Shown: in pieces, positions 1 through 58,599 of the stretch
Position numbering within the stretch: position 1 is the first letter of the stretch
Layout of the letters: the number at the start of each line of letters is the position of its first letter
Source of the DNA: Oscillospiraceae bacterium
GTDB lineage: Bacteria > Bacillota > Clostridia > Oscillospirales > Oscillospiraceae
Length of the DNA stretch: 58,599 bases
Direction: 5' to 3'
NCBI GenBank assembly: GCA_902791215.1
Contig: CADAUZ010000014.1
Coordinates: forward strand, 1-58,599
Program-made: the position numbers and the translations under genes
The notes under the pieces: generated by a model
What the model saw: only the letters and a program-made list of their open reading frames with translations
Database searches by the model: none
What the model was told of the DNA's origin: nothing

Positions 1-111
1 CCCTGCGACAGCATAAGCCGGCTGCTCCGTCAGTTTAGCCCGGCTTCGCGACAGAATAGCCCGGCGATTTGCAGTCATCTTATCTCAGCGGCAACACCCC
101 ATCGCAGCCAC

Positions 112-1665
112 GTGGTCAAAGTACGGATGAACGACGAGGAATATGAGTTTTTCATAAAACAATGCAAGGCTTATGGCTTTTCACAATCTGAGATGATACG
201 CACTTCACTGGATAAGCTGGTGATCAAACCCGTGATCAAATTCTCGCCGGTGAACAAGGAGCTACTTTCAAAAATCGATGAGCTGATCACAGAGGGAAAG
301 CGCATCGGCAACAATCTGAATCAGATTGCCCGTGCGCTAAACTCAGATTCCTTCGACGCTGGTATCGTCGATGCGATCAAAAAAGCTCTCAGCGATCTGG
401 CAGAGTGGATCTGCATAAAACATTTTCCCTGCCATCAGGCTTTGGTCTGTACCCACCCGGACGGTCATAACAAAAGCGGCAACATCCATGTGCATATCGT
501 GATCAACAGCCTGCGTGTCGAACAAGTTCCGCGTTTGCCATACATGGACAAAGACTGCGATATACTCCCCGGCATGAAGCACCGGTGCACGGCAGCGGCA
601 CTCCGCTATCTCCGTGCGGAAGTCATGGAAACGTGCCAGCGTGAGGGCCTGTATCAGATCGATCTGCTCAACGGCAGCAAGGAACGGATCACCGAAAAGG
701 AATACCGGGCGCAGCGTCAGGGACAGAAAAAGCTGGATGCAGAAAACGCAAAACTGATTGCAAATGGTGAAAAACCGAAGCAGACAAAGTTTGAAACCGA
801 CAAGGCCATTCTGCGAAGACAGATCCGCGCGGCGCTGGCAAAAGCGCAAACGCTGGATCAGTTCATCGACATTCTGCTGGAGGATTACGGTATCACGCTC
901 AAGGAGAGCCGAGGACGTTATAGCTATCTGACGCCGGATCGGGCAAGGCCAATCACGTCCCGGAAGCTGGGGGATGACTTTTCAAAAGATGCGATTCTCA
1001 CCGCATTGGAGAAAAATGCCGCGCGTGTTGTAACTCCAGCGCAGAAGGGAAGCGATGCTTTTTCACCGCCGCATGACAATGATGAGATCCTAAAGCTCAT
1101 TGATCTGGATGCCAAGCGTGCCGAAGGCAAGGGCGAGGGCTACATCCAGTGGGCCAAAATGTATAATCTGAAAATGAAGGCCAAGACGCTTATCTATTTG
1201 CAGGAACAAAAGCTAACCCATCTGGAAGATTTATATGATGCCGTCAATGCCGCACATGAAAAAACGAAACATAGCCTTGCCAATCTGAAAGAACTCGAAG
1301 TGGAGCTTGCTGCGAAAAAGGAACTTCAAAAACAGGTCGCTGCCTATCGAGCCGGCAAGAAGCTGCATGATGAATATAAGATCCTGCCAAAGAAAAAGCA
1401 GCAGGAGTTCTATGAATCAAACCGCCAACCCCTGATGCTATTTGAGGCGTCCGTCAGGTATTTCAAGGAACATGACATCCAAGAGCTGCCCTCTGGCAAG
1501 TCCCTTCGGAGTGAGATAGAGGATCTGATCTCAAAGAAAAATGACAGCTATAACGAATACCGGGAAGCCAAAGCCCATGAAAAAGAATTGAGGCTTGCCA
1601 AGGACAACATTCTGAAAACGCTTGAAATTCAGGAACCGAAGCGTGAAGAAAAACATGAGAAATGA
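112..1665 (+). CDS. MobC-relaxase chimera (truncated mobilization protein)
   Basis: Two parts of a conjugative mobilization module are joined in one frame. Residues 1 to about 97 look like a MobC-type relaxosome accessory protein: a ribbon-helix-helix start (MNDEEYEFF) and a late GNNLNQIARALNS motif. From about residue 100 the protein is the middle and C-terminal part of a relaxase, with the metal-binding histidine motif NIHVHIVIN and then a long charged coiled-coil tail to residue 517. The first part of a relaxase, which carries the catalytic tyrosine, is absent, so nicking activity is unlikely. An internal deletion that fused mobC to the relaxase gene explains this best. The frame is open to the left window edge and no good ribosome site precedes the GTG at 112 or the ATG at 127, so the true start may lie outside. 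The region looks more A/T-rich than the rest, as expected for acquired DNA. Confidence 0.72.
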   Translation: MVKVRMNDEEYEFFIKQCKAYGFSQSEMIRTSLDKLVIKPVIKFSPVNKELLSKIDELITEGKRIGNNLNQIARALNSDSFDAGIVDAIKKALSDLAEWICIKHFPCHQALVCTHPDGHNKSGNIHVHIVINSLRVEQVPRLPYMDKDCDILPGMKHRCTAAALRYLRAEVMETCQREGLYQIDLLNGSKERITEKEYRAQRQGQKKLDAENAKLIANGEKPKQTKFETDKAILRRQIRAALAKAQTLDQFIDILLEDYGITLKESRGRYSYLTPDRARPITSRKLGDDFSKDAILTALEKNAARVVTPAQKGSDAFSPPHDNDEILKLIDLDAKRAEGKGEGYIQWAKMYNLKMKAKTLIYLQEQKLTHLEDLYDAVNAAHEKTKHSLANLKELEVELAAKKELQKQVAAYRAGKKLHDEYKILPKKKQQEFYESNRQPLMLFEASVRYFKEHDIQELPSGKSLRSEIEDLISKKNDSYNEYREAKAHEKELRLAKDNILKTLEIQEPKREEKHEK

Positions 1666-1712
1666 GTTTTTCTGATCTGAAACAAGACACTTATGAAATG
1701 GAGGATGTTATC

Positions 1713-3736
<2,024 letters not shown>

Positions 3737-3777
3737 CAAATGCCATACCGTTTCAGAAAGTATAATAAAACTATCTT

Positions 3778-3925
3778 ACGGGTGGAGGGGCTTGCCCCTC
3801 CCGCGCACGGCAAGCCTAAACTGCGAAAAAATGTACGGCGATTTCGTAAAATGCTACGATTTCGCCGTAAATTGCTTTATAATGGTTGCGTTGTACTGCC
3901 GGGAGGGGCAAGCCCCTCCCCTACG
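3778..3925. repeat. Palindromic intergenic element
   Basis: Fills most of the gap between the recombinase remnant and cysK. The 18-base self-complementary block GGAGGGGCTTGCCCCTCC at 3784-3801 is answered by its partner at 3902-3919. Between them lies an imperfect inverted repeat, TACGGCGATTTCGTA at 3834-3848 and TACGATTTCGCCGTA at 3855-3869. The whole could fold as one long cruciform. No coding frame here is convincing. It may act as a terminator for cysK or be a nonautonomous repeat. Confidence 0.6.
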
Positions 3926-3985
3926 GTATTCATGAATAATTATGCTAAAAGTGAATTTTGCAACACGCCCGTTTCTGCTTATCTG

Positions 3986-4918
3986 TCAGTCTGCGAACAG
4001 TGCCGTGGAGTAGTAGCGGTCGCCGCTGTCGGGGAGCAGGGCCACAATGGTCTTGCCGTGGTTTGCCGTCAGCTTTGCAAGCTCGATGCCCGCATGGAGC
4101 GCCGCGCCCGACGAGATGCCGACCGAGATACCCTCCTTCTTCGCCAGCAGCTTTGCCGCGGCGAACGCGTCTTCGTTCTTTACCGGAAAAACCTGGTCGT
4201 AGACCCTGGTGTTGAGCACGTCCGGCACGAAGCCCGCGCCGATGCCCTGGATCTTGTGTCCGCCCGCGCGGCCCTCGGAGAGGACCGGCGAGTCGGCGGG
4301 CTCCACCGCCACGACCTTGACCTCAGGCTTCTGCTCCTTGAGGTATTCGCCCGTGCCGGTGACGGTGCCGCCGGTGCCGACGCCCGCGATGAAGATATCG
4401 ACCTCGCCGTCGGTGTCACGCCAGATCTCCGGGCCGGTGGTGGCTTTATGGATGGCTGGGTTGGCGGGGTTTACGAACTGTCCGGGGATAAAGCTGTTCG
4501 GCAGTTCTTTGGAGAGCTCTTCCGCTTTGGCGATGGCGCCTTTCATGCCCTTGCTGCCCTCGGTCAGCACCAGCTCCGCGCCGTAGGCTTTGAGGATATT
4601 GCGGCGCTCGACACTCATGGTCTCGGGCATCGTGAGGATGATGCGGTAGCCCTTGGCGGCGGCGATGGCCGCAAGGCCGATGCCGGTGTTGCCGGAGGTT
4701 GGTTCAATGATAACGGAGCCTTCTTTCAGCAGGCCCTTTGCCTCCGCGTCCTCGATCATCGCCTTGGCGATGCGGTCCTTGACGCTCCCGGCGGGGTTTA
4801 AGTATTCCAGCTTCACCAGAAGCCTTGCCTCCAGACCCAGCTCTTTTTCCAGATTCGTGACCTCTACCAGCGGCGTGTTGCCTATAAGTCCCAGTGTGCC
4901 TTTATAAATGTTTGCCAT
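3986..4918 (-). CDS. cysK: Cysteine synthase A (O-acetylserine sulfhydrylase)
   Basis: A PLP enzyme that makes cysteine from O-acetylserine and sulfide in the cytoplasm. Length (310 residues) is normal. LIGNTPLVE near the start, the PLP lysine K47 in [11 protein letters not shown], the substrate loop [11 protein letters not shown] and the phosphate loop [15 protein letters not shown] are all intact, as is [10 protein letters not shown] near the end. The start ATG at 4918 has GGAGG upstream. It is the last gene of iscS-iscU-cysK, 32 bases after iscU, so cysteine supply is coupled to Fe-S assembly. The Rrf2 regulator encoded opposite is the likely controller. In Bacillus subtilis CysK itself binds the Rrf2 regulator CymR; whether that holds here is unknown. 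Confidence 0.95.
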
Positions 4919-4950
4919 GATGATTCCTCCAATAAAGTTTTATAAGATGC

Positions 4951-5340
4951 TTATTGCGGCTTTTTTTCCGGATGCTTGCTATAGTAGTCATCCAATGCGG
5001 ATTGAATTGCCTCCTCAGCAAGCACGCTACAGTGCATCTTATAATCCGGCAAACCGTCCAGGGCCTCGGCCACGGCCTTATTCGTAAGCTGCATGGCCTC
5101 CGCGACGGGCTTGCCCTTGATGAGCTCGGTGGCCATGGAGCTGGAGGCAATGGCGCTGCCGCAGCCGAAGGTTTCAAATTTTACATCCGTGACCACATCG
5201 TCGTCGATCTTGAGGTACATCTTCATGATATCGCCGCACTTGGCGTTGCCGACCTCACCCACGCCGTCGGCATTTTCGATGACGCCCACGTTGCGGGGAT
5301 TGCGGAAATGATCCATTACCTTTTCACTGTATAATGCCAT
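4951..5340 (-). CDS. iscU: Fe-S cluster scaffold protein, NifU/IscU family
   Basis: A 129-residue U-type scaffold on which Fe-S clusters are built before transfer to apoproteins. The three ligand cysteines are present: C35 (with D37, KCGD), C60 (FGCGSA) and C104 (HCSVLAEEAI). The opening MALYSEKVMDHFRNPRNVG is typical. The start at 5340 follows AAGGAGG with correct spacing; an in-frame extension upstream would run into the iscS gene and has no family support. It lies 13 bases after iscS, its sulfur donor. It has only the N-terminal IscU-like domain, not the longer NifU fusion of diazotrophs, so a housekeeping role is likely. Confidence 0.94.
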   Translation of the reverse strand: MALYSEKVMDHFRNPRNVGVIENADGVGEVGNAKCGDIMKMYLKIDDDVVTDVKFETFGCGSAIASSSMATELIKGKPVAEAMQLTNKAVAEALDGLPDYKMHCSVLAEEAIQSALDDYYSKHPEKKPQ

Positions 5341-5353
5341 TTTCTGTTCCTCC

Positions 5354-6541
5354 TTAGAGAATAAACGGGGTTTTCCCGCTCTTGAGGTCCCGCCACACCG
5401 GTGAGAAGCCGCGCAGGTATTCCACAACTTCCTTGACGTTCTGAATAATATATTCGATCTGCTCCGCTGTCGCGTCCTCGCCGATGCTGAGTCTCAGGGA
5501 GCCGTGGGCTACGTCGTGCACCCGCCCGATGGCCAGCAGCACATGGCTCGGGTCCAGGGAGCCGGAGGTACAGGCGCTGCCGGATGATGCGGAGATGCCC
5601 CGGTCGTCCAGCAGGAGCAGGAGAGATTCGCCCTCGATGCCCTCAAAGCAGAAGTTCACGTTGCCGGGCAGACGCTTTGCCGCGTCGCCGTTGAGGGCGG
5701 AGTGCTCGATTTCGCTCAGCCCCTCGATGAGCCTGTCACGCAGGGCGGTCATGTGGGAGGCGTTTTTCTCCATATTGGCCGCTGCCTCCTTGAGCGCCGC
5801 CGCCATGCCGACGATGCCGGGGACATTTTCGGTGCCCGCGCGCTTGCCGCGCTCCTGGGCGCCGCCCTCGATGAGATTTGTCAGGCGGATGCCTTTGCGT
5901 GCATACAGGAAGCCGGTGCCCTTGGGGCCGTGGAACTTGTGAGCCGAGGAGGAGAGCAGATCGATGTTGTCAGCCTTGACGTCGATGGGCACGTGGCCCA
6001 CTGCCTGCACCGCGTCGGTGTGAAAGAGGACGCCGTGCTTACGGCAGATCGCGCCGATCTCCCGGATGGGCTGGATGGTGCCGATCTCGTTGTTGGCGAA
6101 CATGATCGTAACAAGACACGTATCCTCACGGATCGCAGCCTCCACCTCCTCGGGGCGGACAAGACCGTCAGAATGCACATCCAGAAGCGTCACCGCAAAG
6201 CCCTCCTGCTCCAGCTTTTTGAGCGTGTGGAGCACGGCGTGGTGCTCGAAGGCGGTGGAGATGATGTGCTTCTTTCCGGTCTTCTGGCCGAGCACGGCGG
6301 CGCTGCGGATGGCCTGGTTGTCGGCCTCGCTGCCGCCGGAGGTGAAAAGGATCTCGCGCGGCTCGGCATGGATGACCGCAGCGACATCAGCGCGGGCCTG
6401 CTCCAGGATCTCCTTTGCCTGCTGGCCGATGGTGTAGAGGCTGGAGGGGTTGCCGTAGTCGGCCTCCATACACCTCAGCATCGCGTCAATCGCGGTGCGG
6501 CTCATTTTCGTGGTGGCCGCGTTGTCTGCGTATATCTGCAT
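5354..6541 (-). CDS. iscS: Cysteine desulfurase, NifS/IscS family
   Basis: Takes sulfur from cysteine as a persulfide and hands it to the scaffold encoded next. This is a 395-residue fold-type I PLP enzyme. Visible signs: YADNAATT at the start, [22 protein letters not shown], the PLP lysine in [13 protein letters not shown], and the active-site cysteine in the loop [10 protein letters not shown]. First gene of the iscS-iscU-cysK operon, starting at 6541 with GGAGA upstream. Its promoter (TTGACA, 17 bp, TATAGT) carries an inverted repeat and faces the rrf2 gene. The C-terminal 20 residues ([19 protein letters not shown]) are as often seen in clostridial NifS proteins paired with a single NifU. 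Confidence 0.94.
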
Positions 6542-6582
6542 TCGTTTGTCTCCTTTTGCGGTCGGTTGTTTGATCTGTGCGT

Positions 6583-6617
6583 ACTATACACCTATTCGCC
6601 TATAATGTCAATAGGTG
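6583..6617 (-). promoter_or_regulatory. iscS promoter with overlapping inverted-repeat operator
   Basis: On the minus strand TTGACA (plus 6606-6611) and TATAGT (plus 6583-6588) are separated by exactly 17 bases, a near-consensus sigma-A promoter. The perfect inverted repeat CACCTATT (6589-6596) and AATAGGTG (6610-6617) fills the spacer and covers the -35 box. A protein bound there would block transcription. The adjacent Rrf2 regulator is the natural candidate. Confidence 0.72.
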
Positions 6618-6634
6618 AAAATTTATCAAGGGGC

Positions 6635-6664
6635 TTGATTTTTTACATCGCCCATTGGTATAAT
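6635..6664 (+). promoter_or_regulatory. rrf2 promoter
   Basis: TTGATT at 6635-6640 and TATAAT at 6659-6664, 18 bases apart, lie 29 bases before the rrf2 start. ATAGGT right after the -10 box repeats half of the operator at 6589-6617, so the gene may be autoregulated. Confidence 0.6.
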
Positions 6665-6692
6665 AGGTAAAAAAGAACGGGACGGTGACGAT

Positions 6693-7097
6693 ATGATTTC
6701 GACGAAGGGGCGCTACGCGCTGCGGGTGATGCTGGATCTGGCGCAGCAGGACCGGGAGAGCTATATCCCGCTCAAGGACATTGCCGAGCGGCAGGCGATT
6801 TCCAAAAAATATCTGGAGATCATCGTACGCGAGCTTGTGGCCGGAAAGCTCATCGCCGGGGTAAGCGGCAAGGGCGGCGGCTATCGGCTCTGCCGCGCAC
6901 CGGAGGACTACAGCGTGGGGGAAATTCTGGAGCTCATGGAGGGCCCGCTTTCTCCGGTGGCCTGCCTTGCCTGTGACGCGGCTCCCTGCCCCCGCGCCGC
7001 CGAGTGCCAGACTCTTCCGCTGTGGGAGGGTTACGATCAGCTGACGCATGAATACTTTTACTCGAAGCGTCTGACAGATCTGATGAAAAAGCCGTAA
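6693..7097 (+). CDS. Rrf2-family transcriptional regulator (IscR/CymR-like)
   Basis: A 134-residue winged-helix repressor of the Rrf2 family. The opening MISTKGRYALRVMLDLAQ, the recognition helix region AISKKYLEIIVRELV and the wing GVSGKGGGYRL are all typical. Four cysteines (C91, C94, C99, C105) cluster in the segment after the dimer helix, where IscR-type proteins bind a [2Fe-2S] cluster, so sensing of Fe-S status is plausible. CymR-type cysteine regulators lack such a cluster, which favours an IscR-like role. It is transcribed away from iscS-iscU-cysK across a promoter region holding the inverted repeat CACCTATT/AATAGGTG. Cluster binding and the target site are inferred. Confidence 0.88.
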   Translation: MISTKGRYALRVMLDLAQQDRESYIPLKDIAERQAISKKYLEIIVRELVAGKLIAGVSGKGGGYRLCRAPEDYSVGEILELMEGPLSPVACLACDAAPCPRAAECQTLPLWEGYDQLTHEYFYSKRLTDLMKKP

Positions 7098-7116
7098 AAC
7101 TTTTTTGTGAAAGCGC

Positions 7117-7145
7117 TTGCATTACGCCGCCGGGTGTGCTACAAT
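7117..7145 (+). promoter_or_regulatory. rpmE promoter
   Basis: TTGCAT at 7117-7122 and TACAAT at 7140-7145 with a 17-base spacer. It leaves a leader of roughly 65 bases before rpmE and lies just after the rrf2 stop, so rpmE is transcribed on its own. Confidence 0.65.
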
Positions 7146-7216
7146 CCGTTTTGCGTCTTGTAACTATGCTTTTTGCGGCACAATCAAGACAGCCTTAGAT
7201 TGAGGAGAGTATTCAA

Positions 7217-7417
7217 ATGAAGTCTGGCATCCATCCCAATTACCAGCCGACCACCATCCGCTGCGCCTGCGGCGCCGTCATCGAGACCGGCTCCACCAAG
7301 AAGGACATCACCGTTGAGATCTGCTCCAAGTGCCACCCCTTCTACACCGGCAAGCAGAAGCTGGTCGACACCAGCGGCCGTGTTGATAAGTTCAACAAGA
7401 AGTACGGCATCAAGTAA
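7217..7417 (+). CDS. rpmE: 50S ribosomal protein L31, zinc-binding form
   Basis: A 66-residue large-subunit ribosomal protein. The zinc ligands C16, C18, C36 and C39 are present (RCACG and [10 protein letters not shown]), marking the zinc-containing (C+) form rather than the zinc-independent paralogue used in zinc starvation. The sequence starts [10 protein letters not shown] and ends [11 protein letters not shown], the full family length. GAGGAGAG stands upstream of the ATG. The gene has its own promoter and a strong terminator at 7440-7481, so it is a single-gene unit. No other ribosomal genes are nearby, which is usual for rpmE. Confidence 0.97.
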
Positions 7418-7439
7418 TTGGTCTTATAAAGCCTTTACG

Positions 7440-7481
7440 GCAAAACGCCCGAGTCAAGCGACTCGGGCGTTTTGCGTTTTT
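7440..7481 (+). terminator. Rho-independent terminator of rpmE
   Basis: A perfect 16-bp stem, GCAAAACGCCCGAGTC at 7440-7455 and its complement at 7460-7475, with loop AAGC, followed by GTTTTT. The first T-rich bases adjoin the repeat element that starts at 7483. Confidence 0.93.
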
Positions 7482-7482
7482 C

Positions 7483-7645
7483 ATACTATTCCCTGATAGA
7501 AAGCAGACAAGGAATTCCGAGCAAAATTTGCGTCAGGCGAGGCGAAGCCCGCAGAGCATAATGGAGATATATGGCCAAGGCCTTCAACGAAGCATGGCGC
7601 AAATTTTGCTGGAAGGACTGTCCGGTTTCTATTAGGGGATAGTAT
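7483..7645. repeat. 163-bp inverted-repeat element, copy A
   Basis: Ends in related inverted repeats: ATACTATTCCCTGATAGAAA on the left, and on the right the complement of ATACTATCCCCTAATAGAAA. A second copy of exactly the same length lies at 19936-20098. Shared internal blocks include CATTATGCTCTGCGGG and the GACGCAAATT/CTGCTCGGAAT region. The element has no coding capacity, so it resembles a nonautonomous MITE-like repeat. Its right end forms part of the stop codon of the adjoining malY-like gene. Confidence 0.82.
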
Positions 7646-8838
7646 CATATAAACACGTATTTCTCCAGCCTGCCCATGGCTTCCACAAGCCTTGATTTTG
7701 GCAGGGCCAGGTTCATACGGATGGTGTTGGGGCGGAAGAAGGTCTCGCCGTTTTGCCAGATGACGCCGCAGCGCACGCCACGCTTTTGCAGCTCACCGAT
7801 GGAAACGCCGTGCTCCCTGCACCAATCACCGCACTCAAGGTAGAGCATGTAAGTCCCCTGGGGCTTCATGACCGAAACGCCGGGGAAACGGCTGTGGATA
7901 TAGTCACAGGCATACGTGAGGTTCTCGTCGATGACCTCGATCATCTCGTCGCACCAGTCGGCGCTGTCGCGGTAAGCGCCGATGAGGGCGTGGACAGAGA
8001 GGATGTTCGGCTCGTTGTAGTGGCTGAGGATGCCGCGCCGCTCCACTCTTGCGCGCAGGTGGTCGTTGTAAATGATGTGGTAGGAGCCGACAAGTCCCGC
8101 CAGAGAGAAGGTCTTGCTGGGGGCGTAGAGGGCGATGGTGCGCATTCTCGCGTCTTCGCTCACGCTCTGGGTGGGGATATGCTGATAGCCCGGCATGATG
8201 ATGTCCGACCAGATCTCATCCGAGAAGACGATGCAGTCATGGGCCTTGTATATTTCCATGGCGCGCTCGATCTCTTCGCGCTCCCACACTCTGCCGCAGG
8301 GATTGTGCGGCGAGCAGAAGACAGTGAAGTGGATATCATGCTCGGTGAGCTTTCGGTCCATGTCCTCGTAGTCCATGCGCCAGACGCCGTTTTCATCCCG
8401 CTTGAGCGGCGAATGGACCACGACGCGGCCCGTGTCCTCGAAGGTGTGGGTAAAGCCCACATAGGTCGGCGAGTGGACAAGGATCTTCTCCCCCGGCGTC
8501 GTGAAGGCCTGCAGCGCAGAGCTCAGGCCGCCGAGCACGCCGTTTTCGTAGCCGATGTGCTTCGGCTCCAGTCCCTCAACGCCGTTGCGGGTTTTATGCC
8601 AGTCAATGATGCTGTCATAATATTCCTTCGGCAGGGCGAAGTAACCGAAGTTCGGCATCTCCATACGCGCCCGCACAGCATCCAGAATGGGCGGTGCCGT
8701 GGGAAAGGCCATGTCCGCGACCCACATGGGGATCGCGTCAAAGCCCGGGTCCGGCCGCACGCCCTCAAAGGGAACCCTGTCGGCGGCCAGGCAGTCATGC
8801 CCCGCGCGGTCGAGGACCGTGGTGAAATCGTACTTCAT
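7645..8838 (-). CDS. MalY/PatB-type C-S lyase (cystathionine beta-lyase) aminotransferase
   Basis: A 397-residue fold-type I PLP enzyme of the MalY/PatB group, which split cystathionine or cysteine conjugates to a thiol, pyruvate and ammonia. Typical parts: IPMWVADMAFPTAP near the start, YENGVLGGLSSAL, FCSPHNPCGRVW, the PLP lysine in YAPSKTFSLAGLVGSYHII and the late RMNLALPKSRLVEAM. The ATG at 8838 has GGAGA just upstream; a longer start at 8901 would run through a repeat element and is unlikely. Sulfur metabolism links it loosely to cysK nearby. The stop TGA (7647-7645) shares its last base with repeat copy A, so the element sits directly on the 3' end. Substrate cannot be told from sequence. 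Confidence 0.88.
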   Translation of the reverse strand: MKYDFTTVLDRAGHDCLAADRVPFEGVRPDPGFDAIPMWVADMAFPTAPPILDAVRARMEMPNFGYFALPKEYYDSIIDWHKTRNGVEGLEPKHIGYENGVLGGLSSALQAFTTPGEKILVHSPTYVGFTHTFEDTGRVVVHSPLKRDENGVWRMDYEDMDRKLTEHDIHFTVFCSPHNPCGRVWEREEIERAMEIYKAHDCIVFSDEIWSDIIMPGYQHIPTQSVSEDARMRTIALYAPSKTFSLAGLVGSYHIIYNDHLRARVERRGILSHYNEPNILSVHALIGAYRDSADWCDEMIEVIDENLTYACDYIHSRFPGVSVMKPQGTYMLYLECGDWCREHGVSIGELQKRGVRCGVIWQNGETFFRPNTIRMNLALPKSRLVEAMGRLEKYVFI

Positions 8839-8864
8839 ATTTTTCTCCGATAATTCAAATCCAT

Positions 8865-8973
8865 GGCTCCCCTGAAAGGGGAGCTGCCCCAGTGCGCACA
8901 CTGGGGCTGAGGGGTTTCTTTCCGTCAGATATAACCCCTCCGGCCTTCGGCCACCTCCCCTTTCAGGGGAGGC
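8865..8973. repeat. Palindromic intergenic repeat, first copy
   Basis: Both ends carry the self-complementary block CTCCCCTGAAAGGGGAG. Inside lies the near-palindrome TGCCCCAGTGCGCACACTGGGGC... core (8885-8907), shared exactly with the element at 12008-12139. It fills the gap between malY and rpoD and ends three bases from the rpoD stop. Strong secondary structure in RNA is expected and it may serve as the rpoD operon terminator. Confidence 0.75.
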
Positions 8974-8976
8974 ACG

Positions 8977-10233
<1,257 letters not shown>

Positions 10234-10236
10234 GTC

Positions 10237-11979
10237 TTATCCCTCGTATCCTTTTTTCTTTTTGAGCTGATCGCGCAGCGCCATGAGATCGGTGCCGCCG
10301 TCACGCAGTTGTTTTCGTTCTTCGATCTTTGCTATGTAATCGGACATGCTCTGTCTGCTGCGGCTGAGCATTTCCGGTTTTTGCAGGATGGCCACCAGAA
10401 GCCCCAGCTCATCGCCGCTGAGCTCGCCTGCCAGGTGGTCGGTGCTGACGTTCTGCCCCTTCTCGATGCGCTTGCGCACCACCGCGTAGATGCGGCCGAG
10501 ACCGGGGGCAGAGAAATCCTCCGGCGGCGGCAGGCCGGGCGTCGTGATCATGGCAGGTTCCAGGTACAGCAGGCGGATGAGGCCCTCCTCCGCCGCGGCT
10601 GAGGCGGGATCATCGTATTTGAGCTCTCGCGCCGCAGGCTGCATCTGCTTTTCGGGCCTCGCCTGCTCCTTCTGCACCTGGCGGTAGGTGGTGCTGACCA
10701 GGCGCTTTCGCCGCCGCTCCACATCGTTTACGATCACATCCGGCGGCAGCCCCAGCTCCTTTGCCAGATCCATCGCGTAGACCTGCCGCCTTACCTCATC
10801 CGGCAGGCGGGCCAGCAGCTCCACCGCCTCCCGCAGGTAGTCGGACTTCTGCTCGGTCACGTTCAGATCGTACTTTTCCCGGATGGCCCGCAGGCGGTAG
10901 TCCATCTGGTTCTCCGAGCCCTCCAGCAGCTTGCGGAAGGCCTCGGGGCCCTTGGTCTTGATATATTCGTCCGGGTCCTTGGCCCCGGTCATGCGCAGGA
11001 CGCGCACCTTGATGTCCAGCTTTTCAAGTATCCCGATGGCCCGCTGGGAGGCCTTGAGGCCCGCGCCGTCGTTGTCGTAGGCGATGATGACCTCGTTTGT
11101 ATAGCGTGAGATGAGCCGCGCCTGCTCGGGTGTCAGCGAGGTGCCCAGCGACGCCACCGCCGAGTCGAAGCCCGCCTGGTGCAGGCTTACCACATCTATA
11201 TTGCCCTCTGATAAGATGATATATCCGCTTTTCGATTTTTTAGCCAGATTCATGGCAAAAAGGTTCCGGCTTTTGTTAAAAGTCAGGGTTTCGGGGCTGT
11301 TGAGGTACTTGGGCTCCCCGTCGCCGAGGATACGGCCCGAAAAGCCGATGACATTTCCGCGCACGTCGATGACGGGAAACATGAGGCGGTTTCGGAAGGC
11401 GTCGTAAAAACCGCCGTTTTTGCCGCGCTTGACAAGGCCCGCGTCAAAGAGCTCATTGTCGGTAAAGCCCTTGTCGTACATGGCGTTGCGGAGACTTTCC
11501 CAGGTGTCGGGCGCGGCGCCGAGGCCGAAGTTTTTGACCATGGCGGGCGAGATGCCGCGCCGCTGTATGTACTGGACTGCCGAGCTGCCTTCGGGTTTGG
11601 AGAGGTTTGCGTAGAACCACCGGGCCGCCTCCTTATTGACGGCAAGCATGCGGGCACGCTTTTTCCCTTCGGCGCTGTCGGTCTCCTCGGGCATCTGCAT
11701 CCCGGCGCGCTTGGCGAGAAAGGCGATAGCCTCGGGATAGGAGAGGTTTTCGATCTCCATGATGAAGCTGATGACCCCGCCGCCCTTGCCGCAGCCGAAA
11801 CAGTGGTAGATCTGCTTGTCCGGTGAGACGGAGAAGGACGGCGTTTTCTCGCTGTGGAAGGGGCAGAGGCCGAACATGTTGGCCCCGCTGCGCTTCGATA
11901 AACGCACATACCCCGACACCACGTCCACGATGTCCGAGCGGTCCACCAGATCCTGTATGAACTTTTCGGGAATGGCCAA
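10237..11979 (-). CDS. dnaG: DNA primase
   Basis: Makes RNA primers at the replication fork. In 580 residues: the N-terminal zinc-binding CHC2 domain (GLCPFHSEKTPSF, then HCFGCGKGGG), the catalytic core, the TOPRIM domain with its acidic residues (ILSEGNIDVVSLHQAGF and AYDNDGAG), and a C-terminal helicase-interaction domain. I placed the start at the TTG of 11979 (giving MAIPEKFIQDLV) because AGAGGTGG lies five to six bases upstream; a GTG at 11988 preceded by GGAG is the alternative. Longer starts would run into a repeat element. It is followed within three bases by rpoD and preceded, across that repeat, by the dgt-like gene. Confidence 0.96.
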   Translation of the reverse strand: MAIPEKFIQDLVDRSDIVDVVSGYVRLSKRSGANMFGLCPFHSEKTPSFSVSPDKQIYHCFGCGKGGGVISFIMEIENLSYPEAIAFLAKRAGMQMPEETDSAEGKKRARMLAVNKEAARWFYANLSKPEGSSAVQYIQRRGISPAMVKNFGLGAAPDTWESLRNAMYDKGFTDNELFDAGLVKRGKNGGFYDAFRNRLMFPVIDVRGNVIGFSGRILGDGEPKYLNSPETLTFNKSRNLFAMNLAKKSKSGYIILSEGNIDVVSLHQAGFDSAVASLGTSLTPEQARLISRYTNEVIIAYDNDGAGLKASQRAIGILEKLDIKVRVLRMTGAKDPDEYIKTKGPEAFRKLLEGSENQMDYRLRAIREKYDLNVTEQKSDYLREAVELLARLPDEVRRQVYAMDLAKELGLPPDVIVNDVERRRKRLVSTTYRQVQKEQARPEKQMQPAARELKYDDPASAAAEEGLIRLLYLEPAMITTPGLPPPEDFSAPGLGRIYAVVRKRIEKGQNVSTDHLAGELSGDELGLLVAILQKPEMLSRSRQSMSDYIAKIEERKQLRDGGTDLMALRDQLKKKKGYEG

Positions 11980-12007
11980 GTTTACCACCTCTTGTGCTCC
12001 AACACTT

Positions 12008-12139
12008 GCCTCTCCCTTTGGGAGAGGTGCCCCAGTGCGCACACTGGGGCGGAGAGGGTCTGAGCGTCAACTGACGCCCCTCTCAGTCACGGCGCTTGCG
12101 GGGGACGCGCCGTGCCAGCTCCCCCCAAGGGGGGGAGCC
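12008..12139. repeat. Palindromic intergenic repeat, second copy
   Basis: Lies between dgt and dnaG. Ends are self-complementary blocks (CCTCTCCCTTTGGGAGAGG on the left, GCTCCCCCC-AA-GGGGGGGAGC on the right). The 23-base core starting TGCCCCAGTGCGCACACTGG at 12028-12050 is identical to that at 8885-8907. A further hairpin (CACGGCGC and GCGCCGTG) fills the right half. Sitting inside a conserved operon, it may modulate how much dnaG-rpoD message comes from the dgt promoter. Confidence 0.75.
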
Positions 12140-12150
12140 AAGTATTGCGG

Positions 12151-13155
12151 TTATTTTACCGTCCACGCGAACGGGATGAAGATCTCGCCGAACTTTTCCA
12201 TGGCGTAGCCGTCGGTCATGCCGGAGATATAGTCGACCGCCGCGCGGCCCTTGCCCTCTTTTTCGGCAATGATCTGCAGCTCCCGCGGCATTTTATCCGG
12301 GTGCTGCACGTAATATTCATAGAGCTTTTCCAGGATGCCCTGCACCTTGTCCTCTTCGCTCTTGGCGACGGGATTGGTGTAGACATCGGAGAACATGTAG
12401 CGATGAAAGAAATCGAAGGTCTCCTGCATCCGGGGGGACATGCGAAGCTCCCCGTCCCGGCTGTTCTCGATGAGGTCAGTGATGAGGGAATTGATGCGCT
12501 CGCTGTTGCGCTCCCCGCAGTCACGGCGGATGCGCTCCGGCACCGCGTAGGCGCGGATGATGCCGGCGCGGATGGAGTCGTCCAGATCGTGGTTTATGTA
12601 GGCGATGCGGTCGCACAGGCGCACACAGGTGGCTTCACGCGTATCGTCCGGCGCGCCGTGGGTGTGGTTGAGGATGCCCATGCGCGTCTCGTAGCAGAGG
12701 TTGAGCCCCTGGCCGTCCCGCTCCAGAACGTCCACCACGCGCAGGCTTTGCTCATAGTGCTTGAAGCCGCCCTCGTAGATGGTGTTCAGCGCCCGCTCCC
12801 CCGCATGGCCGAAGGGCGTATGGCCCAGGTCGTGCCCGAGGCCGATGGCTTCGGCGAGGTCTTCATTAAGGCCGAGCGCGCGGGCAACGGTTCTTGCAAG
12901 GCGCGTGACCTCCAGCGTGTGGGTCAGGCGCGTGCGATAGTGGTCTCCCTCCGGACGCAGGAAGACCTGGGTTTTGTGCTTTAAGCGGCGGAAGGCCTTG
13001 CAGTGGGTGATGCGGTCTACGTCCCGCTGAAAGCAGGTGCGGATCTCGCACTCCGGCTCCGGCTCGAGCCTGCCCCGGCTCTCCGACGCCGGCACCCCGT
13101 ATGGGCCGATGATCAGACGCTCCAGCTTTTCTCTTTCCTCGCGCGGACAGGACAT
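12151..13155 (-). CDS. dgt: dGTPase-like HD-domain triphosphohydrolase
   Basis: An HD-superfamily enzyme related to deoxyguanosine triphosphate triphosphohydrolase, which removes triphosphate from dNTPs. The metal motif is complete: the first histidine in RTRLTHTLEV, the HD pair in GLGHDLGHTPFGHAGE, and a later CDRIAYINHDLDD aspartate. The opening CFQRDVDRITHCKAFRRLKHKTQVF is characteristic. About 334 residues, as in the short Gram-positive branch. I chose the ATG at 13155; a GTG at 13164 is also possible. It heads the widespread clostridial order dgt-dnaG-rpoD, which ties dNTP pools to replication start-up. Substrate preference among dNTPs cannot be read from the sequence. Confidence 0.9.
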   Translation of the reverse strand: MSCPREEREKLERLIIGPYGVPASESRGRLEPEPECEIRTCFQRDVDRITHCKAFRRLKHKTQVFLRPEGDHYRTRLTHTLEVTRLARTVARALGLNEDLAEAIGLGHDLGHTPFGHAGERALNTIYEGGFKHYEQSLRVVDVLERDGQGLNLCYETRMGILNHTHGAPDDTREATCVRLCDRIAYINHDLDDSIRAGIIRAYAVPERIRRDCGERNSERINSLITDLIENSRDGELRMSPRMQETFDFFHRYMFSDVYTNPVAKSEEDKVQGILEKLYEYYVQHPDKMPRELQIIAEKEGKGRAAVDYISGMTDGYAMEKFGEIFIPFAWTVK

Positions 13156-13326
13156 ACGCCTCACCGCCTTTCCCAGAATCAGAGGCAGGGTTTTTCCCTT
13201 CCCTTACTCTTATACGACGCAAAATTGTATTTCCCTTTATTTTTTTGAAAAATTTTTTCGGGGCTCGTCTGCGCTTCGCATACGCCGATTTTCATCTGCG
13301 GAAATGGAAGAAACAGCAAATTTCTA

Positions 13327-13355
13327 TTGCCGCTCCCTCTTAAATGTGGTATTAT
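13327..13355 (+). promoter_or_regulatory. Promoter of the GGDEF gene
   Basis: TTGCCG at 13327-13332 and TATTAT at 13350-13355, spacer 17 bases, 46 bases before the start. The dgt gene is transcribed the other way. No riboswitch fold was seen in the leader. Confidence 0.55.
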
Positions 13356-13401
13356 TACATAAAACAGATCCAGTTTTCAATCGGAACGGAGGGGAACAGA
13401 T

Positions 13402-14433
13402 ATGGGGTCACCTGACCGAAAATGGGCAAAACGCCTGCTTGACAATACGTCGCAGGGGCTGATCGCGCTGCATGTGCTTCTGGCGCTCTATTTTGTCACC
13501 GATTCCCTGCTGCCGATGTTTCTGGTGAATCTGGTCTGCGCGGTGTGCGGAGTGATCGGCCTGTATCTGTTGAAAAAGGGACAGATCCGCGCCCATATTC
13601 TGATCCTCTATCTCTCGGAGCTGATTCATCTTGGGTTTTCCGTGGTCGTTCTGGGATGGAGCGCGGGTTTTCAGCTCCCATTGGTCGGGCTGACCTGCAT
13701 GGTCTTCCTCGGCGAGTATCTGGGGCGTTCGCTGAAGCTGCCGTACATTCCGGCGCTGCCGCTTGGGCTTGTCAATCTGGCTGTCTACGTGCTGGCCTAT
13801 CCGCATTTCTTTTACAGACCCGGTCTTGCCGGGCTTGAACAGTCCTCGGTTTACTTGCTCCAGCTTCTCTGGAGCGGCGGTGTGTTCGCGCTTGTCATCT
13901 GCGGGCTGCTTTCGGTTGTGAACCTGACCACCGTGTCAGAGCACCGCCTTACCAACAAGGCCGAGACCGACGAGCTGACAGGGCTGCTCAACCGCGCGGG
14001 TTACGACCGGCTTTTGGAGGAGCTCGACCTCAAGGAGACGATCCTCCTGCTTGTGGATACCGATAAGTTCAAGGGCATCAACGACCGCTTCGGACATGAG
14101 ACCGGCGACCGGGTTTTGCAGAAGATCGCCAAATCGCTGCTTGCTAACTTCCGGCAAAACGATTATGTCTGCCGCATCGGCGGTGATGAATTTGCGGTTT
14201 TGATGCTGAACATCGGAATTCTGGACGATGACAGGATCATTGATAAGATCCGTTTCATCAACCGCGAGCTTGCAGCCACCGCCGTAGATGAACTGCCGAC
14301 TGTCTCGGTCAGCGTCGGTGTTGCCCGCGGGACAGGCGCCTCGAACTGGACAGAGCTGTTTAAGCAGGCGGACTCCGTGCTGTATGGGGTCAAGCAGGAC
14401 GGCGGCCGCGGCTGCCGTGTTTACCACGCATAA
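13402..14433 (+). CDS. Membrane-bound diguanylate cyclase (GGDEF)
   Basis: Makes cyclic di-GMP from two GTP. The N-terminal half (to about residue 175) has five or six hydrophobic membrane segments, a 5TM/6TM-type sensor with no recognisable ligand domain. The C-terminal GGDEF domain starts at NKAETDELTGLLNRAGYD; LLVDTDKFKGINDRFGHETGD gives the metal and base contacts; the active site is IGGDEFAV, intact. RQND lies exactly five residues before GGDEF, matching the RxxD inhibitory site, so product feedback is expected. GGAGGGG stands upstream of the ATG. Flanked by dgt (divergent) and a terminator, it is a single-gene unit and one of two clear c-di-GMP genes here, with the HD-GYP protein at 29196. 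Confidence 0.93.
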   Translation: MGSPDRKWAKRLLDNTSQGLIALHVLLALYFVTDSLLPMFLVNLVCAVCGVIGLYLLKKGQIRAHILILYLSELIHLGFSVVVLGWSAGFQLPLVGLTCMVFLGEYLGRSLKLPYIPALPLGLVNLAVYVLAYPHFFYRPGLAGLEQSSVYLLQLLWSGGVFALVICGLLSVVNLTTVSEHRLTNKAETDELTGLLNRAGYDRLLEELDLKETILLLVDTDKFKGINDRFGHETGDRVLQKIAKSLLANFRQNDYVCRIGGDEFAVLMLNIGILDDDRIIDKIRFINRELAATAVDELPTVSVSVGVARGTGASNWTELFKQADSVLYGVKQDGGRGCRVYHA

Positions 14434-14469
14434 GAATAATACCTCCGCTCCTTTCGGAGCTGAACGGGA

Positions 14470-14517
14470 AACCAGGCTTGAGCTGTGCGTTTGGCACGGT
14501 TCAAGCCTGGTTTTTCT
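14470..14517 (+). terminator. Terminator after the GGDEF gene
   Basis: AACCAGGCTTGA at 14470-14481 pairs with TCAAGCCTGGTT at 14501-14512, followed by TTTCTG. The stem may also end the convergent sugar operon. Confidence 0.75.
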
Positions 14518-14555
14518 GTCTTTGGATCACATCGCCCAATGGAGTGCAGGTTTGA

Positions 14556-16190
14556 TCACTTTCTCCCAGTGCGGGTCCTGTAATAGATCCGCGCTTCATA
14601 GGGCCGGAGCGTTTCCCGACAGTCGGGGTAATCGGAGATCAGCAGACGCATGTCCGAGGTCTCCGCATCCAGCGGGTTTTGAAGCGTGTGGCCGTAAAAG
14701 TTGCAGACAACCAGCAGCTCTTCCTCCGCGTTTGTCCGGGTGTAGGCAAAGAGCTCCTTGTGCTCCGGCAGGAGCAATGCATAGCGGCCATCGGCAAAAA
14801 CCGGATATTTTTTTCGCAGGGAAATCAGCGCCCGATAGCAGGCGTAAACCGAATCCGGATCGTTTACCTGTGCCTCGGCGTTGATGGTGCGGTAGTTGGG
14901 ATTGACCCTCAGCCACGGCTTTCCCTTTGTAAAGCCCGCGTTTTCCTCCGTGCTCCACTGCATGGGCGTTCTGGCATTGTCGCGGCTGACGGTATGGAGC
15001 GAATGCAGGATCTCCGCCTCGCTGTACCCCTCCGCGCGCATTTCCCGGATGTGGTTGAGCGCCCCGATGTCGCGGTAATCATCCAGCGCATAGTCCACAT
15101 TCGTCATGCCGAGCTCCTGCCCCTGGTAGATATAGGGCGTCCCCTGCATGCCGAACAGCAGGATCGCCAGCATTTTCGCGCACGTTTCCCGGTATTCGCC
15201 GTCATCCCCCCAGCGGGAGACGCAGCGCGGCAGATCATGGTTTTCCCAGAAAAGGCTGTTCCAGCCCTTTTCGTAAAGCTCCGTCTGCCAGCGGCTGAGT
15301 ACCTCCTTGAACTGGAGGAAGGGCAGCGGCATCAGCTCCCGGTTCTCCCGGCCCGGCACACGGTCGAGCTTGATATGTTCAAACTGGAACACCATGGAAA
15401 GCTCGCTCCCGTCGGGATTGCTGTAAAGCTTTGCGCTGTCCGTGGTGGCGCTCCACGCCTCCCCCACGGTGACAAGCTCCGCGCCCTGCAGCGCTTCCCT
15501 GCTCAGCTCCCGAATATACTCATGCAGGCGCGGCCCCGCGACGCGGATCTTCTGATCCGGGTCTTTGCCGAAGTGATCCACCACGTCCAGGCGAAATCCG
15601 CCGACGCCGCGCGCCGCCCACCAGTGGAGGATCTTGTACAGTTCCTGCCGCATGGCCGGGTTTTCCCAGTTGAGGTCCGGCTGCTTGACAGAATACTGAT
15701 GGAAGTAATACTGCTTAAGCTCCGGCACCCACTCCCAGGCCGGGCCGCCGAAGGAAGCGGGCATGTCGTTGGGCGGCGTGCCCGCCTCGCCGTCACGCCA
15801 AACGTAAAAATCGTGGTAGGGGTTATCGCGGCTCTTTTTCGCCTCGATAAACCAGCGGTGTTCATCGGAGGAGTGGTTGAGCACCATGTCCAGGATGATG
15901 CGGATGCCCCGCTTCTTTGCCTCGGCAATCAGGCGGTCCATATCCTCGAGCGTGCCGAACAGCGGGTCGATATCCTGATAGTCGGAGACGTCGTAGCCGT
16001 TGTCGTCCTGCGGGGAGCGGAATACCGGCGACAGCCAGATCGCGTCGATCCCAAGCCCGGCCAGATAATCGAGTTTGGAAATGACGCCGGGCAGATCACC
16101 CATGCCGTCCCCGTTTGCGTCCATAAAACTGCGGGGATAGACCTGATAAATCACCGCCGATTTCCACCACGGCTGCGCGATTCCGTTCAT
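14556..16190 (-). CDS. GH13 alpha-glucosidase (oligo-1,6-glucosidase type)
   Basis: A cytoplasmic alpha-glucosidase of GH13 (no signal peptide) of normal length, 544 residues. The conserved regions are all present: DMVLNHSSDEHRWF, the nucleophile aspartate in GFRLDVVD, the acid/base glutamate in VTVGEAWS, and the transition-state pair in FWENHDLPR. A valine follows the nucleophile as in enzymes that cut alpha-1,6 bonds of isomaltose and related sugars, rather than the threonine of alpha-1,4 enzymes; sucrose or trehalose-6-phosphate activity cannot be excluded. Last gene of the sugar operon, 13 bases after GH32. Confidence 0.9.
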   Translation of the reverse strand: MNGIAQPWWKSAVIYQVYPRSFMDANGDGMGDLPGVISKLDYLAGLGIDAIWLSPVFRSPQDDNGYDVSDYQDIDPLFGTLEDMDRLIAEAKKRGIRIILDMVLNHSSDEHRWFIEAKKSRDNPYHDFYVWRDGEAGTPPNDMPASFGGPAWEWVPELKQYYFHQYSVKQPDLNWENPAMRQELYKILHWWAARGVGGFRLDVVDHFGKDPDQKIRVAGPRLHEYIRELSREALQGAELVTVGEAWSATTDSAKLYSNPDGSELSMVFQFEHIKLDRVPGRENRELMPLPFLQFKEVLSRWQTELYEKGWNSLFWENHDLPRCVSRWGDDGEYRETCAKMLAILLFGMQGTPYIYQGQELGMTNVDYALDDYRDIGALNHIREMRAEGYSEAEILHSLHTVSRDNARTPMQWSTEENAGFTKGKPWLRVNPNYRTINAEAQVNDPDSVYACYRALISLRKKYPVFADGRYALLLPEHKELFAYTRTNAEEELLVVCNFYGHTLQNPLDAETSDMRLLISDYPDCRETLRPYEARIYYRTRTGRK

Positions 16191-16203
16191 GGCGCGTCCT
16201 CCT

Positions 16204-17664
16204 TTAATCGTTAATTACAAGATCGTATTTCTCCACATCCAGCAGGGCAGCGCCGTCGGCGGAGAAGCTGATGCCGTCAGCCGACAGCGGGGTGTACAGC
16301 GTCATGGAGGCGGCACACGTCCCACCGCCCGCAAAGAGCTCAAGGCTGTACTTATCCATGATGATCCTGAGATCGATTTCGCCGTTTTGGATGGGCGCCG
16401 GAAATTCACGAACGTGCACGATATCATGCGGGAAACCGGAGTTGAGGCGGTCCATGCGCATGATTCCCGCTTCCGGGAAGATGGTCAGCTCCGTATAGAC
16501 ACTCTCGCCCTCCGCGGCGCGGATGCGAAAGCTTCTGTAGGTGCCGCTGATATGCAGCCGCATATCCAGCACGCGGCCCGAAACGCCGGGAAGGCTCACT
16601 CGGTCAGTGACGGTCACGTTTTCATAGCTGACCGCGTTCCGGCGAAAGACTTCCAGTTCCCGCACCGGCCGCTGGTACAGTCTGCCGTCGCGGATGGAAA
16701 GCTCGCGCGGCACCGTCATCTGTCCGAAGAAGGGCAGCTTCGGGCGGCCCTCGCGGGAGCCTGCCCAGCTCTGCATCCAGCCGATCATGATGCGGCGTCC
16801 GTCGGAGGTCTCCACCGTCTGCGGCGCATAAAAGTCCAGGCCGTAGTCGATGGCCTGCACATACTCGTCCACCAAGCAGCGCTTTTCGGCATCATAGCGA
16901 CCGATGTGGCAGACGGTCCCATCGCCGGGGTGGTACTCCAGACCCTCGTTTTGCATCTCGTGGGCGCTGTGGAGCAGAACCGCCTTGCCGTCAAGCGTGA
17001 AGAAATCCGGGCACTCCCACATGGTTCCGTAGTGTCCCCGTCCGGCGGCGAGAACACCCGCATACCGCCAGTGCCGCCCATCGTCGCTGTCATATTGCAG
17101 GATGGCGCCGCTGCCGTCGGGGCAGAGGTTCGCCGCGACGGCGTGAAAACCGTCCCCGCCGCGCCAGATTTTGGGGTCGCGGAAATCCACATGACTGCCG
17201 CCCTCGGGCAGCATGGAGCTGTCGATCACGGGATTGAGGGGGTACTTCTCGTAATCCGTGCCGTCGCCGACGGCGATGCACTGCGTCTGGTACTCGTCCC
17301 CGTCGTCGGTCTTTCTCACGCCGGTGTAGAGCAGAAGGTGCTCACCGTTCGGCAGCTCGACCGCGCTGCCGGAGAAGCATCCGTCCTTGTCATAAGGCGC
17401 GTCGGGCGCCAGGGCCGCGGGCAGATAGTCCCAGCGGATGAAATCCCGGGTCTTCACATGGCCCCAGTGCATGGGCCCCCAGGTGATATCAAAGGGGTAG
17501 TATTGGAAAAACAGGTGATACTCTCCCTTGTAAAGGGAGAAGCCGTTGGGGTCGTTGATCCAGCCGATGCCGCCCGTCACATGGAAAGCAGGCAGCAGCT
17601 TTCGGGCCTCTTCCCGCTTCTCCCGCTCGTATTCGCGCGCCTTGCGCAGCATTTCACTCTGCAT
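16204..17664 (-). CDS. GH32 sucrose hydrolase (invertase / sucrose-6-phosphate hydrolase)
   Basis: Splits the glucose-fructose bond of sucrose, sucrose-6-phosphate or fructose-ended oligosaccharides. Nucleophile D38 lies in WINDPNG, the transition-state aspartate in FRDPK and the acid/base glutamate in WECPD; GIGWINDPNGF opens the five-bladed propeller and the last 120 residues form the beta-sandwich. There is no signal peptide, so it acts on imported sugar. Because the transporter is of the ABC type and not a PTS, unphosphorylated sucrose left after GH36 removes galactose is the likely substrate. It starts 12 bases after GH36 and stops 13 bases before GH13, so the three are one translational block. 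Confidence 0.93.
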   Translation of the reverse strand: MQSEMLRKAREYEREKREEARKLLPAFHVTGGIGWINDPNGFSLYKGEYHLFFQYYPFDITWGPMHWGHVKTRDFIRWDYLPAALAPDAPYDKDGCFSGSAVELPNGEHLLLYTGVRKTDDGDEYQTQCIAVGDGTDYEKYPLNPVIDSSMLPEGGSHVDFRDPKIWRGGDGFHAVAANLCPDGSGAILQYDSDDGRHWRYAGVLAAGRGHYGTMWECPDFFTLDGKAVLLHSAHEMQNEGLEYHPGDGTVCHIGRYDAEKRCLVDEYVQAIDYGLDFYAPQTVETSDGRRIMIGWMQSWAGSREGRPKLPFFGQMTVPRELSIRDGRLYQRPVRELEVFRRNAVSYENVTVTDRVSLPGVSGRVLDMRLHISGTYRSFRIRAAEGESVYTELTIFPEAGIMRMDRLNSGFPHDIVHVREFPAPIQNGEIDLRIIMDKYSLELFAGGGTCAASMTLYTPLSADGISFSADGAALLDVEKYDLVIND

Positions 17665-17676
17665 AGTAACCTCTCA

Positions 17677-19896
17677 TTACTCCGTTTTTTTCCAGATCAT
17701 CTGTACGCTCGGCGTGTTGCCCAGCATGATGGGCAGCGTGACGCCCGCGTACATGAGCGCCGCGCCGGAAAGCCGCAGCGCGGGCATTTCGGCATTGCAG
17801 CCATAGAAGTCCGCCGCCTGCAGGGTATACACGCTCTCCGCATCCAGGCCCTTGAGCCTCAGATGCAGCGGCTTCGGGTTGGCCTCCGGCTGTGTCAGCA
17901 CAAGGCTCACCAGCGTCTCGCTTCGGTCCGGGGAGACCTGCTGCCATGCGACGAAGCGGCCCTTGCCCGGCTCCGCCAGGCGGTAGTATTCACCCTCGCC
18001 GATCACGCTGCGAAGGGCGCGAAAACGCTCAAGCTGCTGTCGAATCTCGGCCTTTTCCTCTGCCGTGAGCTTTGCGGGGTTCAGCTCATAGCCGAAGGTG
18101 CCGCTCATGGCCACCGTGGCCCTCGTCCCGAAGGGCGTGGTGCGGCCGGTCTGATGGTTCGGCGCGGTGGAGACATGGGCGCCGACCGCGGAGACAGGGT
18201 AGCCGAAGGAGGTGCCGTACTGGATCGTGAGGCGGGCGATGGGGTCGGTGTTGTCGCTGCACCAGATCTGCGGGCAATAGGCCAGCATCCCCGCGTCAAA
18301 GCGCCCGCCGCCCCCGGCGCAGCCCTCGAAGAGCACGTCGGGGAACGCGCGCGTCAGGCGGTCCATAAGGTCGTAGAGTCCCAGCACATAGCGGTGGGCA
18401 AGCTCGCCCTGCCGGTCGGCGGGCAGCGCGGCGGAGTGCAGATCCGTCAGATGGCGGTTCATGTCCCACTTGATATAGCTGATGGGCAGCTTGGAGAGAA
18501 GGCCGGAGAGGGTTTCAAACAGCCAGTCCACGATTTCTCCCCGCGACAGATCCAGCACGAGCTGATTGCGGCTTATGGCGGGCTGTCTGCCCGGAACGCG
18601 CAGCGCCCAGTCCGGGTGCGCACGGAAGAGCTCGGAATCCTCGCTCACCATCTCCGGCTCGACCCATAGTCCGACCTTCAGGCCCATATCGGTGATTTTG
18701 TTCAGGAGCGTGTCAAAGCCGTGCGGCAGCTTGCGTGTATTCGGGAACCAGTCACCGAGACTGGTATGGTCATCGTCCCGGTGCCCGAACCAGCCGTCGT
18801 CGATGACCAGCATATCCACGCCGAGCTCCTTTGTCTCGCGCGCAAGGCCCAGAAGCTTGTCCTCGTCGAAGTCAAAATACATGGCCTCCCAGCTGTTGAG
18901 CAGGATCGGGCGCTCGGCGAGGGGGATATACCGGCGGCATACGTTTTCACGGATAAAGCGGTGGTATGTATGGGAGAGCTGCGCAAGGCCGCTGACGCTG
19001 CACGCGAGAAGGACCTCAGGCGTATCGAAGCGCTGTCCCGGCTCCAGGAGCCAGGAGAAGCCCTCGCTGTTGATGCCGGACACCACGCGCACGGAGCCGG
19101 ACTGGTCCAGCTCGATATCCGTCCTGTGGTTTCCGGAGTAGACCGGCATGACGCCAAAGCACAGGCCCGCGTCCTCCGTTGTATCCGGTTCGCACAGGAT
19201 GACGAAGGGATTGTGCTGGTGGCTGGACGCGCCGCGCTTCGACGCGACAGTCTGGATGCCGTCCATCAGCGCGCGCCGCTCGGGCTGGCGCTCGAGGGTG
19301 TGGCGGCCGTGGAAGTGGAGCAGCTCCCATTCCCCGAAGGGGAGATCGAGGCAGGCGGAGGCCGCTTTATGCAGGCGGATCGCAGCGTCGCCGCAGTTCA
19401 CGATGCGGGCGGCACGGGTGATCACGTCTTTTTCCGCGAACACGCCATACAGGAGTTCGACTTGAAGCCCACTTGCTTTGTCGGCAAGCGTGACACACAG
19501 CGTCTCGCACTCCCCTCCACGGTCAAACGCGGAAGGAAGTCCCTCCAGCGCGTATTTCCCCGCCCGGATCTTGTGGCTCACATAGCGCAGATCCGCGCCG
19601 AGCTGTCCGCGCCCGGTTTCGGCGTCCAGGGAGCTCAGGCGAAAATCGCCGCCGTTTGCGCCGCTGTACTCCTGCGGCATGGTATCCAGCGACCAGCCGC
19701 GGTCGTTCTGCAGTTCATACGGATTCGGGGAAAAGCCGCAGTCACGTTTGAGGTGCAGGTAATCGAAGCAGCCCTCCGCCCGCCGTCCGTAATAGAGATG
19801 CAGCAGATAGCCCAGCGGGCCGATCTGCATCTGATAGCTTGTGTTTTTCGTTGTCAGCGTAAAGGTGTTTTTTTCACTGTCAAAGACGATACCCAT
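17677..19896 (-). CDS. GH36 alpha-galactosidase
   Basis: Removes terminal alpha-1,6-galactose from raffinose, stachyose or melibiose. About 739 residues, the usual size of tetrameric bacterial GH36. It has an N-terminal beta-supersandwich, the barrel opening NSWEAMYFDFDE and MLVIDDGWFGHRDDD, the nucleophile aspartate in YIKWDMNRH (about residue 477), and the acid/base aspartate in the glycine-rich CAGGGGRFDAGML (about 534). I chose the ATG at 19896 because GGAGG stands nine bases upstream; an upstream ATG at 19920 has no ribosome site. No signal peptide, so it works in the cytoplasm. It is separated from the upstream DUF624 gene by repeat copy B but followed closely by GH32. Confidence 0.95.
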   Translation of the reverse strand: MGIVFDSEKNTFTLTTKNTSYQMQIGPLGYLLHLYYGRRAEGCFDYLHLKRDCGFSPNPYELQNDRGWSLDTMPQEYSGANGGDFRLSSLDAETGRGQLGADLRYVSHKIRAGKYALEGLPSAFDRGGECETLCVTLADKASGLQVELLYGVFAEKDVITRAARIVNCGDAAIRLHKAASACLDLPFGEWELLHFHGRHTLERQPERRALMDGIQTVASKRGASSHQHNPFVILCEPDTTEDAGLCFGVMPVYSGNHRTDIELDQSGSVRVVSGINSEGFSWLLEPGQRFDTPEVLLACSVSGLAQLSHTYHRFIRENVCRRYIPLAERPILLNSWEAMYFDFDEDKLLGLARETKELGVDMLVIDDGWFGHRDDDHTSLGDWFPNTRKLPHGFDTLLNKITDMGLKVGLWVEPEMVSEDSELFRAHPDWALRVPGRQPAISRNQLVLDLSRGEIVDWLFETLSGLLSKLPISYIKWDMNRHLTDLHSAALPADRQGELAHRYVLGLYDLMDRLTRAFPDVLFEGCAGGGGRFDAGMLAYCPQIWCSDNTDPIARLTIQYGTSFGYPVSAVGAHVSTAPNHQTGRTTPFGTRATVAMSGTFGYELNPAKLTAEEKAEIRQQLERFRALRSVIGEGEYYRLAEPGKGRFVAWQQVSPDRSETLVSLVLTQPEANPKPLHLRLKGLDAESVYTLQAADFYGCNAEMPALRLSGAALMYAGVTLPIMLGNTPSVQMIWKKTE

Positions 19897-19935
19897 AGGG
19901 CCAGTCCTCCATATATACAATCACGGCTGTGATAT

Positions 19936-20098
19936 ATGCTATCCCCTAATAGAACTCTGACCGTCCTTCCGGCATAATTTGTGCCATACATCGTTAGCCC
20001 CCTTGACCATATATATCCATTATGCTCTGCGGGTGCTGCCTCGTCTGACGCAAATTCTGCTCGGAATGCCTTGTCAGCTTTCTATCAGGGAATAGTAT
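19936..20098. repeat. 163-bp inverted-repeat element, copy B
   Basis: The same length as copy A (7483-7645) and clearly homologous to its reverse complement. Ends: ATGCTATCCCCTAATAGAAC on the left, and CTTTCTATCAGGGAATAGTA on the right. Shared blocks include CCATTATGCTCTGCGGG and TTTCTATCAGGGAATAGTAT. The right end overlaps the 3' end of the DUF624 gene and supplies its last codons and stop. It lies inside the sugar operon, between DUF624 and GH36. Confidence 0.82.
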
Positions 20099-20699
20099 TA
20101 TTTTCGAGCTTTTCAAAGACGCCGTCCAGAAGTACGGCGTTGAGGTACACCGGCAGCGACAGGCCGGCCAGAAGCAGGATGAGCGAGCCGAAGCTGAACC
20201 AGTGGATGCAGGTGAGCCAGAAGACCAGGGCGAAAACCAGCATCACGAGTGTGCGCGGGAAAAAGCCCACCGCCAGCTTAACCGCATTTTGAAGCGTTGT
20301 CCACATGCTGTTTTCATAGCGGGCGAGCAGGGCAAAGGCGTAAAACGCGATCACCAGCAGGATCATCGCGATGGCGGCGATCCCGGCGCGCAGCTGCGGC
20401 ACATAGGCCAGCGCCGCCAGATAGTCAAAATAAAGGATCACCGCGGCGGCCAGAAACAGCAGCCACAGGAGTGTGGCGTTTTTGAAGTTTGCCTTGAAGG
20501 CGCGGAAATAGTCCCGCACGAGCTCCCCGTCCTCATTGCGCACAAGGCGGATGCAGGCGTCGTTGAGCGCGGTAAAGGCCGCGCCCGCGGTGATAACGGG
20601 AAGCGAGCACAAAAGCGTGAGGAGATTGAGCACCACGACATCGGCGATCATGGACAGGGTGCGCATGACCGGGTTATTCATATCAAAAAACCATTTCAT
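20085..20699 (-). CDS. DUF624 (YesL-like) membrane protein
   Basis: A 204-residue membrane protein of the DUF624/YesL family, often encoded beside carbohydrate ABC transporters in Bacillota; its job is not known. Five hydrophobic segments follow the typical opening (MKWFFDMNNPVMRTLSMIADVVVLNLLTLL shortened here to its key part, with the short loop CSLPVITAGAA and the ALNDACIRLVR motif). I chose the ATG at 20699, with AAGG eight bases upstream, rather than a long in-frame extension that runs back over the permease gene. The last residues NNTIP and the stop are written by repeat copy B, so the native C-terminus may have been altered. Separated from the permease gene by a terminator hairpin. Confidence 0.85.
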   Translation of the reverse strand: MKWFFDMNNPVMRTLSMIADVVVLNLLTLLCSLPVITAGAAFTALNDACIRLVRNEDGELVRDYFRAFKANFKNATLLWLLFLAAAVILYFDYLAALAYVPQLRAGIAAIAMILLVIAFYAFALLARYENSMWTTLQNAVKLAVGFFPRTLVMLVFALVFWLTCIHWFSFGSLILLLAGLSLPVYLNAVLLDGVFEKLENNTIP

Positions 20700-20739
20700 T
20701 TTCGTCGCCTTCTTTCGTGGCATAAGAATGCCAAAAGAA

Positions 20740-20765
20740 AAACCCCGCCCCGGCAGGGGCGGGGT
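20740..20765 (-). terminator. Terminator after the second sugar permease
   Basis: ACCCCGCCCC at 20742-20751 pairs with GGGGCGGGGT at 20756-20765. Read on the minus strand the stem is followed by TTTTTCTTTT. It would weaken or stop readthrough from the transporter genes into DUF624 and the glycosidases. Confidence 0.82.
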
Positions 20766-20779
20766 AAACCGGAAAAGGA

Positions 20780-21640
20780 TCAGCCCTTGACAGCGCCGGA
20801 GGCAACGCCCTCGACGATGTAGCGCTGGAGGAATACGTACAGGATCAGGATCGGCAGCATGGCCAGCAGCAGGGCCGCCATGACAAGGCCGATGTCGGTC
20901 GAGTAGGTCCCGTAGAAGGCCTGGGTCGCGATGGGGATGGTGTACAGGTTCTTCTTGGTCAGCACCAGGCTCGGCAGGAGGTAGTCGTTCCAGTAAGCCA
21001 TGGCGTTGATGATGCCGACGGTGGCGATGGTGGGCTTGAGCAGGGGGAATACCACGCGCCACCAGGTCTGCCAGCGGGAGCAGCCGTCGATGGTGGCCGC
21101 CTCTTCAAGCTCCAGCGGGATATTGGTCTTGATCGCGCCGTGGAACATGAAGCACGACATGGATACCGAGAAGCCGACGTGCATCAGGATCAGGGTCAGT
21201 CTGTGGTTGAGTACGTTGAAAATACCGCCGTAGACGGACACCAGGGGAACCATCAGCACCTGGAAGGGAATGACCATGGAGGCGATCATCAGCGAGAAGA
21301 CGATCGTGCAGAACTTCCAGTTATTGCGCACAATGACGAAGGCTGTCATGGAGGAGATCAGGATCGTCAGGACGGTTGCGCTGACGGTGATGATGAAGGA
21401 GTTTCCGAACACGGTCCAGAACTTCATCTTCTTCATGGCCTCGGGGAAGTTCTTGAGCGTAAAGCCGTGCTCACCCACCAGGGCAAGGGGGTTGGAGATG
21501 ATGTCGGCCTTGGTCTTGAAGACGTTGATGACGACCATCAGGAAGGGGAAAATAAAGCAGAAGAACAGGAGAAGGAGAACGATCCACTTGACGGCGTGGA
21601 GGATTTTCGCATTGCGTCCGGCTTTTTCGTTGTCGGTCAT
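20780..21640 (-). CDS. Carbohydrate ABC transporter permease (MalG/AraQ type)
   Basis: One of two inner-membrane subunits of a CUT1 sugar importer. 286 residues with six membrane segments. The EAA motif that contacts the ATPase is LELEEAATIDGCSRWQTWWRVVFPLLKP; its core EAATIDGCS is intact. The C-terminal VEGVASGAVKG is typical. It overlaps the previous permease by four bases (ATGA), so translation is coupled. No ATPase gene is present in this locus; such importers commonly share an MsmK/MalK-type ATPase encoded elsewhere. Sugar specificity (alpha-galactosides such as raffinose) is inferred from the downstream GH36 and GH32. Confidence 0.93.
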   Translation of the reverse strand: MTDNEKAGRNAKILHAVKWIVLLLLFFCFIFPFLMVVINVFKTKADIISNPLALVGEHGFTLKNFPEAMKKMKFWTVFGNSFIITVSATVLTILISSMTAFVIVRNNWKFCTIVFSLMIASMVIPFQVLMVPLVSVYGGIFNVLNHRLTLILMHVGFSVSMSCFMFHGAIKTNIPLELEEAATIDGCSRWQTWWRVVFPLLKPTIATVGIINAMAYWNDYLLPSLVLTKKNLYTIPIATQAFYGTYSTDIGLVMAALLLAMLPILILYVFLQRYIVEGVASGAVKG

Positions 21641-22512
21641 GCTGCAACCTCTCCTTTCTTGCCGACCATGACCTGGGTGACGCCGACGATGGCGCAGACC
21701 AGGAACAGGATCACAGCCTCAGCCTGGCCGAGACCGTAGTTCTTGTAAGTAAACGCTTGGTTGTACACGTGCATGGCCGCCATGACGGAGGAGCCGAAGG
21801 GCTCGCCCTTGGTCAGGGACAGGTTCACGTCGTACACGACGAAGCAGCGGGTGATGCTGAGGAAGAGGCACTGCACAAAGGAGGAGCGCATCAGGGGAAC
21901 AGTGACGTTCCACATGGCCTGGGAGTGCGTGCAGCCGTCGATCTCGGCAGCCTCCTGCACATCCTTGGAAACGCTCATGAAGCCCGCGACGTAGATGAGC
22001 ATCATGTAGCCCGCGTACTGCCACACCGACACCAGGATCAAAGCGAACATCGCGCCGGACGGAGAGGCCAGCAGCGAGGTGGCGGCGCCGCCGGTGATGG
22101 CCTTGCCGATGGCAACAAAGGCGCGGTTGAAAACGAACTGCCAGACATAACCGAGGACGATGCCGCCGATGAGGTTCGGCACGAAGAAGCCGGCGCGGAA
22201 GAAGTTCTGGCCCTTGACGCCGCTGGTGACGAGGTAGGCCAGGAAGAAAGCGACGATGTTGATGAGGATGACCGCGAAAATCGAGTAGATCGCGGTGCGT
22301 CCCATTGCCTGCCAGTAGACCTTGTCCTTAAAGGCGTCGGCAAAGTTCTGGAAGCCCACAAAGGGCTTGGCACGGCTCACGCCGTCCCAGCTGGTGAAGG
22401 TCAGATACAGACCGTAGACGAAGGGGACAACCACGACACAGAAGAAAAGGATCGTGCCGGGGCCCGCAAACATCAGGTACTGCTTGACTTTCTCGGAGGT
22501 TTTTTGCTTCAT
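21637..22512 (-). CDS. Carbohydrate ABC transporter permease (MalF/UgpA type)
   Basis: Partner permease of the CUT1 sugar importer, 291 residues, six membrane segments. The opening MFAGPGTILFFCVVVVPF is a typical start. The EAA loop (VQEAAEIDGCTHSQAMWNVTVP) is complete and would dock to the shared ATPase. It lies 129 bases after the binding-protein gene, beyond a stable hairpin, and overlaps the next permease by four bases. It is part of the locus run from the LacI-controlled promoter near 24006-24034. Confidence 0.93.
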   Translation of the reverse strand: MKQKTSEKVKQYLMFAGPGTILFFCVVVVPFVYGLYLTFTSWDGVSRAKPFVGFQNFADAFKDKVYWQAMGRTAIYSIFAVILINIVAFFLAYLVTSGVKGQNFFRAGFFVPNLIGGIVLGYVWQFVFNRAFVAIGKAITGGAATSLLASPSGAMFALILVSVWQYAGYMMLIYVAGFMSVSKDVQEAAEIDGCTHSQAMWNVTVPLMRSSFVQCLFLSITRCFVVYDVNLSLTKGEPFGSSVMAAMHVYNQAFTYKNYGLGQAEAVILFLVCAIVGVTQVMVGKKGEVAA

Positions 22513-22589
22513 AAAGCCTCTCTTTCCTTACTGCCGCGCGGATTGTTGTTCCGGGCTGCGGGCGGCGGCGCATTGCCGGAATTGGTGAA

Positions 22590-22617
22590 ACCGGGCATCA
22601 AAGGCTTGATGCCCGGT
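22590..22617 (-). promoter_or_regulatory. Intercistronic hairpin after the binding-protein gene
   Basis: A perfect 12-bp stem (ACCGGGCATCAA and TTGATGCCCGGT, four-base loop) with no T-run after it on the minus strand. Such hairpins commonly stabilise the upstream message or attenuate readthrough, so that the binding protein is made in excess over the permeases. Confidence 0.7.
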
Positions 22618-22641
22618 ACGCAGTTTCAAACAGTCTGGGGC

Positions 22642-23898
22642 TTAGTGGGCGCCGACCTCGGCAGTGGCCCAGTAAGCGGTGATCTCGTCAGCAAGACCGG
22701 CGCGGTCGATCTGATCGGCCAGGTACTTCTGGAAGGAGATGCCGACCTTGGCGTAGTGGTCGTCGGGAGCGTAGCGGTAGTCGGCGATCATGGCACCGGC
22801 GTCAACGTAGCTCTTGACGGAAGCGCCGAGAGGATCGGAGACAGGCAGGGTGATGTTGCCGAAGGCGGGGACCAGGGCGCAGGTGTTGACCAGGAAGTTC
22901 TGACCGTCTTCCTCGAAGACGAGCCAGTTGAGGAAGTCCTTCGCGGCCTGCTGCTGCTCGGCGGAGACAGAGTTGTCGATGAAGAAGTACTTGGAGCCGC
23001 CGCCGACGAGCTTCTCATTGTAGCCCTCAAGAGCGCTGGGAACGGGCATCATGCCGAGGTGCTCTTCGGGGTCAAAGTCCTTGATGTCGGACCAGTCCCA
23101 GTTGCCGCCGAACTTGAAGGCGATCTTGCCCTGGGCCAGGTTCATCTCGGTGTCCTCACGGACAGCGGAGAGGGGAGCCTGCTTCATCCAGTTGTAGGCC
23201 TTGAGAACGTCAAAGGTGTCCATCATGGCGTTGAACACGGGGTCCTCGGCCAGCTTCACGGAGCCGTCCTTGATGCCGGCGATGAAGGCGTCGGGATCAT
23301 CCTGCATCTCGTAGATCTCCTGCATGAAGTGGGCGCCGAGGGACCAGTCTTCCTTCTGCAGGCCGGTGGGGCCTTCCATGCCGCCGGCGACCAGCTTGTC
23401 GCACAGGGCCTGGAAATCGGCGGTGGTCTTCACAGCGGCGGGATCAAAGGCTTCGCCGGTGATTCTCTCAATGGCGTCGGCATTGTAAAGGATGCCGCGG
23501 GCTTCCACGCAGAAGGGGAAGCCGAGGACCTTGCCGTCGACGGAGATGGCCTGGGTGGTCTCGGCGACCCAGGGCTCACCAGTCTGGTCGAGGGCGTGGT
23601 CGGGGCCGAGGGAGAAGATGTCCTTTGCGTCGACCATGGACAGGACATAGGGATCCTTGGAGGCGTACTTGGTGGACATGTGGGCTGCAACGGTATCGCT
23701 GGAGTAGTAGACCTCAACCTCAACGTCGGGGTGGGTGTCCATGTACTCTTCGGCCATTTCTTCCATCTGGCTCTGGATCTCCATCTTGGAGTTGAATATG
23801 GTGAGAGTGACCTTGTTTGCCGCATAGGCGCTGCCGCCGGACAGGGCGAGAGCGGTGACCATGGCGAGCATCAGGATCAGTGCAATTGCTCTTTTCAT
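22642..23898 (-). CDS. Extracellular sugar-binding protein of an ABC importer
   Basis: A 418-residue solute-binding protein of the MalE-like class. It begins with a signal peptide (MKRAIALILMLAMVTALALS, cleavage likely after SAYA). There is no lipobox cysteine, which is odd for a Gram-positive binding protein: it may stay attached by the uncleaved segment or act unanchored. The fold is recognisable from TLTIFNSKMEIQSQMEEMAEEY, FPFCVEARGILYNADAIE and the late DFLNWLVFEEDGQNFLV. First gene of the sugar operon; the promoter and a LacI-type operator lie upstream. The likely ligand is a raffinose-family sugar, inferred from the GH36-GH32-GH13 genes downstream. Confidence 0.92.
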   Translation of the reverse strand: MKRAIALILMLAMVTALALSGGSAYAANKVTLTIFNSKMEIQSQMEEMAEEYMDTHPDVEVEVYYSSDTVAAHMSTKYASKDPYVLSMVDAKDIFSLGPDHALDQTGEPWVAETTQAISVDGKVLGFPFCVEARGILYNADAIERITGEAFDPAAVKTTADFQALCDKLVAGGMEGPTGLQKEDWSLGAHFMQEIYEMQDDPDAFIAGIKDGSVKLAEDPVFNAMMDTFDVLKAYNWMKQAPLSAVREDTEMNLAQGKIAFKFGGNWDWSDIKDFDPEEHLGMMPVPSALEGYNEKLVGGGSKYFFIDNSVSAEQQQAAKDFLNWLVFEEDGQNFLVNTCALVPAFGNITLPVSDPLGASVKSYVDAGAMIADYRYAPDDHYAKVGISFQKYLADQIDRAGLADEITAYWATAEVGAH

Positions 23899-23955
23899 GT
23901 TTTGCTTCCTTTCTGAGTCAAAAAATTATTCGATTATGTGCAGCGCGCTCCGTCC

Positions 23956-23985
23956 GTGAAATGCTTCACGGCGTTTCGTGAAACG
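23956..23985. promoter_or_regulatory. Probable LacI-family operators in the sugar operon leader
   Basis: Two 14-base near-palindromes stand side by side: GTGAAATGCTTCAC at 23956-23969 and CGTTTCGTGAAACG at 23972-23985. Both resemble LacI/CcpA-type sites. They lie just downstream of the operon's -10 box, where a bound repressor would block elongation. The divergently encoded LacI protein is the likely binder; CcpA is an alternative. Confidence 0.62.
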
Positions 23986-24005
23986 TTACACATCTTCTGG
24001 ATAAA

Positions 24006-24034
24006 AAGATATCATAGCCGGGACCTTGTGTCAA
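24006..24034 (-). promoter_or_regulatory. Promoter of the sugar transport operon
   Basis: On the minus strand TTGACA (plus 24029-24034) and TATCTT (plus 24006-24011) are 17 bases apart. The message would start near 23998, giving a leader of about 100 bases that contains the two operator-like palindromes before the binding-protein gene. Confidence 0.72.
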
Positions 24035-24194
24035 AACTTTTTGTTTGCCTGAAAATCTTTTTGTTAACCTCCCACAAGATTTCCATTTCAAATTTTACAT
24101 ATTATACAAAAAGCAGAGGCTGATTAAAATATTATGTTAATTGCGCCTGCTGTTTGCCGTCCTGATTCAAACAGCTCAAGCGAGAGAATTGGGC

Positions 24195-24223
24195 TTTTCA
24201 TTTTGTCGATTGATTGCTATAAT
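24195..24223 (+). promoter_or_regulatory. Promoter of the lacI-type gene
   Basis: TTTTCA at 24195-24200 and a perfect TATAAT at 24218-24223 with a 17-base spacer, 36 bases before the chosen start. The gap 23899-24258 contains only the two divergent promoters and the operators. Confidence 0.55.
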
Positions 24224-24258
24224 GTAACCAATCTTTTCCGAAAAAGGTCGTGTGCCGC

Positions 24259-25245
24259 TTGAAGAATAACGATAATCCCACCATGAAGGATGTGGCACGG
24301 GAGGCTGGCGTCGCTCTCGGCACCGTTTCCAGGGTCATAAACGGCATTCCGGTCGGCGAGAGCTATCGTCTGCGCGTGGAGGAGGCCATTGAAAAGCTCG
24401 GCTACCGCGTCAACAGCTATGCGCGCGGTCTGAAAACCAACCGCACAAACTGTGTGGCGCTGCTGATGCCGTCGCTGTCCCATCCTTTTTTCGCCGCCCT
24501 GACGGACAAGCTGACAGCCTGCCTCATGAAGCACGGCTACCGCAGCATCCTGATGATCACCAATTACGATCCCGAGGCGGAGAAAAAGTGCCTGGTCCTC
24601 GGGCACGAGAACAAGGTGGACGGCGTGATCGCGCTCACCTACAGTCCGGATCTCCAGCCGGACGACGCAACCCCCATGGTGACGATCGACCGCCACTGCG
24701 GCGACAGCATCCCCTGCGTCTCCTCCGACAACTACCGCGGCGGGGAGATCGCGGCGGAAAAGCTTGCCGAGCTCGGGTGCAGACGGCTGCTGTTCATGTC
24801 GGTGGCGTCTGATATCCCCGGCGAGGTCGAAAAGCGCGGCGAAGGGTTTGAGGCCGCGTGCCGCCGCCTTCATATCGCATACGAGCAGATCATCCTCCAT
24901 GACAGAGATACCGAGGCCCCTTTTTATGATTTCCTGCTGCGGCACATCCGGGAGGGCGTGCCGGACTTTGACGGGATCTTCTGCAACACCGACAGGCTCG
25001 CCTGCCGCATGCGCGACTTTCTCCTCGGGCAGGGCATACGTATCCCGGAGGATGTCCAGCTCATAGGCTACGACGGCATCACCGACTATGCCACCGGGCG
25101 CTACACCTGCTCCACCATTGTCCAGCCGATCGCGCAGATCGCGGAAACCGCCGTTAGCCTGCTGCTTGACACCACCGGTCTCGCCGTTCCCACAAACATC
25201 TGTCTGCCGGTGCACTACGCTCCGGGCGGCACGACGAGGGAATAA
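24259..25245 (+). CDS. LacI-family transcriptional regulator
   Basis: A sugar-responsive repressor. The helix-turn-helix and hinge are clear at the start: MKDVAREAGVALGTVSRVIN, then YRVNSYARGLKTNRT. The rest is a periplasmic-binding-like effector domain (VALLMPSLSHPFFAALTDKL, GVIALTY, VSSDNYRGGEIAAEKLAELG, IGYDGITDYAT). I chose the TTG at 24259 because AAAAAGG lies at a workable distance; a GTG at 24250 is possible. It faces the sugar-binding-protein gene, with two palindromic operator-like sites between them, so it probably represses that operon until a galactoside or sucrose is present. A terminator follows at 25272-25314. Confidence 0.92.
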   Translation: MKNNDNPTMKDVAREAGVALGTVSRVINGIPVGESYRLRVEEAIEKLGYRVNSYARGLKTNRTNCVALLMPSLSHPFFAALTDKLTACLMKHGYRSILMITNYDPEAEKKCLVLGHENKVDGVIALTYSPDLQPDDATPMVTIDRHCGDSIPCVSSDNYRGGEIAAEKLAELGCRRLLFMSVASDIPGEVEKRGEGFEAACRRLHIAYEQIILHDRDTEAPFYDFLLRHIREGVPDFDGIFCNTDRLACRMRDFLLGQGIRIPEDVQLIGYDGITDYATGRYTCSTIVQPIAQIAETAVSLLLDTTGLAVPTNICLPVHYAPGGTTRE

Positions 25246-25271
25246 CAAACACATGCGCTCTATAACAAAAT

Positions 25272-25314
25272 GACCTTTCGTTCATCCGTCGCGGCGAACG
25301 AAAGGTCGTTTTTT
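25272..25314 (+). terminator. Terminator of the lacI-type gene
   Basis: GACCTTTCGTTC at 25272-25283 pairs perfectly with GAACGAAAGGTC at 25296-25307, followed by GTTTTTT. It lies between the lacI stop and the convergent ABC ATPase gene. Confidence 0.9.
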
Positions 25315-25349
25315 GTGGGATTATAAGCCTCTGTCCCGTGTTCGGCAGA

Positions 25350-26456
25350 TCATGGTTTCTTTAAGCCGGGGCGCAGGCGGACCAGCACTTTGTTCTGCCG
25401 GTCGGCCTCGGGGTCATAGCTGTAGCTGATTTCCTCCGCCATGCCCTCCAGCATTTTCAGCGAAAGCTCGTTGTCGGTAGTGCGCGGGTCAAAGGCTTCG
25501 CCGCCGTAGCTGACCGTGACGGTGGTGCTTTCTTCCTCCACCGCATGCTCGATCACGACGCGGATATGGGGCTGCGGCATGCGGGGCAGGAGGATCTGCT
25601 GCACCAGCTCCTCGATCACAAGGCGGATGTGATACCGCGCTCTGTCGAAGATTTCATTCTGCATGCAGTAGCGGTCGATTTCGCTGCCGAAGCCGATGAA
25701 GTCGAAATCGACGGTATCGACATTCAGCTCCAGCACCCTGAGCTTTTTGACGAAGCGGCGCGTCAGCTCCTTGCTCGGGTGGTCGAAAATCTGCTCCGGC
25801 GTGCCTTCCTCATAGATCCCGCCCTGGTCCATATAGAATACGCGGTTTGAGATTGCGCGGGCAAGGTGCATGGAATGGGTGACGATCATCATGGTCTTCC
25901 CGCTCTTGGAAAGCTCCCGGATGACCACCTGCACCTCGTCCACCGTGGTGGGATCGAGGGCACTGGTCGGCTCGTCGAGGAGGATGATCTCCGGGTCCAT
26001 GGCGAGGGTGCGGGCAATGGCGACACGCTGCTTCTGCCCGCCGGAGAGCTCATCCGGGTAGCTCAAAGCCTTCTCCGCGAGGCCCACCATACGCAGAAGC
26101 GCCATCCCCTTGTCGTAGGCCTCCTGGCGGCTCATGCCCTTTAAGTCCACCGGGGAGAACATGATGTTCTCAATGGCCGTCATGTGTCCGAAAAGGTTGA
26201 AGGACTGGAAGACCATGCCCATGCGCTGGCGGATGCGGCATACGTCGCAGTGCTTGTCCGTGATCTCGTCCTCCCCTATCCAGATCCGTCCCTCCGTGGG
26301 CTTTTCCAGCAGATTGATGCAGCGCAGGAGTGTACTCTTGCCCGTACCCGAGGGGCCGATGACCGCGATCACATCGCCTTCATGGATTTCAACCGAGACA
26401 TCCTTGAGCGGCGTGACATCGGGATATTCCTTTTTCAGATGCTCGATTTTAATCAT
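25350..26456 (-). CDS. Amino-acid-type ABC ATPase fused to a degenerate GHKL-like domain
   Basis: Residues 1-240 are a polar amino acid transporter ATPase (GlnQ type): Walker [11 protein letters not shown]-loop [10 protein letters not shown], signature [14 protein letters not shown], Walker [13 protein letters not shown], switch histidine VTHSM. Normal GlnQ proteins end here. This one continues for about 125 residues that resemble an RsbW-like histidine-kinase-type ATPase fold: IRLVIEELV, then [12 protein letters not shown], then a hydrophobic helix [13 protein letters not shown] and the strand [10 protein letters not shown]. The N-box asparagine appears as Gln (EELVQQIL) and the DxG aspartate as Tyr, so ATP binding there is doubtful. 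The start overlaps the end of the permease fusion by eight bases. The tail may be a regulatory or partner-binding domain. The GHKL assignment is by pattern only. Confidence 0.82.
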
Positions 26457-28740
26457 CGGTCTTCACCCCTTTCAGGATATGCTCTTTGCTGCGCTTCTTT
26501 GGGTCGAGCCACTTTTGAATCCGTCTGAGCACGATATTCATGATCCCCTCAAGCGCAAAATAGATGACCGTGACGGCAATCAGGGGGAAGAAGGCCTCAT
26601 AGGTGCGGCTGCGCACGATGTCGCCCATCTTGGTCAGATCCTGCACCGCGATATAGCCCACAACAGCCGTCGCTTTTAACAGTCCCACGATCTCACCCCG
26701 GTACGCAGGCAGGACATGGGGAATGGCCTGGGGCAGGATCACGCGATAGAAGGTGCGTCGGTTGGAGTGGCCGAGGGCGTAGGCCGCTTCATACTGGCCC
26801 CGGTCGACCGCCCCCACGCCCGTTTTCAGAAGTCCGAACACCGCGGCCCCGAAGGTCAGCGTAAAGCCGATCACCGCCACCGCGATGCCGCTGATGGAGA
26901 CGCTGCCGAATATGACATAATACAGAATCATCAGCAGGACCACCATCGGCATACCCTGTACCAGCCACATGCCCGCGCGTGTGATCGCGTTTGCGGCACG
27001 GTTTCCGTTTCGGCAGAGCATGAACACCAGAAATCCCAGCATCGTACCGAAGAGGATCGAGAGCATCGTGATGAGAAGCGTGGTCCAGACGCCTTGCAGG
27101 AACAGCTTCCAGCGGTTTTCACGGATAAAGGTCTTCTCAAAGCTTGCGGCAATGCCGCTCAGAAAATCATTTTTCCCCCTGTCCCCGTCGGCGGGCGCGT
27201 CGTTTTCAGCGTCAGGCGCTGTCAGATCCGACGTGCGCACCGCCAGCACGATCCCGCCGTGGGCCGTCGGCGTGGAGAACAGGACCTGCTCCTCCCGCTC
27301 CGGCGTCACGTTCATGTCGGTGGTGAAGTCATATTTGCCGGACTGGAGCGCCGGGATGCGCCCCGCGAAGTCCACGTCCCCCAGCTCCAGGGTGTAGCCC
27401 CTGTCCCGGCAGAAGCGCACGACGAGGTCGATGTCATAGCCTACGTTCTGCCCGTCCTTGACATAGGACCAGGGCATATCCGTGGCGGTGGTGACGACCC
27501 GGATCGTTCCGTTTTCGCCCGTCAGGCCGGACATGTCCACGACCTTCCGGTCCTCGTCCGCGCCCAGCCAGATATCCTCCAGCTCCTGCATGGTACCGTC
27601 GGCCCAGGCCTTTTCCAGAAACGCATCGAGTTCTTTGCAAAGTGCCGCGCTCTTCTCGTCGTTCTTGCGGAAGGCGAAGCTGTAGTTATTCTCGGTGAGG
27701 CTTTCATGGATGTAATCGATCTCCGGCTGTTCGGCGCGGAGGGATTTTATCTCCGGCCCGTCCCCGAGAAAGGCGTCGATCTTCCCGGTGAGCAGGGCGG
27801 TCACACAGTCCGGGTAGGAATTGAAAAGGAGATACTCACTGTCAGGGAAATAGGTATGGGCCGCATTCTCCATCAGCGGGCCGACCAGCACGCCGATGCG
27901 CTTGCCGTTGTAGTCCTGCCAATGGACATCCGGCGCCTCATCGGATACCGTATCCATCCCGGTCTTGCGCACAATGATCCCGCTTTCCTGTCGGAAAAGC
28001 GGATCGGAAAAACGCAGCGCCTCGGCACGTTCCGGCGTGACCTGGAGGTTGGCCGAGATAATGTCCGCCTTCCCGCTGTGGCACGCCGCCACGATGGAGC
28101 CGTAATCATAGATGTCAAAGGAGACATCGGCGTCCAGCCAGGCCGCCAGCCGATAGGCAAGCTCGATATCGTAGCCCATCAGTTCCGAGCCCTTGAAGTA
28201 GCTGTATGGCTCCACAATGCCGGTGGTGCCAACCGTGAGATGGTACTTTGGAGAGCTCGGGAGCGGGATTTCCGGCATGTCTTCCACACGCTGAATTACC
28301 CAGCGATGATAGATCTCATCCAGTGATCCGTCCGCCCGCAATGACGCAATGAACGCATTGACCTGGTCCGCAAGATCGGGGATCTTCGAGACATCCGAGA
28401 TGCCCAGCGCCACGGAGAAGCTGTCGCCTACCGTCTGGTCCAGTACGCGAATCCCGGCCTGCCCGTTTGCCACCGCGATCTCCAACTGCTTTTTGTCATA
28501 GATGTAGCAGTCGATTTTGCCCTGCGCGACAGCCGTGCAGCCGTCCACCTTTTCAAAGTGGAAGACCTCTGCCTGCGGGCAAAGCTCCCGGACGATCTGC
28601 TCCTGTATGCTTCCGGTCGCCACGCCGATGCGCAGCCCCGGAGTCGTGAGGTCAAGCTCGGTCTCCGCCCCGGCCAGCGCCGGAAGCGTCAGTGTTAGGA
28701 GCATCAGCAGCGCAAGGAAGAATAGAAATCGTCTTTTCAA
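26449..28740 (-). CDS. Fused amino-acid ABC solute-binding (tandem) and permease protein
   Basis: One 763-residue polypeptide joins substrate capture and transport. A signal/anchor segment ([20 protein letters not shown]) is followed by a partial binding lobe (about 30-150), a complete family-3 binding domain (about 165-400: [27 protein letters not shown], with [20 protein letters not shown]), another partial one (about 410-500: [19 protein letters not shown]) and a HisM/GlnP-type permease (about 530-745: five membrane segments, the loop [22 protein letters not shown]). I chose the TTG at 28740 since AAGGGTG lies just upstream and the signal peptide then starts cleanly. It overlaps the ATPase gene by eight bases, so the two form a complete transporter. 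Ligand unknown; polar amino acids are likely. Confidence 0.88.
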
Positions 28741-28823
28741 GTGATCACCCTTTTTCATCGTTTCCCCGAAACATGCACACGCTAGCGCAGTTTCCCTCTG
28801 TCTACTGTATTTGCGCCATTTTG

Positions 28824-28852
28824 ATTTTATCATGAATGCAAACGGTAGACAA
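28824..28852 (-). promoter_or_regulatory. Promoter of the ABC fusion operon
   Basis: On the minus strand TTGTCT (plus 28847-28852) and TAAAAT (plus 28824-28829) with a 17-base spacer. Confidence 0.6.
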
Positions 28853-29097
28853 GAAAAAGCTTTGCCTGCAAAGCGATCCGTTCTGCCATTCGGAAGAGGC
28901 AGCGGTATAGAGAATTGAGCACTCGGATATCATACCGCATGAACTGTGCGCGGCGCACAGGACAAATATAATTTTCTAAAAGCTGCTCCTGATATATTAT
29001 TCTGCATTTCTCTGGACACCGCCGTTCCTTTCGATTATAATATGTATATCCATTCAGTGGGAAAAACCATTATTTGCCTGTCAATTTGAAAAAGCTA
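28853..29097. other. Gene-free stretch between divergent units
   Basis: Part of the 455-base gap between the ABC fusion and the HD-GYP gene. It is A/T-rich, with only a short hairpin (TGCC and GGCA around 28894-28912). I looked for a c-di-GMP riboswitch in view of the downstream HD-GYP gene and did not find its conserved core. No small gene is convincing. Confidence 0.5.
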
Positions 29098-29126
29098 TTG
29101 ACATTTCTCCATTTTCGATACATTAT
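29098..29126 (+). promoter_or_regulatory. Promoter of the HD-GYP sensor gene
   Basis: Perfect TTGACA at 29098-29103 and CATTAT at 29121-29126, 17 bases apart; about 65 bases of leader follow to AAAGGAGTGATTGT before the ATG. Confidence 0.6.
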
Positions 29127-29195
29127 TACATAATCAGTTTTTGTGGATATTAAAGATGGAAGAAAATCGTTCCCTATTCTTAAAGGAGTGATTGT

Positions 29196-32100
29196 ATGAA
29201 ACACATACAACACAGCGCGGGCAGAGCGTGCTTGAGCCTGGTGCTGTTGTTCATACTGATGACGCAGCTCGGGTGCGCCGCGCTGGCAGACAGCAGCAGC
29301 CTTCATGCGGATCGGCACATCTCTGTTGATATCGTGAACCGGACAGAGGGGTATTCCGCGGTGCTGTATGACAGCATGAGCGGGCTGCCCACCTCCGAGG
29401 CCAACGCCATCGTCGAGACCGGCGACGGCTTTATCTGGATCGGCAGCTATGCGGGCCTGATCCGTTACGACGGCAATACCTTTGAGCGTATGGATTCCAC
29501 CAACGGCATCTCCAGCATCAAATGTCTGTTCGTGGACGATCAGGACCGCCTCTGGATGGGAACGAATGACAACGGCGTCGCGGTCATGGAAAAGGGCAAA
29601 TTCCGGATGTGGAGCAAGCTCGACGGCATGAAATCGGCCCACACCAGAGCCATCACACAGGGCACGGACGGGACGATCTATGTTGCGACGACCTGCGGCA
29701 TTGTCATGATCGATCCCGACGATCATCTGAGCATGATGGAGGAAGAGCTCATCGCCGAGGCCAACATGCGCGACCTGCGTGCCGGGAGCGACGGGCTCAT
29801 CTACGGTATTACCAATTACGGCGACCTGATGACGATCAAGGACGGGAGGCTGCAAAGCTATCTGAGCGCGGCAGACACTATCGTCGGCGGCGTCGGGTCG
29901 ATCCTTCCCGACCCGGAGGAACCGGGGAAGCTGTATTTTGAAGGCGCCGACTTCAAGTTCCATCATGCCCGGCTGGGAGATACGCTTACTGAGATCGAAA
30001 CCATCGACATCCAGCCGCTCAGCTACGTACAGAAGATCGAATACATTGACGGCAGGATCTGGATCTGCAGCACCTACGGCATCGGCGTTATTGACCACGG
30101 CGACTTTCACCTGCTGGAAAATCTGCCCATGGATGACAGTGTGGGCAGCATGACGATCGACTATCTCGGCAACCTGTGGTTTACCTCCACGCGCCAGGGC
30201 GTCATGAAGATCGTGCCGAACCAGTTCTCCGATCTGTTTGAGCGCTTTGATCTGCCGAAGAGTGTGGTGAACACCACCTGCATCTGCGACGACATGCTCT
30301 TTATCGGCTCGGATACGGGCCTGACGGTCCTCGATGCAAACGGCCCCGTGGCAAGTCTGCCGCTGAAGAGCGCCGTGACCGCGTCCGGTAAGGATCTGGA
30401 AGCGGACGACCTCATAAAGCTGCTTGACGGATGCCGGATTCGTTCCATCATCCGCGACAGCAAGGGCCGGGCATGGATCTCCACCTGGCGAAAGCTGGGC
30501 CTTTTGCGCTACGATCACGGCGAGCTTGTGGCCTTCACCTCCGAGGAGGGCCTGCTCGGTACGCTCAACGGCAGCCTGCGCGCGATTGCCGAAAAAGAGG
30601 ACGGGACGATCCTGGTCGCGCTCTCCGGCGGCGTGAATGTCATTCGGGATGACCGTCTGATCGGCTCCTACAGCGACAAAGACGGCATCAGCAATGTGGA
30701 GAGTCTCACCGTTGAGGCAGGCTTGAACGGCGAGATCGTTCTCGGCAGCAACGGCGGCGGCATCTATATCATTGATGAATCCGGCGTAAAGAACATTGAT
30801 GTCGAAGACGGTCTTCCTTCGGATATCGTCATGCGCCTCAAGCGGGATGTGAAGCATCAGGTCGTCTGGATCGTCACCAGCAGTGCCATCGCTTACATGA
30901 CGCCGGACTATCACATTACAACAGTAAAAAAGTTCCCCTATACCAACAACTTCGATCTATACGAAAACAGTGAGGGGGATATGTGGGTACTCAGCAGCAA
31001 CGGCATTTATGTGGTGCCCGCAGCGGAGCTGCTTGCAAACGAAGAAATCAGCCCCGTATACTACAGTCTCGCAAACGGTCTCCCCTGCATCGCCACGGCA
31101 AACTCCTACAGTGCCCTTGACGAAAACGGCAATCTGTATATTGCCGGCAGCACCGGCGTATGCAAGGTCAATATTGACGAGCCCTTTGAGGATGTCAGCG
31201 ATCTCAAGGCGATCGTCCCCTACGTGGAGGCGGACGGAGCGGCGGTCTACCCGGACGCGGACGGCTCCTTCACGATCCCGTCCGGCACCCAGAAGCTGAC
31301 GATCCCCAGCTTTGTCTTCAACTATTCCCTGAGCAATCCCCAGGTGAGCTACCGGCTGGAGGGCTTTGATCACAGCAGCACCACCGTCACCCGCAGTGAC
31401 ATGGTCCCCGTGGATTACACCAATCTCCACGGCGGCACCTATCATTATGTGATGCAGCTCAAGGACGCCATGGGGCGCGGCAGCAAGGAGGTCTCCGTTG
31501 AGATCGTCAAGGAAAAGGCCTTCTACGAGCAGGTTTGGTTCTATATCATTGCCGGCCTTGCCTCGGTGATCCTGCTGGTCTGCGCGGTGCGCTTTTACGT
31601 CCGCAGGAAGACCCGCGCGCTGGAAAAGAAGAACCAGGAGACCATGGCCTTCGTCGGCGGCATTACCGAGGCCTTTGCAAAGGTCATCGACATGAAGGAC
31701 CGCTACACCAACGGCCACTCCTCCCGCGTGGCAAAGTATACCGCCATGCTCTCAAAGGAGCTGGGGTATGACGATGAGACGGTGGAGAAATATTACCGTA
31801 TCGCGCTTTTGCACGATATCGGCAAGATCGGCGTGCCGCCCGAGGTGCTGAACAAGCCCGGCAAGCTCACGGACGAGGAGTTTGAGATCATCAAATCCCA
31901 CACGACGAAGGGCTATGACGCGCTCAAGGAGATCACCATCATGCCGGAGCTGGCTATCGGCGCCGAGGCCCACCACGAGCGGCCGGACGGCAGGGGCTAC
32001 CCCAACCATCTGAAAGGGGAAGAAATCCCCCGCGTCGCCCAGATCATCGCGGTGGCGGACTGCTTCGACGCCATGTACTCCAACCGCCCCTACCGCAACC

Positions 32101-32267
32101 GCATGAATTTCGACAAGGTCGTCTCCATCATCAAGGAGGTTTCCGGCACACAGCTTACCCCCGATGTGGTGGATGCCTTCCTGCGTCTCGTGGACAGAGG
32201 CGAGCTGCGCGATCCCGACGATCACGGCGGCGGCAGCGTGGAGGAAGTGGACAACATTCGGAAATAA
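29196..32267 (+). CDS. Beta-propeller/YYY sensor with cytoplasmic HD-GYP c-di-GMP phosphodiesterase
   Basis: A 1023-residue membrane sensor. A signal segment (LSLVLLFILMTQLGCAALA) leads to an extracellular region of about 650 residues built of two-component propeller repeats (DGFIWIGSYAGLIRYDG, DRLWMGTNDNGVAVM, GRAWISTW and others), then a Y_Y_Y-type domain (VSYRLEGFDHSSTTVTRSDM ... GTYHYVMQLKDAMG), one membrane helix at about 784-806, and an HD-GYP domain. The HD pair is H873-D874 (LLHDIGKIGVP) and the GYP motif HHERPDGRGYP starts at about 926; both are complete, so c-di-GMP hydrolysis is likely. This receptor type usually sits on a histidine kinase, and in Bacteroidetes senses glycans; joined to HD-GYP it would turn an outside signal directly into c-di-GMP loss. 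The gene converges on the glucan synthase. Confidence 0.92.
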   Translation: MKHIQHSAGRACLSLVLLFILMTQLGCAALADSSSLHADRHISVDIVNRTEGYSAVLYDSMSGLPTSEANAIVETGDGFIWIGSYAGLIRYDGNTFERMDSTNGISSIKCLFVDDQDRLWMGTNDNGVAVMEKGKFRMWSKLDGMKSAHTRAITQGTDGTIYVATTCGIVMIDPDDHLSMMEEELIAEANMRDLRAGSDGLIYGITNYGDLMTIKDGRLQSYLSAADTIVGGVGSILPDPEEPGKLYFEGADFKFHHARLGDTLTEIETIDIQPLSYVQKIEYIDGRIWICSTYGIGVIDHGDFHLLENLPMDDSVGSMTIDYLGNLWFTSTRQGVMKIVPNQFSDLFERFDLPKSVVNTTCICDDMLFIGSDTGLTVLDANGPVASLPLKSAVTASGKDLEADDLIKLLDGCRIRSIIRDSKGRAWISTWRKLGLLRYDHGELVAFTSEEGLLGTLNGSLRAIAEKEDGTILVALSGGVNVIRDDRLIGSYSDKDGISNVESLTVEAGLNGEIVLGSNGGGIYIIDESGVKNIDVEDGLPSDIVMRLKRDVKHQVVWIVTSSAIAYMTPDYHITTVKKFPYTNNFDLYENSEGDMWVLSSNGIYVVPAAELLANEEISPVYYSLANGLPCIATANSYSALDENGNLYIAGSTGVCKVNIDEPFEDVSDLKAIVPYVEADGAAVYPDADGSFTIPSGTQKLTIPSFVFNYSLSNPQVSYRLEGFDHSSTTVTRSDMVPVDYTNLHGGTYHYVMQLKDAMGRGSKEVSVEIVKEKAFYEQVWFYIIAGLASVILLVCAVRFYVRRKTRALEKKNQETMAFVGGITEAFAKVIDMKDRYTNGHSSRVAKYTAMLSKELGYDDETVEKYYRIALLHDIGKIGVPPEVLNKPGKLTDEEFEIIKSHTTKGYDALKEITIMPELAIGAEAHHERPDGRGYPNHLKGEEIPRVAQIIAVADCFDAMYSNRPYRNRMNFDKVVSIIKEVSGTQLTPDVVDAFLRLVDRGELRDPDDHGGGSVEEVDNIRK

Positions 32268-32286
32268 ATATTGTGCCATAATTACG

Positions 32287-32330
32287 AACAGGGCCGGAAC
32301 TGGCAGTACACTGTCAGTCCCGGCCCTGTT
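32287..32330. terminator. Bidirectional terminator between HD-GYP and glucan synthase genes
   Basis: AACAGGGCCGG at 32287-32297 pairs with CCGGCCCTGTT at 32320-32330, and ACTG/CAGT extend the stem after one mismatch. T-rich sequence (GCTCTTATTTT) follows on the plus strand. The two genes converge on it, five bases from the synthase stop. Confidence 0.8.
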
Positions 32331-32334
32331 GCTC

Positions 32335-35300
32335 TTATTTTGTGGTTCTCGCCACGCGATGGGCGATGTTCTGCCACAGGTGGGGGATCATGCCGAAATC
32401 CTTTTGCAGCGATTGCGGCAGTGTGGGGACGCGGTCATACAGGATCTCCCAGTATTCATAGCGGTCATTGCCGAAATCCAGGATCTCGATGGTATGTGTG
32501 CGGCTCTGGCTGCGGTGAGCCTGCCGCAGCCCTGTGACCACTCCGCGCAGCTCGGCCCGATGGCCGTTAAATTCGAGCTTCACCCGCACATGATCGCCGA
32601 TGCCGGGAGACACGCCCTCATCCAGAAACACGGTCATGCAGTGTTCATTGAGCTGCGTGGTGATGCCGGCGGAGCTGCCTGTGCTGCCGTACAGCACATC
32701 TACGCTTACAGGGATGAAATCCTGCACCTTCACGATCTCCCCGTCATCATCACGCCCGTCTACCAGGAAAATGGAGAGGATCAGATAGTAGAGATTCCGG
32801 ATCAGCCAGAACAGCAGGATCAGCAGACTGACCACATGCGGCCTGTCCATGATCCAGAGCATACGGACAATGCCGATCACCGACAGCAGTGTCAGGATCA
32901 GAAACGGCAGCATGGAGCGGATATCAGCGCCCTGTTTTTCGGTCTTGCGTGTCTTGTCCGTCACCTTGAAGGCCGAAAGGCTGATGCCCAGAGACTCCTT
33001 GATGATCGGGACCAGCAGGTGCGGCATGACGCTGGTTTCATAGATGCCGCTCCACTTGTGCGAGATGGTCCGCTTGCTGCACAGGATCAGGCACACATCC
33101 TGCATGATATACATCGGCAGCCAGAAAACCAGCAGTTCCAGCCAATTGCACCGGAAAACCGGCAGAGCGAAAACGGCAAACAGCAGCGGTGAGAGGATAT
33201 AGATCAGGTTTTTGATCGGGGAGTACCAGTAGACCACGGAGCTCCAGTAGCTGATTTTCTGGTCGAGAGTGAGGTTTTTCCGCTGCCAGATTTTGAGCTG
33301 TCTCGCTGTTGCGATGACACCCCGGCCCCATCTGGTGCGCTGCTGGATATGTTCTTTGTAGGTATGGGGAGTTTGACCGCTGGCAAGGGGCTCGGGAAGG
33401 GCGAGGCTCACATAGCCGTGCGACTCGATCAGAAGTCCCGTTGCAAAGTCCTCGGTGATTGACTCCGTGTAAAACCCGCCCACGTCCTCCAGGGCCTTTC
33501 TGGCGATCACCGTGTTGGAGCCGCCGTAGATCACACTGTTGGTGGAGGTCTTGGCCGGCTCTATGGTGCGGTAGAAAAAGTCCTGCTCGTTGGGCGCCCG
33601 CTTCTCGGAATAGAGCGCATACTGAAACACATCCGGGTCATAGAAGCACTGGGGCGTCTGCAGCAGGCCGAGTGGCATGCGCTTATCCTCGGGCAGCTTC
33701 CTGTTGCGCTCCTCGGCATCCACAAAGTAGGGGATGGTTTTCAGAAGGAAGTCGCTTTTCGGGATCATGTCCGCATCCAGCGTGACAACATATGGCGCGG
33801 AAGTCAAGGACAGGGCGTGGTTCAGATTTCCGGCCTTTGCCCCCTTGTTGTCCGGGCGGTCAAAATAGCCCACGCCCATCTCTTCGGCAAGCGCGCGCAT
33901 TTCGCCGCGGCGGTTGTCGTCACAGATCCAGATATGTACCTTCTTAGGGGCAGGGTATTTCAGGTGCACGCAGCCATTTACCGTCCTGCGCAGCAGTTCG
34001 GTGGGCTCATTATAGGTGGCGATGAAGATATCCACGTCCGGGTAGGCGTCCTGCGCGATTTCCGGCAGGGGATGTTCTCTCATCCCGAACAGGCTCCGGA
34101 ATAGGACGAGCGATTCCGCAAAGCCGAGCAGCTCCACGGCCAGCAGCAGGATATTGGCGGCAACGGGCAAAGCGCCAAAGCCCTTCGGGATGGAATAGCG
34201 GACACGCCAGCAGAGATAGATCAGGGTGCAGACGATACTGAGCATCAGCGCGCACGCTGACAGCAGCCGCTCCTTTGTAAACGGTTTCTTTTCGCTCCCA
34301 TCCCCGCCGCGAAGAAGTTCATCATACGTGCGCTTTTTCTTTTTTGTGACGTGGGACGCAAGTCCGGCCACAGCCGAAGACAGCAAGACCGTCAGAATAC
34401 CGATGCCGCAAAAAGCGGGCCAGGCGTGCAGGGTGCCGGTCCCCCGCTCTCCAAGCGCCGAGGACAGGTACGACCAGAGCTTGGACAGGCGTCCCTTTAC
34501 CAGCGTGTCCGCCGGGTTGGAGATGCTCTTCGGGTCTTTGCCTGAGATCAGGGCTTTGACCCACCGGCCGCTTTCCGTGAGATCGTCATCGCGTATGGGG
34601 TTCTCCGTCTCAAAGCCGGGCCGGAACATGGCAGAGGATTCATTTTTATCGGAAAAACTCCATACGGCGTAGCCGATACTTTGTTGATTCAGATAATCAA
34701 ACCACTTGGCAGCCATGGCGAAATTGAGGTCGCCGTCGCCGCTGGCCTCGCTGAGGCCGCATTCGGTGACGAAGACCGGGAGCCCGCTGTCGACCGCAGC
34801 CTTCAGTTCATGCAGCAGTCCATCATTATGCGTAGCCGCGTAGAAGTGCAGCACCGCCATCACGTTGTCATAGGGCACCGGGCGAAGGACGGCACTGCCG
34901 AGGTTCTTGTCATATACCGGTGTGCCGACCAGGATGACAGAGTCCGGGATCTGTCTGCGGATGACCGGGATCACCTCATCACAGTATGCGAGGATATCCG
35001 TCCAGCTTGTATCGCCGTTGGGTTCGTTGCAGATTTCAAACAGCAGGTTCGGTACATCCGCGTACTCCGAAGCGATAAGCTCAAAGAAAGCCTTGGCTTC
35101 CTCCACATGTTCGTTGGGATTGCCGTACTCGAGGATGTGCCAGTCCACGATCACATACATATCCGAGGCAATCGCCGCGTCGATCCCCTTTCGCAGCAGC
35201 GTCAGGCTCTCCTCCTCATGGCCGCCGCAGTATTGAGAGGCATACATGGCAAGACGGACGAGGTTTGCGTTCCATTCCGACGAAATCTGCCGAAAGAGCG

Positions 35301-35550
35301 CTTCATTGACGAAATCCGGGAACCAGGTGAGCCCATGGGTGCTCACGCCGCGCAAGGCCACAGTCCGCCCTGCTTCATCCGCAAGCTTTGTCCCCTCCAC
35401 ATGCAGCCTGCCGTTTTCGGAAGGGCGGGCCGTGAGTGCTTTTTGTGCCTGCGCCGCATCGCTCGGTGACGGCGCGGCGGCTTCTCCGCAGACTGACAGA
35501 GCAGACAGGAAAAGCATCAGGCACAAAAGAAGAGATATCGTTTTTTTCAT
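32335..35550 (-). CDS. GH5 endoglucanase fused to a cellulose-synthase-type GT2
   Basis: A 1071-residue single polypeptide. A signal peptide (MKKTISLLLCLMLFLSALSV) is followed by a GH5 glucanase domain (about 45-330) with acid/base E176 in ICNEPNGD and nucleophile E263 in VFVTECGLS. A membrane helix near 376-398 and two more lead to a processive GT2 domain: DVDIFIATYNEP, DDNRRG, TLDADMIPKSDF, the TED motif SITEDFATG and QQRTRWGRG, the marks of cellulose synthase. More helices and a C-terminal beta-rich domain (about 955-1050) placed like BcsA PilZ follow, but I see no RxxxR or [DN]xSxxG c-di-GMP motif. In known clostridial ccs loci the GH5 (CcsZ) and the synthase (CcsA) are separate proteins. 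The topology puts the glucanase outside at the polymer exit. GGAGG and AAGGA precede the ATG. Confidence 0.92.
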   Translation of the reverse strand: MKKTISLLLCLMLFLSALSVCGEAAAPSPSDAAQAQKALTARPSENGRLHVEGTKLADEAGRTVALRGVSTHGLTWFPDFVNEALFRQISSEWNANLVRLAMYASQYCGGHEEESLTLLRKGIDAAIASDMYVIVDWHILEYGNPNEHVEEAKAFFELIASEYADVPNLLFEICNEPNGDTSWTDILAYCDEVIPVIRRQIPDSVILVGTPVYDKNLGSAVLRPVPYDNVMAVLHFYAATHNDGLLHELKAAVDSGLPVFVTECGLSEASGDGDLNFAMAAKWFDYLNQQSIGYAVWSFSDKNESSAMFRPGFETENPIRDDDLTESGRWVKALISGKDPKSISNPADTLVKGRLSKLWSYLSSALGERGTGTLHAWPAFCGIGILTVLLSSAVAGLASHVTKKKKRTYDELLRGGDGSEKKPFTKERLLSACALMLSIVCTLIYLCWRVRYSIPKGFGALPVAANILLLAVELLGFAESLVLFRSLFGMREHPLPEIAQDAYPDVDIFIATYNEPTELLRRTVNGCVHLKYPAPKKVHIWICDDNRRGEMRALAEEMGVGYFDRPDNKGAKAGNLNHALSLTSAPYVVTLDADMIPKSDFLLKTIPYFVDAEERNRKLPEDKRMPLGLLQTPQCFYDPDVFQYALYSEKRAPNEQDFFYRTIEPAKTSTNSVIYGGSNTVIARKALEDVGGFYTESITEDFATGLLIESHGYVSLALPEPLASGQTPHTYKEHIQQRTRWGRGVIATARQLKIWQRKNLTLDQKISYWSSVVYWYSPIKNLIYILSPLLFAVFALPVFRCNWLELLVFWLPMYIMQDVCLILCSKRTISHKWSGIYETSVMPHLLVPIIKESLGISLSAFKVTDKTRKTEKQGADIRSMLPFLILTLLSVIGIVRMLWIMDRPHVVSLLILLFWLIRNLYYLILSIFLVDGRDDDGEIVKVQDFIPVSVDVLYGSTGSSAGITTQLNEHCMTVFLDEGVSPGIGDHVRVKLEFNGHRAELRGVVTGLRQAHRSQSRTHTIEILDFGNDRYEYWEILYDRVPTLPQSLQKDFGMIPHLWQNIAHRVARTTK

Positions 35551-35693
35551 TGGTTCCTTGCACCTCCGTGACTTGTGCGGTTTTCCGCAGGATCGGACAA
35601 GCAGGCTCTGATATCCTGATTATACCAGCCCGGCACTCCGTTTTCAACATTTTCGGCCTGATGATCTCTGTAAATGCAGTATTGCCCGATTGC

Positions 35694-35735
35694 ATAATCA
35701 TCGGCCGGGTCCCGAAGGACTCGGCCGATGATTAT
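35694..35735. terminator. Stable hairpin between MscS-type and synthase genes
   Basis: ATAATCATCGGCCG at 35694-35707 pairs with CGGCCGATGATTAT at 35722-35735. The T-run follows only on the plus strand (GTTTTGT), so for the minus-strand genes it is more likely an mRNA end or attenuator than a full stop. Confidence 0.62.
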
Positions 35736-35779
35736 GTTTTGTCGGTATCCGCTTGTAACAGGGCTGCGCGCAAACACGG

Positions 35780-38416
35780 TCAGGTTTCGCTTTCCGGGCT
35801 GCTTTCCAGATCGTCTTCCTGCTCCTGCAGTTCGAGCTTGCGGCTCATGTTCAGGACGCTCCCGACATGGCTGTTGTTGAGGATCACGACATTTCCGTCC
35901 GCGTCGGTGATCTCGGTGGTGCGGATGCCCATATCGGTGACATCGCCCGTGACGCCGGAGACGCTCACATGGTCGCCCACATGAATGGACCCCTCCAGCA
36001 TCATGAAGAAGCCCGCGAGCAGGTCGGAGGCCATGCTCTGGGCGCCCATGCCGACGGCGATGGAGAGGACGCCGGCCGAGGCAAGCAGCGTCGTGGTGTT
36101 CACACCGAACATGGACAGGATGCGGAAGAGCAGGAAAATGCAGGCGCTGTAGCAGATGACGCTGTCGATGAGTCTGGTGATGGTCCTGGAGCGCTTGTTG
36201 AGGCGGCTTTCCACGATCTTCAGCATTGCCCGCGCGAAAAACACACCGCACAGAGTACCGGCCACGATGAGCGTCGCCGCCCAGATGGAGAACAGATGGA
36301 CGCCCCTGTCCCACTTTCCGTCGAAGATGAAGGTGAAGGCGGGCCACATGGCTCCCGCGGACAGTATCGCCGTGTATATCGCCAAAAGCGACAGGAAGAT
36401 CACATAGCCGTTTGCAAAAACCATCAGCGAATTTTTCCTGCCGGGCTGACTTGCCAGCTTCGCGCGGATGTCCTCGACAAGCCGGGCGCACAGCACACCG
36501 GCCCCCAGCAGGTAGACCGCCAGCAGGGCCAGCACCCCCACGATCAGCCGCACGCTGATGACGCGCACCTCACGGTCCGGATTGGAGGGAACGATGTACA
36601 TGAGACTCCTGCCGTCGTGCGAGCTGCCGGAGATATACACGTTCTTGCCGTTATATGTCGAGAAGCCCTCGATCTCGGTCCCAGGCTCATAGTTGGGCAG
36701 ATGGTCTGCCACCCGCTGGCCGATCATTTTCGCATCGGTGTGTGCGACGAAGCGGCCTTCCGCGTCGTCGACGACGGCGGCGGCATGCCCGTCCTGCACA
36801 ACGAAGCCGTTGACCGCGCTTTCGATGCTCTCTCCGTCAAGCTCGCTCTGCGGGGTCTTCGCGTCAAAGACAGACAGCAGGAAGCCGTCCGGCTGTCCTT
36901 CGGCGTCCTTCAGGAGGATCGCCGCGCCGAGCTGGGGCTGCCCGGTATAGGGGTCGGCCGCAGGCCCCGCCAGCGCTTGGGGGTAGCCCAGCAGTACCGG
37001 GCGGTACTCCTCGCTGAGGTTTTCGCCGACAGCAAAGCCGGTATAGCTGTTGCTGGCGGCAAGCTCCCGCCCGCTCCGGTCAAAGAGCATGAGGTACTCC
37101 GTCCCGGCAAGCTTGTTGAGCTCGGCAAGGCCGCCGTGGGTCAGGTATTCCGGGTGCCGCGTCACGAAATCCGCCAGGGTCTGCGCGCGTGTGCGGTATA
37201 TGTCCGAATAGTTCTGGCGGATCAGCTCTCCCTGCTGCTCGTGCCAGTCGATCTCATATTGAACGGTCTCCCGTTTCGCCGTGGCGACCATGGCATTGAC
37301 GGAGCGGTTTTCCAACATCATCAGCATCACGGCGAAAAGGCCCGTGACGATCAGCACCGAGATCATGCCCGGCATAAGCGTCCGGACTGCCTGTTTCCGG
37401 AAGGCCGCGCCCCGGCTCTTGTCGGGCGCCTCCTTAGACAGGCGGCGAAACACATAGATCTGGAACAGGATCATGCCCAGGGCAATGATGGCCGTAAGGG
37501 TCATGGCAGTGTAGTTGCCCGAGTGCTCTAGGGTGTCGAAGCTGTCCATCAGCATTACGTCAGCATCGTACTCCGGGTAATGGAGCAAGACGGCCAGGCA
37601 GCGATTGCCAAGCAGCTTGATCTCCTTGCTGGAGAGATTGTCTCCTCTTGACCGGAAGCTGCTGCTATCATCAAAGACGCTGTTCAGCTCTCCGATGACC
37701 CTGTCGATCTCTTCCTGGGTCAGGCCCTCCCGGGGATAAAACGCGAGGGTTCCGTCGCCCGTTCTGGCTGCGGCGGCGCCATCTGTCCCGGACAGCGTGC
37801 GCTTGAGTATGTCGGGCCAGTCGCCGAGCGAGTGGTACAGTTCCACCAGGGCCGGGCAGGGAAACGCGAAGACCAGGCTCCGCTTTGTGGAGGCGAGGGG
37901 CTGCTTGGCAAGAAAGCTGCCTTCCTCCGTCGGCTCCCCGTCTGGAGAGGGGACGAGATAGAGCGTCAGCGCAGGCGTGCCCGCCTCAATGCCCTCGAAA
38001 TGCGCCCGAAGAGATTCCTCCAGCTTGGCAGGGTCGGCGGAGGCAAGGAGCCGCCCGCTGCCGTCGAGCAGGTAAACGCCGGCGGCGGAAACCGTGCCGC
38101 GCACCAGCTCCAATCTCTCGGTGTCAGCAAGGTCGTCCTCTTCCGCGTACAGCTTCGCTCCCAGCTCGCTGCGGGCCAGAGCATCGCTTTCATACACGCG
38201 GGTGCGCGTTTCAAACTCCTGCCTGCGTTTCTCCACGATCTCCGGTGTTTCCAGGATAAGCTGGTCCATCATCTTCAGCCCGTTGTAGTAGCTGAGGACG
38301 GACATTGTGAGAAACACGATCACCGCGATGATCAGAAAGGCAAGCACGGTAAAGCCGATCAGCTTTATCCCGCTTTTTTCCCGCAGAGGGACTTTGATCT
38401 TTTCAATTGGATTCAT
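35780..38416 (-). CDS. MscS-family channel with two extracytoplasmic sensor-like domains
   Basis: 878 residues. A first membrane helix (about 20-42) is followed by a large outside domain (to about 295), two helices (about 305-325 and 345-370), a second outside domain (to about 635, with Cache-like features such as YLMLFDRSGRELAASNSYTG and GRSLMYIVPSNPD), further helices, and a C-terminal MscS pore: the helix GVNTTTLLASAGVLSIAVGMGAQSMASDLLAG and beta domain GSIHVGDHVSVSGVTGDVTDMGIRTTEI. The protein ends soon after the beta domain in an acidic tail, without the usual alpha/beta cage. The ATG at 38416 has AGGAG seven bases upstream. It lies upstream of the glucan synthase in the same direction. 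A signal-gated rather than a simple osmotic channel is possible. Confidence 0.85.
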   Translation of the reverse strand: MNPIEKIKVPLREKSGIKLIGFTVLAFLIIAVIVFLTMSVLSYYNGLKMMDQLILETPEIVEKRRQEFETRTRVYESDALARSELGAKLYAEEDDLADTERLELVRGTVSAAGVYLLDGSGRLLASADPAKLEESLRAHFEGIEAGTPALTLYLVPSPDGEPTEEGSFLAKQPLASTKRSLVFAFPCPALVELYHSLGDWPDILKRTLSGTDGAAAARTGDGTLAFYPREGLTQEEIDRVIGELNSVFDDSSSFRSRGDNLSSKEIKLLGNRCLAVLLHYPEYDADVMLMDSFDTLEHSGNYTAMTLTAIIALGMILFQIYVFRRLSKEAPDKSRGAAFRKQAVRTLMPGMISVLIVTGLFAVMLMMLENRSVNAMVATAKRETVQYEIDWHEQQGELIRQNYSDIYRTRAQTLADFVTRHPEYLTHGGLAELNKLAGTEYLMLFDRSGRELAASNSYTGFAVGENLSEEYRPVLLGYPQALAGPAADPYTGQPQLGAAILLKDAEGQPDGFLLSVFDAKTPQSELDGESIESAVNGFVVQDGHAAAVVDDAEGRFVAHTDAKMIGQRVADHLPNYEPGTEIEGFSTYNGKNVYISGSSHDGRSLMYIVPSNPDREVRVISVRLIVGVLALLAVYLLGAGVLCARLVEDIRAKLASQPGRKNSLMVFANGYVIFLSLLAIYTAILSAGAMWPAFTFIFDGKWDRGVHLFSIWAATLIVAGTLCGVFFARAMLKIVESRLNKRSRTITRLIDSVICYSACIFLLFRILSMFGVNTTTLLASAGVLSIAVGMGAQSMASDLLAGFFMMLEGSIHVGDHVSVSGVTGDVTDMGIRTTEITDADGNVVILNNSHVGSVLNMSRKLELQEQEDDLESSPESET

Positions 38417-38494
38417 AATCAATCTCCTGTATAAGCCTGTAACAATGGGATGCCGTCAGTCTGGCCGCAGGCCGGGCTGACCAAAGGGGTATTT

Positions 38495-38661
38495 TTAAGG
38501 CAACACCGCACAATGCGGCAAGAGCAGATTCCGAGAAAACTTGGGTTCTGATGAGGGCACTTTTTCGCAGATGTACTTTGTGTACCTCAAGAAAAAGTGA
38601 CGAAATCAGGGCACAAGTTTTCCGGAAGATGCCGCAGACGTATTGTGCGGTGTTGCCTTAA
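38495..38661. repeat. 167-bp inverted-repeat element with 20-bp ends, complete copy
   Basis: Left end TTAAGGCAACACCGCACAAT (38495-38514) and right end ATTGTGCGGTGTTGCCTTAA (38642-38661) are perfect inverted repeats. A second, truncated, copy in the opposite orientation lies at 52787-52930 and is nearly identical. On the plus strand the element holds a short open frame ending MYFVYLKKK-stop. It lies between the divergent MscS and HdeD-type genes. It is a MITE-like nonautonomous repeat; the source transposase is not in the window. Confidence 0.9.
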
Positions 38662-38735
38662 TAATAGTATGATTCTTTCCATCCGTCAAGGGGCGAACGT
38701 GCCCGGAAACGATATCCCCAAAATGAAAAATGTCC

Positions 38736-38764
38736 TTGACAAGGGGTGCGATTCACAGTAAGCT
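38736..38764 (+). promoter_or_regulatory. Promoter of the HdeD-like gene
   Basis: TTGACA at 38736-38741, 17 bases, then TAAGCT at 38759-38764. With the repeat at 38495-38661, this accounts for most of the 431-base gap. Confidence 0.5.
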
Positions 38765-38847
38765 TGTATCGGCTGGCAAAAAAAGCACAAATCACATGCA
38801 AAAGCAGCCCCGCCGCACGGCGGAAAAGAAAAACAGGAGGATTCACT

Positions 38848-39939
38848 ATGTCTACCTTTACCCTGATCGTTATCATGAGCGTTCTGATGATCATCGGGGG
38901 CTTCGCCCTGATGGCGACGCCGCTCATCACCTTCATCAGCGCAGGCTATTTCATCATCACGCTGTTCTTTATCTACGGCATCTTCGGCGTCATCCGCGGG
39001 ATCTCCGAAAAGCGCTATGACAAGGAATTTATCTTCGCGGCAGTAAGCCTGGTCCTGGGCCTCATCGGCCTGTTTGTTCCCGGCGCCGCGGCCATGGGCA
39101 ATTATGTGCTGCTCTATATGGCTGCCTGCTGGTTTTTCATCCACGGCATTCTGACCATCGTTGCCGCCGTTGAAAACAAGAAGAACGGCGCTGAGACCGG
39201 CGCTGTGGTGCTGGGCGTCATCCTGGGCGTACTGGAACTGATCACCGCTGTCTACTCCGCGATCCACCCCTCTGTGATGGCTGTCAGCTTCGGCATTCTC
39301 ATCGGTCTCTACTTTGTTGAGTCCGGCATCGACGCGATCGTCGTCGGCATGGTCAAATGCGAAGGCGGCAACAACCTGACCGTTCTGTTCACGGTCATGG
39401 GCATTCTGACGATCATCGGCGGCCTCGGCATGCTCTTCACCCCGCTGCTGACCTTCCTGAGCGTTGGCCCCTGCATCATCATTCTGTTCTTCCTCAACGG
39501 CGTTCTCGGCATTGTCCAGGCGATCTCCGAAAAACGCTACGACAAGGAGTTCTACCTTGCCATTGCAAGCCTCATCCTGGGCATCCTCGGCTGTGTGATC
39601 CCCGGCGCTGCCGCCATGAACAATTCCATCCTTCTCTACATGGCCGGCATCTGGTTCTTTGCCCACGGCATCATGACCATCGTCAAGGCTTTTGAAAGCA
39701 AGAAAAAGAACGCCGGCACCGGCGTCGTGGTGCTCGGCGTTGTGCTGGGCGTGCTGGAGCTGCTGATGGCCGCCTACTCCGTGGCCCATCCCGCGGTGCT
39801 CGCCCTGAGCCTCGGCATCCTGATCGGCCTGTACTTCATTGAGTCCGGCGCCAATATGATCTTCATCGGAAACGCCTTCTCTGAGGCCGTAGCCGCCGGT
39901 CGTGAACAGCAGAAAGCCGCAGCCCGCACCGCGAAATAA
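38848..39939 (+). CDS. Internally duplicated HdeD-like (DUF308) membrane protein
   Basis: A 363-residue, very hydrophobic protein made of two homologous halves, each with about six membrane helices. The repeat is obvious: ISEKRYDKEF, VPGAAAM or IPGAAAM, LLYMA and the run GILIGLYFVESG / GILIGLYFIESG occur once per half. The family is the HdeD/DUF308 group; Escherichia coli HdeD is linked to acid resistance, but the function here is not known. The start at 38848 follows CAGGAGG with good spacing. The esterase-like gene follows 85 bases later without a visible terminator, so the two are probably co-expressed. The duplicated form would make a ready-made pseudo-dimer. Confidence 0.85.
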   Translation: MSTFTLIVIMSVLMIIGGFALMATPLITFISAGYFIITLFFIYGIFGVIRGISEKRYDKEFIFAAVSLVLGLIGLFVPGAAAMGNYVLLYMAACWFFIHGILTIVAAVENKKNGAETGAVVLGVILGVLELITAVYSAIHPSVMAVSFGILIGLYFVESGIDAIVVGMVKCEGGNNLTVLFTVMGILTIIGGLGMLFTPLLTFLSVGPCIIILFFLNGVLGIVQAISEKRYDKEFYLAIASLILGILGCVIPGAAAMNNSILLYMAGIWFFAHGIMTIVKAFESKKKNAGTGVVVLGVVLGVLELLMAAYSVAHPAVLALSLGILIGLYFIESGANMIFIGNAFSEAVAAGREQQKAAARTAK

Positions 39940-40024
39940 GCGCTTCGGGCAGGGACAAAGAGACCGTGTTGTTCGAACAGGCTGCGTAAGAATGCAGCGT
40001 ATCATCCTTCCGGAGAGGTAAAAA

Positions 40025-41998
40025 ATGAAAAAATTATTTACGATTGATGATATCGTTGTCGCTTTCATTTCGGCGCTGGGCTACGGCTTCGGCGAGACGA
40101 TCTCCAAGCTTTTCGGCTGGCCTGAGCTTTTGTGCTACGCTGCAAGCTTTGTTGTCGGTCTCGTATTCTCGGAGATCATCAACAAGATCGCCTTCAGCAA
40201 AGCGGTCCAGAAAAAGCCGATCAACCGGATCCTTACCTATGCTGCGGTCTTTCTCATCTTTCTGATCGCCCAGTACATCTCCACCCGGTGGATGGGCGTG
40301 TCCATGCTCGCTTACGTCAAGGATGAGCTCCTCGGCGTGATCGGCATGCCCATTCTCGGCTTTGTGGTGAACATGCTCATCCGCGGCCTTCGCGTCCGGA
40401 AAATCCGCAAGCTCTACGGGGACGGGAGCGAAGGCTACGTCTTCGATGTCAAGGACAAGGACATTGCGGAGCTGAACAAGCAGAACCAGGCGATCCGGGG
40501 CAAATACAATGCCGACTGCGCGGTAAAAACGAGAACCGGCACCTATGTCGGGGAAAAGTACAAGAAAACCGTCTGCTTCATGGGCATTCCCTACGCAAAG
40601 CCTCCGGTCGGTGAGCTCCGCTGGAAGGCGCCCGAGCCGCTCCCTGACTCGGAGGACGTGTTCGAGGCGAAGAATTTCGGCGCGTCGGCCATACAGGTCG
40701 AACATAAGGGCTCGCTTCTCAAGCAGCACCGGCAGAGCGAAGACTGCCTGACCTTGAACATCTGCGTCAACACCCAGAAGACCAAGGCCAAACGGCCGGT
40801 TCTCGTGCTGTTCCACCAGGGCGACTTCTCTTACGGCGGCTCCGCCGATCCCCTGCTGTACGGGGCCAATTATGTGATCAATCATCCGGACGTTGTGTTC
40901 GTAAGCTTCAACTACCGTCTGGGCATTTTCGGCTTTATTGATTTTTCCGAGGTCCCCGGCGGGGAAGCTTATCCCGATGCCCTGAACCTCGGACTGCTCG
41001 ACCAGATCGCGGCGCTGAAATGGATCAAAGAAAACATCGCCGCTTTCGGCGGCGATCCCGAAAAGGTCACAGTGCTGGGCTTTGAGTCCGGCGCGGCTTC
41101 CATCTATCTGCTCTCCGTCTGCGAACAGGCAAAGGGCCTGTTCCGGAAAGCCTTCCTGTTCGACGGCAACCCGTCGTCCGTCTATATCTCGCCGGAGGCG
41201 TCCAGGGCTCTGGCGAAAAACCTGCTCAGGGAAACCGGGACCTCCACCATGCAGGAGCTTGCGAAGCTCAAAACAGAGGCCCTCAAGGACGCCGCGCAGA
41301 AGCTCTGGCTGAACATGTGCGCGCCGACCTGCGACGGTGTGCTGATCCCGGCGGATATCTATCGCGCCGCTCAGGAGGGCGCCGCCTCCGGCATCAAATT
41401 TGTCATCGGCTTCCCGAGCAACGAGGCGCAGGTATTCCGCTCCGTGCTCGGCGAGCAGAACTATACCGATCTCATTAACGGTTCCGTAGGCGAAATCAAG
41501 GCCATCACAGCCGGTCCCATTGCCGACGCGATACAGGCGTATATCGACAAGGAGGCCGCGTCCTCGACCGAGCTGGAAGCGAAATCGAAGTTCGTCGAGC
41601 AGTGGAACGCACTCATCATTTACCGCAGCGCCGTGAAGCTTTCCCAGGGCGGGAGCAAGGTGCACCTGCTGTACTGGGATGAAAAGCCGCTGATCGAGAA
41701 TCTGGGCTCCGGCACGGTCGACGCGGCAGCAGCGCTGCTCGGAAACGCCGATGCGCTTCAGATGTACGGCAGCGTCATGAACGCGGACCTGTCCGAGGCT
41801 CTGCAGAGCCTGCTGCTGAAATTTATAAACGGCAATGCCCTGCAGCTTTACCCCAACGAGATCAAGGGCATCGATGCCTTCGACTGGAAGGCGTTCCCCA
41901 AGGCGCTGATCATTTCGGACGGGAAATTCACCTGCGGCAAGCTGGAGGACCGGCTGACCGAGGTGGACGGTCTGCTGGATTTTGTCGTACAGTATTGA
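40025..41998 (+). CDS. Membrane-tethered type-B carboxylesterase-like protein, probably inactive
   Basis: 657 residues. The first 140 hold three to four membrane helices; the rest is the type-B carboxylesterase fold (MGIPYAKPPVGELRWKAPEP, SEDCLTLNICVN, VFVSFNYRLGIFGF, NLGLLDQIAALKWIKENIAAFGGDPEKVTV). The serine S355 of the GxSxG elbow is present (GFESGAAS). The oxyanion loop, normally HGGGF, reads HQGDFSYGG, and where the catalytic histidine should stand near residue 565 the sequence is GSGTVDAAAALLGN with no histidine. The enzyme is probably dead, or works differently. Neuroligins show that such folds can serve in binding. GGAGAGG precedes the ATG; a strong terminator follows at 42036. Confidence 0.85.
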   Translation: MKKLFTIDDIVVAFISALGYGFGETISKLFGWPELLCYAASFVVGLVFSEIINKIAFSKAVQKKPINRILTYAAVFLIFLIAQYISTRWMGVSMLAYVKDELLGVIGMPILGFVVNMLIRGLRVRKIRKLYGDGSEGYVFDVKDKDIAELNKQNQAIRGKYNADCAVKTRTGTYVGEKYKKTVCFMGIPYAKPPVGELRWKAPEPLPDSEDVFEAKNFGASAIQVEHKGSLLKQHRQSEDCLTLNICVNTQKTKAKRPVLVLFHQGDFSYGGSADPLLYGANYVINHPDVVFVSFNYRLGIFGFIDFSEVPGGEAYPDALNLGLLDQIAALKWIKENIAAFGGDPEKVTVLGFESGAASIYLLSVCEQAKGLFRKAFLFDGNPSSVYISPEASRALAKNLLRETGTSTMQELAKLKTEALKDAAQKLWLNMCAPTCDGVLIPADIYRAAQEGAASGIKFVIGFPSNEAQVFRSVLGEQNYTDLINGSVGEIKAITAGPIADAIQAYIDKEAASSTELEAKSKFVEQWNALIIYRSAVKLSQGGSKVHLLYWDEKPLIENLGSGTVDAAAALLGNADALQMYGSVMNADLSEALQSLLLKFINGNALQLYPNEIKGIDAFDWKAFPKALIISDGKFTCGKLEDRLTEVDGLLDFVVQY

Positions 41999-42035
41999 CA
42001 ATCTGAGCTTTCATTAAACGTTTTCACCGACAGAA

Positions 42036-42089
42036 ATGCGCGGTTGCCCCACAGACTGTATCTGTGGGGCAACCGCGCATATTTTATTT
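42036..42089 (+). terminator. Terminator of the HdeD-esterase unit
   Basis: A perfect 20-bp stem (42036-42055 with 42061-42080, loop CTGTA) followed by ATTTTATTT. The T-rich tail runs into the -35 box of the next promoter. Confidence 0.93.
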
Positions 42090-42116
42090 GCGTTTTTCGC
42101 CGAAAGACGCTAAAAT
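42088..42116 (+). promoter_or_regulatory. Promoter of the ABC exporter pair
   Basis: TTGCGT at 42088-42093 and TAAAAT at 42111-42116, spacer 17 bases, 30 bases before the first start. Confidence 0.6.
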
Positions 42117-42146
42117 AGAATGAATAAAAATTATAAGAAAGCGTGA

Positions 42147-43900
42147 ATGCCTATGGGAAAGCTCCTGAAGCACCTGAAAAAATACTGGCTTCTCGCCCTG
42201 CTGGCCTCCGGCTTCATGGTGGCGGAGGTCTATGTGGACCTCTACCAGCCGCGCATGATGCAGCGCATCGTCGATGAGGGCATCCTGGGGGTAAACAGCG
42301 GCGGCGTTTCCAACCTCGATCTGGTGATCTCCACCGGCATCAGGATGATGCTGATCGTCATTGCGGGCGGCCTTTGCGGCATCGGCTCGGCGCTCTTTAC
42401 CAACATCGCCGGTCAGAACTACGGCAACGACATCCGCAAGGCCTGCTTTGAAAAGGTCATGCACCTGAGCTTTGAACAGACCGACCGCTTCTCCACCGGC
42501 TCGCTCATCACGCGAATCACAAACGATGTGACCCAGCTCCAGCAGCTTGTCATGCAGCTGATCCGCGGGTTTGTGCGCAGTGTGATGTTCTTTATCGGCG
42601 GTACGGCAGCGCTTCTGCGTCTCAATCTGAGCTTCGGCACGATCGTTGCCTGCGCCTTCCCGCTCATCCTGATCGACATTATCCTGATCGTCTGGCGCAC
42701 GAATCCGCTCTTTACTGTTTTGCAGGAGAGTCTTGACCGCCTCAACGGCATCATTCAGGAGAACGTGGCGGGCATCCGCGTGGTCAAGGCCTTTGTGCAG
42801 GAAAAGAGAGAGGCAGAGCGCTTCGGTGATGCCAACCGCCATCTGGTGGACACACAGTTTAATGTGCAGGTCATGCTCTCTTTTCTGCGCCCTGTCATGA
42901 AAATCGTGCTGAACTTCGCCGTGGTGGGGATTCTCTACGTGGGCTCTGTGAAGGTGCGTCAGGGCAGCGTTGCCCCGGCATGGTCATGGCCGCCATCACC
43001 TACATCTCCCAGATTCTCAACGGCATGATGATGGTGGCGATGATTTTCCAGACTCTCTCGCGCGGCATGGCCGCGGCCAGACGCCTTGGCGAGGTGCTGG
43101 ATACCGATCCCTCCATCGTCCGCGACGAGACCCTTCCTCATTGCACAGAAGGGCAGAAGGGCACGGTCAGCTTCCGCGGCGTGCGCTTTGCTTATGCGGC
43201 CAGCAGCAAGAACGTCCTTCATGACATCGACCTGGACATTGCCGCCGGAGAGACGCTGGCCGTCATCGGTGCCACCGGCTGCGGCAAATCTACCCTTGCA
43301 AACCTCATCCCCCGCTTTTATGACGTGACAGGCGGGCAGATTCTGGTCAATGGCACGGATGTGCGCGCCTGGGAGCTCTCAGAGCTGCGGGAAAGGGTCA
43401 CGCTTTGTCTCCAGAAGAGCGAGCTGTTTTCCACCACGATCCGTGACAACATCGCCATCGGCAGACCCGGTGCCACGCAGGAGGAAATCGAGGCCGCCGC
43501 GAGGGCCGCGCAGGCTGATTCCTTCATCCGGCAGCAGCCGCAGGGCTATGACACCCCGGTTGCCGAGCGCGGCATGAGTCTCTCCGGCGGGCAGCGCCAG
43601 CGCATTGCCATTGCCCGCGCGCTCCTGAAGCGCAGCGAGATTCTGGTTTTTGATGACGCTACCAGCGCCCTCGACCTCAAGACGGAAGCAAAGCTGTACG
43701 AGGTGCTCAACCGAGACTATACGGATGTGACCAAGATCATCATCGCCCAGCGCATCGCATCGGTGCAGAACGCAGACCGCATCGTCGTCATCGACGGCGG
43801 GACCGTCGCCGCCTGCGGCAGCCACCGGGAGCTGATGGCATCCAGCCCCATTTACCGGGATATTTACGATTCCCAGCTTCGAGAGGAGGCGACGGCATGA
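42147..43900 (+). pseudogene. ABC exporter half-transporter with degenerate NBD, frameshifted
   Basis: First subunit of a heterodimeric type IV ABC exporter. The membrane domain (to about 42975) and the rest (from about 42978) are in different frames. One extra C in the CCCC run at 42973-42976 restores the expected reading APGMVMAAITYISQIL, so a single-base loss or a sequencing error broke it. The ATPase domain has Walker A GATGCGKST and signature MSLSGGQRQR, but Walker B reads LVFDDATSALD (Asp for catalytic Glu) and the switch position is Gln (IIAQRIASV). This non-catalytic site is usual for one partner in BmrCD/TM287-288-like pairs. The stop overlaps the next start (ATGA). Substrate unknown; drugs or peptides are typical. 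Confidence 0.85.
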
Positions 43901-45711
43901 GCGGCAGTGTACAGTCCAACTCCGTGCAGCAGGGCTTCGGGCGGCGCGGTCCCAATATCGGCGCGCCGACGGAAAAACCCAAGTCCGGGCGACAGACCCT
44001 CCGGCGTCTTCTTGGCTATTTCCGCCCGGAGATGAAATATGTGGTTTATCTTTCTCTCAGCGTTGTGCTTGCTGTTATGACGGGTGTGATTGCCCCGCGC
44101 CTGCAAAGCAGCGTGATCGACGATCTGGTAGCGCGGGACTTTGTTGCGATCCCCCCGATCCTCGGCATGATGCTCCTCGTGTACATCTTAAACGGCATCG
44201 CAACGCTCCTGCAGGGCTTTCTGTCCGCCCGGCTTGGGCAGCGGGTCATCTATCGCATACGCTCCGAGCTTTTTGAAAAGGTCATTGAGCTTCCCGTCCC
44301 CTTTCTGGACAACCACTCCCACGGGGACCTGATGAGCCGCATGACCAATGATGCCGAAAATGTCTCCAATGTCATCAGCTCCTCATTTGCCTCTCTGTTC
44401 TCCGGCGTGCTGATGCTCATCGCCACGCTTGTCATGATGTGCAGTTACAGCGTCCCGCTGACGCTGCTGACCTGTGTGACGATGCTGCTGACGATCGTTG
44501 TGACCCAGGTGCTCTCCGGCCTCATGCGCAAATACTACCTCAAGCGTCAGGTGCTTCTCGGTCAGCTCAACGGCATTGTGGAGGAGAAGGTCAGCGCCAG
44601 GAAGACCGTCACGGCCTACAATCTCCAGGAGGCCACGATTAAGGACTTCGCCGAGACCAGCGACGCGCTGACCAAGACCGGCATCATCGCGGACGTGATC
44701 GGCAACGCCATGGGGCCGCTGATGAATATGATCAACAACTTCTCCTTTGTGATCGTGGCGGCCTTCGGCGCGTGGTTTGCACTGAAGGGTATGATCTCCG
44801 TCGGCGTGATCTCGGCCTTCATCATCTACTCCAAGCAGTTCAGCCGCCCCATTAACGAGCTTTCGCAGCTCTACGGGCAGATTCAGACTGCCGTTGCCGG
44901 CGCAGAGCGTATTTTCACCGTACTCGACGCCGAGAGCGAGGACAAGAGCGGCGAAAACGCGCTGCCCATCCATGAAGGGATTATTGAATTCAAGCATGTG
45001 AATTTCAGCTACGTCCCCGGCAAGCAGGTGATCCATGACTTCAACCTCAAGGTCGAGGCAGGCAAAAAAATCGCGCTGGTCGGCTCCACCGGCTCCGGAA
45101 AGACCACCGTCGTCAACCTGCTCATGCGCTTTTATGATCTGGACAGCGGCAGCATCACGGTCGACGGGACAGACATCCGGGACATCTCCTGTGACGTACT
45201 GCGCGATGCGGTTGGCATCGTCCTTCAGGACAGCGTTCTGTTCACAGACACGGTGCGCAACAATCTCAAGTACGCAGACCGTACCATCTCCGACAAAAAG
45301 ATGATCGAGGCCGCCGAGATTTCCAACTGCGACAAGGTGGTAGCCGCGCTGCCAGATGGCTATAATACCGTTCTGACCGCGGCGGGCGCGAACCTCTCCC
45401 AGGGCCAGCGCCAGCTTCTGACCATCGGGCGCGCCTTCCTCAGCTATCCGAAGATCCTGATCCTCGACGAGGCCACCTCCAGTGTGGACACCCGCACCGA
45501 AAAGCAGATCCAGAACGCCATGGTGAAGCTGATGAAAAACCGTACCAGCCTCATCATCGCCCACCGTCTGTCCACCATCCGCGACGCAGACCAGATCGTG
45601 GTCATGGAGCAGGGGCACATCATCGAGACCGGCACCCACGATGAGCTGCTTAAAAAGAAGGGCGATTACTACCGTCTGTACATGACCCAGTTTGCCGGTC
45701 AGGCAACGTGA
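43897..45711 (+). CDS. ABC exporter half-transporter, catalytic partner
   Basis: 604 residues, the second subunit of the heterodimeric exporter. An N-terminal extension of about 30 residues is followed by six membrane helices (about 45-320) and a complete ATPase: Walker A LVGSTGSGKTT, Q-loop VLQDSVLF, signature ANLSQGQRQLL (Q for the usual second G), Walker B ILILDEATSSVD with the catalytic glutamate, and switch histidine IIAHRLSTI. It supplies the catalytic glutamate and histidine missing from its partner, as expected for an asymmetric pair. It overlaps the first gene by four bases. If the upstream frameshift is real this protein has no partner. Confidence 0.94.
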   Translation: MSGSVQSNSVQQGFGRRGPNIGAPTEKPKSGRQTLRRLLGYFRPEMKYVVYLSLSVVLAVMTGVIAPRLQSSVIDDLVARDFVAIPPILGMMLLVYILNGIATLLQGFLSARLGQRVIYRIRSELFEKVIELPVPFLDNHSHGDLMSRMTNDAENVSNVISSSFASLFSGVLMLIATLVMMCSYSVPLTLLTCVTMLLTIVVTQVLSGLMRKYYLKRQVLLGQLNGIVEEKVSARKTVTAYNLQEATIKDFAETSDALTKTGIIADVIGNAMGPLMNMINNFSFVIVAAFGAWFALKGMISVGVISAFIIYSKQFSRPINELSQLYGQIQTAVAGAERIFTVLDAESEDKSGENALPIHEGIIEFKHVNFSYVPGKQVIHDFNLKVEAGKKIALVGSTGSGKTTVVNLLMRFYDLDSGSITVDGTDIRDISCDVLRDAVGIVLQDSVLFTDTVRNNLKYADRTISDKKMIEAAEISNCDKVVAALPDGYNTVLTAAGANLSQGQRQLLTIGRAFLSYPKILILDEATSSVDTRTEKQIQNAMVKLMKNRTSLIIAHRLSTIRDADQIVVMEQGHIIETGTHDELLKKKGDYYRLYMTQFAGQAT

Positions 45712-45820
45712 GCTTCCCTCCGCCAAACCTCATAAACGGAAAGCGCCTGCGGTGAAGTTGTGTTTTCGCCCGGCCCGCTGTGTGCCCGACCGCGGCGTCT
45801 GCCGCAGGACCGAGATCAGC

Positions 45821-46108
45821 ATGACCGATGGCAGCGTCGTGAAGGTCGCCTTCAAGTCCGAGGGCAGCTACACCGATTTTGTCGAGACCGTGACGGTCGA
45901 AATGATTCGCAAGGACAGCAGCCCCTTTTGGGTGGCTCTGGGGGATCAGAAGCTTGAGCATTACCTCAACCGCCGCAAGTTCGACGAGGCCAAAGAGGGC
46001 TGGTACTACAGCCAGTCCAAGCGCGCCGTGCTGGTCAAGTATGCAAACCCGAAGCACGACGTAAGCTTGACCGTGAGCTTCGAGGACTTTGATCTGGTAG
46101 GCATGTAG
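45821..46108 (+). pseudogene. C-terminal remnant of a glycoside hydrolase (GH31-like)
   Basis: A 95-residue open frame resembling the last beta domain of a GH31 alpha-glucosidase/xylosidase: FVETVTVEMIRKDSSPFWVALGD, EGWYYSQSKRAVLVKY, then LTVSFEDFDLVGM to the stop (TAGTAA). The catalytic barrel is not in the window, and upstream sequence to the exporter stop does not continue the homology. Probably what is left after deletion of a larger gene. The family call is from pattern memory and is tentative. Confidence 0.45.
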
Positions 46109-46112
46109 TAAA

Positions 46113-46135
46113 AAGCGGAGCTATGGCCTCCGCTT
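46113..46135. other. Short hairpin and gene-poor gap
   Basis: AAGCGGAG and CTCCGCTT with a seven-base loop, without a T-run. In the rest of 46136-46377 I see no convincing gene; open frames there lack ribosome sites and overlap the real signal-peptide start at 46378. Confidence 0.45.
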
Positions 46136-46377
46136 CACGGACAAATCAGTATCGTCGCGCAGTGACTTCTTACAACACTCCTTTCCTCTTCAGGCATGGC
46201 GCTTGTACGCTGTGCGGCCGGTAAAGAACAGCGCATATTTTGAAGAACACTTTACCGGGCCTGGCCCTGCGAGTATAGAGGAAGGAATTCTGTCATCGGC
46301 GATTACGTGGATTGCAGCTAAAACAACGAAACCGGAGATAAACTGCCCGCACCGGCAGGGAAGGGATGATTGGGGCT

Positions 46378-48279
46378 ATGAAAAAGTATCTTGCGTTGAT
46401 CCTCATATTGCTAATGGCTTTCGGCACATTTCCTGTGGAGGCGTCAGCCGACGCCGCTGTCCATGGCAAGGTTGCGGAGATCGATACATATGGTCAGGCA
46501 CTGTTGGACATCACCAAGGAGGATTTCAAAAAAGCGGGGTTCGATCCGGGAGATATCGTCACTGTGACCTGCGGCAGCTATACCGGCAGCATGCCCTGCT
46601 TCACCGGCTACTATGCGGATCGCGGATAGTGTATGCTGCGTGTCAATCCGTATCTGCCCAATATCACGTTATGCATCAATTACGGCGATTTTGCGAAAAT
46701 CGCGGGGATCGGCGCGGGCGATAACGTGGACATCACGCTCAAGGAGAAGGGCGGTGCGCTGGAGCTTCAGGAAATCAACGATCTGACTTACAGCGATGAC
46801 CGGGCCGACAGCCCGTCCGATGCGACGTTTGCCAATTTCCGGCCCATCGTGGAGGGAAAGCTGTACCGCAGCGCGTCTCCTGTGGACAACACGATCAAGC
46901 GCGCGCGATACGCCGATGCCCTGATCCGGGAGGCGGGCGTTCAGACGGTCATGAACCTCAACAATACACCTGAGGAAGTCGCCGCATGTCTGGCTGCGGA
47001 AGACTTTGCTTCCCCCTGGTACAGAGCGTTATATGAAGCGGGAAAGGTTATCGCTCTGGGAATGGTGATTGATTTCTCCTCGGAAGAATTTGGGGCGGGC
47101 ATCGCAGAAGGCTTTACCTTCCTCGCCCAAGGGGATACGCCCTATCTCGTGCACTGTCTGGAGGGAAAGGACCGCGCCGGATTCGCGGCCATGGTGCTGG
47201 AAGCATTGATGGGCTGGCGTGAGGAAGAGATCGTGGCTGATTATATGCGCAGCTACACCAACTATTACGGCATTGAACCCGGTACCGAAAAATACGAACT
47301 GATCGTGGAAAAGAACATAGAGGAGATGCTGTGCATCCTGGCGGGTCTGGAGTCCGGCGCATCCCTTGCCGGAACGGATCTGCGGGCCGCGGCAGAAGCC
47401 TATCTGCTCAGCCACGGCATGGCGGAGCAAAGTCTGACGCAGCTTGAAGACAAGCTTGCTTTAAGCGCTCCCGCCCCTGCGAAAGACGCAGAGGAAGCGC
47501 AGCTGATCAAAGATATCATTTTATACTACGGATGTCACGGCGAAGCGGCAGAGGAAGAAATCCATGATCTTCTTGCGGCCTTGAAAGAAGCAGACGCAGA
47601 TCAGGGAACGCTTTGGGAAAGCATCGTGGATTACTGGAGGTATGTCAATACGGACCTCGTGATCAACACGAAAACGCTGCCCGAAAATCTTCCGAAGGAC
47701 GGCAGCCTTGCCCTCGTGATTTTGGGCGCGGCGCTCAATGCCGACGGCAGTATGCGCGAGGAGCTGATCGGACGGCTGCAAGTCGGCCTTGCCTGTGCCG
47801 GGCAATATCCGAACGCCTATGTTGTCTGTACCGGAGGCGGAACGGCAAAGGAGAACAAGGATGTTACGGAGGCGGGACAGATGGGAGCCTGGCTGCTGGA
47901 GCACGGTCTGGAAAAAGACAGGCTGATTTTGGAGGATCAGTCCCTGTCCACAATCGAAAACGCACAGTACACGCTGGACATCCTCCACAGGGATTACCCG
48001 CAGGTCACCTCCCTTGCAATCGTCAGCAGCGACTATCACGCCGCAAGAGGCGCGCTTCTGTTTGAGACCGCTTCGCTCATGGCAAAACACGAAATTCGGG
48101 TCGTTTCAAACTGCGCTTCTCCCGCTCCGGACAAGGCGTATACGGGCGACTATCTCCGCGGATGGCAGATGTATAATATGCTGCAGCTGATCGGGGAAGA
48201 GGAGCTGGCACGGCAGTATTTGCATGACCGCGAAAACTTCCCGACACCGGCGCTGTATGAGCAGGCCGAGGCAGCATAA
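46378..48279 (+). pseudogene. Secreted tyrosine phosphatase-DUF218 fusion interrupted by an amber codon
   Basis: One frame, 633 codons, with a TAG at codon 84 (46627-46629). Parts in order: a signal peptide (MKKYLALILILLMAFGTFPV, then EASA), a small beta domain (about 25-135) that is cut by the TAG yet continues in frame with matching sequence (CFTGYYADRG, stop, CMLRVNPYLPNITLCINYGDF), a dual-specificity-type phosphatase (about 155-300: FRPIVEGKLYRSASPVDN, with the CX5R loop HCLEGKDRAG, catalytic cysteine near 260), and a DUF218/YdcF-like domain (about 440-590: LALVILGAALNADG, VVCTGGGTAKEN, SLSTIENAQYT). Because sequence on both sides is well kept, the stop is recent, an error, or read through. 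Starting at an internal codon (46633) would lose the signal peptide. Substrate unknown. Confidence 0.8.
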
Positions 48280-48427
48280 GAAAAAACGCGCTCCGGCGGC
48301 GCTGTTTTCGGCTGTTTTCATATATTTGATGCTGTTTTTTCCGCACCTGTCTTCAGGTAAAGTCTGAGAACAACATACGAACTGTCGCAAAGGCACAGGC
48401 CTATAATATTGCAATCCGTATAACAAA

Positions 48428-48659
48428 GGCGCTGTGAAAAAAGTCCCCTTCATCAAGAACACAGTAATATCAACACCGTAGGGGCCGACGCCCCCGGCGG
48501 CCCGGCAGAGAGAATCCTGAATAACACATTGACCCCCGGCGAATCCGTAACACTGTACGTTTTCGCCGGGGGGGCTTTCTGCTTTATTTTTGGACTGTAC
48601 CGCTCGGGCCGCCGGGGGCGTCGGCCCCTACACTGTCAATTGACTTTTTTCACAGCGCC
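48428..48659. repeat. 232-bp nested inverted-repeat element
   Basis: Outer ends GGCGCTGTGAAAAAAGTC (48428-48445) and GACTTTTTTCACAGCGCC (48642-48659) are perfect 18-bp inverted repeats. Inside, a 27-bp perfect pair at 48478-48504 and 48605-48631 (starting GTAGGGGCCGACGCCCCCGG) and a third pair CCCCCGGCGAA / TTCGCCGGGGG near 48533 and 48562 make a three-tier cruciform. No coding frame. It lies between the convergent phosphatase-DUF218 and dmsB genes, 14 bases from the dmsB stop, and could end both messages. The remaining gap (48280-48427) shows nothing recognisable. Confidence 0.85.
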
Positions 48660-48673
48660 CCTTTTGTTTGTAT

Positions 48674-49261
48674 TTACGGTTCTTTTTCCTCAAACTCCGC
48701 AGAGGAAGCAAACCTGCTGGGCTTGATGAAGAAGTTCGGGCCGGTGCCGCCGTCAGGGAAGCAGGGCAGCTCGGTGACCAGATCATCGCCGTACTGGGCC
48801 TTGAGCTCTTCGATGGGGCCGAACTTTAAGGCGCGCATCATGCAGCTCGTGACGCAGGCGGGCTCTTCACCCTTGCGGATGAGCTCGATGCAGCCGTTGC
48901 ACTTGCCGACCTCTTCCCGCTCGGGGATGAAGACCGGGTGGCCGTAGGGACATGCCTTGACGCACATCTGGCACATCTCGCCGAGGCACTTGATGTTGGC
49001 GTCGTGGCAGACAAGGCCGGTCTCCTCATCCTTGACGGTGCGCTTGGTGGGGCAGGCCGCCACACAGGCGGGATTGTCGCAGTGGTTGCAGGTGGTCGCC
49101 AGGTGGTAGATGCCGGGGTTGGGGTACTCGCCGGTCTCGAAGGTCCTCACCTTGCGGTAGAGAGTGCCGACATCGAGCCGGTTTTTATCTTTGCATGCGA
49201 TCTGGCAGGTGTGGCAGCCGGCGCACACGGTCTGATCGAAATAGAATCCATACTGTGCCAT
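48674..49261 (-). CDS. dmsB: DMSO reductase-type iron-sulfur subunit (DmsB)
   Basis: The electron-transfer subunit of a molybdopterin oxidoreductase. 195 residues with four [4Fe-4S] motifs: CAGCHTCQIAC, CNHCDNPACVAACP, CLGEMCQMCVKACPYG and CNGCIELIRKGEEPACVTSC. It passes electrons to the catalytic subunit encoded 19 bases upstream. No signal of its own is needed, since DmsB is carried through the Tat system with DmsA. The usual next gene, the membrane anchor dmsC, is absent; a palindromic element follows instead. The electron donor is therefore unclear. Confidence 0.95.
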   Translation of the reverse strand: MAQYGFYFDQTVCAGCHTCQIACKDKNRLDVGTLYRKVRTFETGEYPNPGIYHLATTCNHCDNPACVAACPTKRTVKDEETGLVCHDANIKCLGEMCQMCVKACPYGHPVFIPEREEVGKCNGCIELIRKGEEPACVTSCMMRALKFGPIEELKAQYGDDLVTELPCFPDGGTGPNFFIKPSRFASSAEFEEKEP

Positions 49262-49280
49262 GTGTTTACCTCCTCACTGT

Positions 49281-51968
49281 TCACTCAAACAGGATCGTCT
49301 GGGGCACGTCCTTGTCGTCGGGGATGGTCTCGTCGAACTTCGCCACTTCCACGTTCAGCGTGTTGTAGCCGCTGCAGCCCAGGCCGCGGGCGACCTGACC
49401 GGTGATGTAGTTCTCCGAGCCGCTCTGGTCGATGCCGGTCTTCTCATCCACGCGGATCCACGGACCGTGGGGCAGGCCCACCACGCCGGGCATCAGGCGT
49501 CCGGTCACATAGGCCTTGCGCAGGGTCTCGCCGTACTTGGAGGAAATCTTGACCGTGTCGCCGTCGGCGATGCCGCGCTCTTCGGCGTCCTTCTTTGCAA
49601 GGAACACCGGGTTCGGGCAGGCTTCACGCAGCCAGGGGACGTTGTCGAAGATGGAGTGGGAACGGCGCTGGTAGTGGGGGTTGATGCACTGGAGCGGGAA
49701 CTCCGTCTTCTCGCCGCCGATCTTGCGGTCGACAAAGGCGTCCTGGTAGCCCTGGGTGGGAACGCGGTACTTCGGGATGGCGCTGTACTCCTCTTCGGAG
49801 TAGCCCTGGGAGTTCAGGATATCGGCCCAGGCCTGGCAGGCAAATTCGATCTTGCCGGAGGTGGTGGTGAGGGGATGGCCTTCGGGATCGTCGCGGAAAT
49901 CCTTCTTGTGGATGAAGCCGAAGTTATCGCCGATGTGGCGGTCAACGCGGTACAGGCCGTCCTCCATATACTTGGCGATGGGGACGCGGCCCTCCTGCGG
50001 CTGACCCTCGACGCCCCACTCCTTGATATCGTCCTCGGTGATGGAGACGAGGTTTTCCCAGCTCTCGCCGTCTTCCTTGATGACGGTGCTGGTGGCGACG
50101 GCGTTGAAGAGTTGCTGCTTTGCGGAGACAGTGCCCCACATCTCGGGCGCAAGGCCGAACTTCTCGCCGATGGTCATCATGGCCTCGGCGTCGCTCTTGG
50201 CCTCATAGAAGGGTTCGAGCATGCCGCGGTTAATGAGCAGGATGTCGCGGTTCATGTAGCCTTCCCAGACGTAAGCGCCCTCGCGCTCCCAGTCGGTGGT
50301 GATGGGCAGGACGATGTCCGCATACTTGTTGGTGGCAGTGAGGAAGTGGCCCTGGCCGACCACAAACTCCACCGAGCGCATGGCCTCGACGCCTTCCTTG
50401 GCACCCTCGCAGGTGGTGAGTTTGGCCTTGTTGGTGGTCCAGATCATCTTGATGGGGGCGGTGATGTACTCGACCCGCTTGCTCAGGTCATAGCCCGCGA
50501 CCAGGTCCTTCCAGCCGTCGGGACCTGCGTCGTTGAGGCCGGTGAAAATGCCGGTGGGGTTGAAGGCCTCGCCCTTGACGGCCTTCCAGATCTGGTTGTC
50601 GCAGATGGGCGTGGCGGCGCCGGTGCCGCCGGTCGCGCCGGAGGGGCCGCCGGAGCCGGCCTTGACGAGACGGGGGCCGAAGTTGTTGGTGTGGTTCCAG
50701 GCGGTGGGGCCGACAGAATTGCCGCTCTTGCCGATGTGGCCGCCCATGGCGCCGAGGGCGATGGCGGTCTGCGGGAGCTGCTCGGTGTCATAGGTACGGG
50801 CAGAAGCCCAGGAGGACAGGAGTGCCACGTTGTTGTCCTTGCCGAGGATGCACGCGACCTCGCGCAGGGTTTCGGCGGGGATGCCGGTGATCTCCTCGGC
50901 CCACTCGGGGGTCTTGGGGACGCCGTCGTACTCGCCGCGCAGGTAGTCGAAGTAGTTCTCGTCGCTCTTTACATCGGCGGGCATGTGATCCTTGTCCTGA
51001 CCGACGCAGCAGCGATCCAGGAAGTCCCAGTCGATGAGGGAGCCGTCTTTGTCCTCCTCAAGCATCACGTAGGACATGGCCATCATGGCGGCCATATCGG
51101 TGCCGGGACGGATGGGAATCCACTTGGCGTCCAGGATGGCGGAGGTATCGGTGTAGATGGGGTCGAAGATGATGAACTTGACGCCCGCGTTTTTCCAGGC
51201 GACGGCGTAGTTGGTGGCGTTGCCGAGGGCCGCCCAGGCGGGGTTATAGCCGAAGGCCACCACATAGTCGCAGTTCATGAAGTCGAGGCGGTCGTTGTTG
51301 CAGTCATAGTAGTTGCAGCCGTCGCCCCAGCCCAGCACGCCGGGCGCAAACCAGGTGCCCCAGGAGCTGGTGGTCCAGGAATTGAGGTAGTTGATGTTCA
51401 GCTTGTTGAGAAGGCTGGAACATCCTCCGCCGAAGGTGAGGATGGCGTTGTCGCCGTAGGTGGAATTGATGCGCTCCAGCTCGTCGTGGATGTAGGTCGC
51501 GGCCTCATCCCAGGAGATGCGCTCCCACTCGTCCTGGCCTCTGAGCTCGGGATTGCGGTCATCGGGGCTCCAGTGCTTGCGCTTCATTGGGTATTTCAGG
51601 CGATCCAGACCCCTCGCCTGATACTGCTGGGAAAAGCCGCGCAGGCAGGCGCGCTGCTGACGGTTGACCTCGTCGTCAGAGTTGAAGTTGTCGGTACCCT
51701 GGCGCAGGATGACGCCGTCCTTGACATAGGCGCGGACAAGACACTTGCCGCCGCAGTTGTGCCAGCAGGGCGCGGCGACCCATTTGCCGCCCTCGGCGAC
51801 ATCGTTGACGACCGGGGCGCCGGCGGGAGCAGTCCCCTCGGCCGCGACGCTCAGGCGGTTTTCGCCTCCGCCGACGATGCTGAGACCGGCAGCCGCCGCA
51901 GTGGCCGCGACAGTGCCCTTCAGGAAATCGCGGCGGCTGAATTTCGCATTCAGAACGACTTCAATCAT
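49281..51968 (-). CDS. dmsA: DMSO reductase-type molybdopterin catalytic subunit (DmsA-like)
   Basis: An 895-residue Mo-bis-MGD enzyme of the DMSO reductase family, exported folded. R12-R13 of the Tat motif SRRDFLKG are followed by a hydrophobic stretch. The [4Fe-4S] motif is CWHNCGGKC plus CLRG further on. Cofactor contacts are seen in CDYVVAFGYNPAWAALGN, PIRPGTDMAAMMAMSYV, GAMGGHIGKSGNSVGPTAWNH and, near the end, NPHYQRRSHSIFDNVPWL with PHGPWIRVDEKTG. Subgroup is closest to DmsA; reduction of DMSO, TMAO or another oxide is possible. I chose the ATG at 51968 over 51974 because AGGAG is nine bases upstream. Overlaps the torD stop by eight bases. Confidence 0.93.
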   Translation of the reverse strand: MIEVVLNAKFSRRDFLKGTVAATAAAAGLSIVGGGENRLSVAAEGTAPAGAPVVNDVAEGGKWVAAPCWHNCGGKCLVRAYVKDGVILRQGTDNFNSDDEVNRQQRACLRGFSQQYQARGLDRLKYPMKRKHWSPDDRNPELRGQDEWERISWDEAATYIHDELERINSTYGDNAILTFGGGCSSLLNKLNINYLNSWTTSSWGTWFAPGVLGWGDGCNYYDCNNDRLDFMNCDYVVAFGYNPAWAALGNATNYAVAWKNAGVKFIIFDPIYTDTSAILDAKWIPIRPGTDMAAMMAMSYVMLEEDKDGSLIDWDFLDRCCVGQDKDHMPADVKSDENYFDYLRGEYDGVPKTPEWAEEITGIPAETLREVACILGKDNNVALLSSWASARTYDTEQLPQTAIALGAMGGHIGKSGNSVGPTAWNHTNNFGPRLVKAGSGGPSGATGGTGAATPICDNQIWKAVKGEAFNPTGIFTGLNDAGPDGWKDLVAGYDLSKRVEYITAPIKMIWTTNKAKLTTCEGAKEGVEAMRSVEFVVGQGHFLTATNKYADIVLPITTDWEREGAYVWEGYMNRDILLINRGMLEPFYEAKSDAEAMMTIGEKFGLAPEMWGTVSAKQQLFNAVATSTVIKEDGESWENLVSITEDDIKEWGVEGQPQEGRVPIAKYMEDGLYRVDRHIGDNFGFIHKKDFRDDPEGHPLTTTSGKIEFACQAWADILNSQGYSEEEYSAIPKYRVPTQGYQDAFVDRKIGGEKTEFPLQCINPHYQRRSHSIFDNVPWLREACPNPVFLAKKDAEERGIADGDTVKISSKYGETLRKAYVTGRLMPGVVGLPHGPWIRVDEKTGIDQSGSENYITGQVARGLGCSGYNTLNVEVAKFDETIPDDKDVPQTILFE

Positions 51969-52659
51969 GTGCATGTACTCCTTCCGAAAGTAAGTCGTTT
52001 ACGGTTTCCAGGTCTTTTTTCAAAAAGCTGTCCAGGATGTGCGCAAGCTGAGGGTAGAAACGGCCCTCCGTTTTGTCCAGTCTCTCCACCAGCTTCGGCA
52101 CCCAGAGCAGCAGGTGCTCCGTGAGAAAATCCCGCGCCCCGCGCAGGGTCAGGTTCAGCGTGTCCGTATCACCGGATGCAAAGGCGTCGGCCGCGCGCCG
52201 CGCAAGCTCCGCCATGAAGCCGAGCTCCAGAGCCAGGCTGTCGTCCGCCACCCGGGGGTATTCCTCCGGCAGCAGGCCGAAGCGGCGGTAACATTCGCGC
52301 ACCTTCAGGGTGCTCTCCTGAAAAAGCATGCCCTCCTCCCCCAGATAGACCGACTCCCAGGGCGGCGCGTCCATCTCCAGGGGGCCGACGAACAGGCGCG
52401 TATACTCGTCGCGCAGGTTCTCGGTGCAGTCCGGCGCCTCAGCTTCTGCGCGCAGGCGAACAAGATATTCGGGCACCCTTTCGAGCGTCCCGCCACCCAG
52501 CAGGGCAAAGCTCTCGCCCGTGTGCGCCGCCGTCAGCAGGTCGAGAAACGCCCGGTCCGGCTCACGCCCGAAGGCTTTGTAGAGAAGCTGATAGAGAAAG
52601 TTCCGGTTCAGGAGCAGCAGTTCAACAGCTTCGTTTCTTTCGATAATACCCACCTCCAT
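51961..52659 (-). CDS. TorD/DmsD-family molybdoenzyme chaperone
   Basis: A 232-residue all-helical protein of the TorD family. These bind the Tat leader of their partner and help load molybdenum cofactor before export. Typical signs: LLLLNRNFLYQLLYKAFGREPD, the central EYTRLFVGPLEMDAPPWESVYL, and ADDSLALELGFMAELARRA with the late LPKLVERL-like helix WVPKLVERL. Its stop overlaps the dmsA start, so it is translated just before its client. The start is uncertain: the ATG at 52659 has no ribosome site, and a perfect GGAGGTGG begins inside its second codon, as if initiation were at an ATT or ATC shortly after. Longer frames upstream look non-coding. Confidence 0.88.
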   Translation of the reverse strand: MEVGIIERNEAVELLLLNRNFLYQLLYKAFGREPDRAFLDLLTAAHTGESFALLGGGTLERVPEYLVRLRAEAEAPDCTENLRDEYTRLFVGPLEMDAPPWESVYLGEEGMLFQESTLKVRECYRRFGLLPEEYPRVADDSLALELGFMAELARRAADAFASGDTDTLNLTLRGARDFLTEHLLLWVPKLVERLDKTEGRFYPQLAHILDSFLKKDLETVNDLLSEGVHAHD

Positions 52660-52786
52660 AAGAAAAAAAACAAATAAGCGGCATGCAATACCGGGCGGCT
52701 GTTCAGCGCAGGGATGGGATTTGAAAAGATATCCATAGACGAACCTCAAAACTGTTGCGAATGCCGGAAAAACACGGTACAATCAT

Positions 52787-52930
52787 TTAAGGCAACACCG
52801 CACAATACGCCTGCGGCATCTTCCGGAAAACTTGTGCCCTGATTTCGTCACTTTTTCTTGAGGTACACAAAGTACATCTGCGAAAAAGTGCCATCATCAG
52901 AACCCAAATTTTCTCGGAATCTGCTCTTGC
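52787..52930. repeat. Inverted-repeat element of the 167-bp family, truncated copy
   Basis: Matches the reverse complement of 38495-38661 over 144 bases with about three differences, starting with the same TTAAGGCAACACCGCACAAT. The last 23 bases, including the second terminal repeat, are missing. It lies on the 3' end of moeA and encodes the last residues of that frame. Confidence 0.9.
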
Positions 52931-54149
52931 ACAGCTCCAGGAAGAAGCCCCTCAGAACGGTTCCCGCCTCCACCGGGCCGCTCCCGGCGGGGACGACGGC
53001 GGCAAGGTCACAGCCGATGAGGCTGCTGATCATCACGTTGCCCTGGCCTGAGGAGAGGCGCAGCTTCAAGCTGCCGTCGCTGAAATCGGAATAGCCGCGC
53101 AGAAGGCGGTTTGCGGGGCTGGGCTTTCCGAAGCGCTTAGCCAGCGTGACGGGAAACTCCCGCGTCTCGCAGTCCCGGCGACCGCACAGGCGCCGCAGGG
53201 CGGGCAGGGCCACCGCATAGAAATTCGTGATGGAGGACGCGGGATTGCCCGACAAACCGCACAGCAGCTTCCCGTCGCGCACAGCATAGCAGCAGGCCAT
53301 GCCGGGCTTGAGGTCTACACCGTGCACGAGGATATCCGCGCCGATCCGCTCCATGGCCTGGGGCGTCAAATCGTAATCCCCCACGGACACACCGCCCGTG
53401 GTGATGAGTACGTCACACTCCGAAAGTGCCCGCTCTATGGCATTTGCAATCGCCTCCGCATTGTCCGGGACGCTTCCGTACAGAACGGGCTCCGCCCCAA
53501 GGCCGCCGACCAGCGCCGCCATGCTGTAGCGGTTGGTGTCGTGGATCTTCCCCAGGGGCAGATCGTGGCCCAGCTCGATGAGCTCGCTGCCGGTGGAGAG
53601 GATGCCGATGCGCGGTCGGCGATAGACCAGAGGCTCGGCGATGTTCTGTCCCGCGAGCGAGCCCATAAGCCCCGCGTCGATGCGCTGCCCGCAGGGCGAG
53701 AGCAGTGCTCCCCGCCGGATATCCTCACCCTTGCGGACGATGTTCTCTCCGGGCCGCAGAGGCTTAAAAAGCGTGACCGTGCTGTCGGTAAACTCCGTGC
53801 GTTCGAAGGGGACCACCGCGTCGCCGCCCGGCGGGATCGGCGCCCCGGTCAGGATCTTCGACGCCTGCCCCACGCCCAGCGTGTATGTCGGGGCGCAGGA
53901 GGCCGGGATCTCCTCCATGATATGGAATGTGACCGGGTTTTCCCGGGACGCGTTTACCGTGTCGGCGGCGCGCAGGACATACCCGTCGAAGGGCGAGCGG
54001 TCAAAGGGCGGCACGTCGCTTGAGGCGACAAGTTCCTGGGCGAGAATGCGTCCGGTGCACGCGGCAAGCGGGACCGGTCCCGTCCCAACGGGGCGAATGG
54101 TCTCCAGCAGCAGCTTTTGCGCCTCACGAAATGTCAATTTACTGTTCAT
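52848..54149 (-). CDS. moeA: Molybdopterin molybdenumtransferase, 3' end replaced by a repeat
   Basis: Inserts molybdate into adenylylated molybdopterin, a step needed by the reductase encoded beside it. 433 residues with the family parts: SSDVPPFDRSPFDGYVLRAADT, TGAPIPPGGDAVVPFE, GILSTGSELIELG, DTNRYSMAALVGGLGAEPVLYG, LITTGGVSVGDYDL and GLSGNPASSITNFYAVALPALRRL. The start ATG at 54149 has GGAAGGA upstream. The final 26 or so residues (after GFFLELC) are written by the truncated repeat 52787-52930 and match that element's own frame (SQMYFVYLKKK), so the native C-terminus was replaced on insertion. Domain IV seems almost complete, so the enzyme may still work. Divergent from mobB-mobA. Confidence 0.93.
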   Translation of the reverse strand: MNSKLTFREAQKLLLETIRPVGTGPVPLAACTGRILAQELVASSDVPPFDRSPFDGYVLRAADTVNASRENPVTFHIMEEIPASCAPTYTLGVGQASKILTGAPIPPGGDAVVPFERTEFTDSTVTLFKPLRPGENIVRKGEDIRRGALLSPCGQRIDAGLMGSLAGQNIAEPLVYRRPRIGILSTGSELIELGHDLPLGKIHDTNRYSMAALVGGLGAEPVLYGSVPDNAEAIANAIERALSECDVLITTGGVSVGDYDLTPQAMERIGADILVHGVDLKPGMACCYAVRDGKLLCGLSGNPASSITNFYAVALPALRRLCGRRDCETREFPVTLAKRFGKPSPANRLLRGYSDFSDGSLKLRLSSGQGNVMISSLIGCDLAAVVPAGSGPVEAGTVLRGFFLELCKSRFRENLGSDDGTFSQMYFVYLKKK

Positions 54150-54230
54150 TGTAATCATTCCTTCCATAAGGTGTTGTCAGTTTATCACGGTGTTATGCTC
54201 TTGTAAACTACTTTGAAAGAGAGATCATCC

Positions 54231-55289
54231 ATGAAACAAAGCCCCTGTATTGTCGCCGTTTCCGGCATCAAAAATACCGGCAAAACCCGGCTTATCGAGC
54301 GCCTGCTGCCGGAGCTGACAGCGCACGGCCTGCACACCGCCGTCATCAAGCACGACGGGCACCGCTTCGAGCCTGACCGCCCCGGCACGGACAGCTTCCG
54401 CTTCCTCTCGGCGGGGGCTGTCGGAACCGTTGTCTTTGACGTGGAAAAATACCAGCTTGTGCGCAGAGTGTCCGTCGGCGAGGATGCGCTGATCGCGCAG
54501 TTTCCGGAGGCCGACCTCATTCTGCTCGAGGGCTTCAAGCATTCACGCTTTCCAAAGCTGGAGCTTCTGCGCGCCGGTGTGTCGGAAAAGCCGGTCTGCC
54601 ATCCCGCAGCGAGGCTTGCCTTCGTCTCAGACGCCGAAGCGCCCGAGCCAGGCTTTCCGTGTTTTTCCCCCGACGACACGGAGGCACTGGCCGGTACGCT
54701 CAGGGACTTTGTTTTCTGCGGCTCCGGCTTTTCGGCTATCCTGCTTGCGGGCGGCAAAAGCTCCCGCATGGGAAGCAGCAAGGCGGAGCTGCCCTTTGGC
54801 GGCAAGCGTATGATCGACCATCAGGTGCAGCGTCTTTCTCTGCTCGGCATTGAGGATATCGTGGTCGCGGGGTACGCAGGCGAAGTGAACGGCGCGCGGT
54901 GTGTACCGGACGAGCAGCCGCACCTCGGGCCTCTCGGCGGGCTGAAATCCGGGCTTTCGGCGGCAGAGAACGGCAAATGCCTCGTTTTGAGTGTCGACGC
55001 CCCGCTGGTGCCCTTTGCGGTGCTTTTTGAGCTCATGCGCCGTCACCGTTCCGGCGTCACGGTTGCAGAACATGACGGGCAGATTGAGCCGCTGATCGGC
55101 GTCTACGACCGTTCGCTCGCCGATGCGTGTGACGCGCTTTTGAAGGGAGATCGCACCGGCGTGCGGGGACTGTTTGACCGGGCAGACTTTCAGGCTCTGC
55201 ATTTTGAAGTCGACCCGCTCCTTCTCTCCAACTGCAACACGCCGGAGGAATACGCGCGCATGTGCGCCCTTCAAAACGAGAATATTTAA
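54231..55289 (+). CDS. MobB-MobA fusion, molybdenum cofactor guanylylation
   Basis: Two cofactor genes in one frame. Residues 1 to about 165 are MobB, a GTP-binding partner: P-loop G12-T19 (GIKNTGKT), ADLILLEGFKHSRFPKLEL. From about 172 it is MobA, which attaches GMP to molybdopterin to form the MGD cofactor of DMSO-reductase enzymes: LAGGKSSRMGSSKAELPFGG, PHLGPLGGLKSGL, LVLSVDAPLVPF, QIEPLIGVY. The ATG at 54231 has GAGAGA upstream; an earlier start at 54213 is less likely. The fusion order is the reverse of separate mobA mobB operons. With moeA, torD and dmsAB this makes a compact molybdoenzyme locus. A strong terminator follows. Confidence 0.93.
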   Translation: MKQSPCIVAVSGIKNTGKTRLIERLLPELTAHGLHTAVIKHDGHRFEPDRPGTDSFRFLSAGAVGTVVFDVEKYQLVRRVSVGEDALIAQFPEADLILLEGFKHSRFPKLELLRAGVSEKPVCHPAARLAFVSDAEAPEPGFPCFSPDDTEALAGTLRDFVFCGSGFSAILLAGGKSSRMGSSKAELPFGGKRMIDHQVQRLSLLGIEDIVVAGYAGEVNGARCVPDEQPHLGPLGGLKSGLSAAENGKCLVLSVDAPLVPFAVLFELMRRHRSGVTVAEHDGQIEPLIGVYDRSLADACDALLKGDRTGVRGLFDRADFQALHFEVDPLLLSNCNTPEEYARMCALQNENI

Positions 55290-55326
55290 GATTTCTTTTT
55301 TCTGTACCGGTATCCGTCTGCGGCGC

Positions 55327-55367
55327 AAAAGAGGGGCTGTCCGAAAAAGACAGCCCCTCTTTTATAC
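55327..55367 (+). terminator. Terminator of mobB-mobA
   Basis: AAAAGAGGGGCTGTC at 55327-55341 pairs with GACAGCCCCTCTTTT at 55349-55363, followed by TAT. The A-run in front makes it work from both sides. Confidence 0.9.
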
Positions 55368-55475
55368 TCAGCGGACAGTGCGCGTGTCAAACGCCTCGCG
55401 CAGGCCGTCAGCCACCAGATTGCAGGCGATCATGAGCAGCAGGCAGCACAGCAGCAGAATCAGGCATTTCTTCAT
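55368..55475 (-). pseudogene. Fragment of an oligopeptide ABC permease (OppC/DppC-like) C-terminus
   Basis: A 35-residue frame: hydrophobic MKKCLILLLCCLLLMIACN then LVADGLREAFDTRTVR. The last 16 residues match the conserved end of DppC/OppC permeases (N-L-x-G-D-G-L-R-D-x-L-D-P-R). Just upstream (55472 to about 55612) another frame ends VLCTDAEFEKWGLGK, overlapping by ATGA; I do not recognise it. Together they look like leftovers of a removed peptide-transport operon, lying between two terminators. Confidence 0.45.
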
Positions 55476-55619
55476 TTTCCGAGCCCCCATTTCTCAAATT
55501 CCGCGTCGGTACAGAGCACCTTGTGGGTTTTGCTCTCATCGACCGTATGCCAGGTACCGTCAGGTTCGTTATCTGCCGCGCAGGGCGGCAAAGCAGCTTT
55601 TTCAGTGCAAAAAGCATAC

Positions 55620-55661
55620 AAAAAATACCCATAGCGGGCGGTAATGCCTCTGCTATGGGTA
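55620..55661 (-). terminator. Terminator of the 296-residue secreted protein gene
   Basis: TACCCATAGC (55626-55635) and GCTATGGGTA (55652-55661) pair; on the minus strand the stem is followed by TTTTTT (55620-55625). Confidence 0.82.
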
Positions 55662-55688
55662 CTTCTGTTTGCTTGTGTGATTCGAAAA

Positions 55689-56579
55689 TCAGGCGAACAC
55701 GTCGTAGGTGATCTCGCCGTCCTCGATGGTCAGGAAGCTGGTCTCTTCCTTGGCATCGCAAAAGTGCATGGTCAGCACGATGTCATCCATGTGGAAATTC
55801 TCTAGGACCTCGGTGTAGAGCTTGTACAGGTCGATCTTGTCCTGTCTGAGTGCGTCCCAGTTGTTTACGCTCTTGATGCTGTCGGCGTCGATGCCCTCAT
55901 CCCACATGTTGACGGTGATGCCGGACTTGTCGGAGTCCTGGATCTTGCCGTAGAAAACATGATGGTTGGGACCCCAGATGTTCTGCTGGTCAGCGTCCAT
56001 CATCAGGGCGACATCTTCAATATCGAGGGTATGGTGCTGGATGGTGGCCAGAACAAGAGAGCTGAGGGAGTACATGTCCTGATTCGACACGCCGGAGAAG
56101 ACGAACTCCACACCGGCGTCTTCATCGGTGATGAGGATGACGGCATTGATGCTGTCGTTGGACTTGTTCTCAAAGACCAGCGCGTCAAAGCCGTTGATCC
56201 AATAGATGCCGTCGCTCTGGCAGCCGGCATCGATGACATTCTTCTCCACCTCTTCCAGCGTCTTGGCACCGTCAAGGTCGACAATGTGGGCTTTGATGGT
56301 GGCGTTGCCGGTGCTGTCGGCGTACAGGAAATAGGCGTCGTCCGGCTTGTCCGTCTGTGCGGTCAGCACATCGGGGAGCCACACATCCATTTCAAGGTCG
56401 CCGATCTTGTAGAAGGCGCCGTTGAGTCCTGCCGCTTTGATCCCTCTCCAAGCGGAGATAAAGCTGAGCGTCTTGGAGCCGGAGTCTTCGCCCTCTGCGG
56501 GGGCTTCGTCAGCCAGGGCCGTCGCGGACAGCGCCAGCAGCAGGACAAGAACGAGAAGCATGGCAATGATTTTTTTCAT
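55689..56579 (-). CDS. Secreted protein of unknown function
   Basis: I do not recognise a family. 296 residues beginning with a clear signal peptide (MKKIIAMLLVLVLLLALSAT, cleavage likely after ALA-DE), no lipobox, then an acidic spacer. The mature part is acidic and rich in aromatic and beta-forming residues, with one conserved-looking module, GAFYKIGDLEMDVWLPDVL, and later HHVFYGKIQDSDKSGITVNMWDEGID. AAAGGA precedes the ATG. Promoter and terminator are its own. It is divergent from the secreted HAD phosphatase gene, and both proteins start with the same MKK(I/L)(I/L)A...L signal style. A substrate-binding or envelope role is possible but unproven. Confidence 0.8.
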   Translation of the reverse strand: MKKIIAMLLVLVLLLALSATALADEAPAEGEDSGSKTLSFISAWRGIKAAGLNGAFYKIGDLEMDVWLPDVLTAQTDKPDDAYFLYADSTGNATIKAHIVDLDGAKTLEEVEKNVIDAGCQSDGIYWINGFDALVFENKSNDSINAVILITDEDAGVEFVFSGVSNQDMYSLSSLVLATIQHHTLDIEDVALMMDADQQNIWGPNHHVFYGKIQDSDKSGITVNMWDEGIDADSIKSVNNWDALRQDKIDLYKLYTEVLENFHMDDIVLTMHFCDAKEETSFLTIEDGEITYDVFA

Positions 56580-56614
56580 GGTTTATGTCCTTTCTTATAT
56601 TGTAGTGTGAAATC

Positions 56615-56643
56615 AGTATAACAGCTTTATTCCGACAAAGCAA
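56615..56643 (-). promoter_or_regulatory. Promoter of the 296-residue secreted protein gene
   Basis: On the minus strand TTGCTT (plus 56638-56643), 17 bases, TATACT (plus 56615-56620). It stands back to back with the promoter of the HAD gene. Confidence 0.65.
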
Positions 56644-56678
56644 TCGTTTTATTGCATATTTCAAGTCAAACAGGCAAA

Positions 56679-56707
56679 TTGACTTTCCCTGCAGCCTATG
56701 TTAATAT
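56679..56707 (+). promoter_or_regulatory. Promoter of the secreted HAD gene
   Basis: TTGACT at 56679-56684 and TAATAT at 56702-56707, spacer 17 bases, about 50 bases of leader with AAGGAG before the start. Confidence 0.65.
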
Positions 56708-56766
56708 TTTATTGTTTTGACCCGCCGGGCTCATGCGCGGCACATATTTTGTTAAGGAGAATGACC

Positions 56767-58212
56767 ATGAAAAAGCTGCTCGCACTCTGTCTGGTTCTCG
56801 CCATGGTCCTCGGCCTGTGCTCCTTCGGCACGGCCTTCGCGGACGATGGCAGCACCACCGAGGAGATCTTCGCCGACTGGAACGACGGCGCACCCGCGCT
56901 CGGCGCGCTGATCGACTATGTGGAGGCCGTAACCGATGAGGCCTCGCCGGACTACATCCCGCCCGCCGATCGCATCGCGGTCTTCGATATGGACGGCACG
57001 CTCTGCGCTGAGCTCTGCCCGACCTATCTGGAGTACTATCTGCTGGCCTGGCGCATCCTGAAGGACCCCAGCTATACGCCTGACGCCGAGATGCTGGAGT
57101 TCGGGCGCATGCTGCGCGACCACGCGATCGACAAATCTTTCCCCGATCACATGGATATGCTCCACGCCACGCACGCGGCCAAAGCCTATGCGGGGCTGAC
57201 GCTCAAGGAGTTTGCGGACTTCGTGACCGGATGCCTTGTGCGCAATGTGGACGGCTTCGAGGGCATGACCTACGCCACCTGTTTCTACACCCCGATGATC
57301 GAGGTCGTGGAGTATCTGGAGGATAACGGCTTTATGTGCTATATCTGCTCCGGCAGCGACCGCTTCATCTGCCGCACCTTCATTGAAGGCATGCTTGACA
57401 TCCCCTACGAGCGCATTATCGGCATGGACGTGGCGCTCGAGGCCACCGGCCAGCATGGCGAGGACGGTCTGGAATATGTGTTCAAGGCTGGGGACGACGT
57501 GATCCGCACCGATCAGCTGCTCATCAAGAATCTCAAGATGAACAAGGTCACCCAGATCGTCAAGGAGATCGGCCGCAAGCCCGTGCTCTCCTTCGGCAAC
57601 TCCAGCGGCGACGTGAGCATGCACATGTACACCATCAGCGACAACCCCTACCGCAGCGCGGCCTTCATGCTGGTGGCGGACGATGATGTGCGTGATTACG
57701 GAAACCCCGTGAAGAATGAAAGTCTGAAAACCAAGTGGGCCGACGCCGGCTTCCAGGTGATCTCCATGCGCGACGATTTCCGCACCATCTACGGCGACAA
57801 CGTGGTCAAGACCGGCAGCTTCAACTGGATGAACGATCTGGCCGAAGACCGCATCCCTGCCGAATCTGCCGAGCCTGCCGAACCTGAGAATGACAGCAAC
57901 ATCCAGTACGTCCTCTACCTCGGCACCAACGACAAGGACACCAACAAGCCCGTCTTCACCCAGGCCGAAGCCCAGGAGAAGGCCAAGGAGATCCTGGTGC
58001 GTCACTTCGGCGGCTACACCTTACAGGAGGCCAACGGCGGCTGGCTCGACGGCGATACGCTCTATCAGGAATACACGCTGGTGATCTATCTGAGCGATAC
58101 GAATGAAGAAGCCGTGCACGCAGCGGCCGACGAGCTGGTCGAGACCTTCCGCCAGAGCTCCGTCCTGATTCAGGCCAACCCCACAACGACCGAGTTTTAT
58201 TCCGGGAAATAA
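56767..58212 (+). CDS. Secreted HAD-superfamily phosphatase with a DUF3574-like C-terminal domain
   Basis: 481 residues. A signal peptide (MKKLLALCLVLAMVLGLCSF, cleavage near AFA-DD) precedes a HAD hydrolase domain: motif I FDMDGTLC with D74 and D76, motif II CSGSDRF, the conserved lysine region, and motif IV SFGNSSGDVSMH. From about residue 395 a second domain (YVLYLGTNDKDTN, ILVRHFGGYTLQEANGGWLDGD, EYTLVIYL) resembles DUF3574, whose role is unknown. I chose the ATG at 56767 since AAGGAG is seven bases away; one at 56761 is too close. Most HAD phosphatases are cytoplasmic; an exported one would act on phosphate esters at the cell surface. The linker between the domains is proline/glutamate-rich. 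Confidence 0.85.
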   Translation: MKKLLALCLVLAMVLGLCSFGTAFADDGSTTEEIFADWNDGAPALGALIDYVEAVTDEASPDYIPPADRIAVFDMDGTLCAELCPTYLEYYLLAWRILKDPSYTPDAEMLEFGRMLRDHAIDKSFPDHMDMLHATHAAKAYAGLTLKEFADFVTGCLVRNVDGFEGMTYATCFYTPMIEVVEYLEDNGFMCYICSGSDRFICRTFIEGMLDIPYERIIGMDVALEATGQHGEDGLEYVFKAGDDVIRTDQLLIKNLKMNKVTQIVKEIGRKPVLSFGNSSGDVSMHMYTISDNPYRSAAFMLVADDDVRDYGNPVKNESLKTKWADAGFQVISMRDDFRTIYGDNVVKTGSFNWMNDLAEDRIPAESAEPAEPENDSNIQYVLYLGTNDKDTNKPVFTQAEAQEKAKEILVRHFGGYTLQEANGGWLDGDTLYQEYTLVIYLSDTNEEAVHAAADELVETFRQSSVLIQANPTTTEFYSGK

Positions 58213-58224
58213 TTCAAATGCAAA

Positions 58225-58267
58225 AATAATGCGCTCATCTCACACGGGATGAGCGCATTATTTTTTA
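58225..58267. terminator. Bidirectional terminator between HAD and thioredoxin-like genes
   Basis: AATAATGCGCTCATC (58225-58239) pairs perfectly with GATGAGCGCATTATT (58248-58262), then TTTTT on the plus side. The A-run on the left can serve the convergent gene. Confidence 0.92.
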
Positions 58268-58271
58268 TGGA

Positions 58272-58599
58272 TTACTTCGCTGATGCCTGCTCGTAGAGGG
58301 TCGCCAGCATCTCCGGCGTCACGCTGCCGCGCTGGTTGTAGATCACCTCGCCCTTCCGGTTAAGGACGATGGTCTGCGGCATGGCGGTGGTCCCGCCCAC
58401 GAGGTCCCAGATCACCTCGTCCTCGTTCTCTACCGCAAAGGGCATGACCCAGTCCTTCCCGAATTCATCCAGGTACTCCTGCGGATCATCGGCCACGATG
58501 TCCGAGTGCAGGGCCAGCATGGCGATGTCGTCCTCATGCGCCTTGTAAAGCTCGCTGAAATGCGGCAGCTCCTTCACGCAGGGGCCGCAGTAGGTGGCC
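58272..58599 (-). CDS. Thioredoxin-like (TlpA/ResA type) protein, 5' end outside the window
   Basis: The C-terminal about 108 residues of a TlpA-type thiol-disulfide oxidoreductase. The active site is just at the window edge: ATYCGPCVKELPHF, so the pair of redox cysteines (CGPC) is present. The cis-proline loop is TTAMPQTIVLNRKGEVI, followed by the final strands and helix. In TlpA/ResA proteins this fold faces the outside of the membrane and reduces extracytoplasmic disulfides; the anchor or signal would lie beyond the window. The tyrosine before CGPC replaces the usual tryptophan. Confidence 0.9.
   Translation of the reverse strand, partial: ATYCGPCVKELPHFSELYKAHEDDIAMLALHSDIVADDPQEYLDEFGKDWVMPFAVENEDEVIWDLVGGTTAMPQTIVLNRKGEVIYNQRGSVTPEMLATLYEQASAK

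Follow-up and report, generated by a model that had tools for sequence, protein, structure and literature searches.

For bacteria and plants alike, it is still an open question why a cellulose synthase comes with a cellulase and what couples the two. A contig of an Oscillospiraceae bacterium, probably of ruminant-gut origin (CADAUZ010000014.1; "the window" is the whole 58,599-nucleotide stretch that was analysed) raises it within one gene, as an earlier reading made from the letters alone (the sequence-only reading) had placed a single chain with a GH5 glucanase ahead of a GT2 cellulose synthase at 32335..35550. Is such a chain real, what would it make, and would it answer to c-di-GMP? A natural single chain fixes the glucanase:synthase ratio, and the role of the hydrolase becomes testable by changing two glutamates. 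The coordinates proved right: from 35550 to 32335 the minus strand holds one uninterrupted open reading frame (ORF) with an ATG start, 1071 aa and no internal stop, which carries both the Pfam Cellulase and GT2 families. Its parts are:

32335..35550, minus strand: GH5-GT2-PilZ-like fusion gene, 1071 aa including the N-terminal signal peptide (ORF and profile matches)
35485..35541, minus strand: hydrophobic core of the signal peptide, residues 4-22 (hydropathy; helix 3-21 in the model)
34543..35421, minus strand: GH5 catalytic domain, residues 44-336, predicted extracellular (Pfam, alignment, structure comparison)
34360..34437, minus strand: extra N-terminal transmembrane (TM) anchor, about residues 372-397, then lysines (hydropathy; helix 372-405 in the model)
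32758..34290, minus strand: BcsA-like core, residues 421-931, with TM helices, GT2 domain and gating loop (profiles, alignment, model)
32398..32757, minus strand: PilZ-fold domain, residues 932-1051, without RxxxR and [DN]xSxxG at their places (alignment, structure comparison)

Structure prediction of the full chain and a domain search, both proposed in the sequence-only reading, recovered the GH5 domain, the BcsA-type synthase and the PilZ fold in one chain (pLDDT 84.3, pTM 0.71), and this single model chain matches BcsA, plant CesA and GH5 structures. The TM order is a helix at about 372-405, two further TM helices, the GT2 domain, about four TM helices and a C-terminal beta-barrel domain. 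The number of helices, and the positive loop that follows the first of them, would put the GH5 domain outside the membrane and the GT2 and PilZ-like domains inside.

That the frame joins two genes through a sequencing or assembly error could be argued from one locus, L041, which has both halves as separate ORFs. A whole-length protein search scored 7995 candidates and kept 1040 proteins with E values no higher than 1e-20, and the 120 listed among them all combine PF00150 with GT2 families over 1016-1130 aa, some under the database names 'cellulase family glycosylhydrolase' or 'cellulose synthase (UDP-forming)'. A scan of genome contigs confirmed 230 relatives, of which the best 80 loci were kept; these comprise 42 single-ORF fusions (a single frame of 1000 aa or more spanning the two halves), one split copy (L041), two frame-broken copies (L056, L060), two copies partial at contig ends (L058, L059), six loci where GT2 and GH5 are separate genes (L061, L062, L064, L065, L067, L068) and 27 with GH5 alone. 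In the genus of a Fibrobacter MAG (L053), 16 of 61 sampled genomes match (four of them known carriers, hence 12 of 57 others; one in-frame stop was counted in two of the 16 matching rows). Because single-ORF fusions recur across the loci, the Fibrobacter-genus genomes and the listed proteins (120/120), an artefactual join is refuted, and we give it practically no credence. The junction is itself translated sequence under weaker purifying selection than the domains: between the window and L016, the one pair compared, dN/dS is 0.27 over residues 337-371 (17 changes) and 0.49 over residues 372-425 (33 changes), against 0.07-0.10 in three domains, with strong purifying selection (0.07) on the synthase region at residues 426-930.

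Residue conservation was scored over 164 aligned fusions, consisting of the window, 43 locus ORFs and the 120 listed database proteins (with L005 and L017 apparently one and the same contig). In the GH5 half, which Pfam Cellulase matches at residues 58-302 (E 1e-53), E176, which we take to be the acid/base, and E263, presumably the nucleophile, are present in 164/164; together with the signal peptide this bears out the earlier description of a secreted GH5 with both catalytic glutamates. Compared with solved structures, the domain scores 276 bits to 6GJF, 243 to 3PZT of B. subtilis and 34 to CcsZ (6UJE), and a fused CcsZ was rejected as its source on the last score against the first. It resembles the Bacillus Cel5A-type cellulases; we call it GH5_2-like after the structural relatives 1EGZ and 1TVN, whose titles read GH 5-2, the subfamily of relatives nearer than these two being an assumption on our part. 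Its predicted activity is that of an endo-beta-1,4-glucanase.

Pfam GT2 families cover residues 504-801 of the synthase half. The DxD, TED and QxxRW motifs read earlier from the letters are confirmed (D592/D594, T699-E700-D701, Q737-R740-W741), alongside D544-D545 and a gating loop FKVTDK at 861-866, and they are shared by the family: DD, TED, Q/R/W and the F/V/T/K of the gating loop are found in 164/164 fusions, D592/D594 in 163/164 with one gap. The NCBIfam CelA profile scores 344 bits (residues 429-1008), compared with 51 for the PNAG synthase PgaC and 21 for NodC, so that a chitin (NodC) or PNAG (PgaC/IcaA) synthase was rejected; grouping with chitin-type synthases, which would have spoken against a cellulose synthase, did not occur with the profiles used (CelA, PgaC and NodC). 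We also rejected the idea that the fusion specifically lost the R580-E371 salt bridge of BcsA: the residue aligned with E371 is H729 in the fusion, and in CcsA-type proteins it is mostly T.

The product would most naturally be beta-1,4-glucan. The CelA score falls short of the curated equivalog cut-off (344 vs 699 bits), however, so the synthase may make (1,3;1,4)-beta-glucan or another beta-glucan, of which the GH5_2-like half would trim the beta-1,4 stretches. The BcsA/CcsA-like RiGT2 of Romboutsia makes mixed-linkage glucan, and the plant switch motif is no marker of that product (available portion of PMC10374906). Set against this, the fused clade adjoins the CcsA of ccs loci, whose product was proposed to be cellulose on the grounds of what its partner CcsZ is specific for (available portion of PMC7710045), and we consider a product other than cellulose unlikely.

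Structure comparison identifies the C-terminal domain as a PilZ fold, and PF07238 is absent from all 120 listed database fusions (of 1040). The sequence-only reading had seen a domain in the PilZ place without RxxxR or [DN]xSxxG, and this extends to the family: each motif is found at its place in 0/164 fusions (RxxxR being scored by position after the conserved GR), whereas both are at their place in 124/124 CcsA-type relatives. Plain pattern matches in the C-terminal 150 residues (RxxxR in 49/164, [DN]xSxxG in 12/164) never fall at the aligned place, and isolated motif positions are kept at S968 in 3 fusions and G971 in 3. What the fusions conserve instead is GRDxD.E and G.TT.LTEH, with H970 in 163/164 and E969 in 159/164 where CcsA has its motif. 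Motif loss as a feature unique to the fusion was rejected, the GT2 protein of Enterococcus gilvus also missing both motifs; L064, L065, L067 and L068 have no PilZ region.

With the c-di-GMP motifs gone, gating of the BcsA kind would be absent, and the fused synthase may be independent of c-di-GMP. Missing motifs do not prove missing regulation, because BgsA binds c-di-GMP without a predictable domain (according to the accessible part of PMC5567048), and the PilZ-fold domain might bind c-di-GMP or another ligand through GRDxD.E and G.TT.LTEH, leaving the synthase still switched. The near-fixed H970 and E969 would suit such a switch, as would the GGDEF or HD-GYP motif genes directly beside the fusion in 5 of the 41 loci having a neighbour (HD-GYP in the window and L016, GGDEF in L053 and L069, a GGDEF motif only in L042); such genes also lie within the fetched flanks of four more loci (L026, L040, L045, L054). 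GGDEF matches occur in 13/15 fusion genomes, including 29 in the window's own, but two genomes have none, neither known motif is complete at its place in any fusion, and R933, G962 and E969 are not fusion-specific, being common in CcsA-type proteins too. A synthase still switched by ligand appears doubtful to us.

We therefore favour, with a probability of about 0.6, a beta-1,4-glucan (cellulose) synthase that is self-contained, probably competent constitutively, fitted with its own endoglucanase and not gated by c-di-GMP in the BcsA way; sequence, family and structure are best read as a single-chain cellulase-cellulose synthase and support it. The cytosolic GT2 domain would polymerise UDP-glucose, the glucan chain would pass out by the BcsA-type channel in the membrane, and the GH5 domain, on a tether of about 35 residues (337-371) to the extra N-terminal TM helix, would trim or release the nascent chain, with the PilZ fold kept as a structural part. 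We infer the position of the GH5 domain at the channel exit, the cleavage of the protein's own product and the constitutive activity. A PilZ fold kept without its c-di-GMP motifs is a natural test of the domain's role besides sensing.

The GH5 domain might instead act on external plant cellulose, the fusion serving mainly to anchor a cellulase and the synthase product being unrelated or holding the cell on its substrate. A ruminant gut site is named in 10 of the 42 fusion record titles, the domain resembles secreted cellulases, and two GT2-less Oribacterium proteins sit inside the fused GH5 clade. Yet the synthase region is constrained, in the one pair noted above, and the distances of the two halves co-vary (GH5 vs GT2 over 64 fusions, r 0.86; 0/1000 permutations as high), and we think a mere anchoring role very unlikely.

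The single-chain reading also gains a history from the trees. In the GT2 tree, one clade (support 0.952, or 0.943 with three ccs-type synthases added) unites the 65 fused tips, which are the window, the split L041, 43 locus ORFs and 20 of the 120 listed proteins; the clade's nearest relatives are L108 and L109 (node 1.0), then L110 (0.999). All three show both PilZ motifs in the alignment, with a Pfam PilZ match for L108 and L110, and MBOAT and/or DHHW/ALGX genes occur at their loci; with 611 bits between its GH5 and CcsZ 6UJE, L110 amounts to the ccs operon as described. Descent from a fused ccsZ-ccsA pair thus holds for the GT2 half, which adjoins ccs-locus CcsA, and was rejected for the GH5 half, which at 34 bits is not CcsZ. 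In the GH5 tree, for which the root was chosen by hand and inner supports are moderate, one clade (0.946) takes in the 65 fused domains and the two Oribacterium proteins but not the GH5s that go with a GT2 gene in L061 and L062. The simplest account would be that a GH5_2-like cellulase was joined once to a CcsA-type synthase and that the two halves descended together thereafter.

Plant KORRIGAN is a membrane-tethered GH9 endoglucanase that works with cellulose synthase; the fusion likewise pairs a tethered endoglucanase with such a synthase, but KORRIGAN is of another GH family and a separate polypeptide. With BcsA-BcsB plus BcsZ the fusion shares the BcsA fold, GT2 motifs, gating loop, PilZ fold and a hydrolase within the system, whereas BcsZ is GH8 and a separate protein, BcsA lacks the extra N-terminal TM helix and GH5 domain and has the c-di-GMP motifs, and BcsB was matched in 0/15 chosen fusion genomes by a search whose E. 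coli control matched, as did B. subtilis. With ccsZABHI it shares a CcsA-grouping core and an accompanying GH5 glucanase; there, however, CcsA and CcsZ are separate genes, CcsZ is GH5_25 (PMC7710045, portion available) and the fused GH5 is GH5_2-like, both PilZ motifs are kept in the CcsA-type proteins used for comparison and neither in the fusions, and no MBOAT or DHHW gene lies in the scanned window flanks. RiGT2 of Romboutsia ilealis, compared by description, is also a Gram-positive synthase with a PilZ domain and active without c-di-GMP, unlike the fusion in keeping RxxxR and NxSxxG and in making mixed-linkage glucan; the main text of that paper, in its available portion, does not use the term GH5 (PMC10374906). 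Known gene fusions in cellulose machinery, BcsAB and BcsZC, join other parts, none of them a hydrolase to a synthase in the accessible parts of PMC7112194 and PMC9693552. The words 'fusion' and 'fused' are absent from the main text of the paper defining ccsZABHI, and no title or abstract start among the matches listed announces a GH5-GT2 or cellulase-synthase fusion (subscription papers were mostly outside the search); on that basis the architecture appears undescribed, though single sequences are already deposited.

The gene's surroundings bear on whether it would act alone:

35563..35567, minus strand: GGAGG, ribosome-binding-like site 12 nt before the ATG (read from sequence)
35619..35647, minus strand: promoter-like site TTGAAA-17-TATAAT, 11 of 12, TG before the -10 (scan; weak, 3 sites vs 2.0 expected by chance)
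35693..35736, no strand: 44-bp near-perfect inverted repeat between the MscS-like gene and the fusion (repeat scan; RNA fold z -7.6)
35780..38422, minus strand: upstream neighbour, MscS-type channel with a dCache-like stretch (profiles; dCache below the curated cut-off)
29196..32267, plus strand: convergent downstream neighbour, Reg_prop sensor with an HD-GYP-type domain, probable c-di-GMP phosphodiesterase (profiles)
32288..32329, no strand: GC-rich inverted repeat in the gap that separates the fusion from the convergent HD-GYP gene, possibly a terminator for both (read from sequence, not reported by the scan)

Because of the promoter-like site, the GGAGG, the MscS-type gene upstream and the convergent HD-GYP-type gene downstream, the fusion gene may be its own transcription unit. 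Farther window flanks hold ABC transporter, DUF308 and esterase genes. A recurring partner gene was not found, the largest neighbour cluster touching 14/43 loci at scattered distances and the next 7, and a search for riboswitch control gave no Rfam match in the window and only one tRNA across 8 fusion loci.

The search for other GH5-GT2 fusions and their spread, another suggestion of the sequence-only reading, thus yielded a family. By record title its members come mainly from Lachnospiraceae, Oscillospiraceae/Ruminococcaceae and other Clostridia, with further carriers in Erysipelotrichaceae/Solobacterium (L022, L023, L030) and two Coriobacteriaceae MAGs (L018, L049), as well as four Fibrobacter MAGs (L050, L052, L053, L069) and Treponema sp. 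C6A8 (L051, a record without the MAG label). A homologue is also found in Pseudobutyrivibrio sp. MD2005 (L039), probably a cultured strain. The distribution is patchy: 1 of 24 other sampled genomes of the window's own genus has the fusion, and among 391 genomes sampled from the class (E up to 1e-150) the sole full-length match is the window itself, three others matching the GT2 part alone. Most genomes compared are MAGs, so absences may be gaps. Carriage on plasmids was rejected: a tblastn search of PLSDB gave 522 records, in none of which a match spanned 80% of the query, and among those listed the best is about 40% identical over the GT2 part. The Fibrobacter and Treponema GT2 sequences form one subclade (1.0) with Treponema nested inside (0.983), which suggests transfer between phyla. 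Tentatively, and at somewhat less than even odds, we picture a partner-free make-and-cut cellulose machine that would have arisen once, when a CcsA synthase gained a GH5_2-like cellulase. Along that same branch the c-di-GMP motifs would have been lost, and the gene would then have passed horizontally, unaccompanied by others, among gut Firmicutes, Fibrobacter and Treponema, its PilZ fold serving structure or another signal.

Fibrobacter degrades cellulose, and a synthase for that polymer would not be expected there; no paper title among the matches listed announces one (titles only). Contamination is unlikely there, since the fusion gene lies on contigs of 0.69 and 1.02 Mb in two carriers of the L053 genus and each of the four Fibrobacter fusion genomes has 8-11 Fibro-slime matches.

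The GH5 proteins encoded at two Oribacterium loci, L066 (335 aa) and L071 (341 aa), carry no GT2 part and are placed within the fused clade of the GH5 tree. They look like cellulase halves set free from the fusion. Short BcsA-like GT2 genes of 515-532 aa, from which the PilZ region is absent, occur in Solobacterium (L064, L067 and L068) and in Saccharibacteria (L065); at all four of these loci a separate GH5 gene directly adjoins the GT2 gene, in either order, and the GT2 genes are placed outside the fused clade.

Within Fibrobacter, one genome holds a second, partial copy of the fusion (L111; genome G062, contig C2, about 96-98 kb), about 270 kb from the full fusion; one 444-aa frame in it aligns with fusion residues 642-1067. 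In two Fibrobacter MAGs (L053 and L069), a GGDEF protein of 457-458 aa is encoded downstream of the fusion on the same strand. The genome to which the window belongs has 29 GGDEF matches and no match to Pfam PilZ.

Three further features of the window are:

35693-35736, near-perfect inverted repeat of 44 bp, upstream of the fusion gene
35780-38422, minus strand, protein of 880 aa that combines an MscS channel core with a dCache-like stretch, the dCache match being below the curated cut-off
26449-28833, minus strand, ABC transporter protein of 794 aa in one chain

The inverted repeat with its flanks has a predicted RNA fold of -38.7 kcal/mol (z -7.6). Its reading as a plain terminator of the MscS-like gene was rejected, because no U-run follows it on the minus strand. 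The pairing of channel core and dCache-like sensor stretch in the MscS-like protein is unusual. In the ABC transporter protein, the permease domain is preceded by two SBP_bac_3 stretches.
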